Shown: in pieces, positions 1 through 64,000 of the stretch | Layout of the letters: each line of letters opens with the position of its first letter | Position numbering within the stretch: the stretch's first letter is position 1 | DNA from: Anaeroplasma bactoclasticum | GTDB taxonomy: Bacteria; Bacillota_I; Bacilli_A; Acholeplasmatales; Anaeroplasmataceae | Length of the DNA: 64,000 bases | Direction of reading: 5' to 3' | Assembly (NCBI RefSeq): GCF_003550015.1 | Contig: NZ_QXEV01000002.1 | Location: forward strand, 1-64,000 | Position numbers and translations under genes: made by a program | The notes under the pieces: model-generated | What the model was told of the DNA's origin: nothing | Seen by the model: the letters and a program-made list of their open reading frames with translations, nothing else | Database searches by the model: none

Positions 1-94
1 GTTTGTGAATAATATAAATGTAGCGCCGTATACGAGACCCGTATGTACGGTGCAACGGGAGGGGCAAAGAATTATTTTCTTTCCTCTACCCTAT
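1..94 (+). mobile_element. 3' end of a group II intron (domains V and VI)
   Basis: Positions 22-53 fold as a group II domain V: an AGC catalytic triad at 22-24, a lower stem GCGCCGTA/TACGGTGC (23-30 with 46-53), a 2-nt bulge TG at 44-45 and an upper stem TACG/CGTA. Positions 57-91 fold as domain VI: GGGAGGGG pairs with CCTCTACCC and AAAGAA pairs with TTCTTT, leaving a bulged A at 88 as the likely branch point. The intron should end in AT at 93-94. Only this 3' part is visible; the reverse transcriptase ORF and 5' domains would lie left of the window. The assignment rests on folding by eye and on recognising the domain V consensus. Confidence 0.8.
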
Positions 95-688
95 TTTCTC
101 TATCTTATTGGAAAAGGAAAATGTGAATCCTTTTGTTGTAAGAGATGGCATAACAAGTGAAAAATAATAATAGGATACTATAGATTCATCACTTGAACAA
201 TCATCTTTTGAAATCCACCATAGAATGATTTCTGATAATGAAGTAGATAGATGATTTATTAAAATCTCTTCAGGAATATTATCTATAGTATAATAGGGAA
301 TCATTCTTTCTTTAATTAGTAAAGTTAAATGATAATTCAGTGTTTGTATAAATATATCATGAGATTCGGATCTTAAAATGGCTTTTAATAAATCCTTATC
401 CTCTTTAAAATGATTTAATATGTGATGAATAAAGGATAATAAGTTTTCATCTCCTGTATAATCATGATTAAGTTCTACTTGGGGATTTTTTACATGATAA
501 AAAATATCATTGATAATGGATTTTAATACTTCGTCCTTTGAATTAAAATGTAGGTAAAAAGTAGTTCTTCCAATTTCTGATTTATCGATAATATCTTGAA
601 CTGTAATGGAAGAATAATTCATTTCTTTTATTAACTCTTTAAATCCATTTTTAATTCTTGTAATTGTTTTTTGTTTTCTTAAATCCAT
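86..688 (-). CDS. TetR family transcriptional regulator
   Basis: An N-terminal TetR helix-turn-helix (residues about 10-55) reads SSITVQDIIDKSEIGRTTFY followed by LHFNSKDEVL, and a helical ligand-binding domain follows. I use the ATG at 688, which matches the usual MDLRKQKT-like family start; a TTG 14 codons upstream at 730 is also open. The gene diverges from the membrane-protein operon at 816 and most likely represses it and itself, since TGAACA/TGTTCA inverted repeats flank both starts. The last two codons and the stop lie inside the group II intron end (89-94 give Ile-Gly, 86-88 the stop), so the native C terminus has been replaced. The ligand is unknown. Confidence 0.85.
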   Translation of the reverse strand: MDLRKQKTITRIKNGFKELIKEMNYSSITVQDIIDKSEIGRTTFYLHFNSKDEVLKSIINDIFYHVKNPQVELNHDYTGDENLLSFIHHILNHFKEDKDLLKAILRSESHDIFIQTLNYHLTLLIKERMIPYYTIDNIPEEILINHLSTSLSEIILWWISKDDCSSDESIVSYYYFSLVMPSLTTKGFTFSFSNKIEKIG

Positions 689-701
689 GATGCCAACTTT
701 C

Positions 702-716
702 TGAACATAATGTTCA
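702..716. promoter_or_regulatory. Inverted repeat, likely TetR operator 1
   Basis: TGAACAT-A-ATGTTCA is a perfect palindrome lying just upstream of the ATG of the tetR gene, in its leader. The half-site TGAACA recurs in the 766-791 repeat on the other side of the divergent promoters. Confidence 0.55.
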
Positions 717-731
717 ATTTCTTCTATCAAC

Positions 732-761
732 TTGTATTAAGTATATCACATTTGATATAAT
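732..761 (+). promoter_or_regulatory. Sigma-A-like promoter of the 816 operon
   Basis: TTGTAT at 732-737 and TATAAT at 756-761 are 18 bp apart, with TG at 753-754 giving an extended -10. A start near 768 would put the inverted repeat 766-791 on the transcription start. On the minus strand an extended -10 (TGATATACT, 748-740) can serve tetR. Confidence 0.6.
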
Positions 762-765
762 AAAT

Positions 766-791
766 ATGAACAAAACGATAAAAATGTTCAT
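766..791. promoter_or_regulatory. Inverted repeat, likely TetR operator 2
   Basis: ATGAACA (766-772) and TGTTCAT (785-791) are inverted with 12 bp between them. The half-sites equal those at 702-716. The position across the transcription start of the + operon fits repression. Confidence 0.55.
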
Positions 792-815
792 AAACTATGA
801 AAGAGGTAAAAAAGT

Positions 816-1211
816 ATGGGATGTTTTGTGGCACCACTTACTGAGGCAGTTGTTGTAACTGCTGCAGCAGTGATTGTAAGACAAAAAGAAAAAAAGCATA
901 GGGATCAAAGCCAAAATTTAGCAAATGAAAAGAAGGAAGGAATATCTTCTCGTCTATTCCGTCTATCTAAGCTATTATTTGGTGGAGCAGTATTATTAAT
1001 ATTTGAACATATTTGGCATGGTGAGGTTGTACCTTACTTCCCATTCTTCACAGCGGCAACTGAAGGTGATGAGGCAGTTATTGAAATGTGGCAAGAAATC
1101 GGCACATCCGGAGTTTTAATGGCAGTATTATGTACTCTAGTTTGGGGTGTAATCGAAGTATTAAGATACATATTCGCAAAGAAGAATGTGAAAAAGGTGG
1201 TTGCCGAATAA
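816..1211 (+). CDS. Small membrane protein of unknown function
   Basis: This 131-residue protein starts with a short hydrophobic stretch (residues 6-20), has a basic loop, and has membrane segments at about 52-64 and 95-115. A conserved-looking stretch HIWHGEVVPYFPF lies between them. AGAGG at 802-806 precedes the ATG. It overlaps the next gene as TAATG (stop 1209-1211, start 1211), so the two are translationally coupled. I recall similar paired proteins in other Bacillota but know no function. Control by the divergent TetR is inferred from operators at 702-791. Confidence 0.7.
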   Translation: MGCFVAPLTEAVVVTAAAVIVRQKEKKHRDQSQNLANEKKEGISSRLFRLSKLLFGGAVLLIFEHIWHGEVVPYFPFFTAATEGDEAVIEMWQEIGTSGVLMAVLCTLVWGVIEVLRYIFAKKNVKKVVAE

Positions 1212-1567
1212 TGACTTTATTACTTACTGTCTTCGCTGCAGTTATTTCTACTATAGTATGGTATAAAAAGGAAAATCGTAAGGAATATGCCTTGAGTGCA
1301 TTATTATATATGTTTTGGGGTGCATCCTTAATGTGGTTGATTGATGCAATCGTATCCTTTGCTAAGGAAGGTGCAGCCTTCTTTGCTCCTCAAGAGGGTG
1401 CAACTATAGAAGAGACAGTTATAAATCAGCAGAATTTCTTCTATAATCAAATGAATGATATTTATTTAGGCTTAGCAGTTATTGCTTTAGCATTAATCAT
1501 TTGGGTTGTAATTGTATTAATTAAGGATCCTAAACATTTATATCGTAAACCAAAAGAACAAGAATAA
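1211..1567 (+). CDS. Small membrane protein, partner of the 816 gene
   Basis: The 118-residue product has three hydrophobic segments: residues 1-16, 30-50 (with LMWLIDAIVSF) and 88-108 (GLAVIALALIIWVVIVLI). The start is the ATG overlapping the upstream stop, which fits a membrane-protein start; the frame is open further upstream inside the previous gene, but that is only its shadow. A terminator follows at 1576. The function is unknown; the pair probably forms one membrane complex. Confidence 0.7.
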   Translation: MTLLLTVFAAVISTIVWYKKENRKEYALSALLYMFWGASLMWLIDAIVSFAKEGAAFFAPQEGATIEETVINQQNFFYNQMNDIYLGLAVIALALIIWVVIVLIKDPKHLYRKPKEQE

Positions 1568-1575
1568 TAAGAAAA

Positions 1576-1600
1576 CACCTCGGTTTGAGGTGCTTTTGTT
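1576..1600. terminator. Bidirectional terminator
   Basis: CACCTC (1576-1581), loop GGTTT, GAGGTG (1587-1592), with CTTTTGTT on the + side and AAAA before the stem for the opposite gene. It separates two convergent genes. Confidence 0.8.
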
Positions 1601-2246
1601 ATTCTAATGAAGTATTTTCAATATTATTGTCAGAATATAGGGGTTCTTCATCTGCATACTTTTCGATGATTTCTTTCATAATAGGATAATCGGATTTGAT
1701 ACTAATAGTATCAATCTTGTCGTCAATGAAATCAAAGATTTGTGTTAGATTATCTTTTCTCTCTTTTAATTCCTTGTGGTCAGAATCTATGAAAATTTTG
1801 TACTTTTCCCTAGCTTCTCCAACTATGCCATCATATAAATCGAGTAAGATATCATAATACAATACATAATCATATAGTTGACCGAAGTCAGCATCTCCAA
1901 ATAAATCTCTAGCTTTTTCTAAATCATTTGTTAAAAAATAAAAAGTCATAAGATAGTAGGCACACTGACATTTGGATGCCCCTTGGGATTCTTCCATCTT
2001 TTTTTGATAATATTCAATGCCGCCTTCATAATCTCCTAGGCGGTAAAATTCTTCAAAACTTCTGGATGTGCTTTTCATATTTTTACTTGCATAGAAGAGT
2101 AAGAGAACTAGAATGACTACGGCAACGCATCCTAAAATAATACCTATAGCAACTAAGTTATTATTACCTAGCTGTGATCCAATTGTACAAAATGTAATTG
2201 CTAGGGCAGCTAAAATTACAATACCACCAATGAATATTTTTTTCAT
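1599..2246 (-). CDS. Membrane-anchored helical (TPR-like) protein
   Basis: Two membrane segments (residues about 4-24 and 32-53) are followed by a cytoplasmic helical region of 160 residues. It has alternating helix pairs such as EEFYRLGDYEGGIEYYQKKM and LTNDLEKARDLF, which resemble tetratricopeptide repeats. GGAG lies about 9 bases before the ATG on the minus strand. The C terminus is acidic. No family is recognised. It is a single-gene unit convergent with the 1211 gene. Confidence 0.65.
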   Translation of the reverse strand: MKKIFIGGIVILAALAITFCTIGSQLGNNNLVAIGIILGCVAVVILVLLLFYASKNMKSTSRSFEEFYRLGDYEGGIEYYQKKMEESQGASKCQCAYYLMTFYFLTNDLEKARDLFGDADFGQLYDYVLYYDILLDLYDGIVGEAREKYKIFIDSDHKELKERKDNLTQIFDFIDDKIDTISIKSDYPIMKEIIEKYADEEPLYSDNNIENTSLE

Positions 2247-2373
2247 AACAACATCTCCAATATACTACTTTCCTATATCATATCATAAATTAAAGAAAAT
2301 TCAATTTGAACTATGAAAATGAATAAGTCAAAACCTATAAAAAAATTTATTTGCCTTTGTTCATGAAAAAATG

Positions 2374-2382
2374 TGTTATAAT
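2374..2382 (+). promoter_or_regulatory. Extended -10 promoter of the 2416 operon
   Basis: TGTTATAAT is an extended -10 element 34 bp before the ATG. No good -35 lies at the right distance (TTGCCT at 2351 would be 20 bp away). Confidence 0.5.
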
Positions 2383-2415
2383 TCAAGTAGATAAAAGAAT
2401 TAGGAGGGCTAAAAT

Positions 2416-3732
2416 ATGAACGATAAAGATGAATTTACTTCATTAGTAAGCTTAAAAACAGAAAGCGAAGTTCAAGATACAGTAATTGAGGTTATTCCTG
2501 AATTTAAAAGACAAGATCCAAATATGGATGAAGAAACTCGATTAAAAATTGAAGCCTTAGATCGTCAAATTGCCCAAAAAAGAAAGCAAATAGACCAAGA
2601 AGATGCATTGATTTATAATCTAACAGATCATGGAGATTCCATCGACCGAGCTGTTGCGGCTAGTGTGGGAGTATTAGCTGCAGTATTAGATTTATTCTTA
2701 GTTGATAAAATGGATATACATACTGGTAGATGGAATGAGGCCGAAGCAAATGATTTTGTAAATCAATATGCAAATACTAAGATTGTAAGAGATACAAATA
2801 CAAAGGGATTATTAAAAAGTGTTTCCAATCAAATGAGTGGTACAAACGAAGGTGAATTATTCCCTTTAGGTAATGATTTAGCTGAAAAGATTATTTATGG
2901 TACAATCAACTGGTTTACATCCTTAGTAGGAACAGATACAAAGCTACCTGGACCTATGGGCTCTTTATTAAAAGGAATTAATGAATCTAAAGCTTCTGTA
3001 AAGCTTATGTCAAAAAATAATCTTAACGAAGCTTTTAAAAAAGAAGCTTCCAATGGAAGTTTGAATTTAACCCAAGGATTAACATTTGTAAATTTTGCAA
3101 AGCAAACACTACCTGTATTATTAAATGAGTGTTTAGTTCGAGCATTCTATTTTATTCATAGATTCTTCCAAGAGGTTAGTGATAATAATATTACATCTAT
3201 TAGAGACTTAGAATTAATTGATTGGAAGTCTACGATTCCTTTTAAAAATAGAACTGTTGTAAGAATGCTTACAATTTCAACAAGTGTATTTAGTGCATTA
3301 GATATAGCAACTGCAACAATTGGTAGTGCAATTGCTTGTGATGGAAGTATTTATAAATTTTTAAATAATTTTGTACTACATATTAACTTTATTGGAGCTG
3401 GAAGAGTAATTTTAGCATTAGGCGCTGATTTATGCATGGGTGCTAGACTTGCAAAAGAGCGTCAAGCAAGATCAGAAATGATTGACGAAATGATCAAGCT
3501 TGAAAATGTCAAGGTTTCTTATAAGCAAAAGAATGTATGGGTAAAGGCTAAAAATACAGAAGAGGTTATTAACCAATCCTATTCTATGATTTCTGAGGTT
3601 ACAAGATTTGCTCAAGATTCTTATTATGAAACTAAAGAGGATTTAAGAAAAATAGGTGAAGGAATTAATCGAATTGAGGAAATGAATCCTGGTCTATCGG
3701 ATGATATTAAGGATATTATTCATTGGGAGTAG
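2416..3732 (+). CDS. Uncharacterised 438-aa protein with hydrophobic segments
   Basis: There is an acidic N terminus with a short coiled coil (residues 38-68), then a hydrophobic Ala/Val segment at about 75-95, and two more small-residue-rich hydrophobic stretches near 290-312 and 325-350 (GAGRVILALGADLCMG). The C terminus is helical and charged. AGGAGG at 2402-2407 fixes the start. I do not recognise a family. The glycine/alanine-rich helices suggest membrane association or a helical bundle that could insert. It is followed after 3 bases by a tail-anchored coiled-coil gene, so the two products probably act together. Confidence 0.6.
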   Translation: MNDKDEFTSLVSLKTESEVQDTVIEVIPEFKRQDPNMDEETRLKIEALDRQIAQKRKQIDQEDALIYNLTDHGDSIDRAVAASVGVLAAVLDLFLVDKMDIHTGRWNEAEANDFVNQYANTKIVRDTNTKGLLKSVSNQMSGTNEGELFPLGNDLAEKIIYGTINWFTSLVGTDTKLPGPMGSLLKGINESKASVKLMSKNNLNEAFKKEASNGSLNLTQGLTFVNFAKQTLPVLLNECLVRAFYFIHRFFQEVSDNNITSIRDLELIDWKSTIPFKNRTVVRMLTISTSVFSALDIATATIGSAIACDGSIYKFLNNFVLHINFIGAGRVILALGADLCMGARLAKERQARSEMIDEMIKLENVKVSYKQKNVWVKAKNTEEVINQSYSMISEVTRFAQDSYYETKEDLRKIGEGINRIEEMNPGLSDDIKDIIHWE

Positions 3733-3735
3733 GAT

Positions 3736-4491
3736 ATGGAAGAAAAAGATATAAAAGAAAATACTAGCCTAGCTGTAAGTGAAAACGATGTGCCTGAAAT
3801 CATTGGTAGCCAGTTTACAGTAATGCAAGAGTATAAAGAGAATTTAGACATTGCAAAGAAAAAAGCAATTGAAGCTCAAACTCATGCTTTAGGCTCTAGT
3901 GAAAAGAAAACTGGTGTATTTAAAAATAAAACAGCTATTGAATCTTTACAAGAAACCACTTTATCCTTAGCTGATGCACAATTAATTGCTGCAGAAGCAC
4001 AAGAAAAATCCTTTGAATATCAAAAGAAGCTTGCAGAGATTACAAAATATTTATTTGGACTTGGCGTTTCCAATATTGCAGCAAACCGTTGTGTCGTTAG
4101 AGAGCTTGAAATGAGATTATCTAACGCTAAAGAAGAAGAAATTGATGAGCTTGCAAGAGAAGAAATAAAAAATTTAGTAAGAGAACTTAAATTGCAAGAA
4201 GATATCATGCAAAAGCAATCAAATCTAAATGAGAAGCTAAAAAGTTTAGATGATAAGATAAAAGAATTTGAAGGAAATAAAGAAGAGAAGGATTCTTATA
4301 TAAAGTCTCTAGAAATCAAAATAGAGGATTTAGAGGATGAGATACATTTTTTAAAGAGTGAAAATGTAAAAGTTAAAAGAGAAATGAATAATAAAAAATA
4401 TAAAATTCTCTTTTATATATTTATAGGAGTAGCTATAGTATCCTTAGTAGCATTTATTTTATCTATAATAGCTTTAGCATTAAAGAAGTAG
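3736..4491 (+). CDS. Coiled-coil protein with C-terminal membrane anchor
   Basis: The 251-residue product has a long charged helix region, strongest at residues 135-225 with heptad-like Leu spacing, and one C-terminal membrane helix (about 229-248, ILFYIFIGVAIVSLVAFILS) with no signal peptide. This is the layout of a tail-anchored protein facing the cytoplasm. It is the second gene of an operon with the 2416 gene. Its stop codon sits in the terminator stem. The function is unknown; a scaffold or tether for the 438-residue partner is an inference. Confidence 0.6.
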   Translation: MEEKDIKENTSLAVSENDVPEIIGSQFTVMQEYKENLDIAKKKAIEAQTHALGSSEKKTGVFKNKTAIESLQETTLSLADAQLIAAEAQEKSFEYQKKLAEITKYLFGLGVSNIAANRCVVRELEMRLSNAKEEEIDELAREEIKNLVRELKLQEDIMQKQSNLNEKLKSLDDKIKEFEGNKEEKDSYIKSLEIKIEDLEDEIHFLKSENVKVKREMNNKKYKILFYIFIGVAIVSLVAFILSIIALALKK

Positions 4492-4508
4492 GAGGCCTAC
4501 TTCTTTTT
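4485..4508 (+). terminator. Terminator overlapping the stop codon
   Basis: GAAGTAGG (4485-4492), loop AGG, CCTACTTC (4496-4503), then TTTTTC. The TAG stop is part of the stem. Confidence 0.85.
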
Positions 4509-4626
4509 CTTTCGAAAAAAACTGTAACGTATTCGTAATATATCTGAATGTCAAGTATAAAATTCTCGTTATAAAAAAAATTTATAGTTTTATTACATTT
4601 TAAAGAAATGTTAAAAAATATTAAAA

Positions 4627-4670
4627 GTGTTGCACTTGCAACACATTTTTTGCCATTTTAGGTATATAAT
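4627..4670 (+). promoter_or_regulatory. Inverted repeat and -10 upstream of nrdG
   Basis: GTGTTGC-ACTT-GCAACAC (4627-4644) is a perfect inverted repeat; TATAAT lies at 4665-4670. No good -35 is present and the repeat ends near where one would be, so it may be a regulator site. It does not match the NrdR box (ACA to TGT) that I know. A T-run follows the repeat, so a terminator is the alternative. The rest of the 240-bp gap shows an AAGGAGG at 4707 that is about 37 bases from the start codon and not usable for it. Confidence 0.4.
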
Positions 4671-4749
4671 ACGCTTACACGATGGTAAACAAGGCTAATT
4701 TTGGCAAAAAGGAGGTACAAGGAATATATAAATTATATTTAAGGTGTAT

Positions 4750-5439
4750 ATGAAAATTGCAGGATTCGATAAGTTATCCTTACTAAATTATCCAGATATG
4801 GTTTCCGCAACAATATTTACAAATGGATGTAATTTTTTATGTCCTTATTGTCAAAATAGTGCATTAGTCTTAGATGCAAAGGATAATGAACTTATCCCTG
4901 AAGAAGAGGTATTAGATTATCTTAAAGAAAGACGGAAGCTTTTAGATGGGGTTTGTATTACTGGTGGTGAACCTACAATACAAAAGGATTTAAAAGAGTT
5001 TATTGAAAAGGTTAAGAGTTTAGGGCTTAAGGTTAAGCTAGATACAAATGGGTCTCATCCAGAAGTAATCAAGGAATTATTAGATAATAATTTAATTGAT
5101 TATATAGCGATGGATATAAAAACAGTATTTAGTAAATATAACCAGATTGCAAACCGTAATGTAGATACGGATGCATTAAGAAGCTCGATTGATTTGATCA
5201 AAAATAGTAATATTGATTACGAGTTTAGAACTACAGTGGTAAAAGAATTCGTTTCATACGAGGATTTAATTTTTATTTTAGATTATCTAAACTGTAAGAA
5301 ATACTATCTTCAGAAATTTGAAGATAGACAAAGCAATATTGTTTATCATTTAGAAGCATATAGTGATGAAGAATTAAAAGAGATTTATTCAAATTTGAAA
5401 GAAAAATATGACTTTATAAAAATTAGAGGGTTGAGGTAA
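4750..5439 (+). CDS. nrdG: Anaerobic RNR activating protein (radical SAM)
   Basis: This radical SAM enzyme uses SAM and a 4Fe-4S cluster to create the glycyl radical in NrdD. The cluster motif is CNFLCPYC at residues 27-34, followed by the GGEPT motif. The opening MKIAGFDKLSLLNYP matches NrdG-type activases and supports the ATG at 4750; a GTG two codons earlier is less likely. The apparent Shine-Dalgarno AAGGTG is only 3 bases from this ATG, so initiation may be weak. nrdD follows after 5 bases. It is cytoplasmic and oxygen-sensitive. Confidence 0.9.
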   Translation: MKIAGFDKLSLLNYPDMVSATIFTNGCNFLCPYCQNSALVLDAKDNELIPEEEVLDYLKERRKLLDGVCITGGEPTIQKDLKEFIEKVKSLGLKVKLDTNGSHPEVIKELLDNNLIDYIAMDIKTVFSKYNQIANRNVDTDALRSSIDLIKNSNIDYEFRTTVVKEFVSYEDLIFILDYLNCKKYYLQKFEDRQSNIVYHLEAYSDEELKEIYSNLKEKYDFIKIRGLR

Positions 5440-5444
5440 AAGAA

Positions 5445-7805
5445 ATGTACAAAGTTGTTAAAAGAGATGGAAGTATAGTAGATTTTAATTTACATAAGAT
5501 TTCAAACGCAATTTCACAGGCTTTTGATTCTGTTGATGTTCATTCCGATCAGGATGTAATTGATTTCTTATCATTAAAGGTTACTGCTGATTTCCAGGAT
5601 AAGATTGAAGATGACAAGATTAGCGTAGAAGATATTCAAGATAGCGTTGAGCGAGTATTATCTAAGTCTGGTTATAGCGATGTTGCTAAATCATATATTT
5701 TATATAGAAAGCTTCATGAGAAGCAAAGAAGCATGAAGTCTACTGTTTTAGACTATAAAGCATTAGTAGATAATTATGTACAGGTAAATGACTGGAGAGT
5801 TAAGGAAAACTCTACAGTTACATATTCCTTAGGTGGATTAATCTTATCCAATTCTGGTGCGATTACTGCAAATTATTGGTTAAGTGAAATCTATGATGAG
5901 GAAATCGCAAATGCTCATAGAAACGCAGATATTCATATTCATGACTTATCTATGCTATCTGGATATTGTGCAGGTTGGAGCTTAAAGCAATTAATTAAGG
6001 AAGGCTTAGGTGGTATTACTGGTAAGATTACATCATCTCCAGCAAGACATCTTTCTACTTTATGTAACCAAATGGTTAATTTCTTAGGTATTATGCAAAA
6101 TGAATGGGCTGGTGCTCAGGCATTCTCAAGCTTTGATACTTACCTAGCTCCATATGTAAAGAAGGATAACCTAGATTATAAAGAGGTTAAGCAGTGCATT
6201 CAATCCTTTATTTATGGTGTAAATACACCTTCTCGTTGGGGTACTCAGGCTCCATTTACTAATATTACATTAGACTGGACTGTACCTAACGATTTAGCTG
6301 AGCTAAATGCTTTAATTGGTGATGAAGAGCAGGATTTCAAATATAAAGACTGCAAGAAGGAAATGGATATGATCAATAAGGCATTCATCGAAACTATGTG
6401 TGAAGGTGATGCAAATGGTAGAGGATTCCAGTACCCAATTCCTACATATTCTATTACAAGAGACTTTGACTGGTCTGAAACTGAAAATAATAAATTATTA
6501 TTCGAAATGACAGCTAAGTATGGTACTCCATATTTCTCTAACTATGTAAATAGTGATATGGAGCCATCTGATGTAAGAAGTATGTGCTGCCGTTTAAGAC
6601 TTGACTTAAGAGAATTAAGAAAGAAGTCTGGTGGTTTCTTCGGTTCTGGTGAATCTACAGGTTCTATTGGTGTTGTAACTATTAATATGCCAAGAATTGC
6701 ATATCTATCTAAGACAAAAGAAGAATTCTTCTCTAGACTTGAAAGAATGATGGATATTGCTGCAAGAAGCTTAAAGATTAAGAGAACTACAGTTACTAAG
6801 CTATTAGATGAGGGCTTATATCCTTATACTAAGAGATACTTAGGAACATTTAATAATCACTTCTCAACAATCGGTTTAGTTGGTATGAATGAAGCATGCT
6901 TAAATGCTAAATTCGTTGATATGGATTTAACTCATAAGGAAGCTCAGGAATTCACTAAGGAAGTATTAAACTTCATGAGAAATAAGCTTTCTGATTATCA
7001 GGAGAAGTATGGTGACTTATATAACCTAGAAGCTACACCAGCTGAATCTACATCTTATAGACTTGCATCTCATGATAAGAAGAGATATCCAGCAATTATT
7101 ACAGCAAATTCTATGGATGATGTTCCATATTATACAAATTCATCTCATCTACCTGTAGGATATACATCTGATATCTTTACAGCATTAGATGTTCAAGATG
7201 AATTACAAACATTATATACATCTGGTACAGTATTCCATGCCTTCTTAGGTGAAAGATTAGATTCTTGGAAGAGTGCTGCAAACCTAGTTCGTAAGATTGC
7301 TGAAAACTATAGATTACCATACTATACTTTGTCTCCTACATATTCTGTATGTAAAGAGCATGGCTATTTAGTTGGTGAGGTTAAGCAGTGTCCTTACTGC
7401 AAGAAGGAAACAGAAATCTATTCTAGAATTACTGGTTACTACCGTCCTGTTAAGAACTGGAATGATGGTAAGCTTCAGGAATATAAGGAAAGAAAGACAT
7501 ATGATGTTGTAAATTCTATTTTCAAAGGCAAGAAGTTTAGTGATGTTAAGATGATTGAAAAGAAGGTTGAAGGAACAAGCGAAATCATTCTATTCGCATC
7601 GAAAACATGTCCAAACTGTAAGGTAGCTGAGGCTATGCTTCAAAAGGCTGGAATCAAATACACTAAGATTATTGCTGAAGAAAATGTAGAAATGGTAAAG
7701 GAGCTAGGTATTAAGCAGGCACCTACTCTATCCGTTAACGGTGAAATGATCGTTAATGTTTCAAATATTAAGAAATATATTGGTGAAACATGTACGACAC
7801 GATAA
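5445..7805 (+). CDS. nrdD: Class III ribonucleotide reductase with fused glutaredoxin-like domain
   Basis: The anaerobic enzyme reduces ribonucleoside triphosphates to deoxy forms. In order: an ATP-cone at about residues 1-90, the ten-stranded barrel (TPSRWGTQAPF; MCCRLRLDLRELRKKSGG), a C-terminal zinc site (VCKEHGY and CPYC), and the glycyl-radical loop SRITGYYRPV. The last 75 residues add a glutaredoxin/thioredoxin-like domain with CPNC (about 721-724) and the cis-Pro turn QAPTL. At 786 residues it is longer than NrdD without this domain. trxB overlaps its end by 16 bases, so the operon can supply electrons from a flavin reductase through the fused domain. That relay is inferred. Confidence 0.93.
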   Translation: MYKVVKRDGSIVDFNLHKISNAISQAFDSVDVHSDQDVIDFLSLKVTADFQDKIEDDKISVEDIQDSVERVLSKSGYSDVAKSYILYRKLHEKQRSMKSTVLDYKALVDNYVQVNDWRVKENSTVTYSLGGLILSNSGAITANYWLSEIYDEEIANAHRNADIHIHDLSMLSGYCAGWSLKQLIKEGLGGITGKITSSPARHLSTLCNQMVNFLGIMQNEWAGAQAFSSFDTYLAPYVKKDNLDYKEVKQCIQSFIYGVNTPSRWGTQAPFTNITLDWTVPNDLAELNALIGDEEQDFKYKDCKKEMDMINKAFIETMCEGDANGRGFQYPIPTYSITRDFDWSETENNKLLFEMTAKYGTPYFSNYVNSDMEPSDVRSMCCRLRLDLRELRKKSGGFFGSGESTGSIGVVTINMPRIAYLSKTKEEFFSRLERMMDIAARSLKIKRTTVTKLLDEGLYPYTKRYLGTFNNHFSTIGLVGMNEACLNAKFVDMDLTHKEAQEFTKEVLNFMRNKLSDYQEKYGDLYNLEATPAESTSYRLASHDKKRYPAIITANSMDDVPYYTNSSHLPVGYTSDIFTALDVQDELQTLYTSGTVFHAFLGERLDSWKSAANLVRKIAENYRLPYYTLSPTYSVCKEHGYLVGEVKQCPYCKKETEIYSRITGYYRPVKNWNDGKLQEYKERKTYDVVNSIFKGKKFSDVKMIEKKVEGTSEIILFASKTCPNCKVAEAMLQKAGIKYTKIIAEENVEMVKELGIKQAPTLSVNGEMIVNVSNIKKYIGETCTTR

Positions 7806-8695
7806 TCATTGGCTCTGGAATGGCGGGAATGACTGCGGCCTTATATTTGCTAAGAGCGAATAAAAAGGTTTTAGTCATCGAGCAAGAGTCTATTGGTGGC
7901 CAGATTGCTTCATCTCCAAGGGTAGAAAACTACCCTGGATATAAAAGCATTTCTGGTACAGAATTAACCTCAAATTTATATGACCAAATTGAAGAGCTTG
8001 GTTGTAGTTATGAATTTGAGGAGGTATTATCCATTAAAACAGAAGGAGATTATAAGGTAGTAGTTACCGATTATAATACTTATCAAGGAAGAACAGTAAT
8101 TATAGCGACCGGCGCAAAATACAGACGATTAAACCTTGATAGAGAAGAAGAATTTATCGGTAATGGAATTTCATTCTGTGTTGCCTGTGATGGAGCATTC
8201 TATAATGATAGAGATGTATGTGTTATTGGTGGTGGAAACAGTGCCTTAACCATAGCTCTAGATTTAGTAAATAATACCAAAAGTGTTACAATCATTCAGG
8301 ATTTAGAGAAGCTTACTGGTGAGCCTATTAATGTAGAAAAAATCTTAAAAAATCCAAAGGTTAACGTTCATTATGGTTCAAAGGTATTAGGATATATCAT
8401 TGAAAATGATGAATTCAAGGGTATTAAAATATTAGAACATGGTATTGAAAAGAATATCCCATGTGATGGAATATTTGTATCTATTGGAACTATTGCTAAT
8501 ACAAAACCATTTGAAAATCTAGCTATGGATGATTACAAATATATCATTGGAAATGATTGTAATGAAACATCAGAAGAGGGTATCTATGTTGCAGGAGATT
8601 GCAAATCTAAGCGTATACGTCAATTAACTACAGCGACAAGTGATGGTACAATTGCTGCAATTTCCGCATTAAATTATTTGAAGAAGTTTGATTAG
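7790..8695 (+). CDS. trxB: Thioredoxin reductase-like flavoprotein
   Basis: FAD-dependent disulfide reductase of 301 residues: FAD motif GSGMAG (8-13), redox pair CVAC (130-133), second nucleotide motif GGGNSA (147-152), and GIYVAGDC with RQLTTATSDG for FAD at the end. The HRRxxxR motif that binds the NADPH 2'-phosphate in ordinary TrxB is missing; the region reads VTIIQDLEKLTGEP (166-179). The electron donor may thus be NADH or ferredoxin. The 16-base overlap with nrdD and the CPNC domain in NrdD suggest it serves ribonucleotide reduction. Confidence 0.88.
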   Translation: MYDTIIIGSGMAGMTAALYLLRANKKVLVIEQESIGGQIASSPRVENYPGYKSISGTELTSNLYDQIEELGCSYEFEEVLSIKTEGDYKVVVTDYNTYQGRTVIIATGAKYRRLNLDREEEFIGNGISFCVACDGAFYNDRDVCVIGGGNSALTIALDLVNNTKSVTIIQDLEKLTGEPINVEKILKNPKVNVHYGSKVLGYIIENDEFKGIKILEHGIEKNIPCDGIFVSIGTIANTKPFENLAMDDYKYIIGNDCNETSEEGIYVAGDCKSKRIRQLTTATSDGTIAAISALNYLKKFD

Positions 8696-8716
8696 GACTA
8701 CATAGTAGTCCTTTTC
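8695..8716 (+). terminator. Terminator of the nrdG-nrdD-trxB operon
   Basis: GGACTAC (8695-8701), loop ATA, GTAGTCC (8705-8711), then TTTTC. The same stem is used after acpP at 48994. Confidence 0.88.
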
Positions 8717-8796
8717 TTTATTTATAATTTTATACTTCAAAATAACACTTTTATGATATAATGAATCGGAGCTAAAATTATTTGGGAAGTATGTTT

Positions 8797-9651
8797 ATGG
8801 AAACTAAGAAAAGGGCCTTAATCGTATGTAATGCGAAAAGTGGTCATCAAAAAGGTTTAAAAAAAATAAATAAAATAAAGAATGGCCTAAGTGATATATA
8901 TAATATAGATACATATATATCTGAGTATCCAAAGTCTGTAACAGATAAAATAAAAAATGAAGGGGAATCCTATGATGCTATCATCACTATGGGTGGAGAT
9001 GGCACAATACATGAAGCAATTAATGGTGTAATGTATTTAGAAAAAAAGCCTAAGCTTGCTTTTATTCCTATGGGTACATGTAATGATGTATGTCATACAT
9101 ATGGCTATAAAAATATAAAAACAGTTATTAAAAGAATAAGAGAAGATAAAGAAATCTCTGTTGATTTAACAAAAATGAATGAATGCTATTATATTTATAC
9201 ATTCGCAACAGGCTCTGTAGCTTCTGTAACATACGAAAATGATCCCACAAAGAAAATCCTAGGCAAAATGTTTTATTACCTAAGAGCAATGGCTAAAATA
9301 TTTAAGAAATCCTGCTTTACTTATAAAATAGGGGATAAGCAAAGCAATGCTTATTTATTTATAGCACTAAATTCTATACATATGGGAGGATTTTGGCTTA
9401 GAGGACAAAAGCTAAATGATGGTAAGATTCATCTATATGTATGTGAATATAGGCATGCATTAAGACCATTATTTGCGTTTGCATTTTTAATGGTATTTAA
9501 AAAGAAATCCAAGATTATTAAGCTATATGAGGAAGAGGAGCTTCATATAACATTTAATGAAAAGCAACCAATTAATGTCGATGGTGAATATTATGGTCAA
9601 GAGGATTTTATTGATTTAAAGATAGCTCCAAAAGCAATAAAAATATTTTAA
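8797..9651 (+). CDS. Diacylglycerol kinase-family lipid kinase
   Basis: The DagK/YegS-type catalytic domain shows NAKSGHQKG near the start, the nucleotide motif MGGDGTIHEAINGV, and PMGTCNDVCHTYGY. A beta-sandwich C-terminal domain ends with INVDGEYY. It should phosphorylate a lipid such as diacylglycerol or undecaprenol at the membrane. Upstream ATG and TTG codons exist at 8791 and 8782, but GGGAAG at 8784-8789 is well spaced only for 8797. It is followed by a lipoprotein gene after 23 bases. Confidence 0.85.
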   Translation: METKKRALIVCNAKSGHQKGLKKINKIKNGLSDIYNIDTYISEYPKSVTDKIKNEGESYDAIITMGGDGTIHEAINGVMYLEKKPKLAFIPMGTCNDVCHTYGYKNIKTVIKRIREDKEISVDLTKMNECYYIYTFATGSVASVTYENDPTKKILGKMFYYLRAMAKIFKKSCFTYKIGDKQSNAYLFIALNSIHMGGFWLRGQKLNDGKIHLYVCEYRHALRPLFAFAFLMVFKKKSKIIKLYEEEELHITFNEKQPINVDGEYYGQEDFIDLKIAPKAIKIF

Positions 9652-9674
9652 TAAATAAATAAAGGGAGAGAAAA

Positions 9675-11921
9675 ATGAAAAAGAAAAGTATTATTGCATT
9701 TTTAGGCTTATGTGCATTAGGCCTTGCATCCTGTGGTAAAGGGGATGCTAAAACAGAAAGTGGTACTGCTACATCCACTATTACTACAACAAATGCTTCA
9801 AATTATTACTATGTAGAAGATGATGTAAGAGAATATTTATTGTCATTCGTTGACTATGATAATGTACTTCCAAAAATTCCTTCTAAAAAATATAGTTTGG
9901 AGCTAGAAACTATTGATGAGCACTCAGATAGTAAGAGATATTGCAAAATGGATTTTGACATTAAGGGAAACTACGTCCATTCTGTATCTACACAATATGC
10001 TGAGGATACATTATTTGAAACAGTAGAAACCTTTACATATAGTGAAGATAAGGCTTTTTTACATCTAGAAATTGTTGATGGTGAAATAACCCGTTTGAGT
10101 AGGGATAATTACGAACTTGAATATGGAAATGATAGCTACTCCAATTCGCTTTTCCAAATCAAAGATTTTATTTTGGCAGACAAGAATAGTGTATATAGCC
10201 CATTTATTGAACAGGTGGATTTAAATAAAAAGGGTGAGGGAACCTTCGATTGTACAATCAAAGGAAAATATAAGTATTCTCCAGAGGAGCCTTTTACTTT
10301 AGAGTTTTCATTTAAGGATGGCTTATTTGAAGGCTATCGTATGACTATAGGATATGAAGGAAAAAAGCATATTGAAGCAATAAAGTTTTCGTATGATACA
10401 GAATTTACAAAGACCTATCCTGATGTATCTCTTTATGATTTCGAATTAATGGAATATGCAAAATATAAGAATTTTAATGTTGATAATAATCCATTAGCTG
10501 ATGAGGATAAGCTAGTTGATATGGATAATAATAGAACATATTATCAGCTATTAGTTTACTCATTTGCGGATGGAGATGGAGATGGAATTGGTGACTTCAA
10601 GGGTATTGTTGATAACTTAGATTATCTAGTAGATTTAGGCGTTGAAGGCTTATGGCTATCTCCAGTTTTAGCTGCAACATCTTATCATTCCTATGATATT
10701 GAAGATTATTATCATATCAGATATGAATATGAAGTAACTGTAGATGGAGTTAAATATGATTTTAATTATTTACTAAAGGAATGTCATAAGAAAAATATTA
10801 AGGTATTAATGGATTTGGTTATTAATCATTCATCCTATTACAATGAATTCAATTATCTGTTTGGCTCTTGGTATTCTAAAGATAACCGCTTTGGATTCCC
10901 TGAATTTAATTTTGATAAGGAAATTGTAAGAACTGCAACCAAAGATATTGGAGAATACTGGCTTGACCGTGGTGTTGATGGATTTAGACTTGATGCTGCT
11001 ATGTGGATTTATAATGATGGTTCTGATAGACATGAAAAGAATTATGAATTTTGGAATGAATGGTGCAAGAAGATGAAGGAAGTAAAGCCTGATTGCTATA
11101 TCATTGGTGAGGTATTAGATGAAAACCATGATTTAGCATATGATTATGCACAGGCTGGCTTTGATTCAACATTTGATTTTAATGCACTTGGTACTGTAAT
11201 TAGTGCAGTAAAAGATTCAACATACGATTATGCATCAAATACTATGGCAAATGTAAATAAGGCTCTAGCAAATAATCCTAACTATATTTTAGGTAGAGCA
11301 TTATCTAATCATGATATTGGAAGATTTAACCAGTCTCATCCAGATAGCAATGATATTGCATATTATGTAGAAACAGTAGAAGAAATTAAGCTTGCGAATG
11401 CATTAAACGCATTAACACCTGGTAATACCTTTATTTATTATGGAGATGAGCTTGGCTTACTTGGTACTGCAACAGATACAAGACCTAACTATTATTATGA
11501 TATGAATTATAGAACTCCTATGCCATTTGAAAATGAAAGAACTGATTCTGTAGCTTATTTTGAGGGCTTCCATGGTCAAGGTGTTACTACATCAAACACA
11601 ATTACTGATGAATCTATTTCTGAAATCCTAAGTGATCCAAATTCTATTTATAATAAGCTAAAGGAAGCATTAGCTTTAAAGAATTCCAGTGAAGTCTTAC
11701 AAAAGGGTACTTTATCTACTATTGAAGCCTTAGAGGAAAACCTATCCGGCTTTGATGTTACATATAATGGCAAAACGATTCGAGTATTATATGTTTCAAG
11801 TAATGTGAGTGAAGATATTACTTTAGATATTACAAGTGAGCTATTATATAACCTAGGTGCAAATGTAAATGGTTCTCAAATTACACTAAATAGCTGTGAT
11901 TTAATTGCATATCAATTATAA
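9675..11921 (+). CDS. GH13 alpha-amylase family lipoprotein
   Basis: A signal peptide with lipobox LASC (Cys20) anchors it outside the membrane. A domain of about 230 residues of unknown type (40-270) precedes a GH13 barrel that starts at YYQLLVYSFADGDGDGIGDF. Catalytic regions are visible: DLVINHSS, GFRLDAAMW (nucleophile Asp), IIGEVLD (acid Glu) and ALSNHDIGRF (transition-state Asp). A short C-terminal beta domain ends the 748-residue protein. It probably cuts alpha-glucans at the cell surface. GGGAG lies before the ATG. The N-terminal domain could be a carbohydrate-binding or lipoprotein-specific module; I do not recognise it. Confidence 0.88.
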   Translation: MKKKSIIAFLGLCALGLASCGKGDAKTESGTATSTITTTNASNYYYVEDDVREYLLSFVDYDNVLPKIPSKKYSLELETIDEHSDSKRYCKMDFDIKGNYVHSVSTQYAEDTLFETVETFTYSEDKAFLHLEIVDGEITRLSRDNYELEYGNDSYSNSLFQIKDFILADKNSVYSPFIEQVDLNKKGEGTFDCTIKGKYKYSPEEPFTLEFSFKDGLFEGYRMTIGYEGKKHIEAIKFSYDTEFTKTYPDVSLYDFELMEYAKYKNFNVDNNPLADEDKLVDMDNNRTYYQLLVYSFADGDGDGIGDFKGIVDNLDYLVDLGVEGLWLSPVLAATSYHSYDIEDYYHIRYEYEVTVDGVKYDFNYLLKECHKKNIKVLMDLVINHSSYYNEFNYLFGSWYSKDNRFGFPEFNFDKEIVRTATKDIGEYWLDRGVDGFRLDAAMWIYNDGSDRHEKNYEFWNEWCKKMKEVKPDCYIIGEVLDENHDLAYDYAQAGFDSTFDFNALGTVISAVKDSTYDYASNTMANVNKALANNPNYILGRALSNHDIGRFNQSHPDSNDIAYYVETVEEIKLANALNALTPGNTFIYYGDELGLLGTATDTRPNYYYDMNYRTPMPFENERTDSVAYFEGFHGQGVTTSNTITDESISEILSDPNSIYNKLKEALALKNSSEVLQKGTLSTIEALEENLSGFDVTYNGKTIRVLYVSSNVSEDITLDITSELLYNLGANVNGSQITLNSCDLIAYQL

Positions 11922-11933
11922 AATTTATGATAT

Positions 11934-11965
11934 AATACCTCTTTTAAAAGGGGTATTATTTTTTT
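11934..11965 (+). terminator. Terminator after the GH13 gene
   Basis: AATACC and GGTATT arms (11934-11956) around CTCTTTTAAAAGG, followed by eight T. Confidence 0.75.
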
Positions 11966-12028
11966 TAAAGAGAATTCATATGGATTTTAATTTAAAAGAA
12001 TAATATAATTATTTAGAAGGAGGTAATT

Positions 12029-12949
12029 ATGAAAAGATTAAGAGATATCGTAGATGATATGTTAGAAGAGGAAGAGCTTGGTTTCGTTAAAGAAAATGTT
12101 AAGGAATCAAAATATGAAACATATCGTGAATATGAGAATAATAGAATAAAGGATGAATCCCATAATCCTACTATGAATCTTCCAAGAGATGGCATGAGCA
12201 AAAGAAGCAAGTATGAATTTAGGGAAAATCATGAAATAACAATTAGTGCTTCTGGCGTAAAAAGTACTCCAAAGGCACAAAACCCAAACATTTCTACAAA
12301 TGGTAGAAGCATATCCATCAGTGCCTCTGGTGTAAAAAAGAATGAATCTCAAAAAACATCAAGCTATAAAGTAAATTATAATAACCCTCAAAAGATATCT
12401 ATCAGTGCCTCTGGTGTAAAAAAGGATACTTCATTTGACCCTAAGGGCGATTTAGATATCCGAAAGGAAATTATAAAAGAAATAAAGAAAGAAAAGCCTA
12501 TTATAGAGGAAAATAAAATTATTGAACCAAAAATAATTGAAGAGAAAATTGAAGTCAAGGAAGAACCTATTGTAACTCCTATAGTTGAAGATGTTAAAAT
12601 TGAAGAGGAAATTGCAACTCCAAGCTTTGAAAAAGTAATTGTAGAAGAACCTATTATTACTGAAATTAAAGAAGAGCCAAAAGAAGAAATCAAGGTAGAA
12701 GCTCCAAAAGATGAATATGATGAAAGAGGCTTCAATCGCCTAGGATATCATAAAAATGGTACAAGAAGAGATAACGAAGGCTATGATTTTGAAGGATATT
12801 CTGTATTTGGCTATGACAAGGATGGTTATAACAAAGAAGGATATAACCGTTTAGGCTATAACCGTCAAGGATTTGATAGCGAAGGCTATGATATTGATGG
12901 CTATAATAAAGATGGCTTTAACCGTTTTGGCGGTAAAAGAAATAAATAA
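12029..12949 (+). CDS. Cytoplasmic repeat protein (SISASGVK and GYNxxGY repeats)
   Basis: The 306-residue product has no signal peptide or membrane segment. Three copies of a SISASGVK-like decapeptide lie at residues 70-79, 95-104 and 123-132, spaced by basic linkers. A long Glu/Lys/Ile-rich stretch follows (140-235). The last 70 residues are aromatic/glycine repeats of the form GYNKEGYNRLGYNRQGF. AAGGAGGT is perfectly spaced. I have seen similar Gly-Tyr-Asp/Asn repeats in Bacillota proteins without known function. A binding or condensate-forming scaffold is speculative. A DUF4064-like membrane gene follows after 14 bases. Confidence 0.65.
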   Translation: MKRLRDIVDDMLEEEELGFVKENVKESKYETYREYENNRIKDESHNPTMNLPRDGMSKRSKYEFRENHEITISASGVKSTPKAQNPNISTNGRSISISASGVKKNESQKTSSYKVNYNNPQKISISASGVKKDTSFDPKGDLDIRKEIIKEIKKEKPIIEENKIIEPKIIEEKIEVKEEPIVTPIVEDVKIEEEIATPSFEKVIVEEPIITEIKEEPKEEIKVEAPKDEYDERGFNRLGYHKNGTRRDNEGYDFEGYSVFGYDKDGYNKEGYNRLGYNRQGFDSEGYDIDGYNKDGFNRFGGKRNK

Positions 12950-12963
12950 AGGAAGGTATTTAA

Positions 12964-13380
12964 ATGAAAAAGGTAAGCAACATTTTATTATTAATTGCAG
13001 GAATTTATTCTATAGTTTGTGCAGCTACATTCTTAATTTTAGGTATAGTATTTGTGGTAGCCTCTAGTGATGCTTGTAAAGAGCAGATTATCGAAATGCT
13101 AGAGCGTGGAACTTTTACAACATCTTATGCAGGTACACCACAAGAACAAGCACAGTTTATTCAAACCGTATATTCTATTTTAGGAATTACAATGCTAGTT
13201 GTTTGTGTTTTCCAATTTATTAATGTATTCTTATCCTTTACTGCAAGAAAGAAAGAAGCTAAGCCACTTTATATTTTAAATATTGTATTTGGTGTTCTTT
13301 CCATGGTTGTAGTTAATGTTGTGGGCGCAATCTTTGGTCTTATTGCATTAAATCATAATACAGAAGCTCAAGTAGAATAA
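12964..13380 (+). CDS. Four-helix membrane protein (DUF4064-like)
   Basis: The 138-residue protein has membrane segments at about 6-32, 65-88 and 98-130 (the last can be two helices) with a polar extracytoplasmic loop at 36-62. Length and hydrophobic pattern resemble small DUF4064-type proteins of Bacillota; this is recognition by pattern only. It is co-transcribed with the 12029 gene and ends before the terminator at 13389. Function unknown. Confidence 0.6.
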   Translation: MKKVSNILLLIAGIYSIVCAATFLILGIVFVVASSDACKEQIIEMLERGTFTTSYAGTPQEQAQFIQTVYSILGITMLVVCVFQFINVFLSFTARKKEAKPLYILNIVFGVLSMVVVNVVGAIFGLIALNHNTEAQVE

Positions 13381-13388
13381 TCCAATGA

Positions 13389-13415
13389 AGGGATTGAAGT
13401 TTCAATCCCTTTTTT
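13389..13415 (+). terminator. Terminator
   Basis: AGGGATTGAA (13389-13398), loop GT, TTCAATCCCT (13401-13410), then TTTTT. Confidence 0.88.
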
Positions 13416-13528
13416 GATACATTTTTTTTAAATTTGTTATTTTATATTCTGCCTTAAGGAATACTTCGTGTTTTTTAAATGGTCCAATGCTATAATGAAG
13501 CTAGATTATAGCGATTATGGAGGATATT

Positions 13529-14422
13529 ATGGGAAAAAGGATTATTCAAGGATTAATGAGAATCGATAGATTAAGTGAAGATGAGCTATATGACTTAGTT
13601 TTATTTGATTTAGATAATGGCATAAATGTATTTGATTTGGCCGATTGTTATATGGATGGGGAAGCAGAGGCAAAGCTTGGAAGAGTATTAAAGAATCATA
13701 AAGAATTAAGAGATAGAATGTATATTCAAACTAAATGCTCTATCGTAAGAGGTGTCAATAAATATTATGATTTAAGCTATGAGCATATTATGGAATCAGT
13801 TTATGCATCTTTAAAAAGATTAAATATTAGCTATTTAGATTCCTTATTACTTCATAGACCAGATATATTACTTGATCCAGTAGATATTAAAAAAGCCTTC
13901 CTTGAATTAAAGGAAAAGGGCTTAGTACGTCATTTTGGAGTTAGTAATTTTTCTAAGGAGGCTATTGAGTATTTAAATAGTGAGGTCGATGGCTTTATTG
14001 AAGTAAATCAAATTCAGCTAAGCTTAGGTCAAATGAGATTATTAGAAGAAGAATTAAGCTTTAATATGAATACAGATGAAGGTGTAAGCCATACGAATGG
14101 TACATTCTTTTATTTAAAAAGAAAGGGTATTGAAATTGAGGTTTGGTCTCCATTCTTAGCAGGTTTCTTTGAAGGTTCTATTTTTGATGATGCAAGATTT
14201 CCAAATCTAAACGCTAAGCTATGGGAGCTTGCAAATAAATATCATGTATCTAAAGCTACTATTGCGACTAAGTTTTTACTTATGCTAGATAAGAATTTAA
14301 AGGTTGTTAGTGGTTCATTAAATAAAGACCATATCAAGGAATGCCTAATGGCAGAAAGCTTTAACATGGAAAAGGTTGATTGGTATGGATTATATTTAGC
14401 TGCAGGTAAGATGCTACCATAA
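13529..14422 (+). CDS. Aldo/keto reductase
   Basis: NAD(P)H-dependent oxidoreductase fold of about 297 residues, similar to the YdhF branch. Catalytic residues are visible: Asp and Tyr in DLADCYMDGEAE, Lys in QTKCS, and His in LLLHRPD. HFGVSNFS and a nicotinamide-facing NQIQ(L)S segment follow. GGAGG at 13519-13523 is correctly spaced for the ATG at 13529, so the in-frame ATG at 13517 is not used. The substrate is unknown. Single-gene unit, convergent with the next lipoprotein. Confidence 0.87.
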   Translation: MGKRIIQGLMRIDRLSEDELYDLVLFDLDNGINVFDLADCYMDGEAEAKLGRVLKNHKELRDRMYIQTKCSIVRGVNKYYDLSYEHIMESVYASLKRLNISYLDSLLLHRPDILLDPVDIKKAFLELKEKGLVRHFGVSNFSKEAIEYLNSEVDGFIEVNQIQLSLGQMRLLEEELSFNMNTDEGVSHTNGTFFYLKRKGIEIEVWSPFLAGFFEGSIFDDARFPNLNAKLWELANKYHVSKATIATKFLLMLDKNLKVVSGSLNKDHIKECLMAESFNMEKVDWYGLYLAAGKMLP

Positions 14423-14425
14423 GAA

Positions 14426-14448
14426 AAAGGTCGGGATTCCCGACCTTT
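14426..14448. terminator. Bidirectional terminator
   Basis: AAAGGTCGGG (14426-14435), loop ATT, CCCGACCTTT (14439-14448). It lies between convergent genes. Confidence 0.8.
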
Positions 14449-14450
14449 AG

Positions 14451-15446
14451 TTATTTATAGGATACAACAGTCATTTTTGTAATTCTTGCTTGCTTAACAG
14501 CTACATTTTTAACCTCACCCTTATTGGAGTTATGAATCTTAATATAATTTGTACCTGTTTTTGCATAAATATATGTTGAATTACCTAATACTTCCATTTG
14601 TCCATTTGTTACAGGCATTTCAACATAGAATGGATAATTGTTTTCTGTTTCAAATAGAATATATTTAATTGAAGAAGTAGAACGAATATGCATATATGTT
14701 CCTACATAGAATCGATATGGTACATTCATTTTCCATGAATATTGTGTTCCTTCATCAAATTGAAGGGTGATATTATCCTTTTTCCATGTCATAGAATCAT
14801 TATCATATTCTAAAGCCATATTGGCTTCATTAAACTCTATTGTAGTTGTAATGGTTTCTTTTCCATTATCCTCTTTAGTTTCATATGTATTTGTTTGGGG
14901 AGTCGTAGATGTATTTCTTTCAACCTTTACATATACTGGATATTCATGACTTGAATCTCCCGCAAGCTCTGGTTGGTTATTTTTGGCGAAATACATATAA
15001 TAACCATAGGCTACGACTGTATCGCCTTCTTTGATTTCTCTTTTTCCTGCGTTTCTATCAATAGTACCAGAATATACTTGGATAGTTTTTCCTCCGTCTT
15101 TATCTATTAAATAGCTACTATAAGAACTATATTTATCATTATAATAAGGCTTAGACTCGACAATTCCTGTAACATATATTTTTTCAGTAGAAATTGTAGA
15201 ATTAGTTCCTATAATTTCTAATGCTTCAGCTACGGTATAAGGATTTGTAATAGTTCCTTTTTCACCTGTCGCTGTTGTTGTAGGAATTTCTTTTGTAGTT
15301 GTAGTTTCAATAGTTGTAGTTTCAAAAGTTGTGGTTTCTTCTAAAGTAGAAGTAGTCTCTATGCTGCTAGATTCTTTATTTTCTGTTCCACAGCTAGCTA
15401 AAGAAAATAAGAATACTATAGCTAGAAAGGATAACTTCTTTTTCAT
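14451..15446 (-). CDS. Lipoprotein with OB-fold-like domain
   Basis: Signal peptide with lipobox LASC (Cys19), then a Thr/Glu-rich spacer (25-60), then a domain at about 65-170 that begins PYTVAEALEII and contains EKIYVTGIVESK, EGDTVVAYGYY. This resembles OB-fold domains found in surface lipoproteins of gut bacteria. A second beta-rich domain fills 190-331. The protein is surface-exposed; ligand unknown. GGAGAT precedes the ATG on the minus strand. Confidence 0.68.
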   Translation of the reverse strand: MKKKLSFLAIVFLFSLASCGTENKESSSIETTSTLEETTTFETTTIETTTTKEIPTTTATGEKGTITNPYTVAEALEIIGTNSTISTEKIYVTGIVESKPYYNDKYSSYSSYLIDKDGGKTIQVYSGTIDRNAGKREIKEGDTVVAYGYYMYFAKNNQPELAGDSSHEYPVYVKVERNTSTTPQTNTYETKEDNGKETITTTIEFNEANMALEYDNDSMTWKKDNITLQFDEGTQYSWKMNVPYRFYVGTYMHIRSTSSIKYILFETENNYPFYVEMPVTNGQMEVLGNSTYIYAKTGTNYIKIHNSNKGEVKNVAVKQARITKMTVVSYK

Positions 15447-15526
15447 AAATAATCATCTCCAATTCACTAAAATATATTATAACAAAATTATTGAGGGTTT
15501 TTAATAGATAATAAAAAATTACATTA

Positions 15527-15545
15527 TTTTGTGCAAAAAAACATT
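15527..15545. promoter_or_regulatory. TTTTGTGCA motif upstream of the sensor operon
   Basis: TTTTGTGCA at 15527-15535 followed by AAAAAACATTA resembles AATTTGTGCACATTA upstream of mglB (19949). It lies about 75 bp before the response-regulator ATG. A shared site for the YesN-like regulator is possible but unproven. Confidence 0.3.
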
Positions 15546-15608
15546 ATTGATTATGGTTATTTTGAATGTATAATAGTAATACAGGCGTCGATTCGGGGGA
15601 ATATAGTT

Positions 15609-17186
15609 ATGTATAAAATGATAATGATTGATGATGAAATTGAAGCTAGAAATAGGATTCAAAATATAATTGATTTTGAAAAACTAGGCTTTGAGGTATG
15701 TGGGCTATATGAAAATGCATTAGATGCATTAGATTATATAGAGCTATACAAGGATATTGATTTAGTAGTAACGGATATAAAAATGCCATTTATGGATGGC
15801 TTACAATTATCTTATCTTTTACATGAAAAATATCCTTTAATCAAGGTTGTCATCATTACTGGCTTTGATGAATTTGATTATGCCAAAAAAGCCTTAGAAT
15901 GTGGTGTTATAGGTTATGTTATGAAACCAGTAACCTCAGAGGATTTTAGTCAAATATTAGAAAAATCCAAAAATATATTAGATGATGAAAAAACATTATA
16001 TAATAATATTTCTGAGCTTGAGTCCTATAAGATTCAAAGCAAGGAGTATTTTACATCATCTACATTAGATATTTTAATTAAAGAACCAATTAATGATTAT
16101 GTAATGGAATCTATTCATTTTTTAGATTTGGATTTTAATTATAAATATTATCAGGTTTTTACATTCTTATTAAGAGATAAAAAGACATTAGAAGAATTAG
16201 AATACTATGAAACAGCATTAAAAAAGGTAATTACAGAAACAATAGATGAAGAGTATAAAACAGAAAAATTTATGCATAAGAATAAATTTGTTGTCATATT
16301 AAAATGCAATAGTCATTTTAATATAAGAAGAATCGATGTTTTAATTAATGAGATATTACTTAAGATGAATAAGTATTATTCTTGTAGCCTATATGTTGGT
16401 GTATCCCTAGAGGGTGAAGGAGTAGAAAGTATTTCTATTTTATATCATCAAAGTAATCATGCATTAATGCATAAAAATATTCTTGAAATGAATTCAGTAT
16501 ATTACTATTCTACAATATCGAAAAATAAGCTAGAGCCAAAATTAGAAGAAGATTTTTTAAATAATCTTAGATTCTTTATCCGTTATAAAACAATGGATAA
16601 GATTAGAGAGGAATTAAAAAGAATCCATGATGAATTTTTAAAAATAACAAGTATTAGTCAAAGAAATTATTTACTTTTAGATTTTAGTATTTCTTTAATG
16701 AAATGTGTAAGTAACCCAGATGAACTTATTGAAAAATATGGAGATATTTATGAATATTTACAATCATTTAAGGTAAGCGATGAGCTTTTTGATGAAATTG
16801 ATAAGATTATTGTAGAAATAGGAAAGATTAATGATGAATCCTTAAGATGTGGGTTTTCTAGAACAGTAAATGAAATTATATCTTATATTGAAAATAATTA
16901 TTCGAATCCAGAAATTAATTTAAATACATTAGCTGAAGAAATGGATTTAAGTGTTTCTTATATTTGTGCAATTTTAAAGAAGGAAAGAAATGAAACATTT
17001 GTTAAGATCTTAACAGATACAAGAATGAATAAGGCAAAGGAATTATTACAAGACCCTAATAATAAGATTATAGATATTGCGGAAAAGGTTGGCTTCTTTG
17101 AACCATATTATTTCTCTCATACCTTTAAAAAGGCTACAGGATATTCTCCAAAGGAGTATAGAAGCCTATGTCAAAAAGAAGAATAA
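15609..17186 (+). CDS. YesN-type response regulator (REC + AraC HTH)
   Basis: The N-terminal receiver domain contains IDDE and the phosphoacceptor Asp in VVTDIKMPFMDG, plus the conserved Lys in MKPV. A middle region of about 270 residues is of the YesN type. The C-terminal AraC DNA-binding domain (last 100 residues) contains two HTHs: LNTLAEEMDLSVSYICAILK and IIDIAEKVGFFEPYYFSHTFK. GGGGGAA at 15595-15601 fits the ATG at 15609; the longer open frame from 15531 is not used. It overlaps the sensor kinase by 19 bases. It most likely activates mglBAC. Confidence 0.88.
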   Translation: MYKMIMIDDEIEARNRIQNIIDFEKLGFEVCGLYENALDALDYIELYKDIDLVVTDIKMPFMDGLQLSYLLHEKYPLIKVVIITGFDEFDYAKKALECGVIGYVMKPVTSEDFSQILEKSKNILDDEKTLYNNISELESYKIQSKEYFTSSTLDILIKEPINDYVMESIHFLDLDFNYKYYQVFTFLLRDKKTLEELEYYETALKKVITETIDEEYKTEKFMHKNKFVVILKCNSHFNIRRIDVLINEILLKMNKYYSCSLYVGVSLEGEGVESISILYHQSNHALMHKNILEMNSVYYYSTISKNKLEPKLEEDFLNNLRFFIRYKTMDKIREELKRIHDEFLKITSISQRNYLLLDFSISLMKCVSNPDELIEKYGDIYEYLQSFKVSDELFDEIDKIIVEIGKINDESLRCGFSRTVNEIISYIENNYSNPEINLNTLAEEMDLSVSYICAILKKERNETFVKILTDTRMNKAKELLQDPNNKIIDIAEKVGFFEPYYFSHTFKKATGYSPKEYRSLCQKEE

Positions 17187-18892
17187 TTAATTTTAAAAGC
17201 TTAAAATTTGCAATATTAAGAGCGATTGTATTAAGTGTTTCTTTACTATCTATTGTTGTTATTGCAGGGGATATTGCAATAAATACGAATAGAACAGAAG
17301 AGCAAGCTAAGAATTCTTCATCTGAAATTGGTAATCAGGTTGTAATGAATTATGAGAATTACTTAAATTCTATGTTTAATACAATTACCTATCTTGAGGT
17401 TGAATTAATGAATCATAACGATTTAAATGTCATTCAAAATCGTTTTGATATTATTCAAAAATCAAGAACAGATATTGTAAATATTATTTTGTGTAATATT
17501 GATGGAGAGACTATGGCATCAACAGGATTATCCTTGCATTCCTCTCCAGACAATATAAAACAAATTTATGGTTCATCTTCGAAATACTCCTTTTCATCTC
17601 CTTATATGATTGATGGAGAATATAAGATTTTAGTTGGAAAAATGATTATGCATAGTGTTGGTGGAGAATTTGAAAATGGTATTTTACTTGTAGAATATAA
17701 TTTCCAAACACTAGTAAATATTTCTAAAAGTACTAATCTTGGAGATGGTGGAGCACTATATATCCTAGATTCAGATTATACAATGATTTATTCTATGCAA
17801 AATGGTACATCTCCATATTTAAGAGATGCGCAGCTATATTGCATAGAGGATTTAATTATTGGTAATTCTATATTAAAGCACAGTGGGAATAGCTATTCTA
17901 TTTATGTTCAAACATTAACAAACACAAGGTGGAAGATTGCGATATGTGCGAATGTTTCTGCATCATTTAAATCTCAAACTGTTTATGATATTACAATTAT
18001 AGGTATTGCAATATTGATTTTGTTATTCTCATTTATTATTGCAAGCTGGATTTCTAAAAGAGTTACAAACCCAATTGCGGTACTAGAAAAATCCATGAAG
18101 AAGCTGGAAGAGGGTAATTTTGATATTGTATCTGAAATTGATGAAAAGCATAGTCAAGTTGAAATTGTAAGATTAAATAAGAATTTTAATAATATGATTA
18201 CTCAAATAAGAAAGCTAATGGATAAGGTTGTAGAAGAACAAACAGCTCAAAGGAAAAGTGAGCTTAAGGCATTACAAAATCAAATCAATCCGCATTTCTT
18301 ATATAACACCTTAGATTCTATTGTATTTATGGCAGAATCAAATCAAGTAGATGAAGTTAAAAGAATGGTTGTTGCCTTAGCAAAATTCTTTAGAATTAGT
18401 ATTTCTAAGGGAAAGCCTATTATTACAGTTCAAGAAGAATTAGAGCATGTAAAGAATTATATGATCATTGAAAGTATTCGTTATAAGGATACATTTACCT
18501 TCCAAATTGATTGTGAAGAGGAATGTAAAAATTTCCTTGCAATGAAATTAATGCTTCAGCCTTTTGTTGAAAATTCTATATATCATGGATTAAAGAATTT
18601 AGAGGAAAAGGGATTAATTCATATTAAGGTATATCAAGAGGATGGATTCTTATATTTTGTTGTTAAAGATAATGGATATGGTATGAGACAATCTAAGATT
18701 GATGAATTATATGAAAGAATGCATAATAATGAAGTAACAAATTCTGTTGGTATTAAAAATGTATACCAAAGATTGAAGCTTTATTATGGTCCTACTGCGG
18801 ATATTAAAATTGAAAGTGTATTGGATGAATATACGAAATTTATTATTAAAACTCCAATGATTAAGGAGGAACAAAATGAAAAGAATTCTTAG
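17168..18892 (+). CDS. YesM-type sensor histidine kinase
   Basis: Membrane sensor with a first helix at about 12-34, an extracytoplasmic domain to about 270, a second helix (ITIIGIAILILLFSFIIASW), a HAMP linker, a His_kinase region with the phospho-His in INPHFLYN, and an ATPase with DNGYGM and SVGIKNVYQRL. It faces out to sense sugar or, more likely, a sugar-loaded binding protein. It overlaps the regulator before it and the lipoprotein after it, so the three are tightly coupled. Confidence 0.9.
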   Translation: MSKRRIINFKSLKFAILRAIVLSVSLLSIVVIAGDIAINTNRTEEQAKNSSSEIGNQVVMNYENYLNSMFNTITYLEVELMNHNDLNVIQNRFDIIQKSRTDIVNIILCNIDGETMASTGLSLHSSPDNIKQIYGSSSKYSFSSPYMIDGEYKILVGKMIMHSVGGEFENGILLVEYNFQTLVNISKSTNLGDGGALYILDSDYTMIYSMQNGTSPYLRDAQLYCIEDLIIGNSILKHSGNSYSIYVQTLTNTRWKIAICANVSASFKSQTVYDITIIGIAILILLFSFIIASWISKRVTNPIAVLEKSMKKLEEGNFDIVSEIDEKHSQVEIVRLNKNFNNMITQIRKLMDKVVEEQTAQRKSELKALQNQINPHFLYNTLDSIVFMAESNQVDEVKRMVVALAKFFRISISKGKPIITVQEELEHVKNYMIIESIRYKDTFTFQIDCEEECKNFLAMKLMLQPFVENSIYHGLKNLEEKGLIHIKVYQEDGFLYFVVKDNGYGMRQSKIDELYERMHNNEVTNSVGIKNVYQRLKLYYGPTADIKIESVLDEYTKFIIKTPMIKEEQNEKNS

Positions 18893-19865
18893 TATATTCT
18901 TTTTTGGGATGATAATGCTATTTATGACTTCTTGTAGTCAAAAATCAAATCATATATCTGTTTTTTATTATGATAAGGATGATATATTTTTAAATCAATT
19001 GAGTAAAAAGCTTACAGATAATTTATCTAAGAAATATAGTATAACAAATTATTATGCTTCCAAAAGCCAGCTAAAACAAAACTTGCAGGTAGATGAAGCA
19101 TTAGATGAATCATCTTTAATCTTAATGAATATGGTGGATAGATTAGCCTCTGGCGCTATTGTTGAAAAATGTAGAAAGAAAAATATTCCAGTAGTTTTCT
19201 TTAATAGAGAACCATTACTAGAGGATATGGAGTCTTATAAGGATTGTTATTATGTGGGTCCAAACCCAGATAAGCAAGGAATGCTTCAGGTCGAATGTGC
19301 AGAAGAATTATTTGGAAATCCTTCTAGCTTAAATCCAAAATATGATTTAAATGGGGATAATAAAATACAATTAGTAATACTAAAAGGAGAACAAGGGCAT
19401 CAGGATGCGGAAAGAAGAACTCAGGCTTGTCTTTCTACAATAAGACAAAAGGGCTATGATATAGAATTAATATCCATTGGTGTTTGTAATTGGAATCAAA
19501 CAGAAGCCTATAATTTATTTTGGAGTCAGTATAATTCTTTACTTAAAAATGCAGAGCTTGTTTTAGCAAATAATGATGAAATGGCTATAGGAGCCGCATC
19601 TTATATAAGAAGTGTTACCAATGAAGAGGAGGATATTATTCCTGTTATTGGTGTTGATGCAACTATAGCTGGAAAAAAGGCTGTAAAGGATAAATTATTA
19701 TCGTCTACAATCATTAATGATGATTCTATGCAGGTAGAAGCAATATGCCAATTAACCGATGTTTATATGAATAATATGCCAATGGAGGATTTGAATTTTA
19801 CTATAGAAAATCAAAAATTCATATATATTGATTCAGCAATTTATGTAGAGGATGGGAACAATTAG
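18876..19865 (+). CDS. Galactose/glucose-binding lipoprotein, likely sensor partner
   Basis: Lipoprotein (MTSC, Cys20) with a periplasmic-binding fold of the MglB type in the usual order. Sugar contacts known from E. coli galactose-binding protein are kept: DIF in strand 1, FFNREP, GHQDAERRT, the Trp in NWN, NNDEMA and GVDA; the calcium loop DLNGDNKIQ is also present. AAGGAGG precedes the ATG; it overlaps the kinase by 17 bases. No permease is in its operon, so it likely presents sugar to the kinase, as described for the XylFII-LytS pair for xylose. That role is inferred. Confidence 0.85.
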   Translation: MKRILSIFFFGMIMLFMTSCSQKSNHISVFYYDKDDIFLNQLSKKLTDNLSKKYSITNYYASKSQLKQNLQVDEALDESSLILMNMVDRLASGAIVEKCRKKNIPVVFFNREPLLEDMESYKDCYYVGPNPDKQGMLQVECAEELFGNPSSLNPKYDLNGDNKIQLVILKGEQGHQDAERRTQACLSTIRQKGYDIELISIGVCNWNQTEAYNLFWSQYNSLLKNAELVLANNDEMAIGAASYIRSVTNEEEDIIPVIGVDATIAGKKAVKDKLLSSTIINDDSMQVEAICQLTDVYMNNMPMEDLNFTIENQKFIYIDSAIYVEDGNN

Positions 19866-19882
19866 TTCCCTTCTTTTTTTAT
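19854..19882 (+). terminator. Terminator overlapping stop
   Basis: GGGAAC (19854-19859), loop with the TAG stop, GTTCCC (19865-19870), then TTCTTTTTTT. Confidence 0.85.
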
Positions 19883-19948
19883 TTAAAAATGCCAAAAGTA
19901 CTAAAGTACTTTTCTGCAAAAATATAAATTTTATACAAAAAAGATGTT

Positions 19949-20089
19949 AATTTGTGCACATTATGCTTGGTAATGGTGATATTTCTTTGGAAATGTGTAT
20001 TATTTTCGGCTTTAAAACTAAAAAGTGTAAAATTTTATGAGAAAATAATAAAATATTACATTTCTATAGATAACGCTTTCTTTTATAAT
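19949..20089 (+). promoter_or_regulatory. mglB control region: TTTGTGCA motif, cre-like site, promoter
   Basis: TTTGTGCACATTATG at 19951 repeats the motif seen before the sensor operon. TATAAT at 20084-20089 with TTTCTA 17 bp upstream is a promoter with a poor -35, as expected for an activated gene. AGATAACGCTTTCT (20068-20081) read in reverse matches the CcpA cre consensus except at its two end bases and lies between -35 and -10. Confidence 0.45.
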
Positions 20090-20138
20090 TTAGCTGTCTT
20101 AATCAAGTACAACATTTCATAAATAGGAGGGTATATAA

Positions 20139-21335
<1,197 letters not shown>

Positions 21336-21362
21336 GATAGAAGCTATACTTTGAATAATAGA

Positions 21363-21400
21363 ATTATCTCGCCTAAAAAGCTTAGGCGGGATAATTTTAT
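21363..21400 (+). terminator. Strong hairpin between mglB and mglA
   Basis: A 14-bp stem, arms 21363-21376 and 21382-21395 with one G-T pair, loop AAAGC, followed by TTTATT. It can reduce read-through or protect the mglB mRNA end, so that the binding protein is made in excess of the transporter. Confidence 0.7.
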
Positions 21401-21424
21401 TCAATATGAATAGGAGTAGATAAA

Positions 21425-22921
21425 ATGGAAGCAAATAACATATTAGAAATTAAACATCTCTCTAAATCATTTGGTAAAAATAAGGTTCTAGATAAAATTG
21501 ATTTTTCTGTAAAAAAATCATCAGTTATGGGACTTATGGGTGAAAATGGTGCTGGTAAGTCTACAATGATGAAATGCTTATTTGGTATTTATAGCAAGGA
21601 TGAGGGTAGTATTTATTTTAATGGTGAACTTATCAATTATTCAGGTCCAAAGGAATCTTTGGAAAAGGGAATTGCGATGGTTCATCAGGAATTAAATCAG
21701 TGTTTAGATCGTACCGTAATGGATAATATGTTTTTAGGTAGATATCCAACGAAATACGGTGTGGTGAATGAAAAGAAAATGTATGAGGTATTAACAAGAT
21801 TGTTTTCCTCATTAAATATGGATGTTAATCCAAAACAAATCATGAGAACTATGTCAGTTTCTCAGCGTCAAATGGTAGAAATTGCAAAGGCAGTTTCTTA
21901 TGATGCAAAAATAATTGTATTAGATGAACCAACATCTTCATTAACAGAACGTGAAATAAAGAAATTATTCTCTATTATTAGAGATTTAAAGGATAAGGGA
22001 ATATCCTTCGTATATATTTCTCATAAAATGGATGAATTATTTGAAATATGTGATGACATTTCTGTAATGAGAGATGGAAAAATGATTATGACTAAGCCAA
22101 TAAAGGAAACCACAATGAATGAAATAATTTCAGCAATGGTTGGCCGTTCATTAGATAAAAGATTCCCAGATGTAGATAATACACCTGGAGAGGTTGTGCT
22201 TAAGGTGGAAAAATTATCTACCCTATATGCACCATTTTTAAAAGATATTTCTTTTGATGTAAGAAAAGGTGAAATCCTAGGATTTTATGGACTTGTAGGT
22301 GCTGGAAGAAGTGAATTACTTGAATCCTTATTCGGACTCCGAGTGCTATCTAGTGGTACGATTACTTATCTAGGGAAAAAGGTAAGATTTAATTCTTCTA
22401 AGGAAGCTATGGATTATAATTTTGCCTTAGTAACAGAAGAAAGAAAAAAAGATGGAATATTCCCTACTGCATCTTTAGTATTTAATACATGTATTTCTAA
22501 TTTAGGCAAATATAAATCTAAGGGTGTGTTATCCGATTCTATTATGAGAGATTCGGCAGAAAGAGAATTAGCAAATATGCACACGAAATATATGAGTAGT
22601 GATGATTCTATTCTATCCTTATCCGGTGGTAACCAGCAGAAGGTTATTATTGGTAAATGGCTAGAAAGAAATCCAAATGTCTTACTATTAGATGAACCAA
22701 CAAGAGGTATTGATGTTGGTGCAAAATATGAAATATATCAATTAATTATTAATATGGCAAAAGAAGGAAAAACAATTATAGTTGTTTCTTCAGAAATGCC
22801 AGAAATTCTAGGTATAACAAATAGAATTGCGGTAATGAGCAATCATAGATTATCAGGTATTGTAAATACAAAAGATACAAATCAAGAAGAATTACTTCAG
22901 CTAAGTGCTAAGTATCTATAG
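21425..22921 (+). CDS. mglA: Galactose ABC transporter ATP-binding protein
   Basis: Double ABC ATPase of 498 residues. Domain 1: GENGAGKST, signature-like SVSQRQMVEIAKA, Walker B IIVLDEPTSSL. Domain 2: degenerate Walker A GLVGAGRSE, signature LSGGNQQKV, Walker B VLLLDEPTRGID. It energises uptake of galactose/methyl-galactoside with MglC at the membrane. ATAGGAGTAG is the Shine-Dalgarno. mglC starts 7 bases after the stop. Confidence 0.92.
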   Translation: MEANNILEIKHLSKSFGKNKVLDKIDFSVKKSSVMGLMGENGAGKSTMMKCLFGIYSKDEGSIYFNGELINYSGPKESLEKGIAMVHQELNQCLDRTVMDNMFLGRYPTKYGVVNEKKMYEVLTRLFSSLNMDVNPKQIMRTMSVSQRQMVEIAKAVSYDAKIIVLDEPTSSLTEREIKKLFSIIRDLKDKGISFVYISHKMDELFEICDDISVMRDGKMIMTKPIKETTMNEIISAMVGRSLDKRFPDVDNTPGEVVLKVEKLSTLYAPFLKDISFDVRKGEILGFYGLVGAGRSELLESLFGLRVLSSGTITYLGKKVRFNSSKEAMDYNFALVTEERKKDGIFPTASLVFNTCISNLGKYKSKGVLSDSIMRDSAERELANMHTKYMSSDDSILSLSGGNQQKVIIGKWLERNPNVLLLDEPTRGIDVGAKYEIYQLIINMAKEGKTIIVVSSEMPEILGITNRIAVMSNHRLSGIVNTKDTNQEELLQLSAKYL

Positions 22922-22928
22922 GAGATAA

Positions 22929-24602
22929 ATGTTTATGGAAAATACAATAAATACAACGGTGAGTAATGATCCGAAAATTGCTGAATTTAGAGCGAAGCTT
23001 CGTGAACTAAGAAGACCGGGCATCTTCTTACTTGAAGAATCCAAAGAAGCAATAAATGATATTAAGAAAAATAAAGTTATTTCAGTTGAAGAAAAATCCG
23101 CTTTTATAATTGATAAGGAAAATAAGATTATAGAGGCAAAGGAAAGCATAAAAGAAACGAAAGAAGAAATTAATAGCTTAGTTAAGGATGCAACTAAATA
23201 TACAAAAAAGGTTGGTGTATATAACGAGAAGCTAGTGAATCAAAAGGCTCGTGATGAAAAAATCAAAATAAGAGATGAATATATAGCGAGGGTTGCATCG
23301 ATTCAAACAACATATCAAAATCGTTTTGATGAGATTAAAGAAAAATATTCATCTAAGGATTCATCTAAAGAAGATTTAGTAATTGAATTATCTGAAGTTA
23401 AAAATGGCAAAAAGGCAGCACTTCATGATGAAAGAGCAGCCTATTTAACAAAAATGCAAAACTGTAAGGATGAAGCTAATGATGTCTATTTAACTAGAAG
23501 AAATGCAATAAAAGATATTAGAAATGGTCATGAGAGTATTTTAGAATCCGTAGAAGGCTGGTGGAAGAATAAAATATATAGCTTTGATATAAAGAAGTTT
23601 TTATTAAATAATGCTTTATATATCACAATTTTGTTGATTTATATTATCTGTATTATTGCAGCCCCAGTAACAGGAAAGGGTAATCTATTATCTATTCCAT
23701 CGGTATTACAGATACTAGAACAATCTTCTACAAGAATGTTTTATGCATTAGGTGTTGCAGGCTTAATCTTACTTGCAGGTACAGACCTTTCTATTGGTAG
23801 AATGATTGCCCTAGGATCTGTTACAACGGCGGTTATATTACATGATGGACCTAACGTAATTACATTCTTTGGACTTGCGCCAATGGATTTTACTTCAGTT
23901 CCTATGGCATTGAGAGTTCTAATGGCTTTAGGATTATCCATTATATTATGTACAATATTTAGTGCACTTGCTGGTTTCTTTACTGCGAAATTCAAGATGC
24001 ACCCATTCATTACTACATTATCTACACAGCTTTTAATCTATGGTTTCCTATACTTTTCTACAACAGGAACACCAACAGGTGGAGTTGAAAGTGGAATTAA
24101 GGATATGATTGGTGGACGATGGGATTTAGGAGCATTCTATTTTCCTAAATTAATTGTTTATGCAATTATCGCAATCATTGTTGTATGGTTTATTTGGAAT
24201 AAAACAAAATTTGGTAAGAATATGTACGCTGTTGGTGGTAACAAGGAAGCTGCAGCAGTATCTGGTATTTCTGTATTCTGGACTACATTAGGCGTATTTA
24301 TTATGGCAGGTATTCTATATGGATTTGGTTCCTTCTTTGAATCCTTCCGTTCAAATTCATCAGCTGGTACTGGCCAGGGCTGGGAGCTTGATGCGATTGC
24401 AGCTTGCGTCGTTGGTGGCATTTCCTTCAATGGTGGTATTGGTAAAATTAGAGGAGCAGTATTAGGTGTAATTATTTTTACAGGTCTAACTTACTGTCTA
24501 TCCTTCTTAAACATTGATACGAATCTTCAATTCGTATTTAAGGGAATCATTATTATGGCAGCATGTGCCTTAGATTCTGTTAAATACCTAAAGAAGAAGT
24601 AG
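22929..24602 (+). CDS. mglC: Galactose ABC transporter permease with coiled-coil N-terminal extension
   Basis: The permease core begins at about residue 225 (NNALYITILLIYIICIIAAP) and has the family stretch ALGVAGLILLAGTDLSIGRM and the C-terminal GGISFNGGIGKIRGAVLG. Ordinary MglC is about 336 residues; this one is 557. The extra N-terminal ~215 residues are charged, helical and coiled-coil-like and should lie in the cytoplasm. GGAG before 22929 supports this start, and the frame has no other strong start near the core. The extension could contact the MglA ATPase or another cytoplasmic partner; unproven. Confidence 0.88.
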   Translation: MFMENTINTTVSNDPKIAEFRAKLRELRRPGIFLLEESKEAINDIKKNKVISVEEKSAFIIDKENKIIEAKESIKETKEEINSLVKDATKYTKKVGVYNEKLVNQKARDEKIKIRDEYIARVASIQTTYQNRFDEIKEKYSSKDSSKEDLVIELSEVKNGKKAALHDERAAYLTKMQNCKDEANDVYLTRRNAIKDIRNGHESILESVEGWWKNKIYSFDIKKFLLNNALYITILLIYIICIIAAPVTGKGNLLSIPSVLQILEQSSTRMFYALGVAGLILLAGTDLSIGRMIALGSVTTAVILHDGPNVITFFGLAPMDFTSVPMALRVLMALGLSIILCTIFSALAGFFTAKFKMHPFITTLSTQLLIYGFLYFSTTGTPTGGVESGIKDMIGGRWDLGAFYFPKLIVYAIIAIIVVWFIWNKTKFGKNMYAVGGNKEAAAVSGISVFWTTLGVFIMAGILYGFGSFFESFRSNSSAGTGQGWELDAIAACVVGGISFNGGIGKIRGAVLGVIIFTGLTYCLSFLNIDTNLQFVFKGIIIMAACALDSVKYLKKK

Positions 24603-24623
24603 TATATATAATTTGGTCTCCTT

Positions 24624-24733
24624 GAAAAGTGTAGTCATCTACACTTTTCACATTTATACTATTACATAGATTAATTTTTCCCATATAATCTATTTACAAA
24701 AAAAGAACAGGTGTAATAACTTGTTCCTTTTTT
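24624..24733 (+). terminator. Two hairpins after mglC
   Basis: First stem GAAAAGTGTAG/CTACACTTTTC at 24624-24649 with loop TCAT; second AAAAAGAACA/TGTTCCTTTTTT at 24701-24733 followed by T. The second looks like the real terminator. Confidence 0.7.
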
Positions 24734-24848
24734 GTTATAATTTTAGGCATATTGCTAAAATTTTCATAAATTTACTACAAATTTTTAGTATCCAATGATA
24801 TAATGTTATAAATGAGAGTATGGGTTAAATTGCGAGAGGAGGAGTTTT

Positions 24849-26132
24849 ATGGATAAAAGTTTTTACATTTGCATAACAATCATGACGGCTTTATTAATGA
24901 TTACTATGATTGTTCATGTCCTTCGTTATACAGGCTTTACAAAAAAGCAAAAGATTTGGTATATTATAACCTTCTTTGCTATTGCGGTATGCCAGGTGGC
25001 AGAATTTGCTGTACACTGTGGCTATTATGATCCAAATTTTAAGATATTATTAACTATAGTAACTGTAATTCAATTTTCTATAGCTCCGGTGCTCGGTGTA
25101 TTATTTATTGGTGCATTAGGCTTAAAGCACCAAAAGAAGATTGCGATTATCTATTTAGCTCTTAGCTTCTTTGTTGAAATACTTGCCGCTCCATTTGGTT
25201 GGGTATTCTATTTTGACCAAGAAAGCTATCATAGAGGTCAATTCTTTATCATATATGGTGTATTCTATTTTATAAGCTTATTATATTTAGTAATAGGTAT
25301 GATTATAGTAGGAACAAGCTTTAAAAATAGAGATATTATAACTATTGTAATGGTATTTGTAATATTAATTGCAGGTATTGTTCCAATGGCATTCTTTAAT
25401 ACAAATATTACTTATTTAGCAATCGCAATTGCTTCAAGTATTTGTTATATATATTATAATGATTTAGTACAACAGGATATTCAAATTGAATTTAAGGAAA
25501 AGCAAAAGGAAATATCTTCTATGCAGGAGCATATTATTTCTGGTTTAGCAAACCTAATCGAAAATAGAGATTTTGAAACTGGTGAGCATATAACTAGAAC
25601 GAAAAAATATGTTAAGCTTTTAGCTGAGCATGCAAGAGGGGATGGAGTATATCAAGATAATATTGATGATCATTATATTTCTTTATTATATATATTATCT
25701 CCACTTCATGATATTGGTAAGATTAAAGTATCGGATACGATATTAAAAAAACCAGGAAAGCTTACAAGTGAAGAATTTGATTTAATGAAACAGCATGCAA
25801 CCTATGGTGGATCAGTAGTAAGAGATTTATTAATGGGTGTAACTGATGATGAATATATCGCATTCGCATCAGATATTGCAACATACCATCATGAAAGATG
25901 GGATGGTACGGGTTATCCTAGAGGCTTAAAGGGAAGAGAAATCCCACTATCTGCAAGAATTATGGCGATTGCGGATGTATATGATGCCCTAATATCAGAA
26001 AGATGCTATAAGAAGGCATTTAGTGTAGAAGAAGCAATTAGAATTATAAAAGAAGAATCCGGTACACACTTTGATCCAAAGCTTGTAGATGTATTCTTAA
26101 ATCATAAAGAAGATTTTATGATAAGAAAATGA
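24849..26132 (+). CDS. Membrane HD-GYP domain protein
   Basis: The N-terminal half (1-215) has about seven membrane helices, resembling a 7TM sensor. The C-terminal HD-GYP phosphodiesterase domain has GEHITRTKKYVKLLAEHA, the HD pair in SPLHDIGKIKV, HHERWDGTGYPRGLKG with the GYP motif intact, and IADVYDAL. It should hydrolyse cyclic dinucleotides, probably c-di-GMP, in response to a membrane signal. GAGGAGGAG precedes the ATG. Single-gene unit. Confidence 0.87.
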   Translation: MDKSFYICITIMTALLMITMIVHVLRYTGFTKKQKIWYIITFFAIAVCQVAEFAVHCGYYDPNFKILLTIVTVIQFSIAPVLGVLFIGALGLKHQKKIAIIYLALSFFVEILAAPFGWVFYFDQESYHRGQFFIIYGVFYFISLLYLVIGMIIVGTSFKNRDIITIVMVFVILIAGIVPMAFFNTNITYLAIAIASSICYIYYNDLVQQDIQIEFKEKQKEISSMQEHIISGLANLIENRDFETGEHITRTKKYVKLLAEHARGDGVYQDNIDDHYISLLYILSPLHDIGKIKVSDTILKKPGKLTSEEFDLMKQHATYGGSVVRDLLMGVTDDEYIAFASDIATYHHERWDGTGYPRGLKGREIPLSARIMAIADVYDALISERCYKKAFSVEEAIRIIKEESGTHFDPKLVDVFLNHKEDFMIRK

Positions 26133-26157
26133 CAATCCAGCTAGGGTTGTCTTTTTT
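26131..26157 (+). terminator. Terminator
   Basis: GACAATCC (26131-26138), loop AGCTA, GGGTTGTC (26144-26151), then TTTTTT. The remaining 167 bp to the next gene show only a possible promoter. Confidence 0.8.
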
Positions 26158-26324
26158 AGTTGTAATTATGGAAAAAGAAATATTGTATGTGCTATTGTCA
26201 TAATGAATGGACTAGCTTTACAGTAAAAAGCACAAGATCAAGTAAAGTGTAACAAAACAATTATATAATTAGTGTTTGAAATATGATAAAATCTAATTAG
26301 ATCTAAACGATTTTAGGAGGATAT

Positions 26325-27491
26325 ATGATTAATAATTTTACTTATAATACTCCAACTAAGCTTATTTTTGGCTCAGGAGTAATTAAAGATTTACCAAATG
26401 TATTAAAGGAATATGGCAAGAATGTGTTACTTGCTTATGGTGGAGGTTCTATTAAAAAAATAGGATTATATGATGAGATATATAAGCTATTAAAGGATTT
26501 TAATATTATTGAATTAAGTGGTATTGAGCCTAATCCAAAGTATGACCCATCTGTATTAGATGGAGTTAAGCTATGTAGAGAAAACAAAATAGATGTAATT
26601 CTTGCTGTAGGTGGAGGATCTGTACTTGACTGTGCAAAGGCAATATCTATTTGTGCACTATATGATGGTGAGGGCTGGGATTTAATCTCTGGTAAGGCTT
26701 TCCCAAAAGATAATATTCCATTAGTAGATATATTAACCTTAGCTGCAACAGGTAGTGAATATGATGCTAGTGCTGTAATTTCTTATACAAAAATAAATGA
26801 TAAAAGAGGATTTGGCACACCATATATATTCCCTAAGGTATCCTTCTTAGACCCAAGATATACCTTTAGTGTATCTAAGTGGCAAACTGCTTGTGGATCT
26901 AGTGATGCAATTAATCATGTTTTAGAACAATTCTTTAATTCAGATTCTTCTATAATAAATGATAATATGATGACATCCGTAATTAAATCTTTGATGGTAA
27001 ATGTAAAGATTGCATTAGAAGAACCAGATAATTATTCTGCAAGAAGCGAGCTTATGTATGCATCAAGCTTAGCTTGTAATGGTATATTGGCCAATGGTAC
27101 AGGTAGGTCTGGTTGGCCAATGCACTCTATTGAGCATGCTTTAAGCGCATTCTTTGATATTACTCATGGTGCAGGCTTAGCAATTATCACTCCACAGTGG
27201 ATGAGAGAAATATTAAGTGATAATACTTTAAATAGATTTAAAATACTAGGTAAGAATTTATTTGATATAGAGGTTAATAATATTAAAGACGCCGAGGTAG
27301 TCATTGATTCCTTCTATAAATTCTTTAATTCCTTAGGAATTTCTATGCATTTAGCTGATTTAGGTGTAAAGGAAGAGTCTATTGATGCTATGGCAGATCA
27401 TATTTTAAAATATGATTCTACAGTAGGATCTCATATGTATGTAAATTTAGATAAGGATGCCTTAGTTCGTATCCTAAAGGCTTCAATGTAA
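26325..27491 (+). CDS. Iron-containing alcohol dehydrogenase
   Basis: Type III alcohol dehydrogenase of 388 residues, closest in pattern to butanol dehydrogenase / YqhD types. It has GYGGGSIKK- and GGGSVLDCAKA-type NAD(P) motifs and metal ligands in GSSDAINHVLEQFF and WPMHSIEHALSAF plus DITHGAGLA. It likely reduces aldehydes at the end of fermentation. AGGAGG precedes the ATG. Single-gene unit with its own terminator. Confidence 0.9.
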   Translation: MINNFTYNTPTKLIFGSGVIKDLPNVLKEYGKNVLLAYGGGSIKKIGLYDEIYKLLKDFNIIELSGIEPNPKYDPSVLDGVKLCRENKIDVILAVGGGSVLDCAKAISICALYDGEGWDLISGKAFPKDNIPLVDILTLAATGSEYDASAVISYTKINDKRGFGTPYIFPKVSFLDPRYTFSVSKWQTACGSSDAINHVLEQFFNSDSSIINDNMMTSVIKSLMVNVKIALEEPDNYSARSELMYASSLACNGILANGTGRSGWPMHSIEHALSAFFDITHGAGLAIITPQWMREILSDNTLNRFKILGKNLFDIEVNNIKDAEVVIDSFYKFFNSLGISMHLADLGVKEESIDAMADHILKYDSTVGSHMYVNLDKDALVRILKASM

Positions 27492-27498
27492 GCAAATA

Positions 27499-27529
27499 CA
27501 GTTCTAGAAAAATCTAGAACTGGTTTTTG
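27499..27529 (+). terminator. Terminator
   Basis: CAGTTCTAGA (27499-27508), loop AAAA, TCTAGAACTG (27513-27522), then GTTTTTG. Confidence 0.85.
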
Positions 27530-27638
27530 CACATTCGTTTGAAATTCATACAAACACAAGCAGAAATATCTATTTACAAATCATTGTTTTGTTTTATAAT
27601 TGTAATGGTTATAACAAAAAGAAGGAGATGTTATTTAA

Positions 27639-28139
27639 ATGAAAAAAATATTATGTTTATTATTAATTGTTTTAACCTTTGGTTTAGCTTCTTGTGGAGC
27701 TAGGGAAAAGACATTCACAAAGAATGGTGTCACAATTACATTATCTAGTGATTTCTATGAGACTGAGGGTGTTGTAGGAATGGCTTGTGCTTACAACTCT
27801 GTTAAGGTTGGATTTATGGCAAATAAGGAGAAGCTAGATGATTTCTATGACTATGATTTTTCTAATAAGGATAATCCTAAGGCTTATGCTGATTTAGTTA
27901 TTTCTGTTAATAGAGTTACACCTTCTCATGAGTTAATCAATGAGAAGACAAACAATGAACAATATTTTGCATATACAGATTATACAAATAATGTTAATGG
28001 TGTTTCTGCTCATTATTTCTTAGTATGTATGCTTGGTGAGGAATATGCTTATTGCATGAACTTCTGGACTGCAGCTAGTGATTTTGATACTTATAAAGAC
28101 CAGATGATGGAATACGCTAAGACAATTATTGTTGAATAA
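27639..28139 (+). CDS. Small surface lipoprotein
   Basis: Lipobox LASC (Cys19), then about 147 residues with FTKNGVTITLSSDFYE near the start and a C-terminal amphipathic helix. The order resembles small PsbP/DcrB-like lipoproteins, but I cannot establish this from sequence alone. GAAGGAGA precedes the ATG. Function unknown. Confidence 0.65.
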   Translation: MKKILCLLLIVLTFGLASCGAREKTFTKNGVTITLSSDFYETEGVVGMACAYNSVKVGFMANKEKLDDFYDYDFSNKDNPKAYADLVISVNRVTPSHELINEKTNNEQYFAYTDYTNNVNGVSAHYFLVCMLGEEYAYCMNFWTAASDFDTYKDQMMEYAKTIIVE

Positions 28140-28143
28140 GAAT

Positions 28144-28168
28144 AAAGGAATCCTCGGATTCCTTTTCT
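28144..28168. terminator. Bidirectional terminator
   Basis: AAAGGAATCC/GGATTCCTTT around CT-CG turn (28144-28165), between convergent genes. Confidence 0.8.
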
Positions 28169-28169
28169 T

Positions 28170-28985
28170 TTACCCTAAAATATATTTAATAATTGCATCT
28201 TTTGTTATTTTTTGTTGTTCTAATCTAGAAATAGTTGCAATACCATCATTCTTTTGGTCTCCATAATTACCATAATAGCTATGATTTCCACCATCTATTT
28301 CAACAATAGTTTGATTGGTTGGAAGTAAGCTTTTCTTTTTATTAAAAACTTCCATATTTAATACATTATCCTTTGTACCATAAATGGATAAAGAAGATAA
28401 GCTCTCTTTAATCTGTTTTGATGGATAGGATGCTAAAAAAATAATACCTTTAAAATTATAAGAAGTAGTACTTAAATAAACACTTGCAGTAGTACCACCT
28501 AAGGAATGTCCCATTAAATATACATTCTCATAATTAGAATTTTCCATAACTAGATTTGCTTTATTTATTCCTAATAATGCAAAATGGAATGGCATTTTTA
28601 ATAAATATACATCAATTCCTTCCGATGCAATACTATGCATTAATGGAGCATAGGCTGCTTCTTCAACCTTAGCACCAGAATAAAATATAATAGCGTCTTT
28701 GTTGTTTTCTTTGTTATCAAAGAAATAATATTTTTTTTCATCATAAACTTCTACATTATAATCACTATTTAACGCTTTATAGGCTTCATCCTCTGCCCCA
28801 TAGAATATACCTAGATATGCACAAACAATGAATACTAAAAGGAATAGTGATGAAGATATAGTAACTATTGTCTTAATCCATATTTTAAATTTCTTGTTCT
28901 TTTGTTTTTCTATTAAGAAAAAGACTAGAAGTGGAACAAATATAGATAAAGCCAATAATATAATAATTATTATTGCGTATTTCAT
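28170..28985 (-). CDS. Membrane-anchored alpha/beta hydrolase
   Basis: Two N-terminal membrane helices (about 1-22 and 38-62) are followed by an extracytoplasmic alpha/beta hydrolase of the Abhydrolase_5 type: FYSGAKVEEAAY, the nucleophile elbow GHSLGG, and the catalytic His in DGGNHSYYG. Length 271 residues. AGGTGA is well spaced for the ATG at 28985, so the GTG at 28994 is not needed. Substrate unknown. Confidence 0.78.
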   Translation of the reverse strand: MKYAIIIIILLALSIFVPLLVFFLIEKQKNKKFKIWIKTIVTISSSLFLLVFIVCAYLGIFYGAEDEAYKALNSDYNVEVYDEKKYYFFDNKENNKDAIIFYSGAKVEEAAYAPLMHSIASEGIDVYLLKMPFHFALLGINKANLVMENSNYENVYLMGHSLGGTTASVYLSTTSYNFKGIIFLASYPSKQIKESLSSLSIYGTKDNVLNMEVFNKKKSLLPTNQTIVEIDGGNHSYYGNYGDQKNDGIATISRLEQQKITKDAIIKYILG

Positions 28986-29223
28986 ATATATCACCTAAAA
29001 ATGATTATTTGGATTATTAATCCAGGAGAGTATTTTATCACAATATTAAAAAAATAAAAGGAATATATTGAAATTAAGACTATTCTTAATAGATTGTCTT
29101 TAAATTTATATTTGAGGACATTTTATTATATAAATTTTAGTTTTGTTTCAATTTTTTTAATATTTCTTCCTATTTATTTATATGAACAGGAATAGTTCAA
29201 AAAAAATTCAGGAGGAAATTAAA

Positions 29224-29964
29224 ATGTGTAACAAATTACAAATCGATTGGACTTACTGATTTTTACTTTAAGGAGCTATGTCAAAGGCGGAAGGATTATT
29301 TAGTATTTTTATTAAATGGTATTTGTAATCTAAATTTAAAAGAATCAGATATTGAATCCGTTATTATGGAAGAAAAAGACTTACTATCATTAAAAATCAT
29401 TAATTATGATATTAACGTCGTATTTAAGTTGGATACGAAAAAAGAAAATAGCAAATGTGTCTTTGATATATCTAGCTTATTTTGTGATTTATGTAAATTC
29501 TATGCTAAAGATTATGAGAGTGATTTAGAAAAATGGTATTTGAAAAGAAGAACTATAATCATATTCATATCTTTCTATGCTTTGGATGGTGATGATGCTA
29601 TTCAAAAAGTAGGACTGAAAAATTTCTCATCCAAAGCAGATTATGATGATATGTTAGTGTATGCTGTATCACTTGAAAAAATTCCTGAAAATAGTACAGT
29701 GGAGTTGGATAGGGCATTAAAGCTTTTATCTTCGCTAGATATGACTCCATATCTAGATGATAATTCTAGTGTAATCAGGAGGGCTGCCGACATGTTATGT
29801 GATTATGATAAGAGCGAAAAAGCACAAATGGAAAGAGATGCAAGAAATAAACAAGAACTTGAAATGAGAATATAAAAACTATGTTCAAAAATGGATTATC
29901 TAAAGAGGATATTGCAAAATTCTTAAGTTTGGATATAGATTATGTAAAAGAAGTATTGAAATAA
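29224..29964 (+). pseudogene. Frameshifted Rpn-family nuclease/transposase-like gene
   Basis: AGGAGG and ATG at 29224 open a frame that stops after 11 codons (TGA at 29257), while the true frame resumes as GLTDFYFKELCQRRKDYLVF, typical of the Rpn/YhgA-like PD-(D/E)XK family. One extra T in AAATTAC (near 29235) explains the shift. The middle (from 29366) is open to a TAA at 29873; a second shift near 29870 restores the family ending, MFKNGLSKEDIAKFLSLDID, to 29964. Two independent shifts argue for decay rather than error. The 230 bp before it hold no gene that I can see. Confidence 0.72.
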
Positions 29965-29969
29965 GAGTG

Positions 29970-29996
29970 TAGGGGATGCAAATCCCCTATTTTTTA
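29970..29996 (+). terminator. Terminator
   Basis: TAGGGGAT (29970-29977), loop GCAA, ATCCCCTA (29982-29989), then TTTTTT. Confidence 0.85.
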
Positions 29997-30105
29997 TGCC
30001 TTGATTAAACCGATAGTTCAATTATTGCTTGAACAACTATACCAATAATGCCTTTTATTAATGAAAAATATGAAATATAATAAAGATGAAATTAGAGGTG
30101 ATAGT

Positions 30106-31170
30106 ATGACACTAGGAGAAAATATAACTAAATTTAGAAAGGAAAAAAGAATGACGCAGGAAATGCTTGCGGATTCTTTAGGCGTTACATTTGCTGCGGT
30201 CAGCAAATGGGAAAGAGGAGTTGCAACCCCAGACTTAGATTTAATTATTTCTATGGCAACAATATTTCAGGTATCTGTAGATACATTAATTGGATATGAA
30301 ATGAAGGATAATTCTATAAAAGAAGCAGAAAAAAGAGTGAATGAATGCATAAAAGAAATGAAATATCAAGAAGCTGTACAAATATGTAATAGTATGCTTG
30401 CAAGATATCCAAATAATTTTTATGTTGTTTATAATACTGCAGAGGTATATTACTTAGCTGCAGTAAAGTTTGGAAAAGATGAGCTCATTTGTAAATGTAT
30501 TGATTTATATGAACATGCAATTATACTGCTTAATCAAAATGATGATCCAGCAATTAATGAAACTTCTATAAGAAGTAGAATTGCATTATGCTATATTTCT
30601 ACAGGGGATGCTAGAAAAGGCATCGAAATGCTAAAAAAATGTAATGTTAATGATTCGTTCTCTCCTAAGATTGCATATTCTTATGTTACGAAATTAGATT
30701 ATGAAAATAGTGAATTAGAGCCTTATTTGATTAGTGCTTTTAATGAATCAATCAGTTCAACTCTATTAACTACTTTTTCTTATTTAATGTATTTTGATAA
30801 GAATAAGCAGTATAAAAAAGGAATTAAAGTATGTAATTTAGTGATGAATTATTTAACAGAAATGAAAGAGGATAAGGAATCCTATAACTATTTTGAGAAG
30901 TTTATTCCATATCTATATACATGGCTTGCTTTATTTGAATATAAGCTTGGTGAAAATACTTATAATGAAAAGCTTCAGGAAGCCAAGAGATTAGCTATTA
31001 TATTTGATAAAGCTCCAACAAATATTATTAAGGATTTAATATTCTGTGTTCCAAGTAAAACAACCTCAATTGGTGAGGATAATTTAGGAAACACAGCAGT
31101 TTTATCATGCTTAAAGATTATTGAAAAGTATAAAGAAATGGTTAAAGAATGGGAATTAATAGAGGTATAG
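30106..31170 (+). CDS. XRE regulator with TPR-like C-terminal domain
   Basis: An XRE helix-turn-helix spans residues 3-60 (MTQEMLADSLGVTFAAVSKW). About 290 helical residues follow with repeat-like hairpins (MKYQEAVQICNSMLARYPNN). This layout is common in Bacillota regulators that respond to peptides or stress. GAGGTGA at 30095-30101 selects the ATG at 30106; earlier in-frame codons at 30061 lack a site. The ABC transporter starts 4 bases after its stop, so it likely controls it. An inverted repeat GTTCAA-N7-TTGAAC (30016-30034) upstream may be its operator. Confidence 0.82.
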   Translation: MTLGENITKFRKEKRMTQEMLADSLGVTFAAVSKWERGVATPDLDLIISMATIFQVSVDTLIGYEMKDNSIKEAEKRVNECIKEMKYQEAVQICNSMLARYPNNFYVVYNTAEVYYLAAVKFGKDELICKCIDLYEHAIILLNQNDDPAINETSIRSRIALCYISTGDARKGIEMLKKCNVNDSFSPKIAYSYVTKLDYENSELEPYLISAFNESISSTLLTTFSYLMYFDKNKQYKKGIKVCNLVMNYLTEMKEDKESYNYFEKFIPYLYTWLALFEYKLGENTYNEKLQEAKRLAIIFDKAPTNIIKDLIFCVPSKTTSIGEDNLGNTAVLSCLKIIEKYKEMVKEWELIEV

Positions 31171-31174
31171 ATTT

Positions 31175-32890
31175 ATGAGTAATGATAATAAAATAATAAA
31201 GCCCTATGTTAAGCAATTCTATAAAAATAATAAGCTTAATTTTACATTCGCATTAATAGAAGTAATTGCTGTTGCAGCTATAATGATTGGAATATCATGG
31301 ATTTTACAGCAGGTTACAGATTTAGTTGCTGGATCTAATAATACATTTACATTACTTCAAATAGTTATAATTTCTGGTGGTGCATTATTAGCATTCTTAA
31401 TTGTGTATTTAATTGCATATAAATTTAAGCCCTTATTTATAACTAAAGGAATAAGTCAATATAAGGAATATGTATTTGAAAGTATTACAAAGAAAAACAT
31501 ATCTGCATTTACAGGAGAAGAATCCTCTAAATATATATCTGCTTTAACTAATGATATACAAATTATTCAAACAGGGTATTTAGATGATACTTTTATGATT
31601 ATTTTAAATATAATTACTTTCCTTGGAGCATTAGCATTAATGCTATACTATAGCCCGCTATTAACATTAATTGCAATTGGACTTGCAGTAGTACCAGTTA
31701 TTGCTTCTATGATTTTTGGTGGTAAAATGGCTAAGGCAGAAAAGCTAGTATCCGATCAAAATGAGGTATATACAGCCACCCTAAAGGATACCTTAAGTGG
31801 ATTTTCAGTAATTAAATCGTTCAAGGTAGAAGCACAAATGCTAAAGAATTTTAAAGAGAATGTAAGACGTCTTGCGAACTGTCAAAATAAAAAGCTAAGA
31901 ATGAAAATATTAATGGAATTAGTATCTTCCTTATCGGCAATTGTAGTCCAAATCGGTATTTTCATTATTGCAGCATATTTTGTATTAAACAATATGGGAG
32001 TAACTGCAGGTGTAACTATAGTGTTTGTACAATTATTAAATTATGTTTTATCTCCAATTAAAGTACTTCCACAATCACTAGCAGAAAGAAAGGCTGCAAA
32101 GAAGCTTTTAGTTAAAATCGCAACAGAGCTTGAACAAAATATAAGAGAAGAAAAAGAATCCAATGTTTCCTTAAATAAAGGAATTGTTATTCAAAATTTA
32201 TCCTTTGGATATGAACAGGGTAAAGAGATTTTACATAGCATTAATTGTAATTTTGAATTAGGTAAAAAATATGCCATTGTAGGTACATCTGGTAGTGGAA
32301 AATCTACATTATTAAATCTTTTAATGGCATCTTATAATTCCTATAGTGGAAGTATTAATTATGATAATACAGAAATAAAAGACATTAATAGTGATAATCT
32401 ATATGCCATTGAAAGTATCATTCAACAAAATGTATTTATCTTTAATACAACAATTAAGGATAATATCACAATGTTTCAAAGCTTTAGTGATGAGGCTATT
32501 GCAAACGCAATAGAAATGTCTGGATTAAAAACATTAGTAGAAGAAAAGGGATTGGATTATATTTGTGGTGAAAATGGTAGTGGCCTATCTGGTGGAGAAA
32601 AACAAAGAGTTTCTATTGCTAGAAGCCTACTTAGAAAAAGTCAGGTACTATTAGTGGATGAGGCAACAGCGGCATTAGATAAAGAAACAGCATATCAGGT
32701 TTCTAATTCTATTTTGAATTTAGATGGAGTTACAAGTATAGTTGTAACACACTCCTTAGAAGAAGCCCTTTTAAAGCAATATGATGAAATATTAACCCTA
32801 AAAAATGGAAGCATTGTAGAAGCTGGTACATTTGATTCATTAATTAAAAATAAAGGATATTTCTATTCTTTATTCACTGTTTCTCAATAA
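31175..32890 (+). CDS. ABC exporter (fused permease and ATPase)
   Basis: The 571-residue half-transporter has six membrane helices (about 20-300) and a C-terminal ATPase with Walker A GTSGSGKST, Q-loop IIQQNVF, signature LSGGEKQRV and Walker B VLLVDEATAAL, followed by the His switch VVTHS. Likely an exporter of peptide, lipid or drug, working as a dimer. It follows the XRE regulator by 4 bases and ends at a terminator at 32899. Confidence 0.88.
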   Translation: MSNDNKIIKPYVKQFYKNNKLNFTFALIEVIAVAAIMIGISWILQQVTDLVAGSNNTFTLLQIVIISGGALLAFLIVYLIAYKFKPLFITKGISQYKEYVFESITKKNISAFTGEESSKYISALTNDIQIIQTGYLDDTFMIILNIITFLGALALMLYYSPLLTLIAIGLAVVPVIASMIFGGKMAKAEKLVSDQNEVYTATLKDTLSGFSVIKSFKVEAQMLKNFKENVRRLANCQNKKLRMKILMELVSSLSAIVVQIGIFIIAAYFVLNNMGVTAGVTIVFVQLLNYVLSPIKVLPQSLAERKAAKKLLVKIATELEQNIREEKESNVSLNKGIVIQNLSFGYEQGKEILHSINCNFELGKKYAIVGTSGSGKSTLLNLLMASYNSYSGSINYDNTEIKDINSDNLYAIESIIQQNVFIFNTTIKDNITMFQSFSDEAIANAIEMSGLKTLVEEKGLDYICGENGSGLSGGEKQRVSIARSLLRKSQVLLVDEATAALDKETAYQVSNSILNLDGVTSIVVTHSLEEALLKQYDEILTLKNGSIVEAGTFDSLIKNKGYFYSLFTVSQ

Positions 32891-32898
32891 TACTCTAG

Positions 32899-32927
32899 AG
32901 GAATCTTCTTTATAGATTCCTTTTTTT
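32899..32927 (+). terminator. Terminator
   Basis: AGGAATCT (32899-32906) and AGATTCC (32914-32920), then seven T. Confidence 0.82.
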
Positions 32928-32928
32928 A

Positions 32929-33356
32929 ATGTATAAAAAATTAAATAGAACTTATGCAAATGAGCATTTGCCAGAGACTATAGATTCCTTTGGCAATCCA
33001 AGAGAGATTATGTTTGGATATAAAAAAGTATCTGTGCTTAGATTTTTGAACTTTAAATATGAAGGAATTTTGTATGCATAGTACTTGAAGCATTATGTAA
33101 ATCAACCTATCAAGAAATTGTAGATGATTATATGCTTACATATAAGAATTATTATGGTATTACAAAAGAAAAGGATTCTTTAAGATATAATATCATTAAA
33201 GAAAGAAATGTAGATACTATGTTAAGATTCTTAATAAATGATCCAAATAAAGATTTAGAGAATTTAGATTTTTCTTCTTATATTACTACTTATTTAATCA
33301 ATGGTGGAATGAAGCAAGAAGAAGTAAATGATTTAATATCTTTATTAACAAAATAG
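32929..33356 (+). pseudogene. Remnant of a tyrosine phosphatase-like gene
   Basis: From about 33078 one frame reads VLEALCKSTYQEIVDDYMLTY and runs to the stop at 33354-33356. This resembles the C-terminal part of Y_phosphatase3 (PF13350)-type phosphatases after the CxxGKxR loop, but the catalytic loop is missing. The 150 bp before it are open in another frame from an ATG at 32929 and end in TAG at 33079-33081, with no site before it. I read this as a decayed gene. The part from the ATG at 33132 alone could give 74 residues. Confidence 0.5.
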
Positions 33357-33360
33357 AATT

Positions 33361-33385
33361 AAAGGGCATAAATATGCCTTTTTTT
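33361..33385 (+). terminator. Terminator
   Basis: AAAGGGCATA and TATGCCTTTT arms around AA, followed by a T-run. Confidence 0.8.
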
Positions 33386-33398
33386 CTCGCCTTTATTA

Positions 33399-33413
33399 GG
33401 ACATTTTATGTCC
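33399..33413. promoter_or_regulatory. GGACA-N5-TGTCC operator, copy 1
   Basis: GGACATTTTATGTCC is a palindrome (extended to AGGACAT/ATGTCCT, 33398-33414). The same GGACA-N5-TGTCC recurs at 36712 and, imperfectly, at 36304. An AT-only palindrome (33415-33441) follows it. Confidence 0.6.
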
Positions 33414-33445
33414 TTATATATATTATATATAATATATATAAAACA

Positions 33446-33474
33446 TTGAAGAAAAACCTAAAAAATGGTATAAT
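33446..33474 (+). promoter_or_regulatory. Promoter of the 33524 module
   Basis: TTGAAG (33446-33451) and TATAAT (33469-33474) with 17 bp between them and TGG before the -10 (extended element). Confidence 0.65.
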
Positions 33475-33523
33475 TTAAGTACATAAAGGCAGTTATAAAT
33501 TATATACAAAAGGAGAAAAAAAT

Positions 33524-33748
33524 ATGGCATTTAATATGAGAAGAAAAAAGGAAGTAGAACAAGCTAAAGCTATGGCTCATGCATTACATCCAGATTGTAA
33601 TATCCCAGATAGTGAAGAATTAATTGCATTACAGAATCGTTATATTTATGAAGAAATAGATGCAAAGGAATATGCAAGACTTGGAAGAGAACTTGCATTA
33701 AAGGAATTAAGAGATTCTATGAAGGAAAGAGAAAATAATAATCAATAG
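33524..33748 (+). CDS. 74-aa small protein, antitoxin-like helix motif
   Basis: Basic N terminus, then residues 32-66 IPDSEELIALQNRYIYEEID followed by AKEYARLGRELALKEL. The pattern of an amphipathic helix, RY-x-E-I, and a second helix resembles VbhA-type antitoxin helices that cover Fic toxins; this is a pattern match only, and there is no Fic gene here. AAAGGAGA precedes the ATG. It is first of three genes (gap 11 bases). The third gene has a similar C-terminal motif (ERWINGEIELDEVSKLMDEY). Confidence 0.6.
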   Translation: MAFNMRRKKEVEQAKAMAHALHPDCNIPDSEELIALQNRYIYEEIDAKEYARLGRELALKELRDSMKERENNNQ

Positions 33749-33759
33749 GAGCAGGTATA

Positions 33760-34377
33760 ATGGATAAGTATAAATTTTTAAAAGATACTATATCAGATTC
33801 AGTTCTTGAAGAGGTTATAGTTAGAACTATCACAGATATTTTATTATTACAACCATATCGTTTTGATTCTATGGAACAATTGGCATATAAAATTCAAAGA
33901 CAATGGAATTATAAATTTGAGTTCAAATACGAAAATTTTAAAAAGAAAGATGTTGTTGAAAAATATAATTTATCACCTGATACAGATGTATATGTAAAAG
34001 TAAATGATGATAAGAATTATACTTTCATTTTTGATAAAAGAGTTAATAAGAATTTACAAAGATATTTATTTTTAAAAGCTTGGGCTTTTGATATTTTTGA
34101 TGAATTACATCCTAAAGATGAATTAAGATTATCTGTTATGAAGTGCAATTCAGAGTTCGAAAGAAATTGGGCTGAAAGATTTGCAATTGATCTTACAATG
34201 AGTGAGAATATTTATGCTCAAATGCAACAAGGATGCAAAGGTGGACATATTCTTGCTAATCAAGAAATAATGGAGCCAGAACTTTATAATATTAGACAAC
34301 ACGATTTTGTGGAAGAAAGGTGGAGAAATAGATTATGGATGATACCCGAAAGGAAAATAATAAGGAAGGAAGATTAA
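33760..34377 (+). CDS. 205-aa protein with degenerate ImmA/IrrE-like domain
   Basis: No confident family. Residues about 95-155 read LQRYLFLKAWAFDIFDE and then FERNWAERFAIDLTMSENIY, which follows the layout of ImmA/IrrE peptidases (a HExxH helix, then a helix with E..A..FA..L.M). The HExxH zinc motif is absent (LKAWAFDIFDE), so it would not be an active protease. The N-terminal 90 residues are unknown. TAGGAGC precedes the ATG. It sits between two small antitoxin-like genes and after the shared GGACA operator. Confidence 0.5.
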   Translation: MDKYKFLKDTISDSVLEEVIVRTITDILLLQPYRFDSMEQLAYKIQRQWNYKFEFKYENFKKKDVVEKYNLSPDTDVYVKVNDDKNYTFIFDKRVNKNLQRYLFLKAWAFDIFDELHPKDELRLSVMKCNSEFERNWAERFAIDLTMSENIYAQMQQGCKGGHILANQEIMEPELYNIRQHDFVEERWRNRLWMIPERKIIRKED

Positions 34378-34382
34378 TTAAT

Positions 34383-34595
34383 ATGGCTATTACAGAAGAA
34401 GAAAAGAAAAGAAGAAAACAAGAATATGAAAAGAATCGTAATATTTCAATGTCAGACTATGACGATGATTATATAGATCATTGGTTAGCGAATAGACCTG
34501 ATGAAATAGATTTAATCTATGAGAGATGGATCAATGGAGAAATTGAATTAGATGAAGTATCTAAACTTATGGATGAATATATAAAAAGATTGTAA
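34383..34595 (+). CDS. 70-aa acidic small protein, paralogue-like of the 33524 product
   Basis: Charged N terminus (ITEEEKKRRKQEYEKNRN), then an acidic stretch SMSDYDDDYIDHWL and a C-terminal motif IYERWINGEIELDEVSKLMD similar to the first gene of this module. I prefer the ATG at 34383, 6 bases after the previous stop, with AAGGAAGA upstream; the frame is open from an ATG at 34335 inside the previous gene. Function unknown. Confidence 0.55.
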   Translation: MAITEEEKKRRKQEYEKNRNISMSDYDDDYIDHWLANRPDEIDLIYERWINGEIELDEVSKLMDEYIKRL

Positions 34596-34657
34596 GTTAT
34601 TATTTAAAAAAGTAGATGCCCTAGCTATTGTTAGGACTTTTCTTTTATATACAAAAA

Positions 34658-34673
34658 AAGCTCTTTCGAGCTT
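34658..34673 (-). terminator. Terminator of the vWA gene
   Basis: Read on the minus strand: AAGCTC, loop GAAA, GAGCTT, then a run of T (34657-34652). It overlaps the stop codon of the 34672 gene. A weaker hairpin CCTA/TAGG at 34619-34636 with TTTTCTTTT may end the + strand module. Confidence 0.75.
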
Positions 34674-36090
34674 ATTTTAAATATGCTTTATATTTGTCTA
34701 TCATTTCAAGCATAACATTTACAGGTGAATAATTCTCTAAATCGAGAATGCCTTTAAATAATTCCTTGGAAAATCCAGATATTACGCATACATTATTATC
34801 ATTCTTATTGATGGGGATACCAAGCTGATTTGGACTTACACACCAAAATACGATTTTAGGCATTGTAATGTTATTCATTTGATATAATTCCTTCCAGTGG
34901 TTGTAGTTTGTTTTTTTACTGATGGATGCATCAAATTCCATATCGGAAATGATAATTAAATGGCTAGGGCATTCATCCTTGTTGGATTTTATAGTAGCAT
35001 TTAATATCATTTCTAATGCCTTATCAATATTTGTGGTTCCATCCCAATTATCAAAGTTAATACTTTTAATCTTTTCAGATAAAGTATCCCCCTTTAATTC
35101 TTGGAAGGATGGATTTGTAGAGAAATTTATAAAAGTATTATGGAAAATACCTTTATTTCTTTCAGCAATATAGATTGCTAAAGAAAGAGCAGTACAAATA
35201 GGTAATCTATCATATGAAAACATAGAACCAGAAGTATCTGCGATAACAAGTGCGTTTTTATTGTTATTAGCAAGTACATCCTTTTGTGCTTTCCATAATT
35301 CATCTAATAAAGAATTATCTTTGGTATTGCCTAATGCCTGCTTAAGAATTTGGTATGGCTCTAAAACAGAAGCATTTACCTTCTTTTCACCCTTCTTTAA
35401 GCTATCTAAATAAGAATTAAATCTTTCAGAATCGCTTCTTTTAAATAAGTAGTGATATTTAGACATTGCTATAGAAGGGATAGATTCATATTCGATAGAA
35501 GAATAATCTTTATTTGTGATGTATTTTTCTACCACTTTGATTTTATCTCTTAAAGTAGAAAGCATCTTACGGTATTCCTTTTCGCTCATATTTAAGGAAT
35601 GAGCAATATCCTTTGCTAAAGGATTATTCTTATTATGAGTTCTAATAGAAGGTAACCACTTTGCAAGTAAGGATGGATTATTTACTTTTAAATCTTCATC
35701 TAGAGTATCTCTAATTAGCTTGATTGTTTCATTCCAAAGATTCGTGTTCTTTGTTTCTAAGATATAATCGTATCTACCTAATTCTGGAATTAGATATAAT
35801 ACCTTTTTAGCAAGCTCTATATCTAGCTTACATAAATGATGGAATAATATTTTAAATACCCTTCTTTCTCCTTTTCCATCTCTTATATCTAAGTTATATA
35901 GCAATATAGCTGTAGCAAGTATTTTATCCTCTGGATATGCTTTATCAAATAGAGCGATTAGTTCATTTTCAATTTTAAATCTAGTTCCTAAAACAAATAA
36001 GTCTAAATTTGAATTATATGTAGTAGGATAATATAATCCACCTTTTGTATTGATAGATAGGTTTTCATTTTCTAGTGCCTCTTTAAACAT
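34672..36090 (-). CDS. DUF2828/TROVE-like vWA protein
   Basis: The N-terminal two thirds is a helical region like TROVE/DUF2828 proteins (LATAILLYNLDIRDGKGERR). The C-terminal von Willebrand A domain has the metal site VIADTSGSM and WDGTTNIDKAL and IISDMEFD. Ro60-type relatives bind misfolded RNA and Y RNAs, so RNA binding is plausible here but not shown. AGGAGG (36103-36099 region) sets the ATG at 36090 (472 residues); the open frame to 36195 covers a leader with alternative hairpins instead. It follows the XRE gene on the same strand. Confidence 0.8.
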   Translation of the reverse strand: MFKEALENENLSINTKGGLYYPTTYNSNLDLFVLGTRFKIENELIALFDKAYPEDKILATAILLYNLDIRDGKGERRVFKILFHHLCKLDIELAKKVLYLIPELGRYDYILETKNTNLWNETIKLIRDTLDEDLKVNNPSLLAKWLPSIRTHNKNNPLAKDIAHSLNMSEKEYRKMLSTLRDKIKVVEKYITNKDYSSIEYESIPSIAMSKYHYLFKRSDSERFNSYLDSLKKGEKKVNASVLEPYQILKQALGNTKDNSLLDELWKAQKDVLANNNKNALVIADTSGSMFSYDRLPICTALSLAIYIAERNKGIFHNTFINFSTNPSFQELKGDTLSEKIKSINFDNWDGTTNIDKALEMILNATIKSNKDECPSHLIIISDMEFDASISKKTNYNHWKELYQMNNITMPKIVFWCVSPNQLGIPINKNDNNVCVISGFSKELFKGILDLENYSPVNVMLEMIDKYKAYLK

Positions 36091-36119
36091 TTTACATTCC
36101 TCCTTTAATATAGATACTA

Positions 36120-36238
36120 GCCGACCATATTTTTTGATCATTTTTTTCATAACATGGATTGCAGAAAGTCGGCAACAAGCCGAATTATTCATCATGTTTT
36201 AATAATAATTTTTAAAATATGTTTGCTGAAATCGGCTT
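36120..36238 (-). other. Leader with mutually exclusive hairpins
   Basis: On the minus strand four segments occur in order: A AAGCCGA (36238-36232), B TCGGCTT (36183-36177), C GCCGAC (36173-36168), D GTCGGC (36125-36120). A pairs with B, C pairs with D, but B and C also form a hairpin with loop TTGTT. D lies 16 bases before the Shine-Dalgarno of the vWA gene. This is the layout of an attenuator or a structured RNA; no known riboswitch is recognised. Confidence 0.45.
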
Positions 36239-36303
36239 TAAAAATATTAAAATGTTTTGTCTTAAGACACAAATAGGATACCATCTTTAAAAATAAGTCG
36301 TGA

Positions 36304-36318
36304 GGAATGAAAATGTCC
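36304..36318. promoter_or_regulatory. Imperfect GGACA-N5-TGTCC copy
   Basis: GGAAT-GAAAA-TGTCC differs from the operator in two bases of one arm. It lies between the XRE gene and the vWA gene. Confidence 0.4.
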
Positions 36319-36336
36319 TATTGCCTTTATAAAAAA

Positions 36337-36567
36337 TCAAAAGGCACCCTTTGCAGATGCAGTAAGGATGCCTAATGCGCTTATGTTAAAAACAGAAGCG
36401 TAGAGATTGATAACACTTAATCTTTCAGTACCATTTGTTTCATAACGCCTAATTTGCCTTATGTCACAAAATAGTAAATCTGCAAGCTCTTGCTGAGTCA
36501 ATCCCTTGGTTACACGTAATTCCTTAAGAAAACGTGCAATATCTTTTTGTTCTAATTGTCCTTTCAT
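36337..36567 (-). CDS. Small XRE-family repressor
   Basis: A 76-residue protein that is almost only a helix-turn-helix (residues 8-62): ARFLKELRVTKGLTQQELAD with recognition helix region DIRQIRRYETNG. AAGGAGGT precedes the ATG. Its promoter (36700-36672) is bordered by GGACA-N5-TGTCC at 36712-36726 and a half-site at 36662-36666, which suggests it controls itself and, through the same site, the 33524 module. Confidence 0.8.
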   Translation of the reverse strand: MKGQLEQKDIARFLKELRVTKGLTQQELADLLFCDIRQIRRYETNGTERLSVINLYASVFNISALGILTASAKGAF

Positions 36568-36671
36568 TTAGCATACCTCCTTAATTGAACAAAAACTTTT
36601 TTTGATCTAACCATTTTTAAAAATAATCGTATTTATCATGTTGTATGCTATTTATCCAAAAGGACACCTAA

Positions 36672-36700
36672 ATTATAACCTATTTTAGTTATACTGTAAA
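36672..36700 (-). promoter_or_regulatory. Promoter of the XRE gene
   Basis: On the minus strand TTTACA (36700-36695), 17 bp, TATAAT (36677-36672). Confidence 0.65.
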
Positions 36701-36711
36701 TATAAATGATG

Positions 36712-36726
36712 GGACAAAAAATGTCC
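36712..36726. promoter_or_regulatory. GGACA-N5-TGTCC operator, copy 2
   Basis: GGACAAAAAATGTCC, 11 bp upstream of the -35 of the XRE promoter, also upstream of the 36823 gene on the other strand. An extra half-site GGACA lies at 36662-36666 near the XRE transcription start. Confidence 0.6.
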
Positions 36727-36822
36727 TAATCTTTTCTTACTCACATTTTGCAACATATACTTGCTATACTATGGCTGTATTAAAAAAGAATACAGGTTAT
36801 AGAAAGATAAAGGGTGAAGAAA

Positions 36823-36969
36823 ATGAAAAGAATAATGAAATTAATTAAAGAAAAACTTAAGTATGTATTTAAAAATCGTGAGTTATATCAAGCAACCGCA
36901 TGGCAATTCATGGAAGATACTGGATTATATGATTATAGCTTGAGTAGAACAGGAGTTTGGTATTATTAA
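36823..36969 (+). CDS. 48-aa basic peptide
   Basis: A short frame with AGGGTGAAG upstream: MKRIMKLIKEKLKYVFKNRE, then a less basic end ATAWQFMEDTGLY and SLSRTGVWYY. The N-terminal helix is strongly cationic and amphipathic. It has its own terminator at 37008. It could be a regulatory or membrane-active peptide; no family is recognised. The 36568-36822 gap before it holds the XRE promoter and operator and at least two possible -10 boxes (TATACT at 36756 and 36764). Confidence 0.5.
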   Translation: MKRIMKLIKEKLKYVFKNRELYQATAWQFMEDTGLYDYSLSRTGVWYY

Positions 36970-37007
36970 TAAAATAAAGAAAGAGAAAAGCTAAATATAA
37001 GATTAAG

Positions 37008-37036
37008 TGGTTCACTATTTTGTGAACCATTTTTTC
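37008..37036 (+). terminator. Terminator
   Basis: TGGTTCAC (37008-37015), GTGAACCA (37022-37029), then TTTTTTC. Confidence 0.85.
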
Positions 37037-37141
37037 AAAAAAAAGTCATTATAAATAATGGAATTATAGTAATTAGAATGGTAGTGATTTATAATGAAAT
37101 TGCTTTAAACTTTTCTATATACATTTAAGGAGATTTACTAT

Positions 37142-37858
37142 ATGAAAAAAAGATTATTTTTTGCAATGACTTTATCTATGTTTTTCCTAACTGCTTGTAA
37201 TAATCAAGATAATTTAACAGAAACAACTACTATAGAGACTACAACAAAGACAAATAAAGAAACCACATCTACAACTACCAAAACAACGAATTACCAAGTT
37301 ACAGAAGAGGAATATAATGAGGTATGTTATTATGGATCAAACGTAGCTAGAATAACATCATTAAATTATACAGTTACAAATACTGAAACAGTTAATGATA
37401 ATACTTATCAGTATATTACTAAGGTTGATTATGGTAAGGTAATGACTATTGCTAGCTATGGTGATTTTTATTGTGATTTCAAAGAAGGAACATATAATTC
37501 AGATAATCGTACATGGTCCTTTGATGGTTATTTTGAAGATGATGGTGTAATGGAAAAAATCTCTTTTGAGAATCAAGAAATGCCTGATGATATTTATTTA
37601 CCAGCTGTTGGTTTTATTGTAAGCTATGAAGAGGTTCAATTTAATTCAGAAACTAATTGTTATGAACAAATCGCAGAAAGTAAGGCATTTAATGAACATG
37701 AAATATATAGTGATGTAAAGATTCAATTTATAAATGGTAATGTTTCATATATATCATATACATATATGAATTCAACTAATCCAGAAAAAGTATATTCTTG
37801 TGTTATGGAAATAACAAATTATGGTACAACAGTAGTAAGCTTACCTAATATTGAATAA
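37142..37858 (+). CDS. Surface lipoprotein with Thr-rich stalk
   Basis: Lipobox LTAC (Cys19), then a Thr/Glu/Lys stalk (27-52) and a beta-rich domain of about 185 residues. No family recognised. AGGAGA precedes the ATG. Ends before hairpin 37898, which shares sequence with the repeats at 38916 and 40447. Confidence 0.65.
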   Translation: MKKRLFFAMTLSMFFLTACNNQDNLTETTTIETTTKTNKETTSTTTKTTNYQVTEEEYNEVCYYGSNVARITSLNYTVTNTETVNDNTYQYITKVDYGKVMTIASYGDFYCDFKEGTYNSDNRTWSFDGYFEDDGVMEKISFENQEMPDDIYLPAVGFIVSYEEVQFNSETNCYEQIAESKAFNEHEIYSDVKIQFINGNVSYISYTYMNSTNPEKVYSCVMEITNYGTTVVSLPNIE

Positions 37859-37897
37859 TTTAAATTTAATAATCATAATAAAAGAATAATTAATTTG

Positions 37898-37940
37898 AAT
37901 GCGAAGCCTAGAGGGATGCTTCGCATTTTATTATTTCTAT
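37898..37940 (+). terminator. Terminator / repeat A (GCGAAGC family)
   Basis: AATGCGAAGC (37898-37907), GCTTCGCATT (37918-37927), then TTATTATTTCTATA. The stem and the following bases resemble the direct repeats at 38908 and 40439 (GCTTCGCATTTTAATATGTCTATA). Confidence 0.7.
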
Positions 37941-38087
37941 ATACTTAAAAAGGAATTAGTATATCTTGATTTGGTAGCTTATTCAAATATTGTTTCAAAT
38001 AGTTATAAGTAATAAACGTTTAAAAACGTGCGGATTGATATTGTCAAAACTCTCGGATTGCTGTATTATTCAATTAGGTGATGTGTT

Positions 38088-38141
38088 ATGAAGATGAATA
38101 ACTATAAAAATAGAATAATTGATTATGAAAACAATAGATAA
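38088..38141 (+). other. Possible 17-codon upstream ORF before the GNAT gene
   Basis: AGGTGA (38076-38081) is well placed for ATG 38088, which opens MKMNNYKNRIIDYENNR and stops at 38141, overlapping the acetyltransferase start at 38125 in another frame. It may couple translation. The 37941-38087 stretch before it shows nothing else. Confidence 0.3.
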
Positions 38142-38901
38142 TACAATTAATTATTATGAATTATTGATGTATTATGATGATACATCTAAAAATAATGTTT
38201 ATGAATTGCCAAAGGGCTATCACTATGAGTTTTATAAAGATGGGGATGAAGATGATTGGGTGGATATTAATTTATCCAGTGGACTTATCACATCAAAAAG
38301 AAAAGCTTATGAATATTTTTATTTATTTTTTAATTCATTTATAAATAAACTAAATGAAAGATGTATTTTTATAGTTGATGATAGTACTAAAGAAAAAATA
38401 GGTACTGTAACAATATCTTTATTAGACAATGAAGAATATGGGTATGGTGCTTCAGTGGATTGGTTTGCAATTAAAAAGGAGCATCAAGGAAAGAAATTAT
38501 CTAAACCATTTATAAGCAAGTTTATTAGTTTAGCAAATAAACTAGGACATGATAAAATAATTCTTCACACTCAAACAACAACACCTTTATCAGCTAAATT
38601 GTATTTAGATTTAGGATTTATTCCATTAAATAAAGATGATGAATTAGGTTGGAAAATACTAAAAAGATTAACTAATCATAATAAGTTAGTAGATTTTGAT
38701 ATGGCTAGTGATGAAGAAATGTATGATCAAAGAAATATAAGAATAGAAGAAGAATTAAACAAGATATATGGAATAGATAACTTTTATTTTTCTGTTTGGT
38801 ATAAGGATGGACTTCATAATGTTTATGTTTATTCTAATGGTATTTCAGATGAATATGAGTATTTTGAAGAGAATAATAGAATTAGATTAGTAAAATGTTA
38901 G
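38125..38901 (+). CDS. GNAT acetyltransferase
   Basis: The acetyl-CoA fold is visible at residues about 90-180: GTVTISLL, FAIKKEHQGKKLSKPF (a variant of the Q/RxxGxG loop) and LHTQTTTPLSAKLYLDLGF. An additional C-terminal domain of about 70 residues (YFSVWYKDGLHNVYVYSNG) is unknown. No Shine-Dalgarno lies before the ATG at 38125; translation may be coupled to the upstream ORF at 38088. It is bounded by GCGAAGC repeats on both sides and may be a cassette. Substrate unknown. Confidence 0.75.
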   Translation: MKTIDNTINYYELLMYYDDTSKNNVYELPKGYHYEFYKDGDEDDWVDINLSSGLITSKRKAYEYFYLFFNSFINKLNERCIFIVDDSTKEKIGTVTISLLDNEEYGYGASVDWFAIKKEHQGKKLSKPFISKFISLANKLGHDKIILHTQTTTPLSAKLYLDLGFIPLNKDDELGWKILKRLTNHNKLVDFDMASDEEMYDQRNIRIEEELNKIYGIDNFYFSVWYKDGLHNVYVYSNGISDEYEYFEENNRIRLVKC

Positions 38902-38907
38902 ATCCAT

Positions 38908-38996
38908 AAAAGAAGATGCGAAGCTTTCAAATTTAGCTTCGCATTTTAATATGTCTATAAAATAAAAAAATGACCCTAAGTCATTCATGGCAGGGG
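38908..38996. repeat. Direct repeat copy 1 (att-like)
   Basis: 89 bp nearly the same as 40439-40526: the GCGAAGC terminator hairpin (38916-38944), the A-rich spacer, ATGACCCTAAGTCAT (the tRNA terminator) and TGGCAGGGG, which is the last nine bases of tRNA-Trp in reverse. By my count about six differences and one indel. After 38996 the tRNA sequence is not continued. Confidence 0.8.
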
Positions 38997-39004
38997 TTGA
39001 ACGG

Positions 39005-39039
39005 AAACTTTATAACGAAAGGTTGCGCCAACAAGTTTA
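39005..39039. repeat. Inner direct repeat copy 1
   Basis: 35 bp starting AAACTTTATAACGAAAGG and ending AAGTTTA; it matches 40378-40412 at 30 positions without gaps. The AAACTT and AAGTTT ends are inverted. This copy carries the -35 box of the toxin-like gene. Confidence 0.7.
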
Positions 39040-39051
39040 GTGTGTTATAAT
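39023..39051 (+). promoter_or_regulatory. Promoter giving a leaderless mRNA
   Basis: TTGCGC (39023-39028), 17 bp, TATAAT (39046-39051). The expected start of transcription, about 39058, is the A of the ATG. No Shine-Dalgarno exists. Confidence 0.6.
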
Positions 39052-39057
39052 ATGGAT

Positions 39058-39909
39058 ATGGATAATAAGTATTTAATTTTAAAAGATTTGAAAGTATTAA
39101 TTGAAGAAAGTGAAGATTCTATTGATGATATCGCCAAAAGAGCAGGTGTATCGAGTAGGACGATTGATAATATTTTATCTGGTAATGTTACTCCTAATAA
39201 TGATATAGTTGATAAAATATATTCATGCGCATACGATGATGGTTATAGGTTTAATAAGATCAAGGAGGAGATTTATAAAGAAACCTATAATGAAAAAGTA
39301 TTATTTCATGGAGCAAGTAAAATGATTAATGAAATAAGGCATGATGGTTCTAGAGATAATTGCGATTTCGGAAATGGTTTTTATTTAGGCGAAACATACT
39401 CTCAAGCCTCAAGCTTTGTTTATGATGTTCCATTTAGTTCCGTTTACGCTTTTACGATTGATTTAAATGGGTTAAAAGTCATTGAATTTGAAACGGATAT
39501 AGAATGGATGCTACTAGTTTGCTACTTTAGAAAAATGATAAATGAGTATGCTAATAATACCATGGTTGTAGAATTGCTTAATAGAATTAAAGATGTAGAT
39601 GTAATAATTGCACCAATTGCAGACAATAAAATGTTTAATATAATGCGTCAATTTGGAGATGGTGATATTACAACTGTTCAAGCTATTCATTCTCTTGCCA
39701 CTTCAGGGTTGGGTAAGCAATTTGTTCTTAAAACCACAAAGGCAATTTCGCATTTGACACAGGTGGAACGATTATTTTTGTCCTCTAGTGAAAGAAAAGC
39801 AATATCTACCTTGATGGAAGATAGAGGGAGAGAAATTGACACAAAATTAAAATTATCTAAACGAGAGTTTAGAGGAAAGGGTCAATACATTGACGAATTA
39901 TTTAAATGA
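39058..39909 (+). CDS. HTH-DUF3990 protein, ADP-ribosyltransferase-like toxin candidate
   Basis: An XRE-like HTH fills residues about 8-55 (DIAKRAGVSSRTIDNILSGN). A DUF3990 domain follows: VLFHGASK, DFGNGFYLGETYSQASSFV and IIAPIADNKMF with QFVLKTTKA. Its His and Tyr positions match ADP-ribosyltransferase folds (H-Y-E/Q type). The C terminus is basic. Start: ATG 39058, six bases after the -10, so leaderless; an ATG at 39052 is also in frame. The partner gene overlaps as ATGA. Related pairs are treated as toxin-antitoxin-like; activity is not proven. Confidence 0.75.
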   Translation: MDNKYLILKDLKVLIEESEDSIDDIAKRAGVSSRTIDNILSGNVTPNNDIVDKIYSCAYDDGYRFNKIKEEIYKETYNEKVLFHGASKMINEIRHDGSRDNCDFGNGFYLGETYSQASSFVYDVPFSSVYAFTIDLNGLKVIEFETDIEWMLLVCYFRKMINEYANNTMVVELLNRIKDVDVIIAPIADNKMFNIMRQFGDGDITTVQAIHSLATSGLGKQFVLKTTKAISHLTQVERLFLSSSERKAISTLMEDRGREIDTKLKLSKREFRGKGQYIDELFK

Positions 39910-40388
39910 GAAACTTTGATTCACTCGGACTTGAATTAGCCCAATTTCAAGGAGAAATATTTGAAAAATCAATAAGTAGATATGAATGCTCATCTCTTGT
40001 GTTTTTAAGAAGATTTAAGAATTCAAGTTACGCGTCATATTTGGATTCATCAAGATTTAATACTTTGATTGATGTTGAATACGCATTTTCTGAGATCGAT
40101 AAGCAATATGGTAAAAGTGCATATGGTAATCAGAAATACAGTGCTGATGCTTTGTATTGGCTTGGATATATTTATAGATATATATCATATACAAGAGAAA
40201 TCAGTACAAAAAAAGCATTTAATTTAATTAGTCCAAAAGAGTTAGTAGAACATTATTATGTATACCATACCCAAAGTGAAGAATGGGTAATAAGTAGAAT
40301 TCTTGAAATCAAAGGAAAAAATGAAGATTTTTTTGACAAAAATCTTAGAATAAAAGAAATATTAAAAAAATCATATCAAACTTATTAA
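39906..40388 (+). CDS. Likely partner/antitoxin of the DUF3990 protein
   Basis: A 160-residue helical protein with SSLVFLRRFKNSSYASYLD, SADALYWLGYIYRYISYT and LVEHYYVYHTQSEEWVISRI. I recall this family beside DUF3990 genes in many Bacillota, without a formal function. The 4-base overlap (ATGA) with the toxin-like gene means coupled synthesis. It ends before the inner repeat copy 2 and the GCGAAGC terminator. Confidence 0.7.
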   Translation: MRNFDSLGLELAQFQGEIFEKSISRYECSSLVFLRRFKNSSYASYLDSSRFNTLIDVEYAFSEIDKQYGKSAYGNQKYSADALYWLGYIYRYISYTREISTKKAFNLISPKELVEHYYVYHTQSEEWVISRILEIKGKNEDFFDKNLRIKEILKKSYQTY

Positions 40389-40412
40389 CGAAAGGATGCG
40401 CCGATAAGTTTA
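40378..40412. repeat. Inner direct repeat copy 2
   Basis: Second copy of the 39005 repeat; here the stem AAACTTAT/ATAAGTTT is longer and the promoter is lost (ATGCGC, no TATAAT). It overlaps the stop of the partner gene. Confidence 0.7.
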
Positions 40413-40438
40413 ATAAAAAATTAAATGTTTTATATATA

Positions 40439-40526
40439 AAAAGAAAATGCGAAGCTTTTGAATTTGGCTTCGCATTTTAATATGTCTATAAAATAAAAAA
40501 ATGACCTAAGTCATTAATGGCAGGGG
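40439..40526. repeat. Direct repeat copy 2 (att-like), with tRNA-Trp end
   Basis: See copy 1 at 38908. Here the TGGCAGGGG end continues into the complete tRNA-Trp gene. The GCGAAGC hairpin (40448-40476) ends the + strand genes. Confidence 0.8.
40494..40514 (-). terminator. Terminator of the tRNA operon
   Basis: On the minus strand ATGAC, loop TTAG, GTCAT, then seven T; four bases after the CCA end of tRNA-Trp. Confidence 0.8.
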
Positions 40527-40592
40527 CAGAAGGATTCGAACCCTCACTAACGGTTTTGGAGACCGGCTTGCTACCATTGACAATATGCCCCT
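40518..40592 (-). tRNA. trnW: tRNA-Trp (CCA)
   Basis: Cloverleaf on the minus strand: acceptor AGGGGCA/TGCCCCT, anticodon loop CTCCAAA (anticodon CCA), T-loop TTCGAAT, discriminator G and encoded CCA. It resembles the Bacillus tRNA-Trp. It follows tRNA-His with a 10-base gap. Confidence 0.93.
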
Positions 40593-40602
40593 ATAGAATA
40601 CA

Positions 40603-40679
40603 TGGGGCGCATAACAGGGATCGAACCTGCGCATAACGGAGCCACAATCCGCCGTGTTAACCACTTCACCATATGCGCC
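40603..40679 (-). tRNA. trnH: tRNA-His (GTG)
   Basis: Acceptor GCGCATA/TATGCGC with an extra 5' G (-1) opposite C73, anticodon loop TTGTGGC (anticodon GTG), T-arm GGTTCGATCCC, encoded CCA. The G-1/C73 pair is the hallmark of tRNA-His. Confidence 0.93.
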
Positions 40680-40718
40680 ATGTATAAGATAAAACGCGTT
40701 TTTGTACGCGCAATAAAT

Positions 40719-40746
40719 ATTATACATAATTTAATTAATTTGTAAA
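40719..40746 (-). promoter_or_regulatory. Promoter of the tRNA operon
   Basis: On the minus strand TTTACA (40746-40741), 16 bp, TATAAT (40724-40719). A small CGCGT/ACGCG hairpin lies in the leader. Confidence 0.65.
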
Positions 40747-40815
40747 GTAAAATATTGAAAAAATATGAAAAAATGATACAATGATTTTATATGCTTAAAG
40801 AAAGGGTTTTTATAA

Positions 40816-42180
40816 ATGAAAACAATAATTAAAATTATATATATAGCGTTCAGCTTAATACTTGCTGTTATCATTGCACTAGGTATGTATACAAGCTTCG
40901 CATCTGACAATTATTCCGCTTTATTAACTAATGCTGTTACAAAGGCTGAGGCAGTAGAAAACTATCAGGATGCCGATTATAATGACATAGTACGTTCATT
41001 TAGTATTTTTGCAACTCCACTTGAGGATGCACCTGATGTATTATATGCAGAAGAAAATGGTAAAAATATTACATTCATCTATGAATCAGTAAATCAGCAT
41101 AATGCATCTTATACACAAGATGGTAAGACTGTTGATGTTAATCATATTGAAAATGTATATTTAGTAGTTATTTTAAGTCCAAACTTCTATTATAAAACTA
41201 ACTCAGATAAAACAAATCCATCTGCATTTAGATTCTATAATGGAACACAAACTTTTGATTATTACTTTAATTTAAATGCGGATTGTAATCCTGCAATATT
41301 TAAAGAAAAGCCTACAACAGAAAAAGAAGCAGTATTATATGGAAGCCGTACATTATTAGATACTTATAGAGAAAATTATGATTTAATTTTCTTCCCTATG
41401 ACAGAAACTACTATTGGTTATATTAAAGAAGAATTAGGTGGCGCTATTACAGGATTTAATATTGCTGATAATGAAGGAAATAATGTATATAAGAATTCTA
41501 CTGAAGTTCCATTTGCATTTGATTATCCAAAGACTGCTGGTACATTCTATTATGATATGGCAGATTTCGTTCGTTATTATAATATCTATACAGATAATAA
41601 GAATGGTGTAGGTAATTATGATGAAGAAACAGTTACAGCTGCATCTGTATATATTGAAGCATTTATGCAAGACCCAACATCTAAGGTAGCGGATTTCAAT
41701 TCAAAGTATATTCAGGGTTATCCACATGAGGCTGTATATACTGGAACTCCTATGGTAATGAAGTGTATTGGTATTACAGCATTATTCGTAGTTGCTGTTG
41801 GATTATTATATATCTTGTTATTCCACTTCAAATCTATTAAGAAATTTGTTCGTAGATTCTCTAAGAAGGCAGAACCAGAAAGAGTTGTTCCTAATCGCCC
41901 TCAGACAAATGTTGTAATTTCTAAGTCTAAGGTAAAAAGAGAGCCTAGTCCTGATCAGGTAAAAAGGGAAGTGGCTCCAACTCCTGCTGCAGTAGAAACT
42001 AAGGCAGAAGAAGTAGAGGAAGCTCAAGTAGTTGAAGAGGCTAAACCAGCTGAAGAGGCTAAGGCTGAAGAAACAGTAGAAGCTGAAGAAGTTCAAACAG
42101 AAGAAACAGTAGAAACTGAAGAAGTTAAAACAGAAGAAACAGTAGAAACTGAAAAAGCAACTGAAGAAGCAACTGAATAA
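40816..42180 (+). CDS. Membrane protein with large external domain and Glu-rich tail
   Basis: One membrane helix at residues 5-27, an external domain of about 290 residues (30-315), a second helix (about 317-338, CIGITALFVVAVGLLYILLF), a basic juxtamembrane stretch (KSIKKFVRRFSKK), then a cytoplasmic tail of about 95 residues made of Glu/Val/Thr repeats encoded by 33-bp tandem repeats. AAAGGG precedes the ATG. No family recognised. Single-gene unit. Confidence 0.62.
   Translation: MKTIIKIIYIAFSLILAVIIALGMYTSFASDNYSALLTNAVTKAEAVENYQDADYNDIVRSFSIFATPLEDAPDVLYAEENGKNITFIYESVNQHNASYTQDGKTVDVNHIENVYLVVILSPNFYYKTNSDKTNPSAFRFYNGTQTFDYYFNLNADCNPAIFKEKPTTEKEAVLYGSRTLLDTYRENYDLIFFPMTETTIGYIKEELGGAITGFNIADNEGNNVYKNSTEVPFAFDYPKTAGTFYYDMADFVRYYNIYTDNKNGVGNYDEETVTAASVYIEAFMQDPTSKVADFNSKYIQGYPHEAVYTGTPMVMKCIGITALFVVAVGLLYILLFHFKSIKKFVRRFSKKAEPERVVPNRPQTNVVISKSKVKREPSPDQVKREVAPTPAAVETKAEEVEEAQVVEEAKPAEEAKAEETVEAEEVQTEETVETEEVKTEETVETEKATEEATE
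42067..42165 (+). repeat. Three 33-bp tandem repeats in the 40816 gene
   Basis: Units start at 42067, 42100 and 42133 with GAAGAAACAGTAGAA and code for EETVExEEVxT. The third unit diverges in its last third. In-frame, so repeat number can change without breaking the gene. Confidence 0.8.
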
Positions 42181-42186
42181 TAAATT

Positions 42187-42219
42187 ATCCCGATTCAAAT
42201 GCGAATTGGGATTTTTTTA
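42187..42219. terminator. Bidirectional terminator
   Basis: ATCCCGATTC (42187-42196) and GAATTGGGAT (42203-42212), then seven T; between convergent genes. Confidence 0.8.
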
Positions 42220-43539
42220 TATTGCATCTTTTATTATTTGTATTCCTTTTATAATATTTTCTTTTGATATTGCTGTATATCCCAAGATTAATGTTTTACT
42301 ATCCTTATGATTTATATCAAAATCAGATAATAATTGTATATGAATACCTTTTTCTTTAAGTATATCCTTTATTTCTTTATCTTTTTTATTTGTCTTTATA
42401 TGAACTAATATGGATAAATAGTTTTTCTTTTCTTCTAGAAGAAATCTATTATCGTTTTTAAATAAAGATATTATTAGATTTCTTTTTTCAATATATCTTC
42501 TTTTAGTTTTATTGATATGGGATTCATAATATCCTTCTAATATAAAATCCTTTAATGCTAATTGCTCTAAAGTAGATACACTTTGAGAATATCCCTTATA
42601 TAAAGATAAATATGTATCATATAAGGAATCTGGAAGAATAATATAGGCAATTCTTAAGCCTGGATATATGTTTTCAGTAAATGTAGAAAAGAAGATTACA
42701 TAAGATGGATTAATCGTATATAAAGATGTTGTTGGGCTTGAATTAATTCTAAATTCAGCATCAAAATCATCTTCTATAATATAAGTATTATATTCCTCTG
42801 CATAGGATAATAATTCTTTTTTTCTAGTAATAGACATTTTAACTCCTGTTGGGAATTGATTAAATGGAGTTGTATAAAGAATGGTTTTATATTTAGGAAT
42901 ACTAACACCAAAATCATCTAATTCTTGATAATTAACTTCAAATCCTAAATTCTTTGCGATTAAGGCAAGCTTATGATATCCTGGGTTTTCTAGTGTTAAG
43001 CTTTTAATATTGGCTGCATTTAATATGCGCTCTAGCATCTCAAGTCCATTACCTATAACTATATGAGATGCATCCGCAATAATACCTCTATTTTCTTTTA
43101 GGTGAGCTGCAATTACTCTTCTTAATTCAATATCTCCGAAGCCCTCTGTTTTATTGATGAATTCATCATCAGATATTTTTGCTCTTAATATTTTTCTAAA
43201 GCTTGTATTGGTAAATCCTTCAATGCTTTGAGTAGTAAAATCATATAAAGGCTTATCTTTTTTTATTAAATTCTCTTTTTTGATTTCTACCTTTTTATTT
43301 ACTAGTAGCTGTTTTTCTACATAATACCCCTTTTTTAAAGAAGAAGATATATATCCTTCTTCAAGTAATAAGTCATAAGCATTCATGATGGTATTAACAG
43401 AAACATTTAAATCCATAGCTAATACTCTTTTCGATGGGAGCTTATCTCCACCCTTTAAAATACCATCATTAATGTCTTTAGCTATTTTATCAAATATCTC
43501 AATATATTTTGGCTTTTGATTGGAAAACTCAATCTTCAT
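42217..43539 (-). CDS. MocR-type regulator without the PLP lysine
   Basis: A GntR-like winged helix (residues 5-75: GDKLPSKRVLAMDLNVSVNT) is fused to a type I aminotransferase-like domain. Pyridoxal-site residues are partly kept: TTPFNQFPTG (223-232) and IIEDDFDAEF. The Schiff-base Lys of MocR proteins (in xTFSKxLxP) is replaced: STFTENIYPGLR puts Glu289 there. PLP binding may therefore be lost or non-covalent. GGAGA before 43539 fixes the ATG; ten upstream codons are open. It diverges from the WYL regulator. Target unknown. Confidence 0.82.
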   Translation of the reverse strand: MKIEFSNQKPKYIEIFDKIAKDINDGILKGGDKLPSKRVLAMDLNVSVNTIMNAYDLLLEEGYISSSLKKGYYVEKQLLVNKKVEIKKENLIKKDKPLYDFTTQSIEGFTNTSFRKILRAKISDDEFINKTEGFGDIELRRVIAAHLKENRGIIADASHIVIGNGLEMLERILNAANIKSLTLENPGYHKLALIAKNLGFEVNYQELDDFGVSIPKYKTILYTTPFNQFPTGVKMSITRKKELLSYAEEYNTYIIEDDFDAEFRINSSPTTSLYTINPSYVIFFSTFTENIYPGLRIAYIILPDSLYDTYLSLYKGYSQSVSTLEQLALKDFILEGYYESHINKTKRRYIEKRNLIISLFKNDNRFLLEEKKNYLSILVHIKTNKKDKEIKDILKEKGIHIQLLSDFDINHKDSKTLILGYTAISKENIIKGIQIIKDAI

Positions 43540-43685
43540 GATACCATCTCCTTTATCTTTTTTATACACTTTAAAGGTACCAGATTTTATTATATTATAA
43601 TCATTTTTAAAACACTATTCAACATTGAATTTTGACATAAATAATGTTAAAATAGGAAAGAAGTTTTATTTGGGAGGATTGTGCA

Positions 43686-44636
43686 ATGAACAAGGCTGCT
43701 GCATGTATTAAATTGATTCAAATTTTGAGTGTAAGAAACGATTATATAAACACAGAAGAGCTTGCGGATTTATTAGAAACAAATCCTAGAAATGTACGTG
43801 AATATATTAAAGAATTAGAGGTATGTGGATATACACTTGAATCTATGAAGGGTTTATATGGTGGCTATAGATTAGATAAGAGTTGTATGCTTCCATCTTT
43901 GAAGTTAAATGGGGAAGATAAAAAAATCATTGGTAATGCAATATCTTATTTAGAAAATAAAAGTGATTTTATTGATTTTAATTCCTTCCAAGAGGTAATG
44001 GGAAGAATTACGGCATCTGTAGAAAGAAGTAATGAGGTAACTCCAATTACTATGATTGATAGATTCCCTCTTGCAATGGATAAAAAAGAGCTTGAAAATA
44101 GATATCAGGTTTTACAGGAATGTATTGAATCTCAAATGAAATGTGAGGTTACATATCGTTCTGCTAAAAATAAAGAAAGAATTCATACAATTCATCCATA
44201 TAAGCTATTTGTTTATAATGGAACTTGGTTTGTTTTAGCATATAATGAATCTATCCATGATTTTGGTTATTTTAAATTAAATCGATTAGTAGATATATTT
44301 AAAACAAGAAATCATTTTACAATATTAAGAGGCTTTGATGAAAAGGATTATTTAGATGATTTTGGTATGACTAAAAATGGTGAGTATTATGAGGTTGTAT
44401 TAGAATTTACAAACTTAAATATGGCTATTTCCGAAAGAGTATATGGACGCCATCAGCAGGTAACTGAGATTGATTCTACACATACGAGATTCCAAGCTGA
44501 AATGCAAAATAAGGATATGATTGCATCATTCGTAATGTCATTTGGTAAAAATTGTAAGGTCATATCTCCTTTATGGCTAAAGGATAAGGTAAAGAAGAAT
44601 TATGAGGATGCCTTAAATCAGTATATGGAGGAATAA
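43686..44636 (+). CDS. WYL-domain transcriptional regulator (YafY-like)
   Basis: An N-terminal HTH_11 domain (NTEELADLLETNPRNVREYI) and a WYL sensor domain (HPYKLFVYNGTWFVLAYNES) with a C-terminal WCX part. GGGAGG precedes the ATG. Translation of the HAD gene starts 1 base after its stop. WYL proteins sense nucleotides or DNA damage products; here the ligand is unknown. Confidence 0.83.
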   Translation: MNKAAACIKLIQILSVRNDYINTEELADLLETNPRNVREYIKELEVCGYTLESMKGLYGGYRLDKSCMLPSLKLNGEDKKIIGNAISYLENKSDFIDFNSFQEVMGRITASVERSNEVTPITMIDRFPLAMDKKELENRYQVLQECIESQMKCEVTYRSAKNKERIHTIHPYKLFVYNGTWFVLAYNESIHDFGYFKLNRLVDIFKTRNHFTILRGFDEKDYLDDFGMTKNGEYYEVVLEFTNLNMAISERVYGRHQQVTEIDSTHTRFQAEMQNKDMIASFVMSFGKNCKVISPLWLKDKVKKNYEDALNQYMEE

Positions 44637-44637
44637 G

Positions 44638-45270
44638 ATGTATAAGGATATATTCCTAGATTTCAATGGAACCATTATTGATGATCTAGATTTATGTGTT
44701 GAATTATTAAATGTATTTTTAAAAGAGCAAGGGAAGAAAGAATTATCTGTTGACGAATATAAGCATGTATTTAAATTCCCTATTAAGCAATATTATATAG
44801 ATGCAGGAATTGATTTTAATATTGAATCCTATGAATCCTTAGCTATAAGATTTATTAAAGAATATCAGCCAAGAAGTATGCACTGTGGATTATTCCCTCA
44901 TTTAGTAGATACAGTTAAGAAATTAAAAGAAATGGGAATACGAGTATATATATTATCTGCAAGTGAGCAAAATAATTTATTAGAACAAACAAATACCTAT
45001 GGTATTACTCAATATTTTGATGCAGTATTAGGAATTAATAATATTCATGCTGCAAGTAAGGTAGATAGAGCAATTAATTTTATGAAGGATAATGGAATTA
45101 ATCCTAAAGAAACATTGTTTGTTGGAGATACCTTACATGATAAAGAGGTGGCTGATGCTATAGGAGTTAATTGTGTTTTAGTTTCTTGTGGACATCAAGC
45201 AGAAGATATATTAGAAAAATCAGGCTGTAAGGTTATACCTTCTGTTAGTGATATTTTTACCATACTATAG
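44638..45270 (+). CDS. HAD-family hydrolase (DxN variant)
   Basis: Phosphoglycolate phosphatase-like HAD of 210 residues with a helical cap. Motif I is DFNGT (Asp8, but Asn10 where the acid/base Asp is usual), motif II ILSAS, motif IV FVGDTLHDKE. The DxN change is seen in some HAD subfamilies and may lower phosphatase activity. Co-transcribed with the WYL regulator. Confidence 0.82.
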   Translation: MYKDIFLDFNGTIIDDLDLCVELLNVFLKEQGKKELSVDEYKHVFKFPIKQYYIDAGIDFNIESYESLAIRFIKEYQPRSMHCGLFPHLVDTVKKLKEMGIRVYILSASEQNNLLEQTNTYGITQYFDAVLGINNIHAASKVDRAINFMKDNGINPKETLFVGDTLHDKEVADAIGVNCVLVSCGHQAEDILEKSGCKVIPSVSDIFTIL

Positions 45271-45336
45271 ATATTTCTTGAAAATTAAATATGAATAGAA
45301 TATAATATAAAAGACTTTATTTTGGAGGTTACTATC

Positions 45337-45864
45337 GTGAATAAATTTAAGAAAATCATCTCCGCTTTAGCGGTTTCAATAGCATTTGGTGCACTAGCAT
45401 CCTGTTCTAGTTCATCTTTCTATTCTGAATGGAAAGAGGCTGGCGCAGAAATTGAAGAAGAGAATGTATTCTCTTTGTTAACTGTAGATGAGGTTGTAGC
45501 TAAAAGAGAAGCAAAGGAAAGCTTTGTAATCTTTGCTGGTTCATCCTTAAAGAGTGGTGCAGTTTCTGCAGTATCAGAAATTCAAGCAGCTGCCGATAAC
45601 CTAGATTATACTGGCAAGGTATATTTTGTTAATACAAAGGATATCCTAGCTTCTATTTCCTTAAAGAAGGAAGCAACACAAAAGCTTGGAGTTGTAGAAA
45701 TTGACTCATCTAATTTAGTTGCAGTATGCTATCACTCTGGTGATGTATTCTTTGATACATCATCTACATATACAGACCATTATGATAGATTTAAGATTAG
45801 TGGTTCAATAAGCTACAATGCACTTGCTGTATATACATTTGAGTATTATAAGGTAGAAGCATAA
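45337..45864 (+). CDS. Lipoprotein with GTG start
   Basis: GGAGG at 45324-45328 fits the GTG at 45337, giving a 175-residue product with signal peptide and lipobox LASC (Cys25). The rest is a compact alpha/beta domain (ESFVIFAGSSLKSG, GKVYFVNTKDI, NLVAVCYHSGDVFF) whose strand-helix order resembles thioredoxin-like folds, without a CxxC pair. Function unknown. Confidence 0.62.
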   Translation: MNKFKKIISALAVSIAFGALASCSSSSFYSEWKEAGAEIEEENVFSLLTVDEVVAKREAKESFVIFAGSSLKSGAVSAVSEIQAAADNLDYTGKVYFVNTKDILASISLKKEATQKLGVVEIDSSNLVAVCYHSGDVFFDTSSTYTDHYDRFKISGSISYNALAVYTFEYYKVEA

Positions 45865-45865
45865 G

Positions 45866-45888
45866 AAAACCGCAAATGCGGTTTTTTA
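45866..45888 (+). terminator. Terminator
   Basis: AACCGC (45868-45873), loop AAAT, GCGGTT, then TTTTT. Confidence 0.87.
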
Positions 45889-45916
45889 TTTTTATATATA
45901 AAATATATAATTTCAG

Positions 45917-45969
45917 CAAGTGTTTTCATTTGATAAACACTTGTTTTTGATTTTAAAACATACTATAAT
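45917..45969 (+). promoter_or_regulatory. thr operon promoter with operator-like inverted repeat
   Basis: TTGTTT (45941-45946), 17 bp, TATAAT (45964-45969). CAAGTGTTT-N9-AAACACTTG (45917-45943) overlaps the -35 box, so it may be a repressor site. No threonine-rich leader peptide or T-box is visible. Confidence 0.6.
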
Positions 45970-46000
45970 AATAACAAAAGTTTTTTTGGAGGATTATTAT

Positions 46001-47425
46001 ATGTTTCATAGTACTAGAGGAGAAAAGCTTGTATCATCACCAGAAGCCATTTTAAATGGCCTTGCAGATGATGGTGGCTTATATGTTATAGATAAAATAC
46101 CAAGCCTAGATTATCATGATTTATTAAATGATGATTACCAAACGATTGCGGCTAAAGTTTTAAATAAATTCTTTCCTGAATTTACTTATGATGAGATTAA
46201 AAAAGAATTAGATATTGCCTATTCTACTTTTGATATTAAAGAGGTAGTAGGGATGAAGAAGGCAGATAATGCATTCTTCTTAGAGCTATATCATGGTCCA
46301 ACTCTAGCTTTTAAAGATCAGGCATTAGTTGTACTTCCAAGATTAATGAAGCTTTCTAAGGAAAAGCTTGGATATGAAAAGAATATTACTATATTAACTG
46401 CAACAAGTGGTGATACTGGTGGAGCTGCATTAAATGGATTCCAAAATGTAGATGGTGTATCTATTGTTGTTTTATATCCTAATGGAGGAGTATCTCCTGT
46501 ACAGGAAGCACAAATGTGCTCTTTTAGAAGTAAGAACGCAGAGGTATTAGCCCTAGAGGGTAATTTTGATGATTGCCAGAATTTCGTTAAAGAATTCTTT
46601 AAGAACCATAAGGATTTAAGCCTATCTAGTGCGAACTCTATTAATATTGCAAGATTAGCACCACAGGTAGTTTATTATTTCTATTCTTATGTATATTTAT
46701 TAAGAAATGGCTATATTAAAGAAAATGATAAGGTAAACTTTGATGTACCTACAGGTAACTTTGGTAATATTTTTGCAGGCTTTTATGCAAAGAAGATGGG
46801 TTTACCTGTTGGTAATTTAATTTGTGCTTCAAATAAGAATTGTGTATTAACAGACTTTTTCTTAAATGGTACATATAATAAGAATAGACCATTCTTTAAG
46901 ACAAATTCTCCATCTATGGATATTTTAATTTCTTCTAATTTAGAAAGATTTTTATATTATGGAAATAATGAATCAACAGAAAAAACTAAAGGCTTAATGG
47001 AGCAATTAGTAACTAAGGGAACATATGATTTTAAGAATCCATTTAAGGAATTCTATGCATATTCTACAGATGAGGAAAAGACATTAAAGGTTATTAAGGA
47101 AGTATATGATAAATATAATTATTTAATAGATCCTCATACTGCAGTTGCATATAATGCATATAAGGAATATGAAGAAGAAACTAAGGATAATAATATTTGT
47201 GTAGTTATATCTACAGCATCTCCATATAAATTCCCTCAGTCTGTCTTGGAAGCATTTGGAATTATAGAAGAGGATGCAATGAAAGCAGTAAATACCTTAA
47301 ATAAGAAGTTTAATCTAGAAATACCTAAGGTATTAAATTATCCAGCTGTAAAAAGAAAGATTGTATCCTTAAAAGATTCTGTTTCTTATGTTGAGGAAGT
47401 GGTAAAATGCTTAAAATCAAAGTAG
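46001..47425 (+). CDS. thrC: Threonine synthase
   Basis: PLP enzyme that turns O-phosphohomoserine into threonine. It opens with MFHSTRG and DDGGLYV, the PLP Lys is in LAFKDQAL, and TATSGDTGGAAL and YPNGGVSPVQ are phosphate/PLP loops. 474 residues, the ThrC long type. GGAGG fixes the ATG at 46001; the frame open from 45920 is not used. It overlaps thrB by 19 bases. Confidence 0.93.
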   Translation: MFHSTRGEKLVSSPEAILNGLADDGGLYVIDKIPSLDYHDLLNDDYQTIAAKVLNKFFPEFTYDEIKKELDIAYSTFDIKEVVGMKKADNAFFLELYHGPTLAFKDQALVVLPRLMKLSKEKLGYEKNITILTATSGDTGGAALNGFQNVDGVSIVVLYPNGGVSPVQEAQMCSFRSKNAEVLALEGNFDDCQNFVKEFFKNHKDLSLSSANSINIARLAPQVVYYFYSYVYLLRNGYIKENDKVNFDVPTGNFGNIFAGFYAKKMGLPVGNLICASNKNCVLTDFFLNGTYNKNRPFFKTNSPSMDILISSNLERFLYYGNNESTEKTKGLMEQLVTKGTYDFKNPFKEFYAYSTDEEKTLKVIKEVYDKYNYLIDPHTAVAYNAYKEYEEETKDNNICVVISTASPYKFPQSVLEAFGIIEEDAMKAVNTLNKKFNLEIPKVLNYPAVKRKIVSLKDSVSYVEEVVKCLKSK

Positions 47426-48273
47426 AAGCTACATCCGCTAATGTATGTGTTGGCTTTGATGTGCTTGGTATAGCATTAAATCTATATAATGAATTCACAT
47501 TCAAGAAAAGTAGTGAATTTAAGTTTGTTGGCTTTGAAGAAGAATTTTCCTCTTGTGAAACGAATTTGGTTTATGAAGCCTATAAATATGTATTTGATTT
47601 AGCTAAGGAAGTAATAGTTCCTGTAGAGATTGGATTTATTGGTGATATCCCTGTATCTAGGGGACTTGGGTCTTCCTCAAGCCTAATTGTTGCAGGAATA
47701 TTTGCTGCAAATTATTATTTAAAGAATAAATATTCTAAAAGAGAATTATTTGATATTGCAACTGCTATAGAGGGACATCCAGATAATGTCGCTCCAGCCA
47801 TTTATGGTGGTTTAGTCGCAAGCTATCAAAAGGATGGTAAATATTATCCAAATATTTATCCTATTCATAAGGATTTAAAATTTAGTGTAGTTATTCCTAA
47901 TGTTAAGGTATCTACCCATGATGCAAGAGGGGTATTACCTAAGGAATTACCATATAAGGATATTGTTTGGAATTTATCTAGAATTGTAAATTTACCTAAA
48001 GCCTTTATGGAAGGTAATATAGAATTATTAAAGGATTTATTTAGTGATAAATTACATGAACCATATCGTTCTAAGCTTATTCCAGCTTATAGTGATATAA
48101 AAAGTATAATAAATAAATATAATGCTGCATTTGCTATTTCAGGGTCTGGATCAACGATGTTAATCGTTTCAAAGGATTTATCATTCATGGATGAGTTAAA
48201 ACAAATTGACTATCCTGTTTTAACACTAGAAGTAGGAAGTGGTGTAAAGGTGGAGGAATTATATGAAGGATGA
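47407..48273 (+). CDS. thrB: Homoserine kinase
   Basis: GHMP kinase of 288 residues: ATSANVCVGFDVLG at the N terminus, the ATP loop PVSRGLGSSSSL, and GSGSTMLIVS at the end. It makes the O-phosphohomoserine used by ThrC. Embedded in an operon with overlaps on both sides (19 and 11 bases). Homoserine dehydrogenase is not in this window. Confidence 0.92.
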   Translation: MLKIKVEATSANVCVGFDVLGIALNLYNEFTFKKSSEFKFVGFEEEFSSCETNLVYEAYKYVFDLAKEVIVPVEIGFIGDIPVSRGLGSSSSLIVAGIFAANYYLKNKYSKRELFDIATAIEGHPDNVAPAIYGGLVASYQKDGKYYPNIYPIHKDLKFSVVIPNVKVSTHDARGVLPKELPYKDIVWNLSRIVNLPKAFMEGNIELLKDLFSDKLHEPYRSKLIPAYSDIKSIINKYNAAFAISGSGSTMLIVSKDLSFMDELKQIDYPVLTLEVGSGVKVEELYEG

Positions 48274-48694
48274 TGAATATTACGTAATTCATAGATCTGT
48301 ATTACCAGACTATTTTGAAAAGGTTATTGAAATTAAGGAAATAATATCTTCAGGTGTAAATATTAGTGATGCTTGTAAAAAGGTTGGCTTATCTAGAAGT
48401 ACCTTCTATAAATATAAGGATTATGTAAACCGTCCATCCACTAAGGTTGGAAAAAGAGTATTATTATCCTTCAAGCTAGAGGATGAACCTGGTGCCCTAT
48501 CTCATATTTTAAATGAGATTGCATCTAGAAATGCGAATGTTTTAGCAATCAACCAGGAAGTACCTATTCATAATATTGCATTCGTTAATATTACTGCAGA
48601 TATTATGAAGATGGAGATTTCTATTCAGGAGTTTATTCAAGAGCTAAAGAACTTAAAGAATATTTTAGACGCAACACTTTTAGCTGTAGAATAA
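48263..48694 (+). CDS. ACT-domain protein (UPF0735/PheB type)
   Basis: A helical N-terminal part (residues 1-60, with a HTH-like SGVNISDACKKVGLSRSTFY) and an ACT domain (about 70-140: SFKLEDEPGALSHILNEIA). Small proteins of this type sit in amino-acid operons and are thought to sense amino acids. The 11-base overlap with thrB suggests a role in threonine control. Confidence 0.83.
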   Translation: MKDDEYYVIHRSVLPDYFEKVIEIKEIISSGVNISDACKKVGLSRSTFYKYKDYVNRPSTKVGKRVLLSFKLEDEPGALSHILNEIASRNANVLAINQEVPIHNIAFVNITADIMKMEISIQEFIQELKNLKNILDATLLAVE

Positions 48695-48698
48695 ATTA

Positions 48699-48727
48699 TT
48701 TACATTAAAAGGTTATTTTGTTATAAT
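48699..48727 (+). promoter_or_regulatory. acpP promoter
   Basis: TTTACA (48699-48704), 17 bp, TATAAT (48722-48727). Confidence 0.75.
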
Positions 48728-48757
48728 TATTTTAGATTTACAAAGGAGATAATTAAC

Positions 48758-48985
48758 ATGGACGTTTTTGAGACAGTAAAGAAAACAATTGTAGATACAA
48801 TTAGCTGTAATCCAGATGACGTTACACCTGAGGCTAGCATTAAGGATTTAGGTGCAGATTCTATCGATGCAGTACAGATTATTATGGATTTAGAGGAAGT
48901 ATATGGCATCGAAATTGATGCAGATGATGCTGGCGCATTTGTAACAGTTAATGACGTAGTTAAATATATTGAGGCTAATAAGTAA
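48758..48985 (+). CDS. acpP: Acyl carrier protein
   Basis: 75 residues with the phosphopantetheine Ser in LGADSIDAVQIIM (DSID where DSLD is usual) and an acidic helix MDLEEVYGIEID. It carries acyl chains in fatty acid synthesis. It stands alone between a promoter and a terminator. AAAGGAGAT precedes the ATG. Confidence 0.92.
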   Translation: MDVFETVKKTIVDTISCNPDDVTPEASIKDLGADSIDAVQIIMDLEEVYGIEIDADDAGAFVTVNDVVKYIEANK

Positions 48986-48993
48986 TAGTAAAG

Positions 48994-49017
48994 GGACTAC
49001 GGTGTAGTCCTTTTTTT
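48994..49017 (+). terminator. Terminator after acpP
   Basis: GGACTAC (48994-49000), loop GGT, GTAGTCC (49004-49010), seven T. Confidence 0.9.
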
Positions 49018-49040
49018 CTTTAAAAGGAGGTGTTGCATAA

Positions 49041-51032
49041 ATGAATAACTGGAATTCTAGATTTATAAAAGAAAAGTGCTATTCACTAGATAATGATAGA
49101 TTTAAAAAGAAGTCTTTTGTTTATGCACCATTTCCAGAAATAGATAAGCATGGATTTCAAGATGGAGAGATTAGAAGTATTATTTATTCTGATATCATAG
49201 CTAGATTTTTAAGAATGGAAAATGAAAATGTATTATATCCTACTGGCTTTAATTCTATTACTTCAAAATCCTTCTTAGAAAGTAAAAAGCTTTATAAGGT
49301 TTTAGATTCTAAAACAGAAGAAATCTTTTATAATCAAATGAGTGATTTAGGAATAGGTATTTCTAATGAAAAATCTATCTCTATGAGAGGAGTAGAATAT
49401 ATATCTATTCTACAAAATGCCTTTATTGAGCTTTATGAAAAGGGCTATATTAAATATAAAATGTGGAATCCTTATTACGATAAGGATACCAATGAAATAT
49501 ATGATTCCTTTTTAGGCGTTAATTTACCTAAGGGCTCTTTAAAATGCTTTATTTTAGATATTGATGGTATGATTCCTCAGATTGTAGCGGATATAGAAAA
49601 AATAAATATAAGTAATGAGGATAAAGAATATCTCATATCTAAATTTGAACCATGTAAGGTTTTAAAGGTTGAATTCTTTATGAGTAATGGTAAAGCCTTA
49701 GAAATTGAAATGGAAAATCCAGAATATATGGGTGGAATATCCTATATATTCATAAATCCAAATTATATGGATATAGCTGGATATGTATCTATGGATGAAA
49801 GGGAAAGTGTAGAAGAATATATAAATAGTGATAATATGCTTTATGCATATAGTGGATTATCTGCGAAAAATCCACTAACTGGTACGGATATTCCTATATT
49901 CATTTCCAAAATGTATTCTAAAAGTATTTATTTAGGAATCCCATCTGTAGATAGTGAGGATGCCTTATTCGTATTAAATGAAGGCTTTGATTCTATAGAT
50001 ATTTTAAGTGAAGATGGACTTTTAATGAATTCGGATTTATTAGATGGCTATACTCCTATAGAGGCAAGAGAAAAGATTATCGAAGCCTTCACAGAGGCAT
50101 TAATAGGTAGTGTATCTCATGAATATAAAAATCATGAAATATTATTATCTAGTCTAGAGCCCTTTGGAGCGTTATTTCCTTTTTTAGAGGATAAAGATAA
50201 GCTAAATTCCTTAAGTGAATACCTACCCTATTTATTTTCTAGTCAGTTTAGACCTGTATTAGGTGAGGATGTAGAAGTATCAGGTACTCCTATAACAGGT
50301 ACGATGAGTTCCTTTATAACAGAAGGCTTATGTCCTACACTTTCTTTAATATATGATGAAATTGGTTCTATAGAATCCATATTTTCTATAGACACAAAGG
50401 AATTATATGAATCCTTCTTACCAATTAAAAAGGCTTATATTGAGAAGGATAAAATGATAACCTCTTTATTAATGCCTATTATTTTTTATAACATCATAAA
50501 AAAAGAGGTAAGCTATGCCCTACCGGATTTGTTTTTAGATGTTACATTTGTAGATAAGTCCTTAGATATTCATCATAATAGAATAAGAAGAAGTAATAAT
50601 AATTTAATGGATATGGACCGCTATATTCAAAAATTTGGATGTGATTCTATAAGATTACTTGTAGGTGAGAGTAATCCGGATATGGAAATGATTTATGATA
50701 CATATCATTTAGAGGATTTAACAAGCTATATTCAAGATATTAAAAGAACATTACTCGGGGCCAAAAGTGATGATGTATTAAGCCTAGATTATTATTTTCA
50801 TAAGCTTATTGATAGTACAAGAGAAGCACTTGATAATGGTAATATTTTAAAATATGTTGAAATATTAAAAGCATTTAATGATAATGTATTATTTAAAGAA
50901 AATATATCCAAAAGCCAAGCATTCGATTATATAAGAGTTATTTATCCTATATTCCCTTCCTTAGCTGAAGAGGTATATAGTAGTTTATTTAATGGTAAGT
51001 ATTCTTTAATTAATGAAGGATGGCCAAATTAA
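49041..51032 (+). CDS. Leucyl-tRNA synthetase-like protein lacking HIGH and KMSKS
   Basis: The whole 663 residues follow the LeuRS order. The first half of the nucleotide fold aligns (SFVYAPFPE, then YSDIIARFLRMENENVLYPTG), but the HIGH position reads QDGE (40-43). The tRNA-synthetase turn QNAFIELYEKGYIKYKMWNP (125-144) is kept. The editing (CP1) domain (about 205-345) keeps NPLTGTDIPIFI, GIPSVDSED and LMNSDLLDG with the conserved Asp304, but not the Thr-rich loop. The KMSKS position reads RIRRSNNN (514-521) before RYIQKFGCDSIRLL. It should not activate leucine; its role is unknown. AAGGAGGTG starts it. Confidence 0.8.
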   Translation: MNNWNSRFIKEKCYSLDNDRFKKKSFVYAPFPEIDKHGFQDGEIRSIIYSDIIARFLRMENENVLYPTGFNSITSKSFLESKKLYKVLDSKTEEIFYNQMSDLGIGISNEKSISMRGVEYISILQNAFIELYEKGYIKYKMWNPYYDKDTNEIYDSFLGVNLPKGSLKCFILDIDGMIPQIVADIEKINISNEDKEYLISKFEPCKVLKVEFFMSNGKALEIEMENPEYMGGISYIFINPNYMDIAGYVSMDERESVEEYINSDNMLYAYSGLSAKNPLTGTDIPIFISKMYSKSIYLGIPSVDSEDALFVLNEGFDSIDILSEDGLLMNSDLLDGYTPIEAREKIIEAFTEALIGSVSHEYKNHEILLSSLEPFGALFPFLEDKDKLNSLSEYLPYLFSSQFRPVLGEDVEVSGTPITGTMSSFITEGLCPTLSLIYDEIGSIESIFSIDTKELYESFLPIKKAYIEKDKMITSLLMPIIFYNIIKKEVSYALPDLFLDVTFVDKSLDIHHNRIRRSNNNLMDMDRYIQKFGCDSIRLLVGESNPDMEMIYDTYHLEDLTSYIQDIKRTLLGAKSDDVLSLDYYFHKLIDSTREALDNGNILKYVEILKAFNDNVLFKENISKSQAFDYIRVIYPIFPSLAEEVYSSLFNGKYSLINEGWPN

Positions 51033-51034
51033 AA

Positions 51035-51060
51035 GAGCAATGGTGTCATTGCTCTTTTTT
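51035..51060. terminator. Bidirectional terminator
   Basis: GAGCAATG (51035-51042), loop GTGT, CATTGCTC (51047-51054), then TTTTTT; AAAA precedes it. Between convergent genes. Confidence 0.87.
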
Positions 51061-51978
51061 CATCCCCTGGTATAGATGCTCTTTTCTTAATTTTTTATCT
51101 ATTTCATTCATAACAACCATCTTTTTTCTTGTCCATTTTGGTTCAATTAAATCAGAATAAACTCCATCTGCAGCTAGCCTATGGATGATGATATCATCTC
51201 TTAGGTATGTAATTTGTGTTGTAACGATATCTACATATTCTTCTAAGGATAAGATTTTAAATGGTTTTTCTTTATATAGCTGTCCAAGCTTTGTATGCTC
51301 TAAAATTAATAGAGAATGAAACTTAATTCCTTGAATATCTAGAGTATTAATGAATTTAATTGTATTTATCATATCTTCCTTAGTTTCATTAGGTAGTCCA
51401 TTAATGATATGTAATACAATTTCTATATTTTCTTTTCTAAGTAAGCTTATTGCTTTAGTGAATTCACTATTGCATTCTAGCTGATTGATGAATCTTTTTG
51501 TTTCATCGCTTGCGGATTGTAATCCTAATTCTACAGTGATTTTTTTTCGTTTATTTAATTTTCCTAAATAGGCTGCAATTTCTTTTGTGATACAATCCGC
51601 TCTAGTTGCAATATCTAAGCCTATGATATCCTTATCGATAGATAATACCTCTTCATAAATTCTTTTTAATTCATCTAAATTTGAGTAAGTATTTGAATTT
51701 GCTTGTAAGTATGCAATAAAGCCTGCGTTAGGCCACTTTTTAATCATAACCTCTTTAACGTCTTGGTATTGTTCTTTAAGCGGCTTATTTTTGTCTCCAG
51801 CAAAATCTCCACTACCCAGCTTAGAACAGAAGATGCATCCACCATACCCCTTTTTACCATCCTTATTTGGACAGGTGAAGTTTGCATTTAAAGATATTTT
51901 GGCTATTTTTTTGCCATATAATGCTTTATAATATTCAGTTAATGTGTTATAGGGCTTATCTTTTGTAAAATAGTTCAT
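51046..51978 (-). CDS. Radical SAM protein, YhcC/TIGR01212 type
   Basis: Radical SAM protein of 310 residues. The family N terminus is clear: ISLNANFTCPNKDGKKGYGG with CIFC giving the three cluster cysteines, then IAYLQANSNTY and LGLQSASDETKRFINQ. The C terminus ends RWTRKKMV-like in the family sense (EPKWTRKKMVVMNEI). Function of the family is not settled; a tRNA-modifying role has been proposed for relatives. Single-gene unit. Confidence 0.87.
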   Translation of the reverse strand: MNYFTKDKPYNTLTEYYKALYGKKIAKISLNANFTCPNKDGKKGYGGCIFCSKLGSGDFAGDKNKPLKEQYQDVKEVMIKKWPNAGFIAYLQANSNTYSNLDELKRIYEEVLSIDKDIIGLDIATRADCITKEIAAYLGKLNKRKKITVELGLQSASDETKRFINQLECNSEFTKAISLLRKENIEIVLHIINGLPNETKEDMINTIKFINTLDIQGIKFHSLLILEHTKLGQLYKEKPFKILSLEEYVDIVTTQITYLRDDIIIHRLAADGVYSDLIEPKWTRKKMVVMNEIDKKLRKEHLYQGMKKEQ

Positions 51979-52112
51979 AGTATACCTTCTTTAGATAATT
52001 ATATTTTAAAGTTTTTATGAATGAAAGTGAAAAGTAAAAGATATTTTATACCACTACAAAAAAAATACTTTTTTTGGTATAATGGGCTTGTTCACAAAAA
52101 GGAGGGATGATG

Positions 52113-52910
52113 ATGTTTAAAAAATTTAAGAATATTGTATCACACCCTTCTTTACTTGGGCTATATTTTATGGATCATTGGTATACGGTAGTTGGCTGGT
52201 GGTTTTTATTTTTTTGTATTACCTGTGTATTTTTATCTATTGTAGATTTAACTAAGCCTAGATTAGATAGCAATGTAGCAAGAAGAATAAGTGATGCCCT
52301 AGCATATAATCATGTCATTGATGATGCCAAATATGAAAATAATACACTTACTGGTTCATATAAGGTAATAGAAACAGAATATTGTATTATTTCATTTAAT
52401 GATAATGCATTTATGAATAATCATGTATCTAGTGGATTAATTGTAGTTTTTGGGAAGGAAAATGCGAATGTGTTTTTTTCTACATTCCATTTAGGTAGAT
52501 TAAATTATAGTGATTTAAAGATTAAAGATTTTAATATTAAGGATATAAAGAGTGGTAATATTGAAATGCGTATCGCTTTTGAAAGCTTTATAGAAAAGGG
52601 CTTATCCTCAGGGGAAGCTAATTATAGAGCTATTTGTTTTTTCAATGATTTATTTGGAATTATTATGTATTATCTTTTAACCTTAGTTGTTTGTTATTTT
52701 TTAGCATGGATAATAAACCCAATGGTAGAAAGAAGATTTAGAATAAAGCTTATTGGCTATTCATCTTTGATTTATTATTTGTTTATTTGGTGCAAGCTAT
52801 CCTTTAGTATGGATGCACTTTTATATATTGGTATATTCTTTTCTTTAGTTTATACAGTTTTTACATTTACTCATATTCGCTTAGTAAGAGTAGGAAGGAG
52901 GAAAAAATAA
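52113..52910 (+). CDS. Membrane protein before polC
   Basis: One membrane helix (about 25-48), an external domain (50-175) and three helices near the C terminus (about 178-200, 213-232, 238-258). The layout resembles DUF1189-type proteins, but I could not confirm it. GGAGGG at 52101-52106 fits the third of three ATGs (52113). polC starts at the base after its stop, so they are one operon. An extended -10 TGGTATAAT lies at 52075-52083. Confidence 0.62.
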   Translation: MFKKFKNIVSHPSLLGLYFMDHWYTVVGWWFLFFCITCVFLSIVDLTKPRLDSNVARRISDALAYNHVIDDAKYENNTLTGSYKVIETEYCIISFNDNAFMNNHVSSGLIVVFGKENANVFFSTFHLGRLNYSDLKIKDFNIKDIKSGNIEMRIAFESFIEKGLSSGEANYRAICFFNDLFGIIMYYLLTLVVCYFLAWIINPMVERRFRIKLIGYSSLIYYLFIWCKLSFSMDALLYIGIFFSLVYTVFTFTHIRLVRVGRRKK

Positions 52911-55900
52911 ATGACAATAATTGAATCAATTATGGCTTCAAATCTATTAAAGGAAGATAATACTATCCGAATTGATGAGGCCATATTTAAAAGAAATTCC
53001 AAAAAATTAAATATTTCCTTTGTCCTTACCTACGCGATTGATTATGAGACATATAAAGCATTAGAGGCCCATGTATCTAATTTATTAGGTCCTCTAAATT
53101 TAACCCTAGATTATTCCTTTGGTTATGAGGATGAAACATTAACTGTAGAAGAATTGAAAGGGTATTTAAAGGCTATTTTAGATGAATTATATAAAGAGTC
53201 CTCTAACTTTAAAAGCTTACAAATAGGCGATGCAACATTTGTTGGAAATGAAATAGAATTTGTAGTTGCCTATGATGCTTTAGGTATTGATGAATTATGT
53301 CCTAAGGTAGAAAAGGAATTTGAAAAATATGGTTTATCTGTTCATGTTAAGGCGATAAGGGATCAAGAAAAATCTATTCAAGCACAAATTGATGCACTTG
53401 ATTCTGAAATTGAAGAAACTCTACAGAAGCAGCGCCAAGAGGCTATGCAGGCAAAGAAATTTAATAAAGAGGTTCAAGAACAAAAGAAGTATAGGAAATC
53501 TTTAATTCCTGATTCATATACTTCTATTAAAAATATTCCTGCAACCCAAAGTGGATTAAGTGAATACTTGCATACAAAGGGTGAGGCTATTTTTAGAATT
53601 AAAGGATATGTTTTTGGTCTTGAGGTAAAGGACTTTGCGAAATCCTCTATATTGTTAATGAAGGTTACCGATGAAACAGATTCTATTGTAGTTCAAAAGT
53701 GGCTAAGAGGAGATAAGGAAAAGGAATTATATTTAGGTGATGGTGGTATTAAAGTAGATACGATCGTTGATGTAGCAGGTAATGCCACTTATGACCAGTA
53801 TTCCGATAGAATTATTTTGAATTCAACCAATATTCAAATGGTTGGTATTCATAAGATTGAAGAGGTAATGGATGATGCCCCAGTAAAGAGAGTTGAGCTT
53901 CATTGCCACACGAAGATGAGTAATATGGATGGCCTAACGGATGCGGCAGATTATGTTAAGCTTGTATCTAAATGGGGATGGAAATCTATGGCATTTACAG
54001 ATCATAATGGATGCTATGCTATTCCAGATGTTGACCATGCGCTAGCTAAATTCCCTGAATTTAAACCTATTTATGGTACAGAATTATCCTTAGTTGAGGA
54101 TGATGAATATTTTATTACCTTTAATGAGAGGGATATTCCTTTAAGAGATGCTACATATGTTGTATTCGATATTGAAACAACAGGTTTATCTCAAACCTAT
54201 GATAGAATTATTGAAATTGCAGCCCATAAGGTTAGAGGCGGAACTATTGTTGATGCATTTGAGGTATTTGTTAACCCAAAGATGCATATTCCTGAAAAGA
54301 TTACAGGAATTACATCCATTACGGATGATATGGTAAAGGATGCCAAAACAATTAAAGAGGTATTACCGGAATTCTTAGAATTCTGTAAGGATTGTATTTT
54401 AGTTGCTCATAATGCAAAATTCGACGTTGGTATGATTTATAGAGACATGAAGCTACTTGGCTTACCAATGGTTGAATTCCCTGTAATTGATACACTTAAT
54501 TTATTTAGAGCAGGCTATTATAAAGAGGTAAAGGCCTTCAACCTAAAGGTATTATCTAAATACTTTAAGATTAAGCAGGAGCATCATCACCGTGCAACAG
54601 ACGATACAAGAGTAACAGCACTATGCTTTATTCAGATGCTACAGGATTTATATAATAAAAAGATAGAAAATTATAAGGATATCAATTCCTTAATTGATCC
54701 AAGTGTTCATTTTAGATATGTTATCCCATATCATATTATTTTAATTGCTAAAAACCCTGTAGGCTATAAGAATATGTTTAAGATTCTATCGGATGCGATG
54801 ACTTATCATATGTGGGAATCTGAAGCTAGAGCCTTAAAGAGCGTAATTGAAAAACATAGAGAAGGTATATTATTATCTAGTGCTTGTGCAAATGGTAAAG
54901 TATTTGAAATGGCTTTAAATAGAAGTGATGAGGAACTAAGGGATGCTATTTCTTATTATGATTATATAGAAGTACAGCCACCTCTAGCTTATAAGCAATA
55001 TTATGTTGAATTCCCTAATGCAGAAGAAAGAATTCAAGAGGTAATTAAAAAGATTATTCGTATATCTAAGGAAATGGGGAAGATAGTTGTTGCAACATCT
55101 GACTGTCATTATGCTAGACCTAGATTAAAGAAATATAGAGATATTTTAATTGAGGTTCCACAAATTGGTGGTGGAACACATCCTTTAAAAAGAGCATTTA
55201 TGGCTAATTCTACTCCAGATATGCACTTACGTACAACAAATGAAATGCTTTCAGAATTTGAATTCTTGGGTAAGGATTTAGCTTATGAAATTGTTGTAAC
55301 AAATACAAATTTAATTGCAGATTCCATTGAAAAATGGCCAGCATTCCATCCAGATATGTATGCCCCAAGAGATGATGAATTTAAGAATAATTTCTTACAT
55401 ATTGAATCCATTGAGGAAGAAACAAGAAGAATTGTTGGACAAACATGTAAGGAATTATACGGTGATAATCCTCATCCAATTGTAAAGAAAAGATTAGACC
55501 ATGAGCTTCATTGTATCATTTCTAATGGATATGCATCGATTTATTACATTTGTCATTTAATGGTTAAAAAATCACTAGAGGATGGATATCTAGTAGGCTC
55601 TAGAGGTTCTGTTGGATCATCCTTGGTTGCAACCATGATGAATATTTCTGAAATTAATCCACTTGCTCCTCATTATAGATGTAAGAAGTGTCACTTCCAT
55701 ACATTTAGAATGAGAAAGGATGAAATAGAAGAATATGGCTTAACAGATTTAGAAAAGCCATTCCAGGAGGCTTTACAAAATGTGGATTCTGGTTATGACT
55801 TAGATGATGCAATATGCCCTGTATGTGGTGCACCACTCGCTAAGGATGGTCATGATATACCATTTGAAACCTTCTTAGGCTTTAATGGTGATAAGACACC

Positions 55901-57386
55901 AGATATCGATTTAAACTTCTCAGGTGAATATCAGCCTAGAGCTCATGAATATGTAAGAACTGTATTTGGTCCTGAAAATGCCTTCCGTGCAGGTACTGTA
56001 GCTACAATTGCAGATAAGAATGCCTTCGGTTATGTTAAAGGATTCTGTGAAAGACAAAATATTACTATGAGATCTTGTGAAATGGATCGTATAGCTTCTT
56101 ATTTAATTGGTATTAAGCGTTCTACAGGACAACACCCAGGTGGTATTGTTGTTGTACCACATCATGTAGATATTTATGATGTAACTCCAGTACAATATCC
56201 TGCAGATAATATTGAAAACCCATGGAGAACTACACATTTCGATTATCATTCCTTTGAACAAAACCTACTTAAGTTTGATATTCTAGGACACGATGATCCT
56301 ACCTTAATTAAGTATTTTATGGATTATGTTCATCTTCATCAAGAGGAATTCCCATTTGAAAAGCCACAGGATATTCCAATTGATGATAAAAACCTATATC
56401 GATTATTCTATGATCCAAGTGTAATTGGTGTAACACCTGAGGATATTGATTCTAAGGTAGCATCCTATGCTGTACCTGAGCTTGGAACAAACTTCGTAAG
56501 AGGTATGCTAATTGAAACATTACCAAGAACATTTGCCCAGCTTGTAAAAATTTCAGGTCTATCCCATGGTACAAATGTATGGAATAATAATGCCCAAGAG
56601 CTTGTAAAGGGCACTACAGAATTTGGAGAAATAAAATTTAAAGATATCATTGGTTGTCGTGACGATATCATGGTTGATTTAATGAGAATGGGTCTAGATC
56701 CACTTAAATCCTTCAAGATTATGGAATTCGTCCGTAAGAATAAAAAGGTTAAGGATATGAATGGATGGTTAGATTTCCAAAAATATATGCGTGAGCATAA
56801 TGTACCAGAATGGTATATTTGGAGCTGTGATAAGATTGAATACATGTTCCCTAAGGCTCATGCGACAGCATACTGTATGATGTCATTAAGAATTGCATGG
56901 TTTAAGGTATATGCTCCAACCCTATTCTATAGTGCTTGGTTTTCTAAGCGTGCGAAAAACCATGTAGTTCATGCTTATTTAGGTGGTAAGATTGCCATTC
57001 GTGCAGCAATGGAAGAAATTATGAATAAGAGTGGTAGAACTGCAACAGATGATGATAAATATACAGCACTTCAGGTAGCACTAGAATGTGTTGCAAGAAA
57101 AATTAATTTCTTACCTGTTTCTGTATTAAAATCTTCAGCTACAAACTTTGATCCTGAGGATGGTAATTTAAGAATTCCATTTAGTGCAGTAGATTCTTTA
57201 GGTGAGGCCATTGCAATTGATATCGTAGAAAAAAGAGAAGAAAGAGCATTTACATCGAAAAAGGATGTATTAAAGAGAACTCGTTTATCTCAAACATTAT
57301 ATGATGAATTTGATGTAATGCATTATTTTGATGATTTACCTGAAGAGGATCCTGAAAAAGAAGAGGGATTATTCGCCCTATTATAA
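52911..57386 (+). CDS. polC: DNA polymerase III alpha subunit, PolC type
   Basis: Replicative polymerase of 1491 residues. Domains in order: N-terminal domain, OB fold (about 225-310), PHP part 1 (VELHCHTKMSNMDGLTDAADY, from 328), an inserted DEDDh exonuclease (YVVFDIETTGL near 422 to HHRATDDTR near 562), PHP part 2, the polymerase palm and fingers (GSRGSVGSSLVA; PDIDLNFSGEYQ catalytic Asp pair), the zinc cluster C-C (KKCHF, CPVCGAPL), and the C-terminal beta/tau-binding end. AGGAGG precedes the ATG. PolC is typical of low-GC Gram-positives. Confidence 0.95.
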   Translation: MTIIESIMASNLLKEDNTIRIDEAIFKRNSKKLNISFVLTYAIDYETYKALEAHVSNLLGPLNLTLDYSFGYEDETLTVEELKGYLKAILDELYKESSNFKSLQIGDATFVGNEIEFVVAYDALGIDELCPKVEKEFEKYGLSVHVKAIRDQEKSIQAQIDALDSEIEETLQKQRQEAMQAKKFNKEVQEQKKYRKSLIPDSYTSIKNIPATQSGLSEYLHTKGEAIFRIKGYVFGLEVKDFAKSSILLMKVTDETDSIVVQKWLRGDKEKELYLGDGGIKVDTIVDVAGNATYDQYSDRIILNSTNIQMVGIHKIEEVMDDAPVKRVELHCHTKMSNMDGLTDAADYVKLVSKWGWKSMAFTDHNGCYAIPDVDHALAKFPEFKPIYGTELSLVEDDEYFITFNERDIPLRDATYVVFDIETTGLSQTYDRIIEIAAHKVRGGTIVDAFEVFVNPKMHIPEKITGITSITDDMVKDAKTIKEVLPEFLEFCKDCILVAHNAKFDVGMIYRDMKLLGLPMVEFPVIDTLNLFRAGYYKEVKAFNLKVLSKYFKIKQEHHHRATDDTRVTALCFIQMLQDLYNKKIENYKDINSLIDPSVHFRYVIPYHIILIAKNPVGYKNMFKILSDAMTYHMWESEARALKSVIEKHREGILLSSACANGKVFEMALNRSDEELRDAISYYDYIEVQPPLAYKQYYVEFPNAEERIQEVIKKIIRISKEMGKIVVATSDCHYARPRLKKYRDILIEVPQIGGGTHPLKRAFMANSTPDMHLRTTNEMLSEFEFLGKDLAYEIVVTNTNLIADSIEKWPAFHPDMYAPRDDEFKNNFLHIESIEEETRRIVGQTCKELYGDNPHPIVKKRLDHELHCIISNGYASIYYICHLMVKKSLEDGYLVGSRGSVGSSLVATMMNISEINPLAPHYRCKKCHFHTFRMRKDEIEEYGLTDLEKPFQEALQNVDSGYDLDDAICPVCGAPLAKDGHDIPFETFLGFNGDKTPDIDLNFSGEYQPRAHEYVRTVFGPENAFRAGTVATIADKNAFGYVKGFCERQNITMRSCEMDRIASYLIGIKRSTGQHPGGIVVVPHHVDIYDVTPVQYPADNIENPWRTTHFDYHSFEQNLLKFDILGHDDPTLIKYFMDYVHLHQEEFPFEKPQDIPIDDKNLYRLFYDPSVIGVTPEDIDSKVASYAVPELGTNFVRGMLIETLPRTFAQLVKISGLSHGTNVWNNNAQELVKGTTEFGEIKFKDIIGCRDDIMVDLMRMGLDPLKSFKIMEFVRKNKKVKDMNGWLDFQKYMREHNVPEWYIWSCDKIEYMFPKAHATAYCMMSLRIAWFKVYAPTLFYSAWFSKRAKNHVVHAYLGGKIAIRAAMEEIMNKSGRTATDDDKYTALQVALECVARKINFLPVSVLKSSATNFDPEDGNLRIPFSAVDSLGEAIAIDIVEKREERAFTSKKDVLKRTRLSQTLYDEFDVMHYFDDLPEEDPEKEEGLFALL

Positions 57387-57392
57387 AAACTT

Positions 57393-57440
57393 AGACGTTT
57401 ATGTGATATTGTGTAAATATTAGTAAACGTCTTTTTTTTA
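57393..57440 (+). terminator. Terminator of polC
   Basis: AGACGTTTA (57393-57401) and TAAACGTCT (57424-57432) with a 22-base loop, then seven T. Confidence 0.8.
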
Positions 57441-57486
57441 TATATAAAAATAATATAATAGTTATTGGTTAAGGAGGTGTTTGTGT

Positions 57487-58215
57487 ATGAATAATACTGG
57501 TTATTATTCTTATGTAAAGACAAGTGAATCTTATTTAGATGAGACATCACATGCCACTTACAAAGGCATTTCAATAAAAACAATTATTCTTCTAGCTATA
57601 GTTATTGGTATAGCTACAGTTACAGCAATTTTCTTACCAGAATTAATAAAAACATATGAAAATAGCTTTTATGGCTTCTTAATTGCATCTATAATTGTAG
57701 GATTTATTTGTGCAATTGTAGGTAGATTTAGTGAAAGATTAGCCATGGTATGCTCCATTATATATTCCTTATGTGAAGGAGTATTATTAGGAACTATTAC
57801 AGCAAAAGTAAATCAGTATTTCCCTGGTGCTGGTTCTATGGCAATTGCAGCAACATTAGTTGTATTTGCTATAATGCTTGTATTATATTCCTTAGGATTT
57901 ATAAGAAATGGTTCAATGCTAAGAATGATTGCCTTTGGTATATTATTTTCAGTACTTGGACTTGCAATCTTTGATTTATTATTAATCATTTTTAAAGGAT
58001 ATGAATCGAATTCTATTTATTTCTTAATTCAAGCAGGATTATTAATCTATGGTGTTATCACACTAGCATTTAACTTTGCGGAAGCTGAAGCTGTTGTAAA
58101 GCTTGGTGCTTCTAAGAAAGCAGAATGGAGTGTAGCACTAGGTATAGAGATTTCTTTAATTTATATTTATATTTACATCTTAAGGATTATCCTTATGTTT
58201 TCAAGAAGAAATTAA
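57487..58215 (+). CDS. Bax inhibitor-1-like membrane protein
   Basis: Seven membrane helices in 242 residues, with a short cytoplasmic N terminus. The pattern YSLCEGVLLGTIT, FIRNGSMLRMIAFGI and FNFAEAEAVVKLGASKKAEW then ALGIEISLIYIYIYILRI matches the bacterial BI-1-like/YccA family (TMBIM pH-gated calcium leak proteins). GGAGGTG at 57474-57480 fits the ATG at 57487, not the TTG at 57481. Confidence 0.83.
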   Translation: MNNTGYYSYVKTSESYLDETSHATYKGISIKTIILLAIVIGIATVTAIFLPELIKTYENSFYGFLIASIIVGFICAIVGRFSERLAMVCSIIYSLCEGVLLGTITAKVNQYFPGAGSMAIAATLVVFAIMLVLYSLGFIRNGSMLRMIAFGILFSVLGLAIFDLLLIIFKGYESNSIYFLIQAGLLIYGVITLAFNFAEAEAVVKLGASKKAEWSVALGIEISLIYIYIYILRIILMFSRRN

Positions 58216-58237
58216 GACTCCGTTGAGTCTTTTTTTC
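58214..58237 (+). terminator. Terminator
   Basis: AAGACTC (58214-58220), loop CGTT, GAGTCTT (58225-58231), then T-run. Confidence 0.87.
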
Positions 58238-58274
58238 TTTATGGTATAATAAGGACTGTTTTGGGGGTGATAGT

Positions 58275-58880
58275 ATGACATATATATGGGATTTAGATGG
58301 TACATTAATCGATTCCTATCCAGGAATTTTAGATGCATTAATGCATATTATGAATTATTTTCATATCTCTATAAAAAAAGAAGATGTATATTCTAAGATT
58401 ATGCAAAAAAGTGTTTTAGACTTTTTAAATGAGATAGAAGAAAAATATAATATTAATAGTAATGAAACTATAAAAATGTATTCCGATTATAGAGAAAAAA
58501 ATCAATTCGATGTATCCTTAGAAAAATATGCAAAAGAAACATTAGTAGGATTAAAAAATAGAGGTCATAATCATTTCATATATACACATAAAGGATGGTC
58601 AACATCTTTAACCTTAAAGAATTTAGGTATATATCATTTGTTTACTGAAATAGTTACAGCAGAAAATCATTTTAAAAGAAAGCCAGACCCAGAAGCTATT
58701 GAATATATTATGAATAAGTATCATATTAACCCTAAAGATTGTTATTATGTAGGAGATAGACCAATAGATATCCTATGTGCTAAAAATGCAAATATTAAAG
58801 GAATACTATATAAAAAAGAAGGAAGCCCTATCGATATATCTGCAGATATTATTATTCATAATTTAAATGATTTATTATAA
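58275..58880 (+). CDS. HAD-IA family phosphatase
   Basis: 201 residues with motif I WDLDGTLIDSYP (Asp6, Asp8), motif II FIYTHKG, motif III Lys in KRKPDPEAI, and motif IV YVGDRPIDILCA. A helical cap places it near phosphoglycolate phosphatase/PgmB types. Both Asp of motif I are present, unlike the 44638 paralogue. GGGGTGATAG precedes the ATG. Confidence 0.85.
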   Translation: MTYIWDLDGTLIDSYPGILDALMHIMNYFHISIKKEDVYSKIMQKSVLDFLNEIEEKYNINSNETIKMYSDYREKNQFDVSLEKYAKETLVGLKNRGHNHFIYTHKGWSTSLTLKNLGIYHLFTEIVTAENHFKRKPDPEAIEYIMNKYHINPKDCYYVGDRPIDILCAKNANIKGILYKKEGSPIDISADIIIHNLNDLL

Positions 58881-58882
58881 AG

Positions 58883-58904
58883 AAGAACCTATGGTTCTTT
58901 TGTT
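58883..58904 (+). terminator. Terminator
   Basis: AAGAACC (58883-58889), loop TAT, GGTTCTT (58893-58899), then TTGTTC; weak T-run. Confidence 0.65.
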
Positions 58905-58973
58905 CTTTGGGGTGGTTATTATTGAAAGTAATATGTAATAATGCTAGAATAAATAAAGAAAGAAGATGATATT

Positions 58974-59399
58974 ATGATATTTGATGATTTACAAAAAGCA
59001 AACATTCAAACAATGAAAGACCACGATAAGGTGGCACATGAAATTATTTCCTTAGTATTTGGAAAATGTAAAAATGAAGCTATTGATAAGGGATATGCTG
59101 ATCGTAAGCTTCCTGATAGCGAAGCATTAAGAATTATTCAAAAGACAATTAAGGAGCTAGAAGAAGAAAAAATCGCATTTGAGAAGGCTTCAAGAGCAGA
59201 AAAGGTTGAAGTATTAAAGACTCAAATGGATTTACTTTCTAAGTATTTACCTAAGCAATTATCTGAAGATGAAATTAGAGCAATTATTCAATCATTAGAG
59301 GATAAGAAGATTCCATCTGTAATGAAGTATTTTAAAGCAAATTACCAGGGTCAGGTGGATAATGCATTAGTATCTAAGATTGCAAAGGAATTTAATTAA
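58974..59399 (+). CDS. yqeY: YqeY/GatB-related protein
   Basis: 141 residues, the usual YqeY length: an N-terminal helical bundle (residues 1-90) and the small C-terminal domain shared with GatB (LPKQLSEDEIRAII to VDNALVSKIAKEF). In other bacteria it is linked to tRNA-dependent amidation, but its function is not settled. The end of this gene (from 59321) is duplicated at 60343. Confidence 0.87.
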   Translation: MIFDDLQKANIQTMKDHDKVAHEIISLVFGKCKNEAIDKGYADRKLPDSEALRIIQKTIKELEEEKIAFEKASRAEKVEVLKTQMDLLSKYLPKQLSEDEIRAIIQSLEDKKIPSVMKYFKANYQGQVDNALVSKIAKEFN

Positions 59400-59548
59400 T
59401 TTACTTGAAATAGACGATTTGAAATCGTCTATTTTTTTTGAAAAATTGACAGGTATTCTTTTTTTATTTATAATACCTAAGGAGTTAGAGAGGAGAGTTT
59501 TATGTTATTAAAATTAAAAAAAGAGGCTTTTGCCCTTACCGTTATAGG
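59321..59548 (+). repeat. Segmental duplication, copy 1
   Basis: From the yqeY 3' end through the upstream region and the first 47 bases of the 59502 gene; the same order occurs at 60343-60535. This copy has the yqeY terminator that the second has lost. Confidence 0.85.
59409..59441 (+). terminator. Terminator of yqeY
   Basis: AATAGACGATTT and AAATCGTCTATT arms around G (59409-59433), then T-run. Confidence 0.87.
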
Positions 59549-60296
59549 ATTATCATTTTCATTTATAATCTTAATCATATCCTTTTTGAGAACAGCTGGA
59601 TATTATATACCATATGCAGATTATTTAACATTATCTCGTTGGATTTTTAGAAGTCAATCTTTTGATTCACTTTTGACAATAGCCATGTTAATTGTTGGAA
59701 CTATATTTATTTTTAAGCCTAATAGGCCTTGGGCAATTGTATCTATGGTATTTGCTGTTTTAACCGCTAATGTGTTTATATTTATTGCTGATATATTAGT
59801 ATTAGTAAAAATGAAAGAGATAGGTCAAGAGGAAGAGAAAAAGAGAAATGAAGCTTTAGCTGATCAAGGAATAATAGCAAATGAGGAAGAGGAATTAAAT
59901 GTTCCTAGTCCAGTGCAAATGGAGATGCCTACTCATGTAGAGTTTACAGCTCATGAGCAATCTCAAATTACAGCTGGTATTGCACTTGCATCTATTTATT
60001 TAGCCTTATGCTTAGGTCTTACCATTTATGCAGGATATAGTGTCTTTACTAGAGAATATCAGGGTAATTCTGAATACTCATTAAATGTTTTCTTTTTTGG
60101 CTTTTTAGTTTTTGTAGCAGTTATTTATTCATCAATATTCATTGTGAATATTGTAGTATCTGGTGTTGCATTAAATAAAAAGAGCGTGAAGAGTGTTAAA
60201 ATCATGAGAGCATTTGGCTTTATAAGCCTTACAATATTTAATTCTGTTGCCGGAATACACGCAATCAATAGAGTTTCTGGAAAGAGCCTTGTATAA
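59502..60296 (+). CDS. Membrane protein, first of a tandem pair
   Basis: 264 residues: membrane helices at about 12-33, 55-73, 80-100, a cytoplasmic charged linker (103-155, many Glu), then helices at 160-182 and 197-220 and a C-terminal hydrophobic segment (GFISLTIFNSVAGI). The linker ends in MPTHVEFTAHEQ, kept in the next gene. No family recognised. GAGGAGAG precedes the ATG. The stop lies in the terminator loop. Confidence 0.7.
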   Translation: MLLKLKKEAFALTVIGLSFSFIILIISFLRTAGYYIPYADYLTLSRWIFRSQSFDSLLTIAMLIVGTIFIFKPNRPWAIVSMVFAVLTANVFIFIADILVLVKMKEIGQEEEKKRNEALADQGIIANEEEELNVPSPVQMEMPTHVEFTAHEQSQITAGIALASIYLALCLGLTIYAGYSVFTREYQGNSEYSLNVFFFGFLVFVAVIYSSIFIVNIVVSGVALNKKSVKSVKIMRAFGFISLTIFNSVAGIHAINRVSGKSLV

Positions 60297-60308
60297 GGCT
60301 TTTTTTCT
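60285..60308 (+). terminator. Terminator overlapping stop
   Basis: AGCCTT (60285-60290), loop GTAT, AAGGCT (60295-60300), then T-run. Confidence 0.85.
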
Positions 60309-60342
60309 TAGTGTTTTTTGTGTAAAAAAAATATACATAAGC

Positions 60343-60535
60343 AATGAAGTATTTTAAAGCAAATTACCAGGATCAGGTAATAACACATTAATTTCTAAGA
60401 TTGTAAAGGGATTTAATTAATTTACTTAAAATTTGACAGATTTTCTCTTTTTATTTATAATACCTAAGGAGTTAGAGAGGATAGTTTTATGTTATTAAAA
60501 TTAAAAAAAGAGGCTTTTGCCCTTACCGTTATAGG
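60343..60535 (+). repeat. Segmental duplication, copy 2, with yqeY tail remnant
   Basis: 60343-60420 repeats the last codons of yqeY (AATGAAGTATTTTAAAGCAA onward) with decay, then the promoter-proximal region and the first 47 bases of the next gene, which are identical in both copies. Confidence 0.85.
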
Positions 60536-61283
60536 AGTATCAATTTCCTTTGTATTTGCTATATTATTACTGCTTGATGGCTTTCAAATGCATTTTATAA
60601 GATATCTTAAGGCTTTTGATTGGATGGTTCAAAATCGAGAATTTAATATCTTTATTTTCTTTGTAATGACAGGTATTGGTATTCTATTTATTATTAAGCC
60701 AAATAAAGCTACAGCTATTATAAGCTTGATATGTGCTATATTTGCTTTTAATGTTTTGATTTTTATTGCAGCTATTTTAACATTAAGAACAATTAGCGAG
60801 CTTAATCAAAAGGCGAAAATAGCAGAGGAAGAATGGCTAAATCAAGAAGGAGTGGAAAATTATGGAATAATAGGTGATGAACCTAATTTAATTCCAGCTC
60901 CAGTAAAAAGAGAAGTTCCAGCAAAAAGAAAAGCTCCTACTCATGTAGAATTTACTTCCGCTGAGCAAACAAAGATTTCCTTAGGAATAGCTTTTGCTTC
61001 CACTTATTTAGTTTTATTTGCACTTTTATTCTATTTGTTGATACATAATACAAGGGTTGAACCTGGTGATGAGAGTGCTGCCTGGCTCGAAATATATCTC
61101 GTGTTTTTCTTAATTATATTATTATTTTATTCAGCAACGATAGTGATTAATATAGTTGTATCTGCAATCGCATTACATAAAAAGACCTATAGTAGTACTA
61201 AGCTTATGAGGGTATTTGGATTTATAAGCTTAACATTTATTAATTCTTTTGCAGCGATATCTGCATTAAGAAGATATTCTTAG
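60489..61283 (+). CDS. Membrane protein, second of a tandem pair
   Basis: Paralogue of the 59502 product with the same length and layout. The first 16 residues (MLLKLKKEAFALTVIG) are identical, then membrane segments and the linker diverge; APTHVEFTSAEQ and MRVFGFISLTFINS keep the pattern. The divergence after an identical 5' end suggests an old duplication with selection or gene conversion at the start. Function unknown. Confidence 0.7.
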   Translation: MLLKLKKEAFALTVIGVSISFVFAILLLLDGFQMHFIRYLKAFDWMVQNREFNIFIFFVMTGIGILFIIKPNKATAIISLICAIFAFNVLIFIAAILTLRTISELNQKAKIAEEEWLNQEGVENYGIIGDEPNLIPAPVKREVPAKRKAPTHVEFTSAEQTKISLGIAFASTYLVLFALLFYLLIHNTRVEPGDESAAWLEIYLVFFLIILLFYSATIVINIVVSAIALHKKTYSSTKLMRVFGFISLTFINSFAAISALRRYS

Positions 61284-61286
61284 AAC

Positions 61287-61311
61287 AAGCCTTGTATAAG
61301 GCTTTTTTTAT
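61287..61311 (+). terminator. Terminator, copy of 60285
   Basis: AAGCCTT (61287-61293), loop GTAT, AAGGCTT (61298-61304), then T-run. Confidence 0.85.
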
Positions 61312-61357
61312 TAACGTTTTTGTGTTACAATAATTACACATAAGCGAGGTTTTAATT

Positions 61358-62239
61358 ATGGAAAAAATTAAGATAAAAGCAACCGATGGGCTTGAGCTTT
61401 CCTGTTTATATAGTAAAGCAAAAGAACCAAGAGCAATTTGTCAAATTATGCATGGTATGGCAGAGCATAAGGAAAGATATATTGAATTAATTGAAGCACT
61501 AAATAATAGTGGAATTACAGTTATTATTTCTGATATGAGAGGTCATGGTGAATCTATAAATGATGAATACTTTTTAGGACATTTAGGTGGAGATTTAGAT
61601 TTATTAATTAGTGATCAATATGAGGTTACTAAATGGTTTAAAAAGCATAATCCAAATCTACCAATGTATGTTTTTTCTCATTCTATGGGTACTTTAATTT
61701 CTCGTGCATATATTGAAAAGCATGATGATGAAATTGAAAGATTAGCCCTATCTGGTACTGTAGGCTATGAGCCTTTATGCTTTATAGGTGTATTTATGGC
61801 TAAGTGTAAAAGTATTGGTAATGGTGCAAAGAAGCATTCTAAGCTTTTATGGGCAATGAGTAATAATGCATCTTTTGATCCATCATTATCTTGGTTATCC
61901 TATAGTGAGACAAATATTAAAAATTATGAAGAGGATCCACTTTGTGGAGTATTATTCACAAATGCCTCCAATAAGGTTTTATTTACTTTAACTTATAATC
62001 TTCATAAGATTAAAAGATATCAGTGTAAAAATCCTACATTAAGAATTTATTCCTTTAGTGGTGAAGATGACAGAACAACTAAAGGTGAAAAGGGATTGAG
62101 GGATACAATGAAGACCTTAATCAGAGCTGGTTATGTGGATTTAAAATATAAAACATATCCTCATATGAAGCATGAAATTTTAATGGAAGATGATCATAAG
62201 ATGGTTATTGATGATATTTTAAAATTTTTTGCAGAATAA
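61358..62239 (+). CDS. Alpha/beta hydrolase, monoacylglycerol lipase-like
   Basis: Serine aminopeptidase S33/monoglyceride lipase-type hydrolase of 293 residues without signal peptide: QIMHGMAEHKERY (oxyanion HGM), DMRGHGES, nucleophile elbow FSHSMGT, Asp in FSGEDDRTT, and the catalytic His in HMKHEIL. It probably cleaves lysolipids or glycerides in the cytoplasm. GCGAGGT precedes the ATG. Confidence 0.87.
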   Translation: MEKIKIKATDGLELSCLYSKAKEPRAICQIMHGMAEHKERYIELIEALNNSGITVIISDMRGHGESINDEYFLGHLGGDLDLLISDQYEVTKWFKKHNPNLPMYVFSHSMGTLISRAYIEKHDDEIERLALSGTVGYEPLCFIGVFMAKCKSIGNGAKKHSKLLWAMSNNASFDPSLSWLSYSETNIKNYEEDPLCGVLFTNASNKVLFTLTYNLHKIKRYQCKNPTLRIYSFSGEDDRTTKGEKGLRDTMKTLIRAGYVDLKYKTYPHMKHEILMEDDHKMVIDDILKFFAE

Positions 62240-62247
62240 TAAAAAGT

Positions 62248-62280
62248 GAAATTCTAGGGTTCCCTAGAGTTTCTTTTTTT
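62248..62280 (+). terminator. Terminator
   Basis: GAAATTCTAGGG and CCCTAGAGTTTC arms (62248-62273), then seven T. Confidence 0.85.
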
Positions 62281-62315
62281 ACTTCATTGTGATACAATGA
62301 AATGGGTGATGAAAT

Positions 62316-63014
62316 GTGATCTTACAAAAGAATGCTAGACCCAATCTAGACGACATGGTAAGCGAGCTTCAAAGCATGACAGAGGAAGACCGCGAATTGA
62401 TTGGCGAATATTTAAAAATTGAAAAGTGCTATCGATATGCATTAAGAGAAATGTCTGCAAGATTAGAAAATCTAGATGACAATTGCTCCTTGCATTTTGC
62501 ACATAACCCTATTCATCATATAGAATCTAGAGTTAAAACTCCAGCTGCTATTATAGAAAAAATCCATAGAAGAGGTTATCCTGTTACTATGGAGGTTTTA
62601 AAAGAAAAAATATATGATATTGCTGGTATGCGTGTAATCTGTAATTATATTAATGATATTTATCAGATTGTAACGATGATGAAGCAGCAAAAGGATTTAA
62701 AAATCAAAATCAGCAAGGATTACATCCGTAATCCAAAGCCAACGGGGTATCGTTCCTTACATATCGTATTTGAAATGGCGATTTATGTTGACAATATACA
62801 GGTTTATGTCCCAATTGAAATTCAATTTAGAACAATTGCGATGGATATGTGGGCATCCTTAGAGCATGAGTTACGTTATAAATCTCCAGGATATGAATTT
62901 TCAGACGAGGATAAGGATAACCTTAAATTATATTCCGATCAATTATATCAGATAGATTTAAGTATGCAGAAGATGTATATTACTAAAATTATCGAGGAAG
63001 AAGAAAATGATTGA
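62316..63014 (+). CDS. Small alarmone synthetase (RelQ/YjbM-like)
   Basis: RelA/SpoT-type synthetase domain without hydrolase, 232 residues: DIAGMRVICNYINDIYQI, RNPKPTGYRSLH (acceptor-nucleotide loop) and PIEIQFRTIAMDMWASLEHE with the catalytic Glu. It makes (p)ppGpp. The start is GTG 62316, with GGGTGAT six bases upstream; no ATG is in frame there. It overlaps map by 8 bases. Confidence 0.9.
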   Translation: MILQKNARPNLDDMVSELQSMTEEDRELIGEYLKIEKCYRYALREMSARLENLDDNCSLHFAHNPIHHIESRVKTPAAIIEKIHRRGYPVTMEVLKEKIYDIAGMRVICNYINDIYQIVTMMKQQKDLKIKISKDYIRNPKPTGYRSLHIVFEMAIYVDNIQVYVPIEIQFRTIAMDMWASLEHELRYKSPGYEFSDEDKDNLKLYSDQLYQIDLSMQKMYITKIIEEEEND

Positions 63015-63828
63015 TTATAAGAAGAATTATGAAGAAAATGTAGAAAAATATAAAAAGATGGGTTATGAGGTACCAAAGCCTGATATGATTAAAACTGAGG
63101 CAGATATTGAAGGTATTAGAAGAGCTGGTGTCATCAATAATTTGGTTTTAGATGAGGTGGCAAAGCATATCCATGCTGGTATGTCTACAGAAGAAATTAA
63201 TACGATTGTACACGAAAAAACATTAGAGCTTGGTGGAATTCCTGCACCACTTAATTATGAAGGATTCCCAAAGAGTGTATGTACATCGATTAATGATGCA
63301 GTATGTCATGGTATTCCTGACCCTACTGTAATATTAAAAGAAGGCGACATTATTAATGTTGACTGTACTACAATTTATGAAGGATATTATGCAGATGCAT
63401 CTCGTATGTTTATTATTGGTGAGGCATCCGCTACAGCTAAGGATTTGGTTAAAGTAGCTAAGGAATCCTTAGATTTAGCATTTAAGGGTATAAAGCCTTA
63501 TTCTCATTTAAGAGATATTGGCGCAATTATTGAAAAATATGTTAAGTCTCATGGCTATAGCGTAGTACATGAAATTGGTGGTCATGGTGTTGGTATTGAT
63601 TTCCATGAGGATCCATTTATTTATCATTATGGTAAAAAGGGTACTGGTATGGTTTTATTCCCAGGTATGGTATTCACTATTGAACCAATGGTAAATGAAG
63701 GCTCTAGAGGTGTATTTATTGATTCTAGCAATGATTGGACAATTTATACAGATGATGGCGGATTATCTGCACAGTGGGAATATACCATTGTAGTAACAAT
63801 GGATGGACTTGAGATTTTAGCAAGCTAG
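63007..63828 (+). CDS. map: Methionine aminopeptidase type I
   Basis: Removes N-terminal Met from new proteins. Metal ligands are visible in order: VDCTTIYEGYYADAS (two Asp), HEIGGHGVGIDFHEDP (His), FTIEPM (Glu) and QWEYTIV (Glu). An N-terminal extension of about 35 residues (NYEENVEKYKKMGYEVP) precedes the core, without the SEC-C zinc motif. Overlaps the synthetase before it and is followed by the cca gene after 10 bases. Confidence 0.92.
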   Translation: MIDYKKNYEENVEKYKKMGYEVPKPDMIKTEADIEGIRRAGVINNLVLDEVAKHIHAGMSTEEINTIVHEKTLELGGIPAPLNYEGFPKSVCTSINDAVCHGIPDPTVILKEGDIINVDCTTIYEGYYADASRMFIIGEASATAKDLVKVAKESLDLAFKGIKPYSHLRDIGAIIEKYVKSHGYSVVHEIGGHGVGIDFHEDPFIYHYGKKGTGMVLFPGMVFTIEPMVNEGSRGVFIDSSNDWTIYTDDGGLSAQWEYTIVVTMDGLEILAS

Positions 63829-63838
63829 GAGTGATATT

Positions 63839-64000
63839 TTGGATTCTTTTGAAATTAACCCAAATATCCTATATGCGATTTCATTACTAGAAAGTCATGG
63901 TTATCAGGCTTATTTAGTTGGTGGTGCTGTAAGAGATTTCTTATTAGATTTAGAGGTATCAGATTATGATATTGCAACCAATGCCACATTAGATCAAGCT
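63839..64000 (+). CDS. CCA-adding enzyme, 5' part (runs off the window)
   Basis: From a TTG start with AGGAGTGA upstream, 54 codons are visible: LVGGAVRDFLL (nucleotidyltransferase motif) and DYDIAT (catalytic Asp pair). This is the head of a tRNA nucleotidyltransferase/poly(A) polymerase domain. Since the tRNAs here encode CCA, it would act in repair. The end lies outside the window. Confidence 0.85.
   Translation, partial: MDSFEINPNILYAISLLESHGYQAYLVGGAVRDFLLDLEVSDYDIATNATLDQA

Follow-up and report, generated by a model that had tools for sequence, protein, structure and literature searches.

Why a bacterium should keep a gene that resembles leucyl-tRNA synthetase (LeuRS) and yet lacks both catalytic signatures of that enzyme is the question raised by a locus in the window, the stretch of 64,000 nucleotides analysed here. 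The window belongs to the family Anaeroplasmataceae (f1) of the order Acholeplasmatales. As the earlier note had read it, the 663-codon frame is intact, with an open reading frame behind a strong ribosome-binding site (Table 1). The translated frame matched the NCBIfam model of bacterial LeuRS (leuS_bact, TIGR00396) with an E value of 3e-24 and 85.2 bits against a cut-off of 548.4, and Pfam returned only fragments of the class I core (tRNA-synt_1g), the LeuRS editing domain and Anticodon_1. The fold predicted by AlphaFold2 from a 50-row alignment had a mean pLDDT of 91.7. When this model was compared with LeuRS and other structures by Foldseek and VIA-align, LeuRS ranked first throughout (Z 30–36 over 505–652 residues), the best 49 of 50 VIA rows were LeuRS and the best PDB matches were all LeuRS, so that the whole chain is predicted to adopt the LeuRS fold. 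Kinship with LeuRS, proposed earlier from a recognizable and complete order of domains, is thus upheld by profiles and fold. The order is not complete, since the C-terminal tRNA-binding domain of LeuRS (∼71 residues) is absent past the last residue of the window protein and several internal LeuRS inserts are shorter.

Table 1. The LeuRS-like gene and its surroundings; positions are those of the window.
Feature	Position	Strand	Basis
Promoter-like site just 5' of acpP: TTTACA, 17 nt, TGn-TATAAT, 11/12	48699..48727	+	Consensus scan; such matches are common by chance
acpP-type acyl carrier protein (ACP), 75 aa	48758..48985	+	TIGR00517, 71.1 bits, over cut-off; adjacency counts
Intrinsic terminator between acpP and the LeuRS-like gene	48990..49014	+	Scan; shuffle test
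Ribosome-binding site AGGAGGT	49025..49031	+	Read from sequence
LeuRS-like pseudo-synthetase ORF, 663 aa, probable displaced resident leuS	49041..51032	+	ATG start, 663 codons, open frame; profiles, fold, synteny, trees
QDGE in place of HIGH, codons 40-43	49158..49169	+	Alignment
CP1 (editing-fold) domain, residues about 161-362, approximate borders	49521..50126	+	Alignment and model
Tyr229, position of E. coli LeuRS Thr252 in the editing pocket	49725..49727	+	Alignment
Asp307, equivalent of E. coli LeuRS Asp345, invariant 50/50	49959..49961	+	Alignment
RIRRS in place of KMSKS, codons 514-518	50580..50594	+	Alignment
Anticodon-binding-type helical domain, residues about 546-663, fastest evolving; protein end	50676..51029	+	Alignment, dN, entropy
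mnmL/ytqA tRNA-modification radical SAM gene, ancestral leuS neighbourhood	51046..51978	-	TIGR01212, 293 bits; same place in sister families
Membrane protein, 267 aa, before polC, ancestral neighbourhood	52107..52910	+	Conserved synteny
polC-type DNA polymerase III, right-hand anchor of the block	52911..57386	+	Called PolC from sequence; synteny

The motifs were surveyed in an alignment of the window protein, 49 orthologues and 20 true LeuRSs. The replacement of HIGH by QDGE and of KMSKS by RIRRS, claimed in the earlier note, was borne out, and the loss extends through the orthologues: none of the 50 proteins keeps either histidine of HIGH, the first lysine of KMSKS is replaced in 42, and an arginine occupies its second position in 34. 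The GGxEH motif and the RQRYWG arginines are lost as well, and D80 is lost in part. In the editing domain the earlier description of a kept aspartate and a missing Thr-rich loop also held. The loop (TTRPDTLFG) is replaced in all orthologues, with T247, T248, R249 and the histidine of HDxRD gone; the positions of T247, T248 and T252 are M224, E225 and Y229 in the window protein, and that of T252 is Tyr in 32 of the 50 and Tyr, Phe, Leu or Glu in nearly all. The D345 equivalent is the sole invariant residue of the editing site. Because the catalytic motifs are lost, charging by the window protein is, judged by its motifs, excluded. A search for the true leuS of the same genome, suggested earlier, found a gene of normal length on another contig (G000 C9), which scored ∼970 bits summed over two one-frame matches and 946 bits as a coding sequence.

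Scaffold residues common to LeuRS are invariant (D51, P240, G272, D307, D535 and R538), and the CP1 fold is the part that can still be recognized by eye in the sequences of f1 and of two related families, f2 and f4. Within the LeuRS-like proteins the anticodon domain has both the highest dN and the highest entropy. Net charge averages −27.6 (−40 for the window protein), compared with about −18 for LeuRS. A few acidic residues (D373, D439 and D509) are newly conserved, which would leave room for new chemistry. Cyclodipeptide synthases are likewise class I synthetase folds without HIGH, but they are small and have gained a conserved catalytic serine (PMC2922099), whereas in our orthologue alignment neither a newly near-invariant serine in the N-terminal Rossmann half nor any other candidate nucleophile was seen.

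Orthologues of 650–675 residues were found in 50 of the 54 f1 genomes, covering six of seven genera, with identities from 76% down to about 22%; most of the genomes examined are metagenome-assembled. The four f1 genomes without the gene are incomplete in this region: one (G048) lacks any ACP gene, another (G032) has an ACP gene that stops about 100 bp short of the contig end, and completeness is 78% for G005 and 84% for G022. Outside the order, no orthologue was detected among 395 genomes of the class. For the window gene and its nearest relative the dN/dS ratio was 0.18; four further pairs gave 0.04, 0.06, 0.09 and 0.15. The breadth of retention excludes chance, and the low ratios establish that the gene is maintained by purifying selection, as had been supposed from the intact frame.

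The position of the gene is a clue to where it came from. The block reads acpP, leuS, mnmM, mnmL, membrane protein, polC in the sister families f3 and f5, where leuS is true and the only one; the order in the window equals this block, with the LeuRS-like frame occupying the leuS slot. More widely, 57 of 68 sister-family genomes, phytoplasma-like ones included, have acpP as the gene next upstream of the true leuS. The mnmM gene (ytqB), which adjoins mnmL in f3 and f5, is absent from that place in the window, where mnmL stands alone; the membrane protein has no NCBIfam match and is conserved ahead of polC across most of the order.

Sequence kinship agrees with the slot. A maximum-likelihood tree separated the LeuRS-like proteins together with the LeuRSs of f3 and f5 from all others (bootstrap 100, SH-aLRT 98), and the grouping received an SH-aLRT of 99 in an 81-row tree. 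A profile of the LeuRS-like proteins scored f3 and f5 LeuRSs at up to 325 bits, compared with 220–253 bits for those of f1. The LeuRS tree has long branches, and the synteny argument is independent of it. In lineage-diagnostic columns, resident states outnumbered the others by 148 to 72 cells in f1, and the counts were 13 to 12 in f2 and 4 to 4 in f4; the columns mildly favour a resident origin in f1 and are even in f2 and f4. The present LeuRSs have foreign affinities: those of f1 and f2 nest among other families of Bacilli and not with their order-mates, and that of f4 branches with Clostridia.

Slot synteny, the tree and these foreign affinities together lead us to consider it rather probable that the window gene is the resident leuS, which gave way to a LeuRS acquired by horizontal transfer and survives as a pseudoenzyme with a non-catalytic role. 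The original Acholeplasmatales leuS would have been inherited vertically and would have stayed in its ancestral slot, with acpP on one side and mnmL/polC on the other. Charging of tRNA-Leu would have passed to a horizontally gained LeuRS in an ancestor of f1, f2 and probably f4. Both signature motifs, HIGH and KMSKS, would then have gone from the resident protein, together with its editing loop, its C-terminal tRNA domain and the residues of its leucine and ATP sites, and purifying selection would have preserved the LeuRS scaffold. Bacterial LeuRS (leuS, TIGR00396), especially the resident enzyme of f3 and f5, shares with the LeuRS-like protein the fold, gene position, kinship and scaffold residues, and differs in still having all the elements listed as lost.

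Known synthetase-like proteins have usually arisen by duplication (reviewed in PMC9437257), and in genus g6 the LeuRS gene lies only 15–40 kb from the LeuRS-like one. That the latter is a paralogue of the host's present LeuRS, inactivated after duplication, is nevertheless highly unlikely, and we rejected this origin on both tree and synteny: the gene sits in the ancestral leuS slot, forcing it to group with the f1 and f2 LeuRSs cost 65 log units (p-AU = 7e-14) when the opposite grouping is strongly supported, and those LeuRSs have their relatives outside the order.

LeuRS-like genes occur in two further families. The f2 copy, again next to acpP and with LeuRS encoded separately, is 706 residues long and nearer to LeuRS, with HIGH lost and KMSKS deleted. 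Taken alone, this single copy grouped with the f3 and f5 LeuRSs with a support of 75, and the alternative was weakly disfavoured, not rejected (p-AU = 0.095). In f4, acpP is followed by a LeuRS-like remnant of 517 residues (L227 5313-6866 in G057), with LeuRS again elsewhere. Since the LeuRS of G057 groups with Clostridia, the f4 remnant may stem from another displacement, independent of the first.

The usual account of a synthetase-like protein is a duplicate that has drifted; in this case the redundant resident orthologue of an essential gene would have been kept in a dead form. A literature search found no published description of this LeuRS-like protein or of a bacterial LeuRS pseudoenzyme, and we know of no described case. 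Synthetase pseudoenzymes are thus known as a kind, and it is the displaced orthologue, in place of a duplicate, that is unusual. That the gene persists in its native operon throughout a family of gut and rumen bacteria and in their relatives implies that LeuRS has a function separable from charging, one that the foreign enzyme was unable to provide; a second function of LeuRS in bacteria thereby becomes directly testable. Annotation calls for care, as pipelines may label the gene a fragmentary LeuRS and synteny alone would name it leuS.

The gene appears to be transcribed with its upstream neighbour. A hairpin followed by a T-tract was present in the gap between acpP and the LeuRS-like gene at 30 of 35 loci, compared with 0–2 of 140 dinucleotide shuffles; this result comes from a strict test, an earlier and laxer criterion having passed 77% of shuffles. 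A 50-bp gap that contains a terminator offers no evident space for a second promoter, which argues for co-transcription, and the promoter-like site 5' of acpP is the likely transcript start for both genes. The LeuRS-like protein would then be made by read-through of the terminator from the acpP transcript, at a level below that of ACP. No riboswitch or T-box was found in the window, for which Rfam gave two tRNAs only; genes for tRNA-Trp and tRNA-His lie at 40518-40678 on the minus strand.

Because the gene is kept family-wide without its catalytic motifs, the LeuRS-like protein probably does something else, so far undescribed. We favour, at roughly even chances and from sequence features, a non-catalytic binding protein that acts as a regulator or scaffold. 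The remodelled Rossmann/CP1 body would bind a protein partner or a small ligand without catalysis, and such a role would be a second function of LeuRS, either retained or newly won. A regulator was among the roles proposed in the earlier note and is possible.

The earlier proposal of a tRNA-binding factor has been weakened. A chaperone or regulator that binds tRNA-Leu or some other RNA would be well served by the anticodon-type domain and the full CP1/Rossmann body that are kept, and there are precedents: the archaeal LeuRS-I of Sulfolobaceae and LeuRS2 of Halobacteria are altered second LeuRSs beside a working one, with no purpose assigned, and bind tRNA-Leu but charge it poorly or not at all (PMC9437257). 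These paralogues still make Leu-AMP or some Leu-tRNA (PMC9437257), however, whereas here both signatures are gone, and in the archaea the odd copy is the extra one, whereas here it would be the resident gene. The missing C-terminal domain is the part of LeuRS that contacts the variable arm of tRNA-Leu (PMC5059758). With this loss, the greater acidity of the protein and an anticodon domain that evolves fastest of all, tRNA binding seems rather unlikely.

A partnership with ACP is unlikely, although the arrangement of the genes invites it. The protein might bind holo- or acyl-ACP and so link lipid supply to translation, or be a carrier-protein-dependent transferase. Of 51 genomes with the LeuRS-like gene, drawn from three families, 48 have acpP immediately upstream at a distance of about 50 bp, while the genes beyond it vary by genus (thrC, thrB and an ACT-domain gene, window 45920-48694, precede acpP only in genus g1), and a shared transcript is likely. 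Other synthetase homologues, the aa:CP ligases related to SerRS, GlyRS and AlaRS, are found beside carrier proteins, as here, and load them; they are class II and catalytic and have lost the tRNA-binding domain (PMC9437257), whereas the LeuRS-like protein has a class I fold and no activation motifs. Its ACP neighbour, moreover, is inherited from leuS, as the frequency of the same pair with an ordinary leuS in the sister families attests, and we dropped the pairing as proof of an ACP-linked function for that reason. The pair is also broken in two g3 genomes, and the LeuRS-like protein is acidic, as is ACP. That the two form a functional pair, the pseudo-synthetase sensing or binding holo-, acyl- or aminoacyl-ACP and coupling lipid synthesis to translation, is quite unlikely. 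If it were true, the ACP role may already have been a second job of the ordinary LeuRS of the order, and the gene would have outlived catalysis on its account.

The editing factor considered in the earlier note is contradicted by the alignment. A CP1 domain that hydrolyses mischarged tRNA in trans would be in keeping with the preserved CP1 fold and the invariant D345 equivalent, but the threonines, the arginine and the HDxRD histidine of the site are lost, and a bulky residue mostly stands at the T252 position. The substitution T252Y alone disrupts editing in E. coli LeuRS (PMC4695839), which makes trans-editing very improbable. Finally, a slowly decaying relic without function is scarcely credible: the fast change in sequence, the loss of every catalytic motif and the much shortened f4 version would fit decay, but frames stay open in 50 genomes over the full range of divergence, with low dN/dS, a strong ribosome-binding site and conserved length.

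SLIMP, the inactive mitochondrial SerRS paralogue of insects, is a synthetase pseudoenzyme kept for a role other than charging; it is class II and a duplicate, and forms a heterodimer with SerRS (PMC9437257). The same review of duplicated synthetases covers LeuRS-I, LeuRS2, HisZ and the aa:CP ligases (PMC9437257). In genus g1, the tree places the working LeuRS (L059) and that of a second genome (G007) with the LeuRS of family f9, a placement that points to LeuRS having been replaced a second time in this genus. The LeuRS-like gene stayed while LeuRS was exchanged again, so an obligate, SLIMP-style partnership with the active enzyme appears unlikely. The working LeuRS of the window's genome (G000 C9 29286-31646) is itself odd, with HAGH, KMGKR followed by a three-residue insert, and TTCIETIYG as its editing loop. 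The G007 enzyme is of the same kind, and in G008, G010, G019 and G034 a broken LeuRS match suggests that these genomes share the insert.
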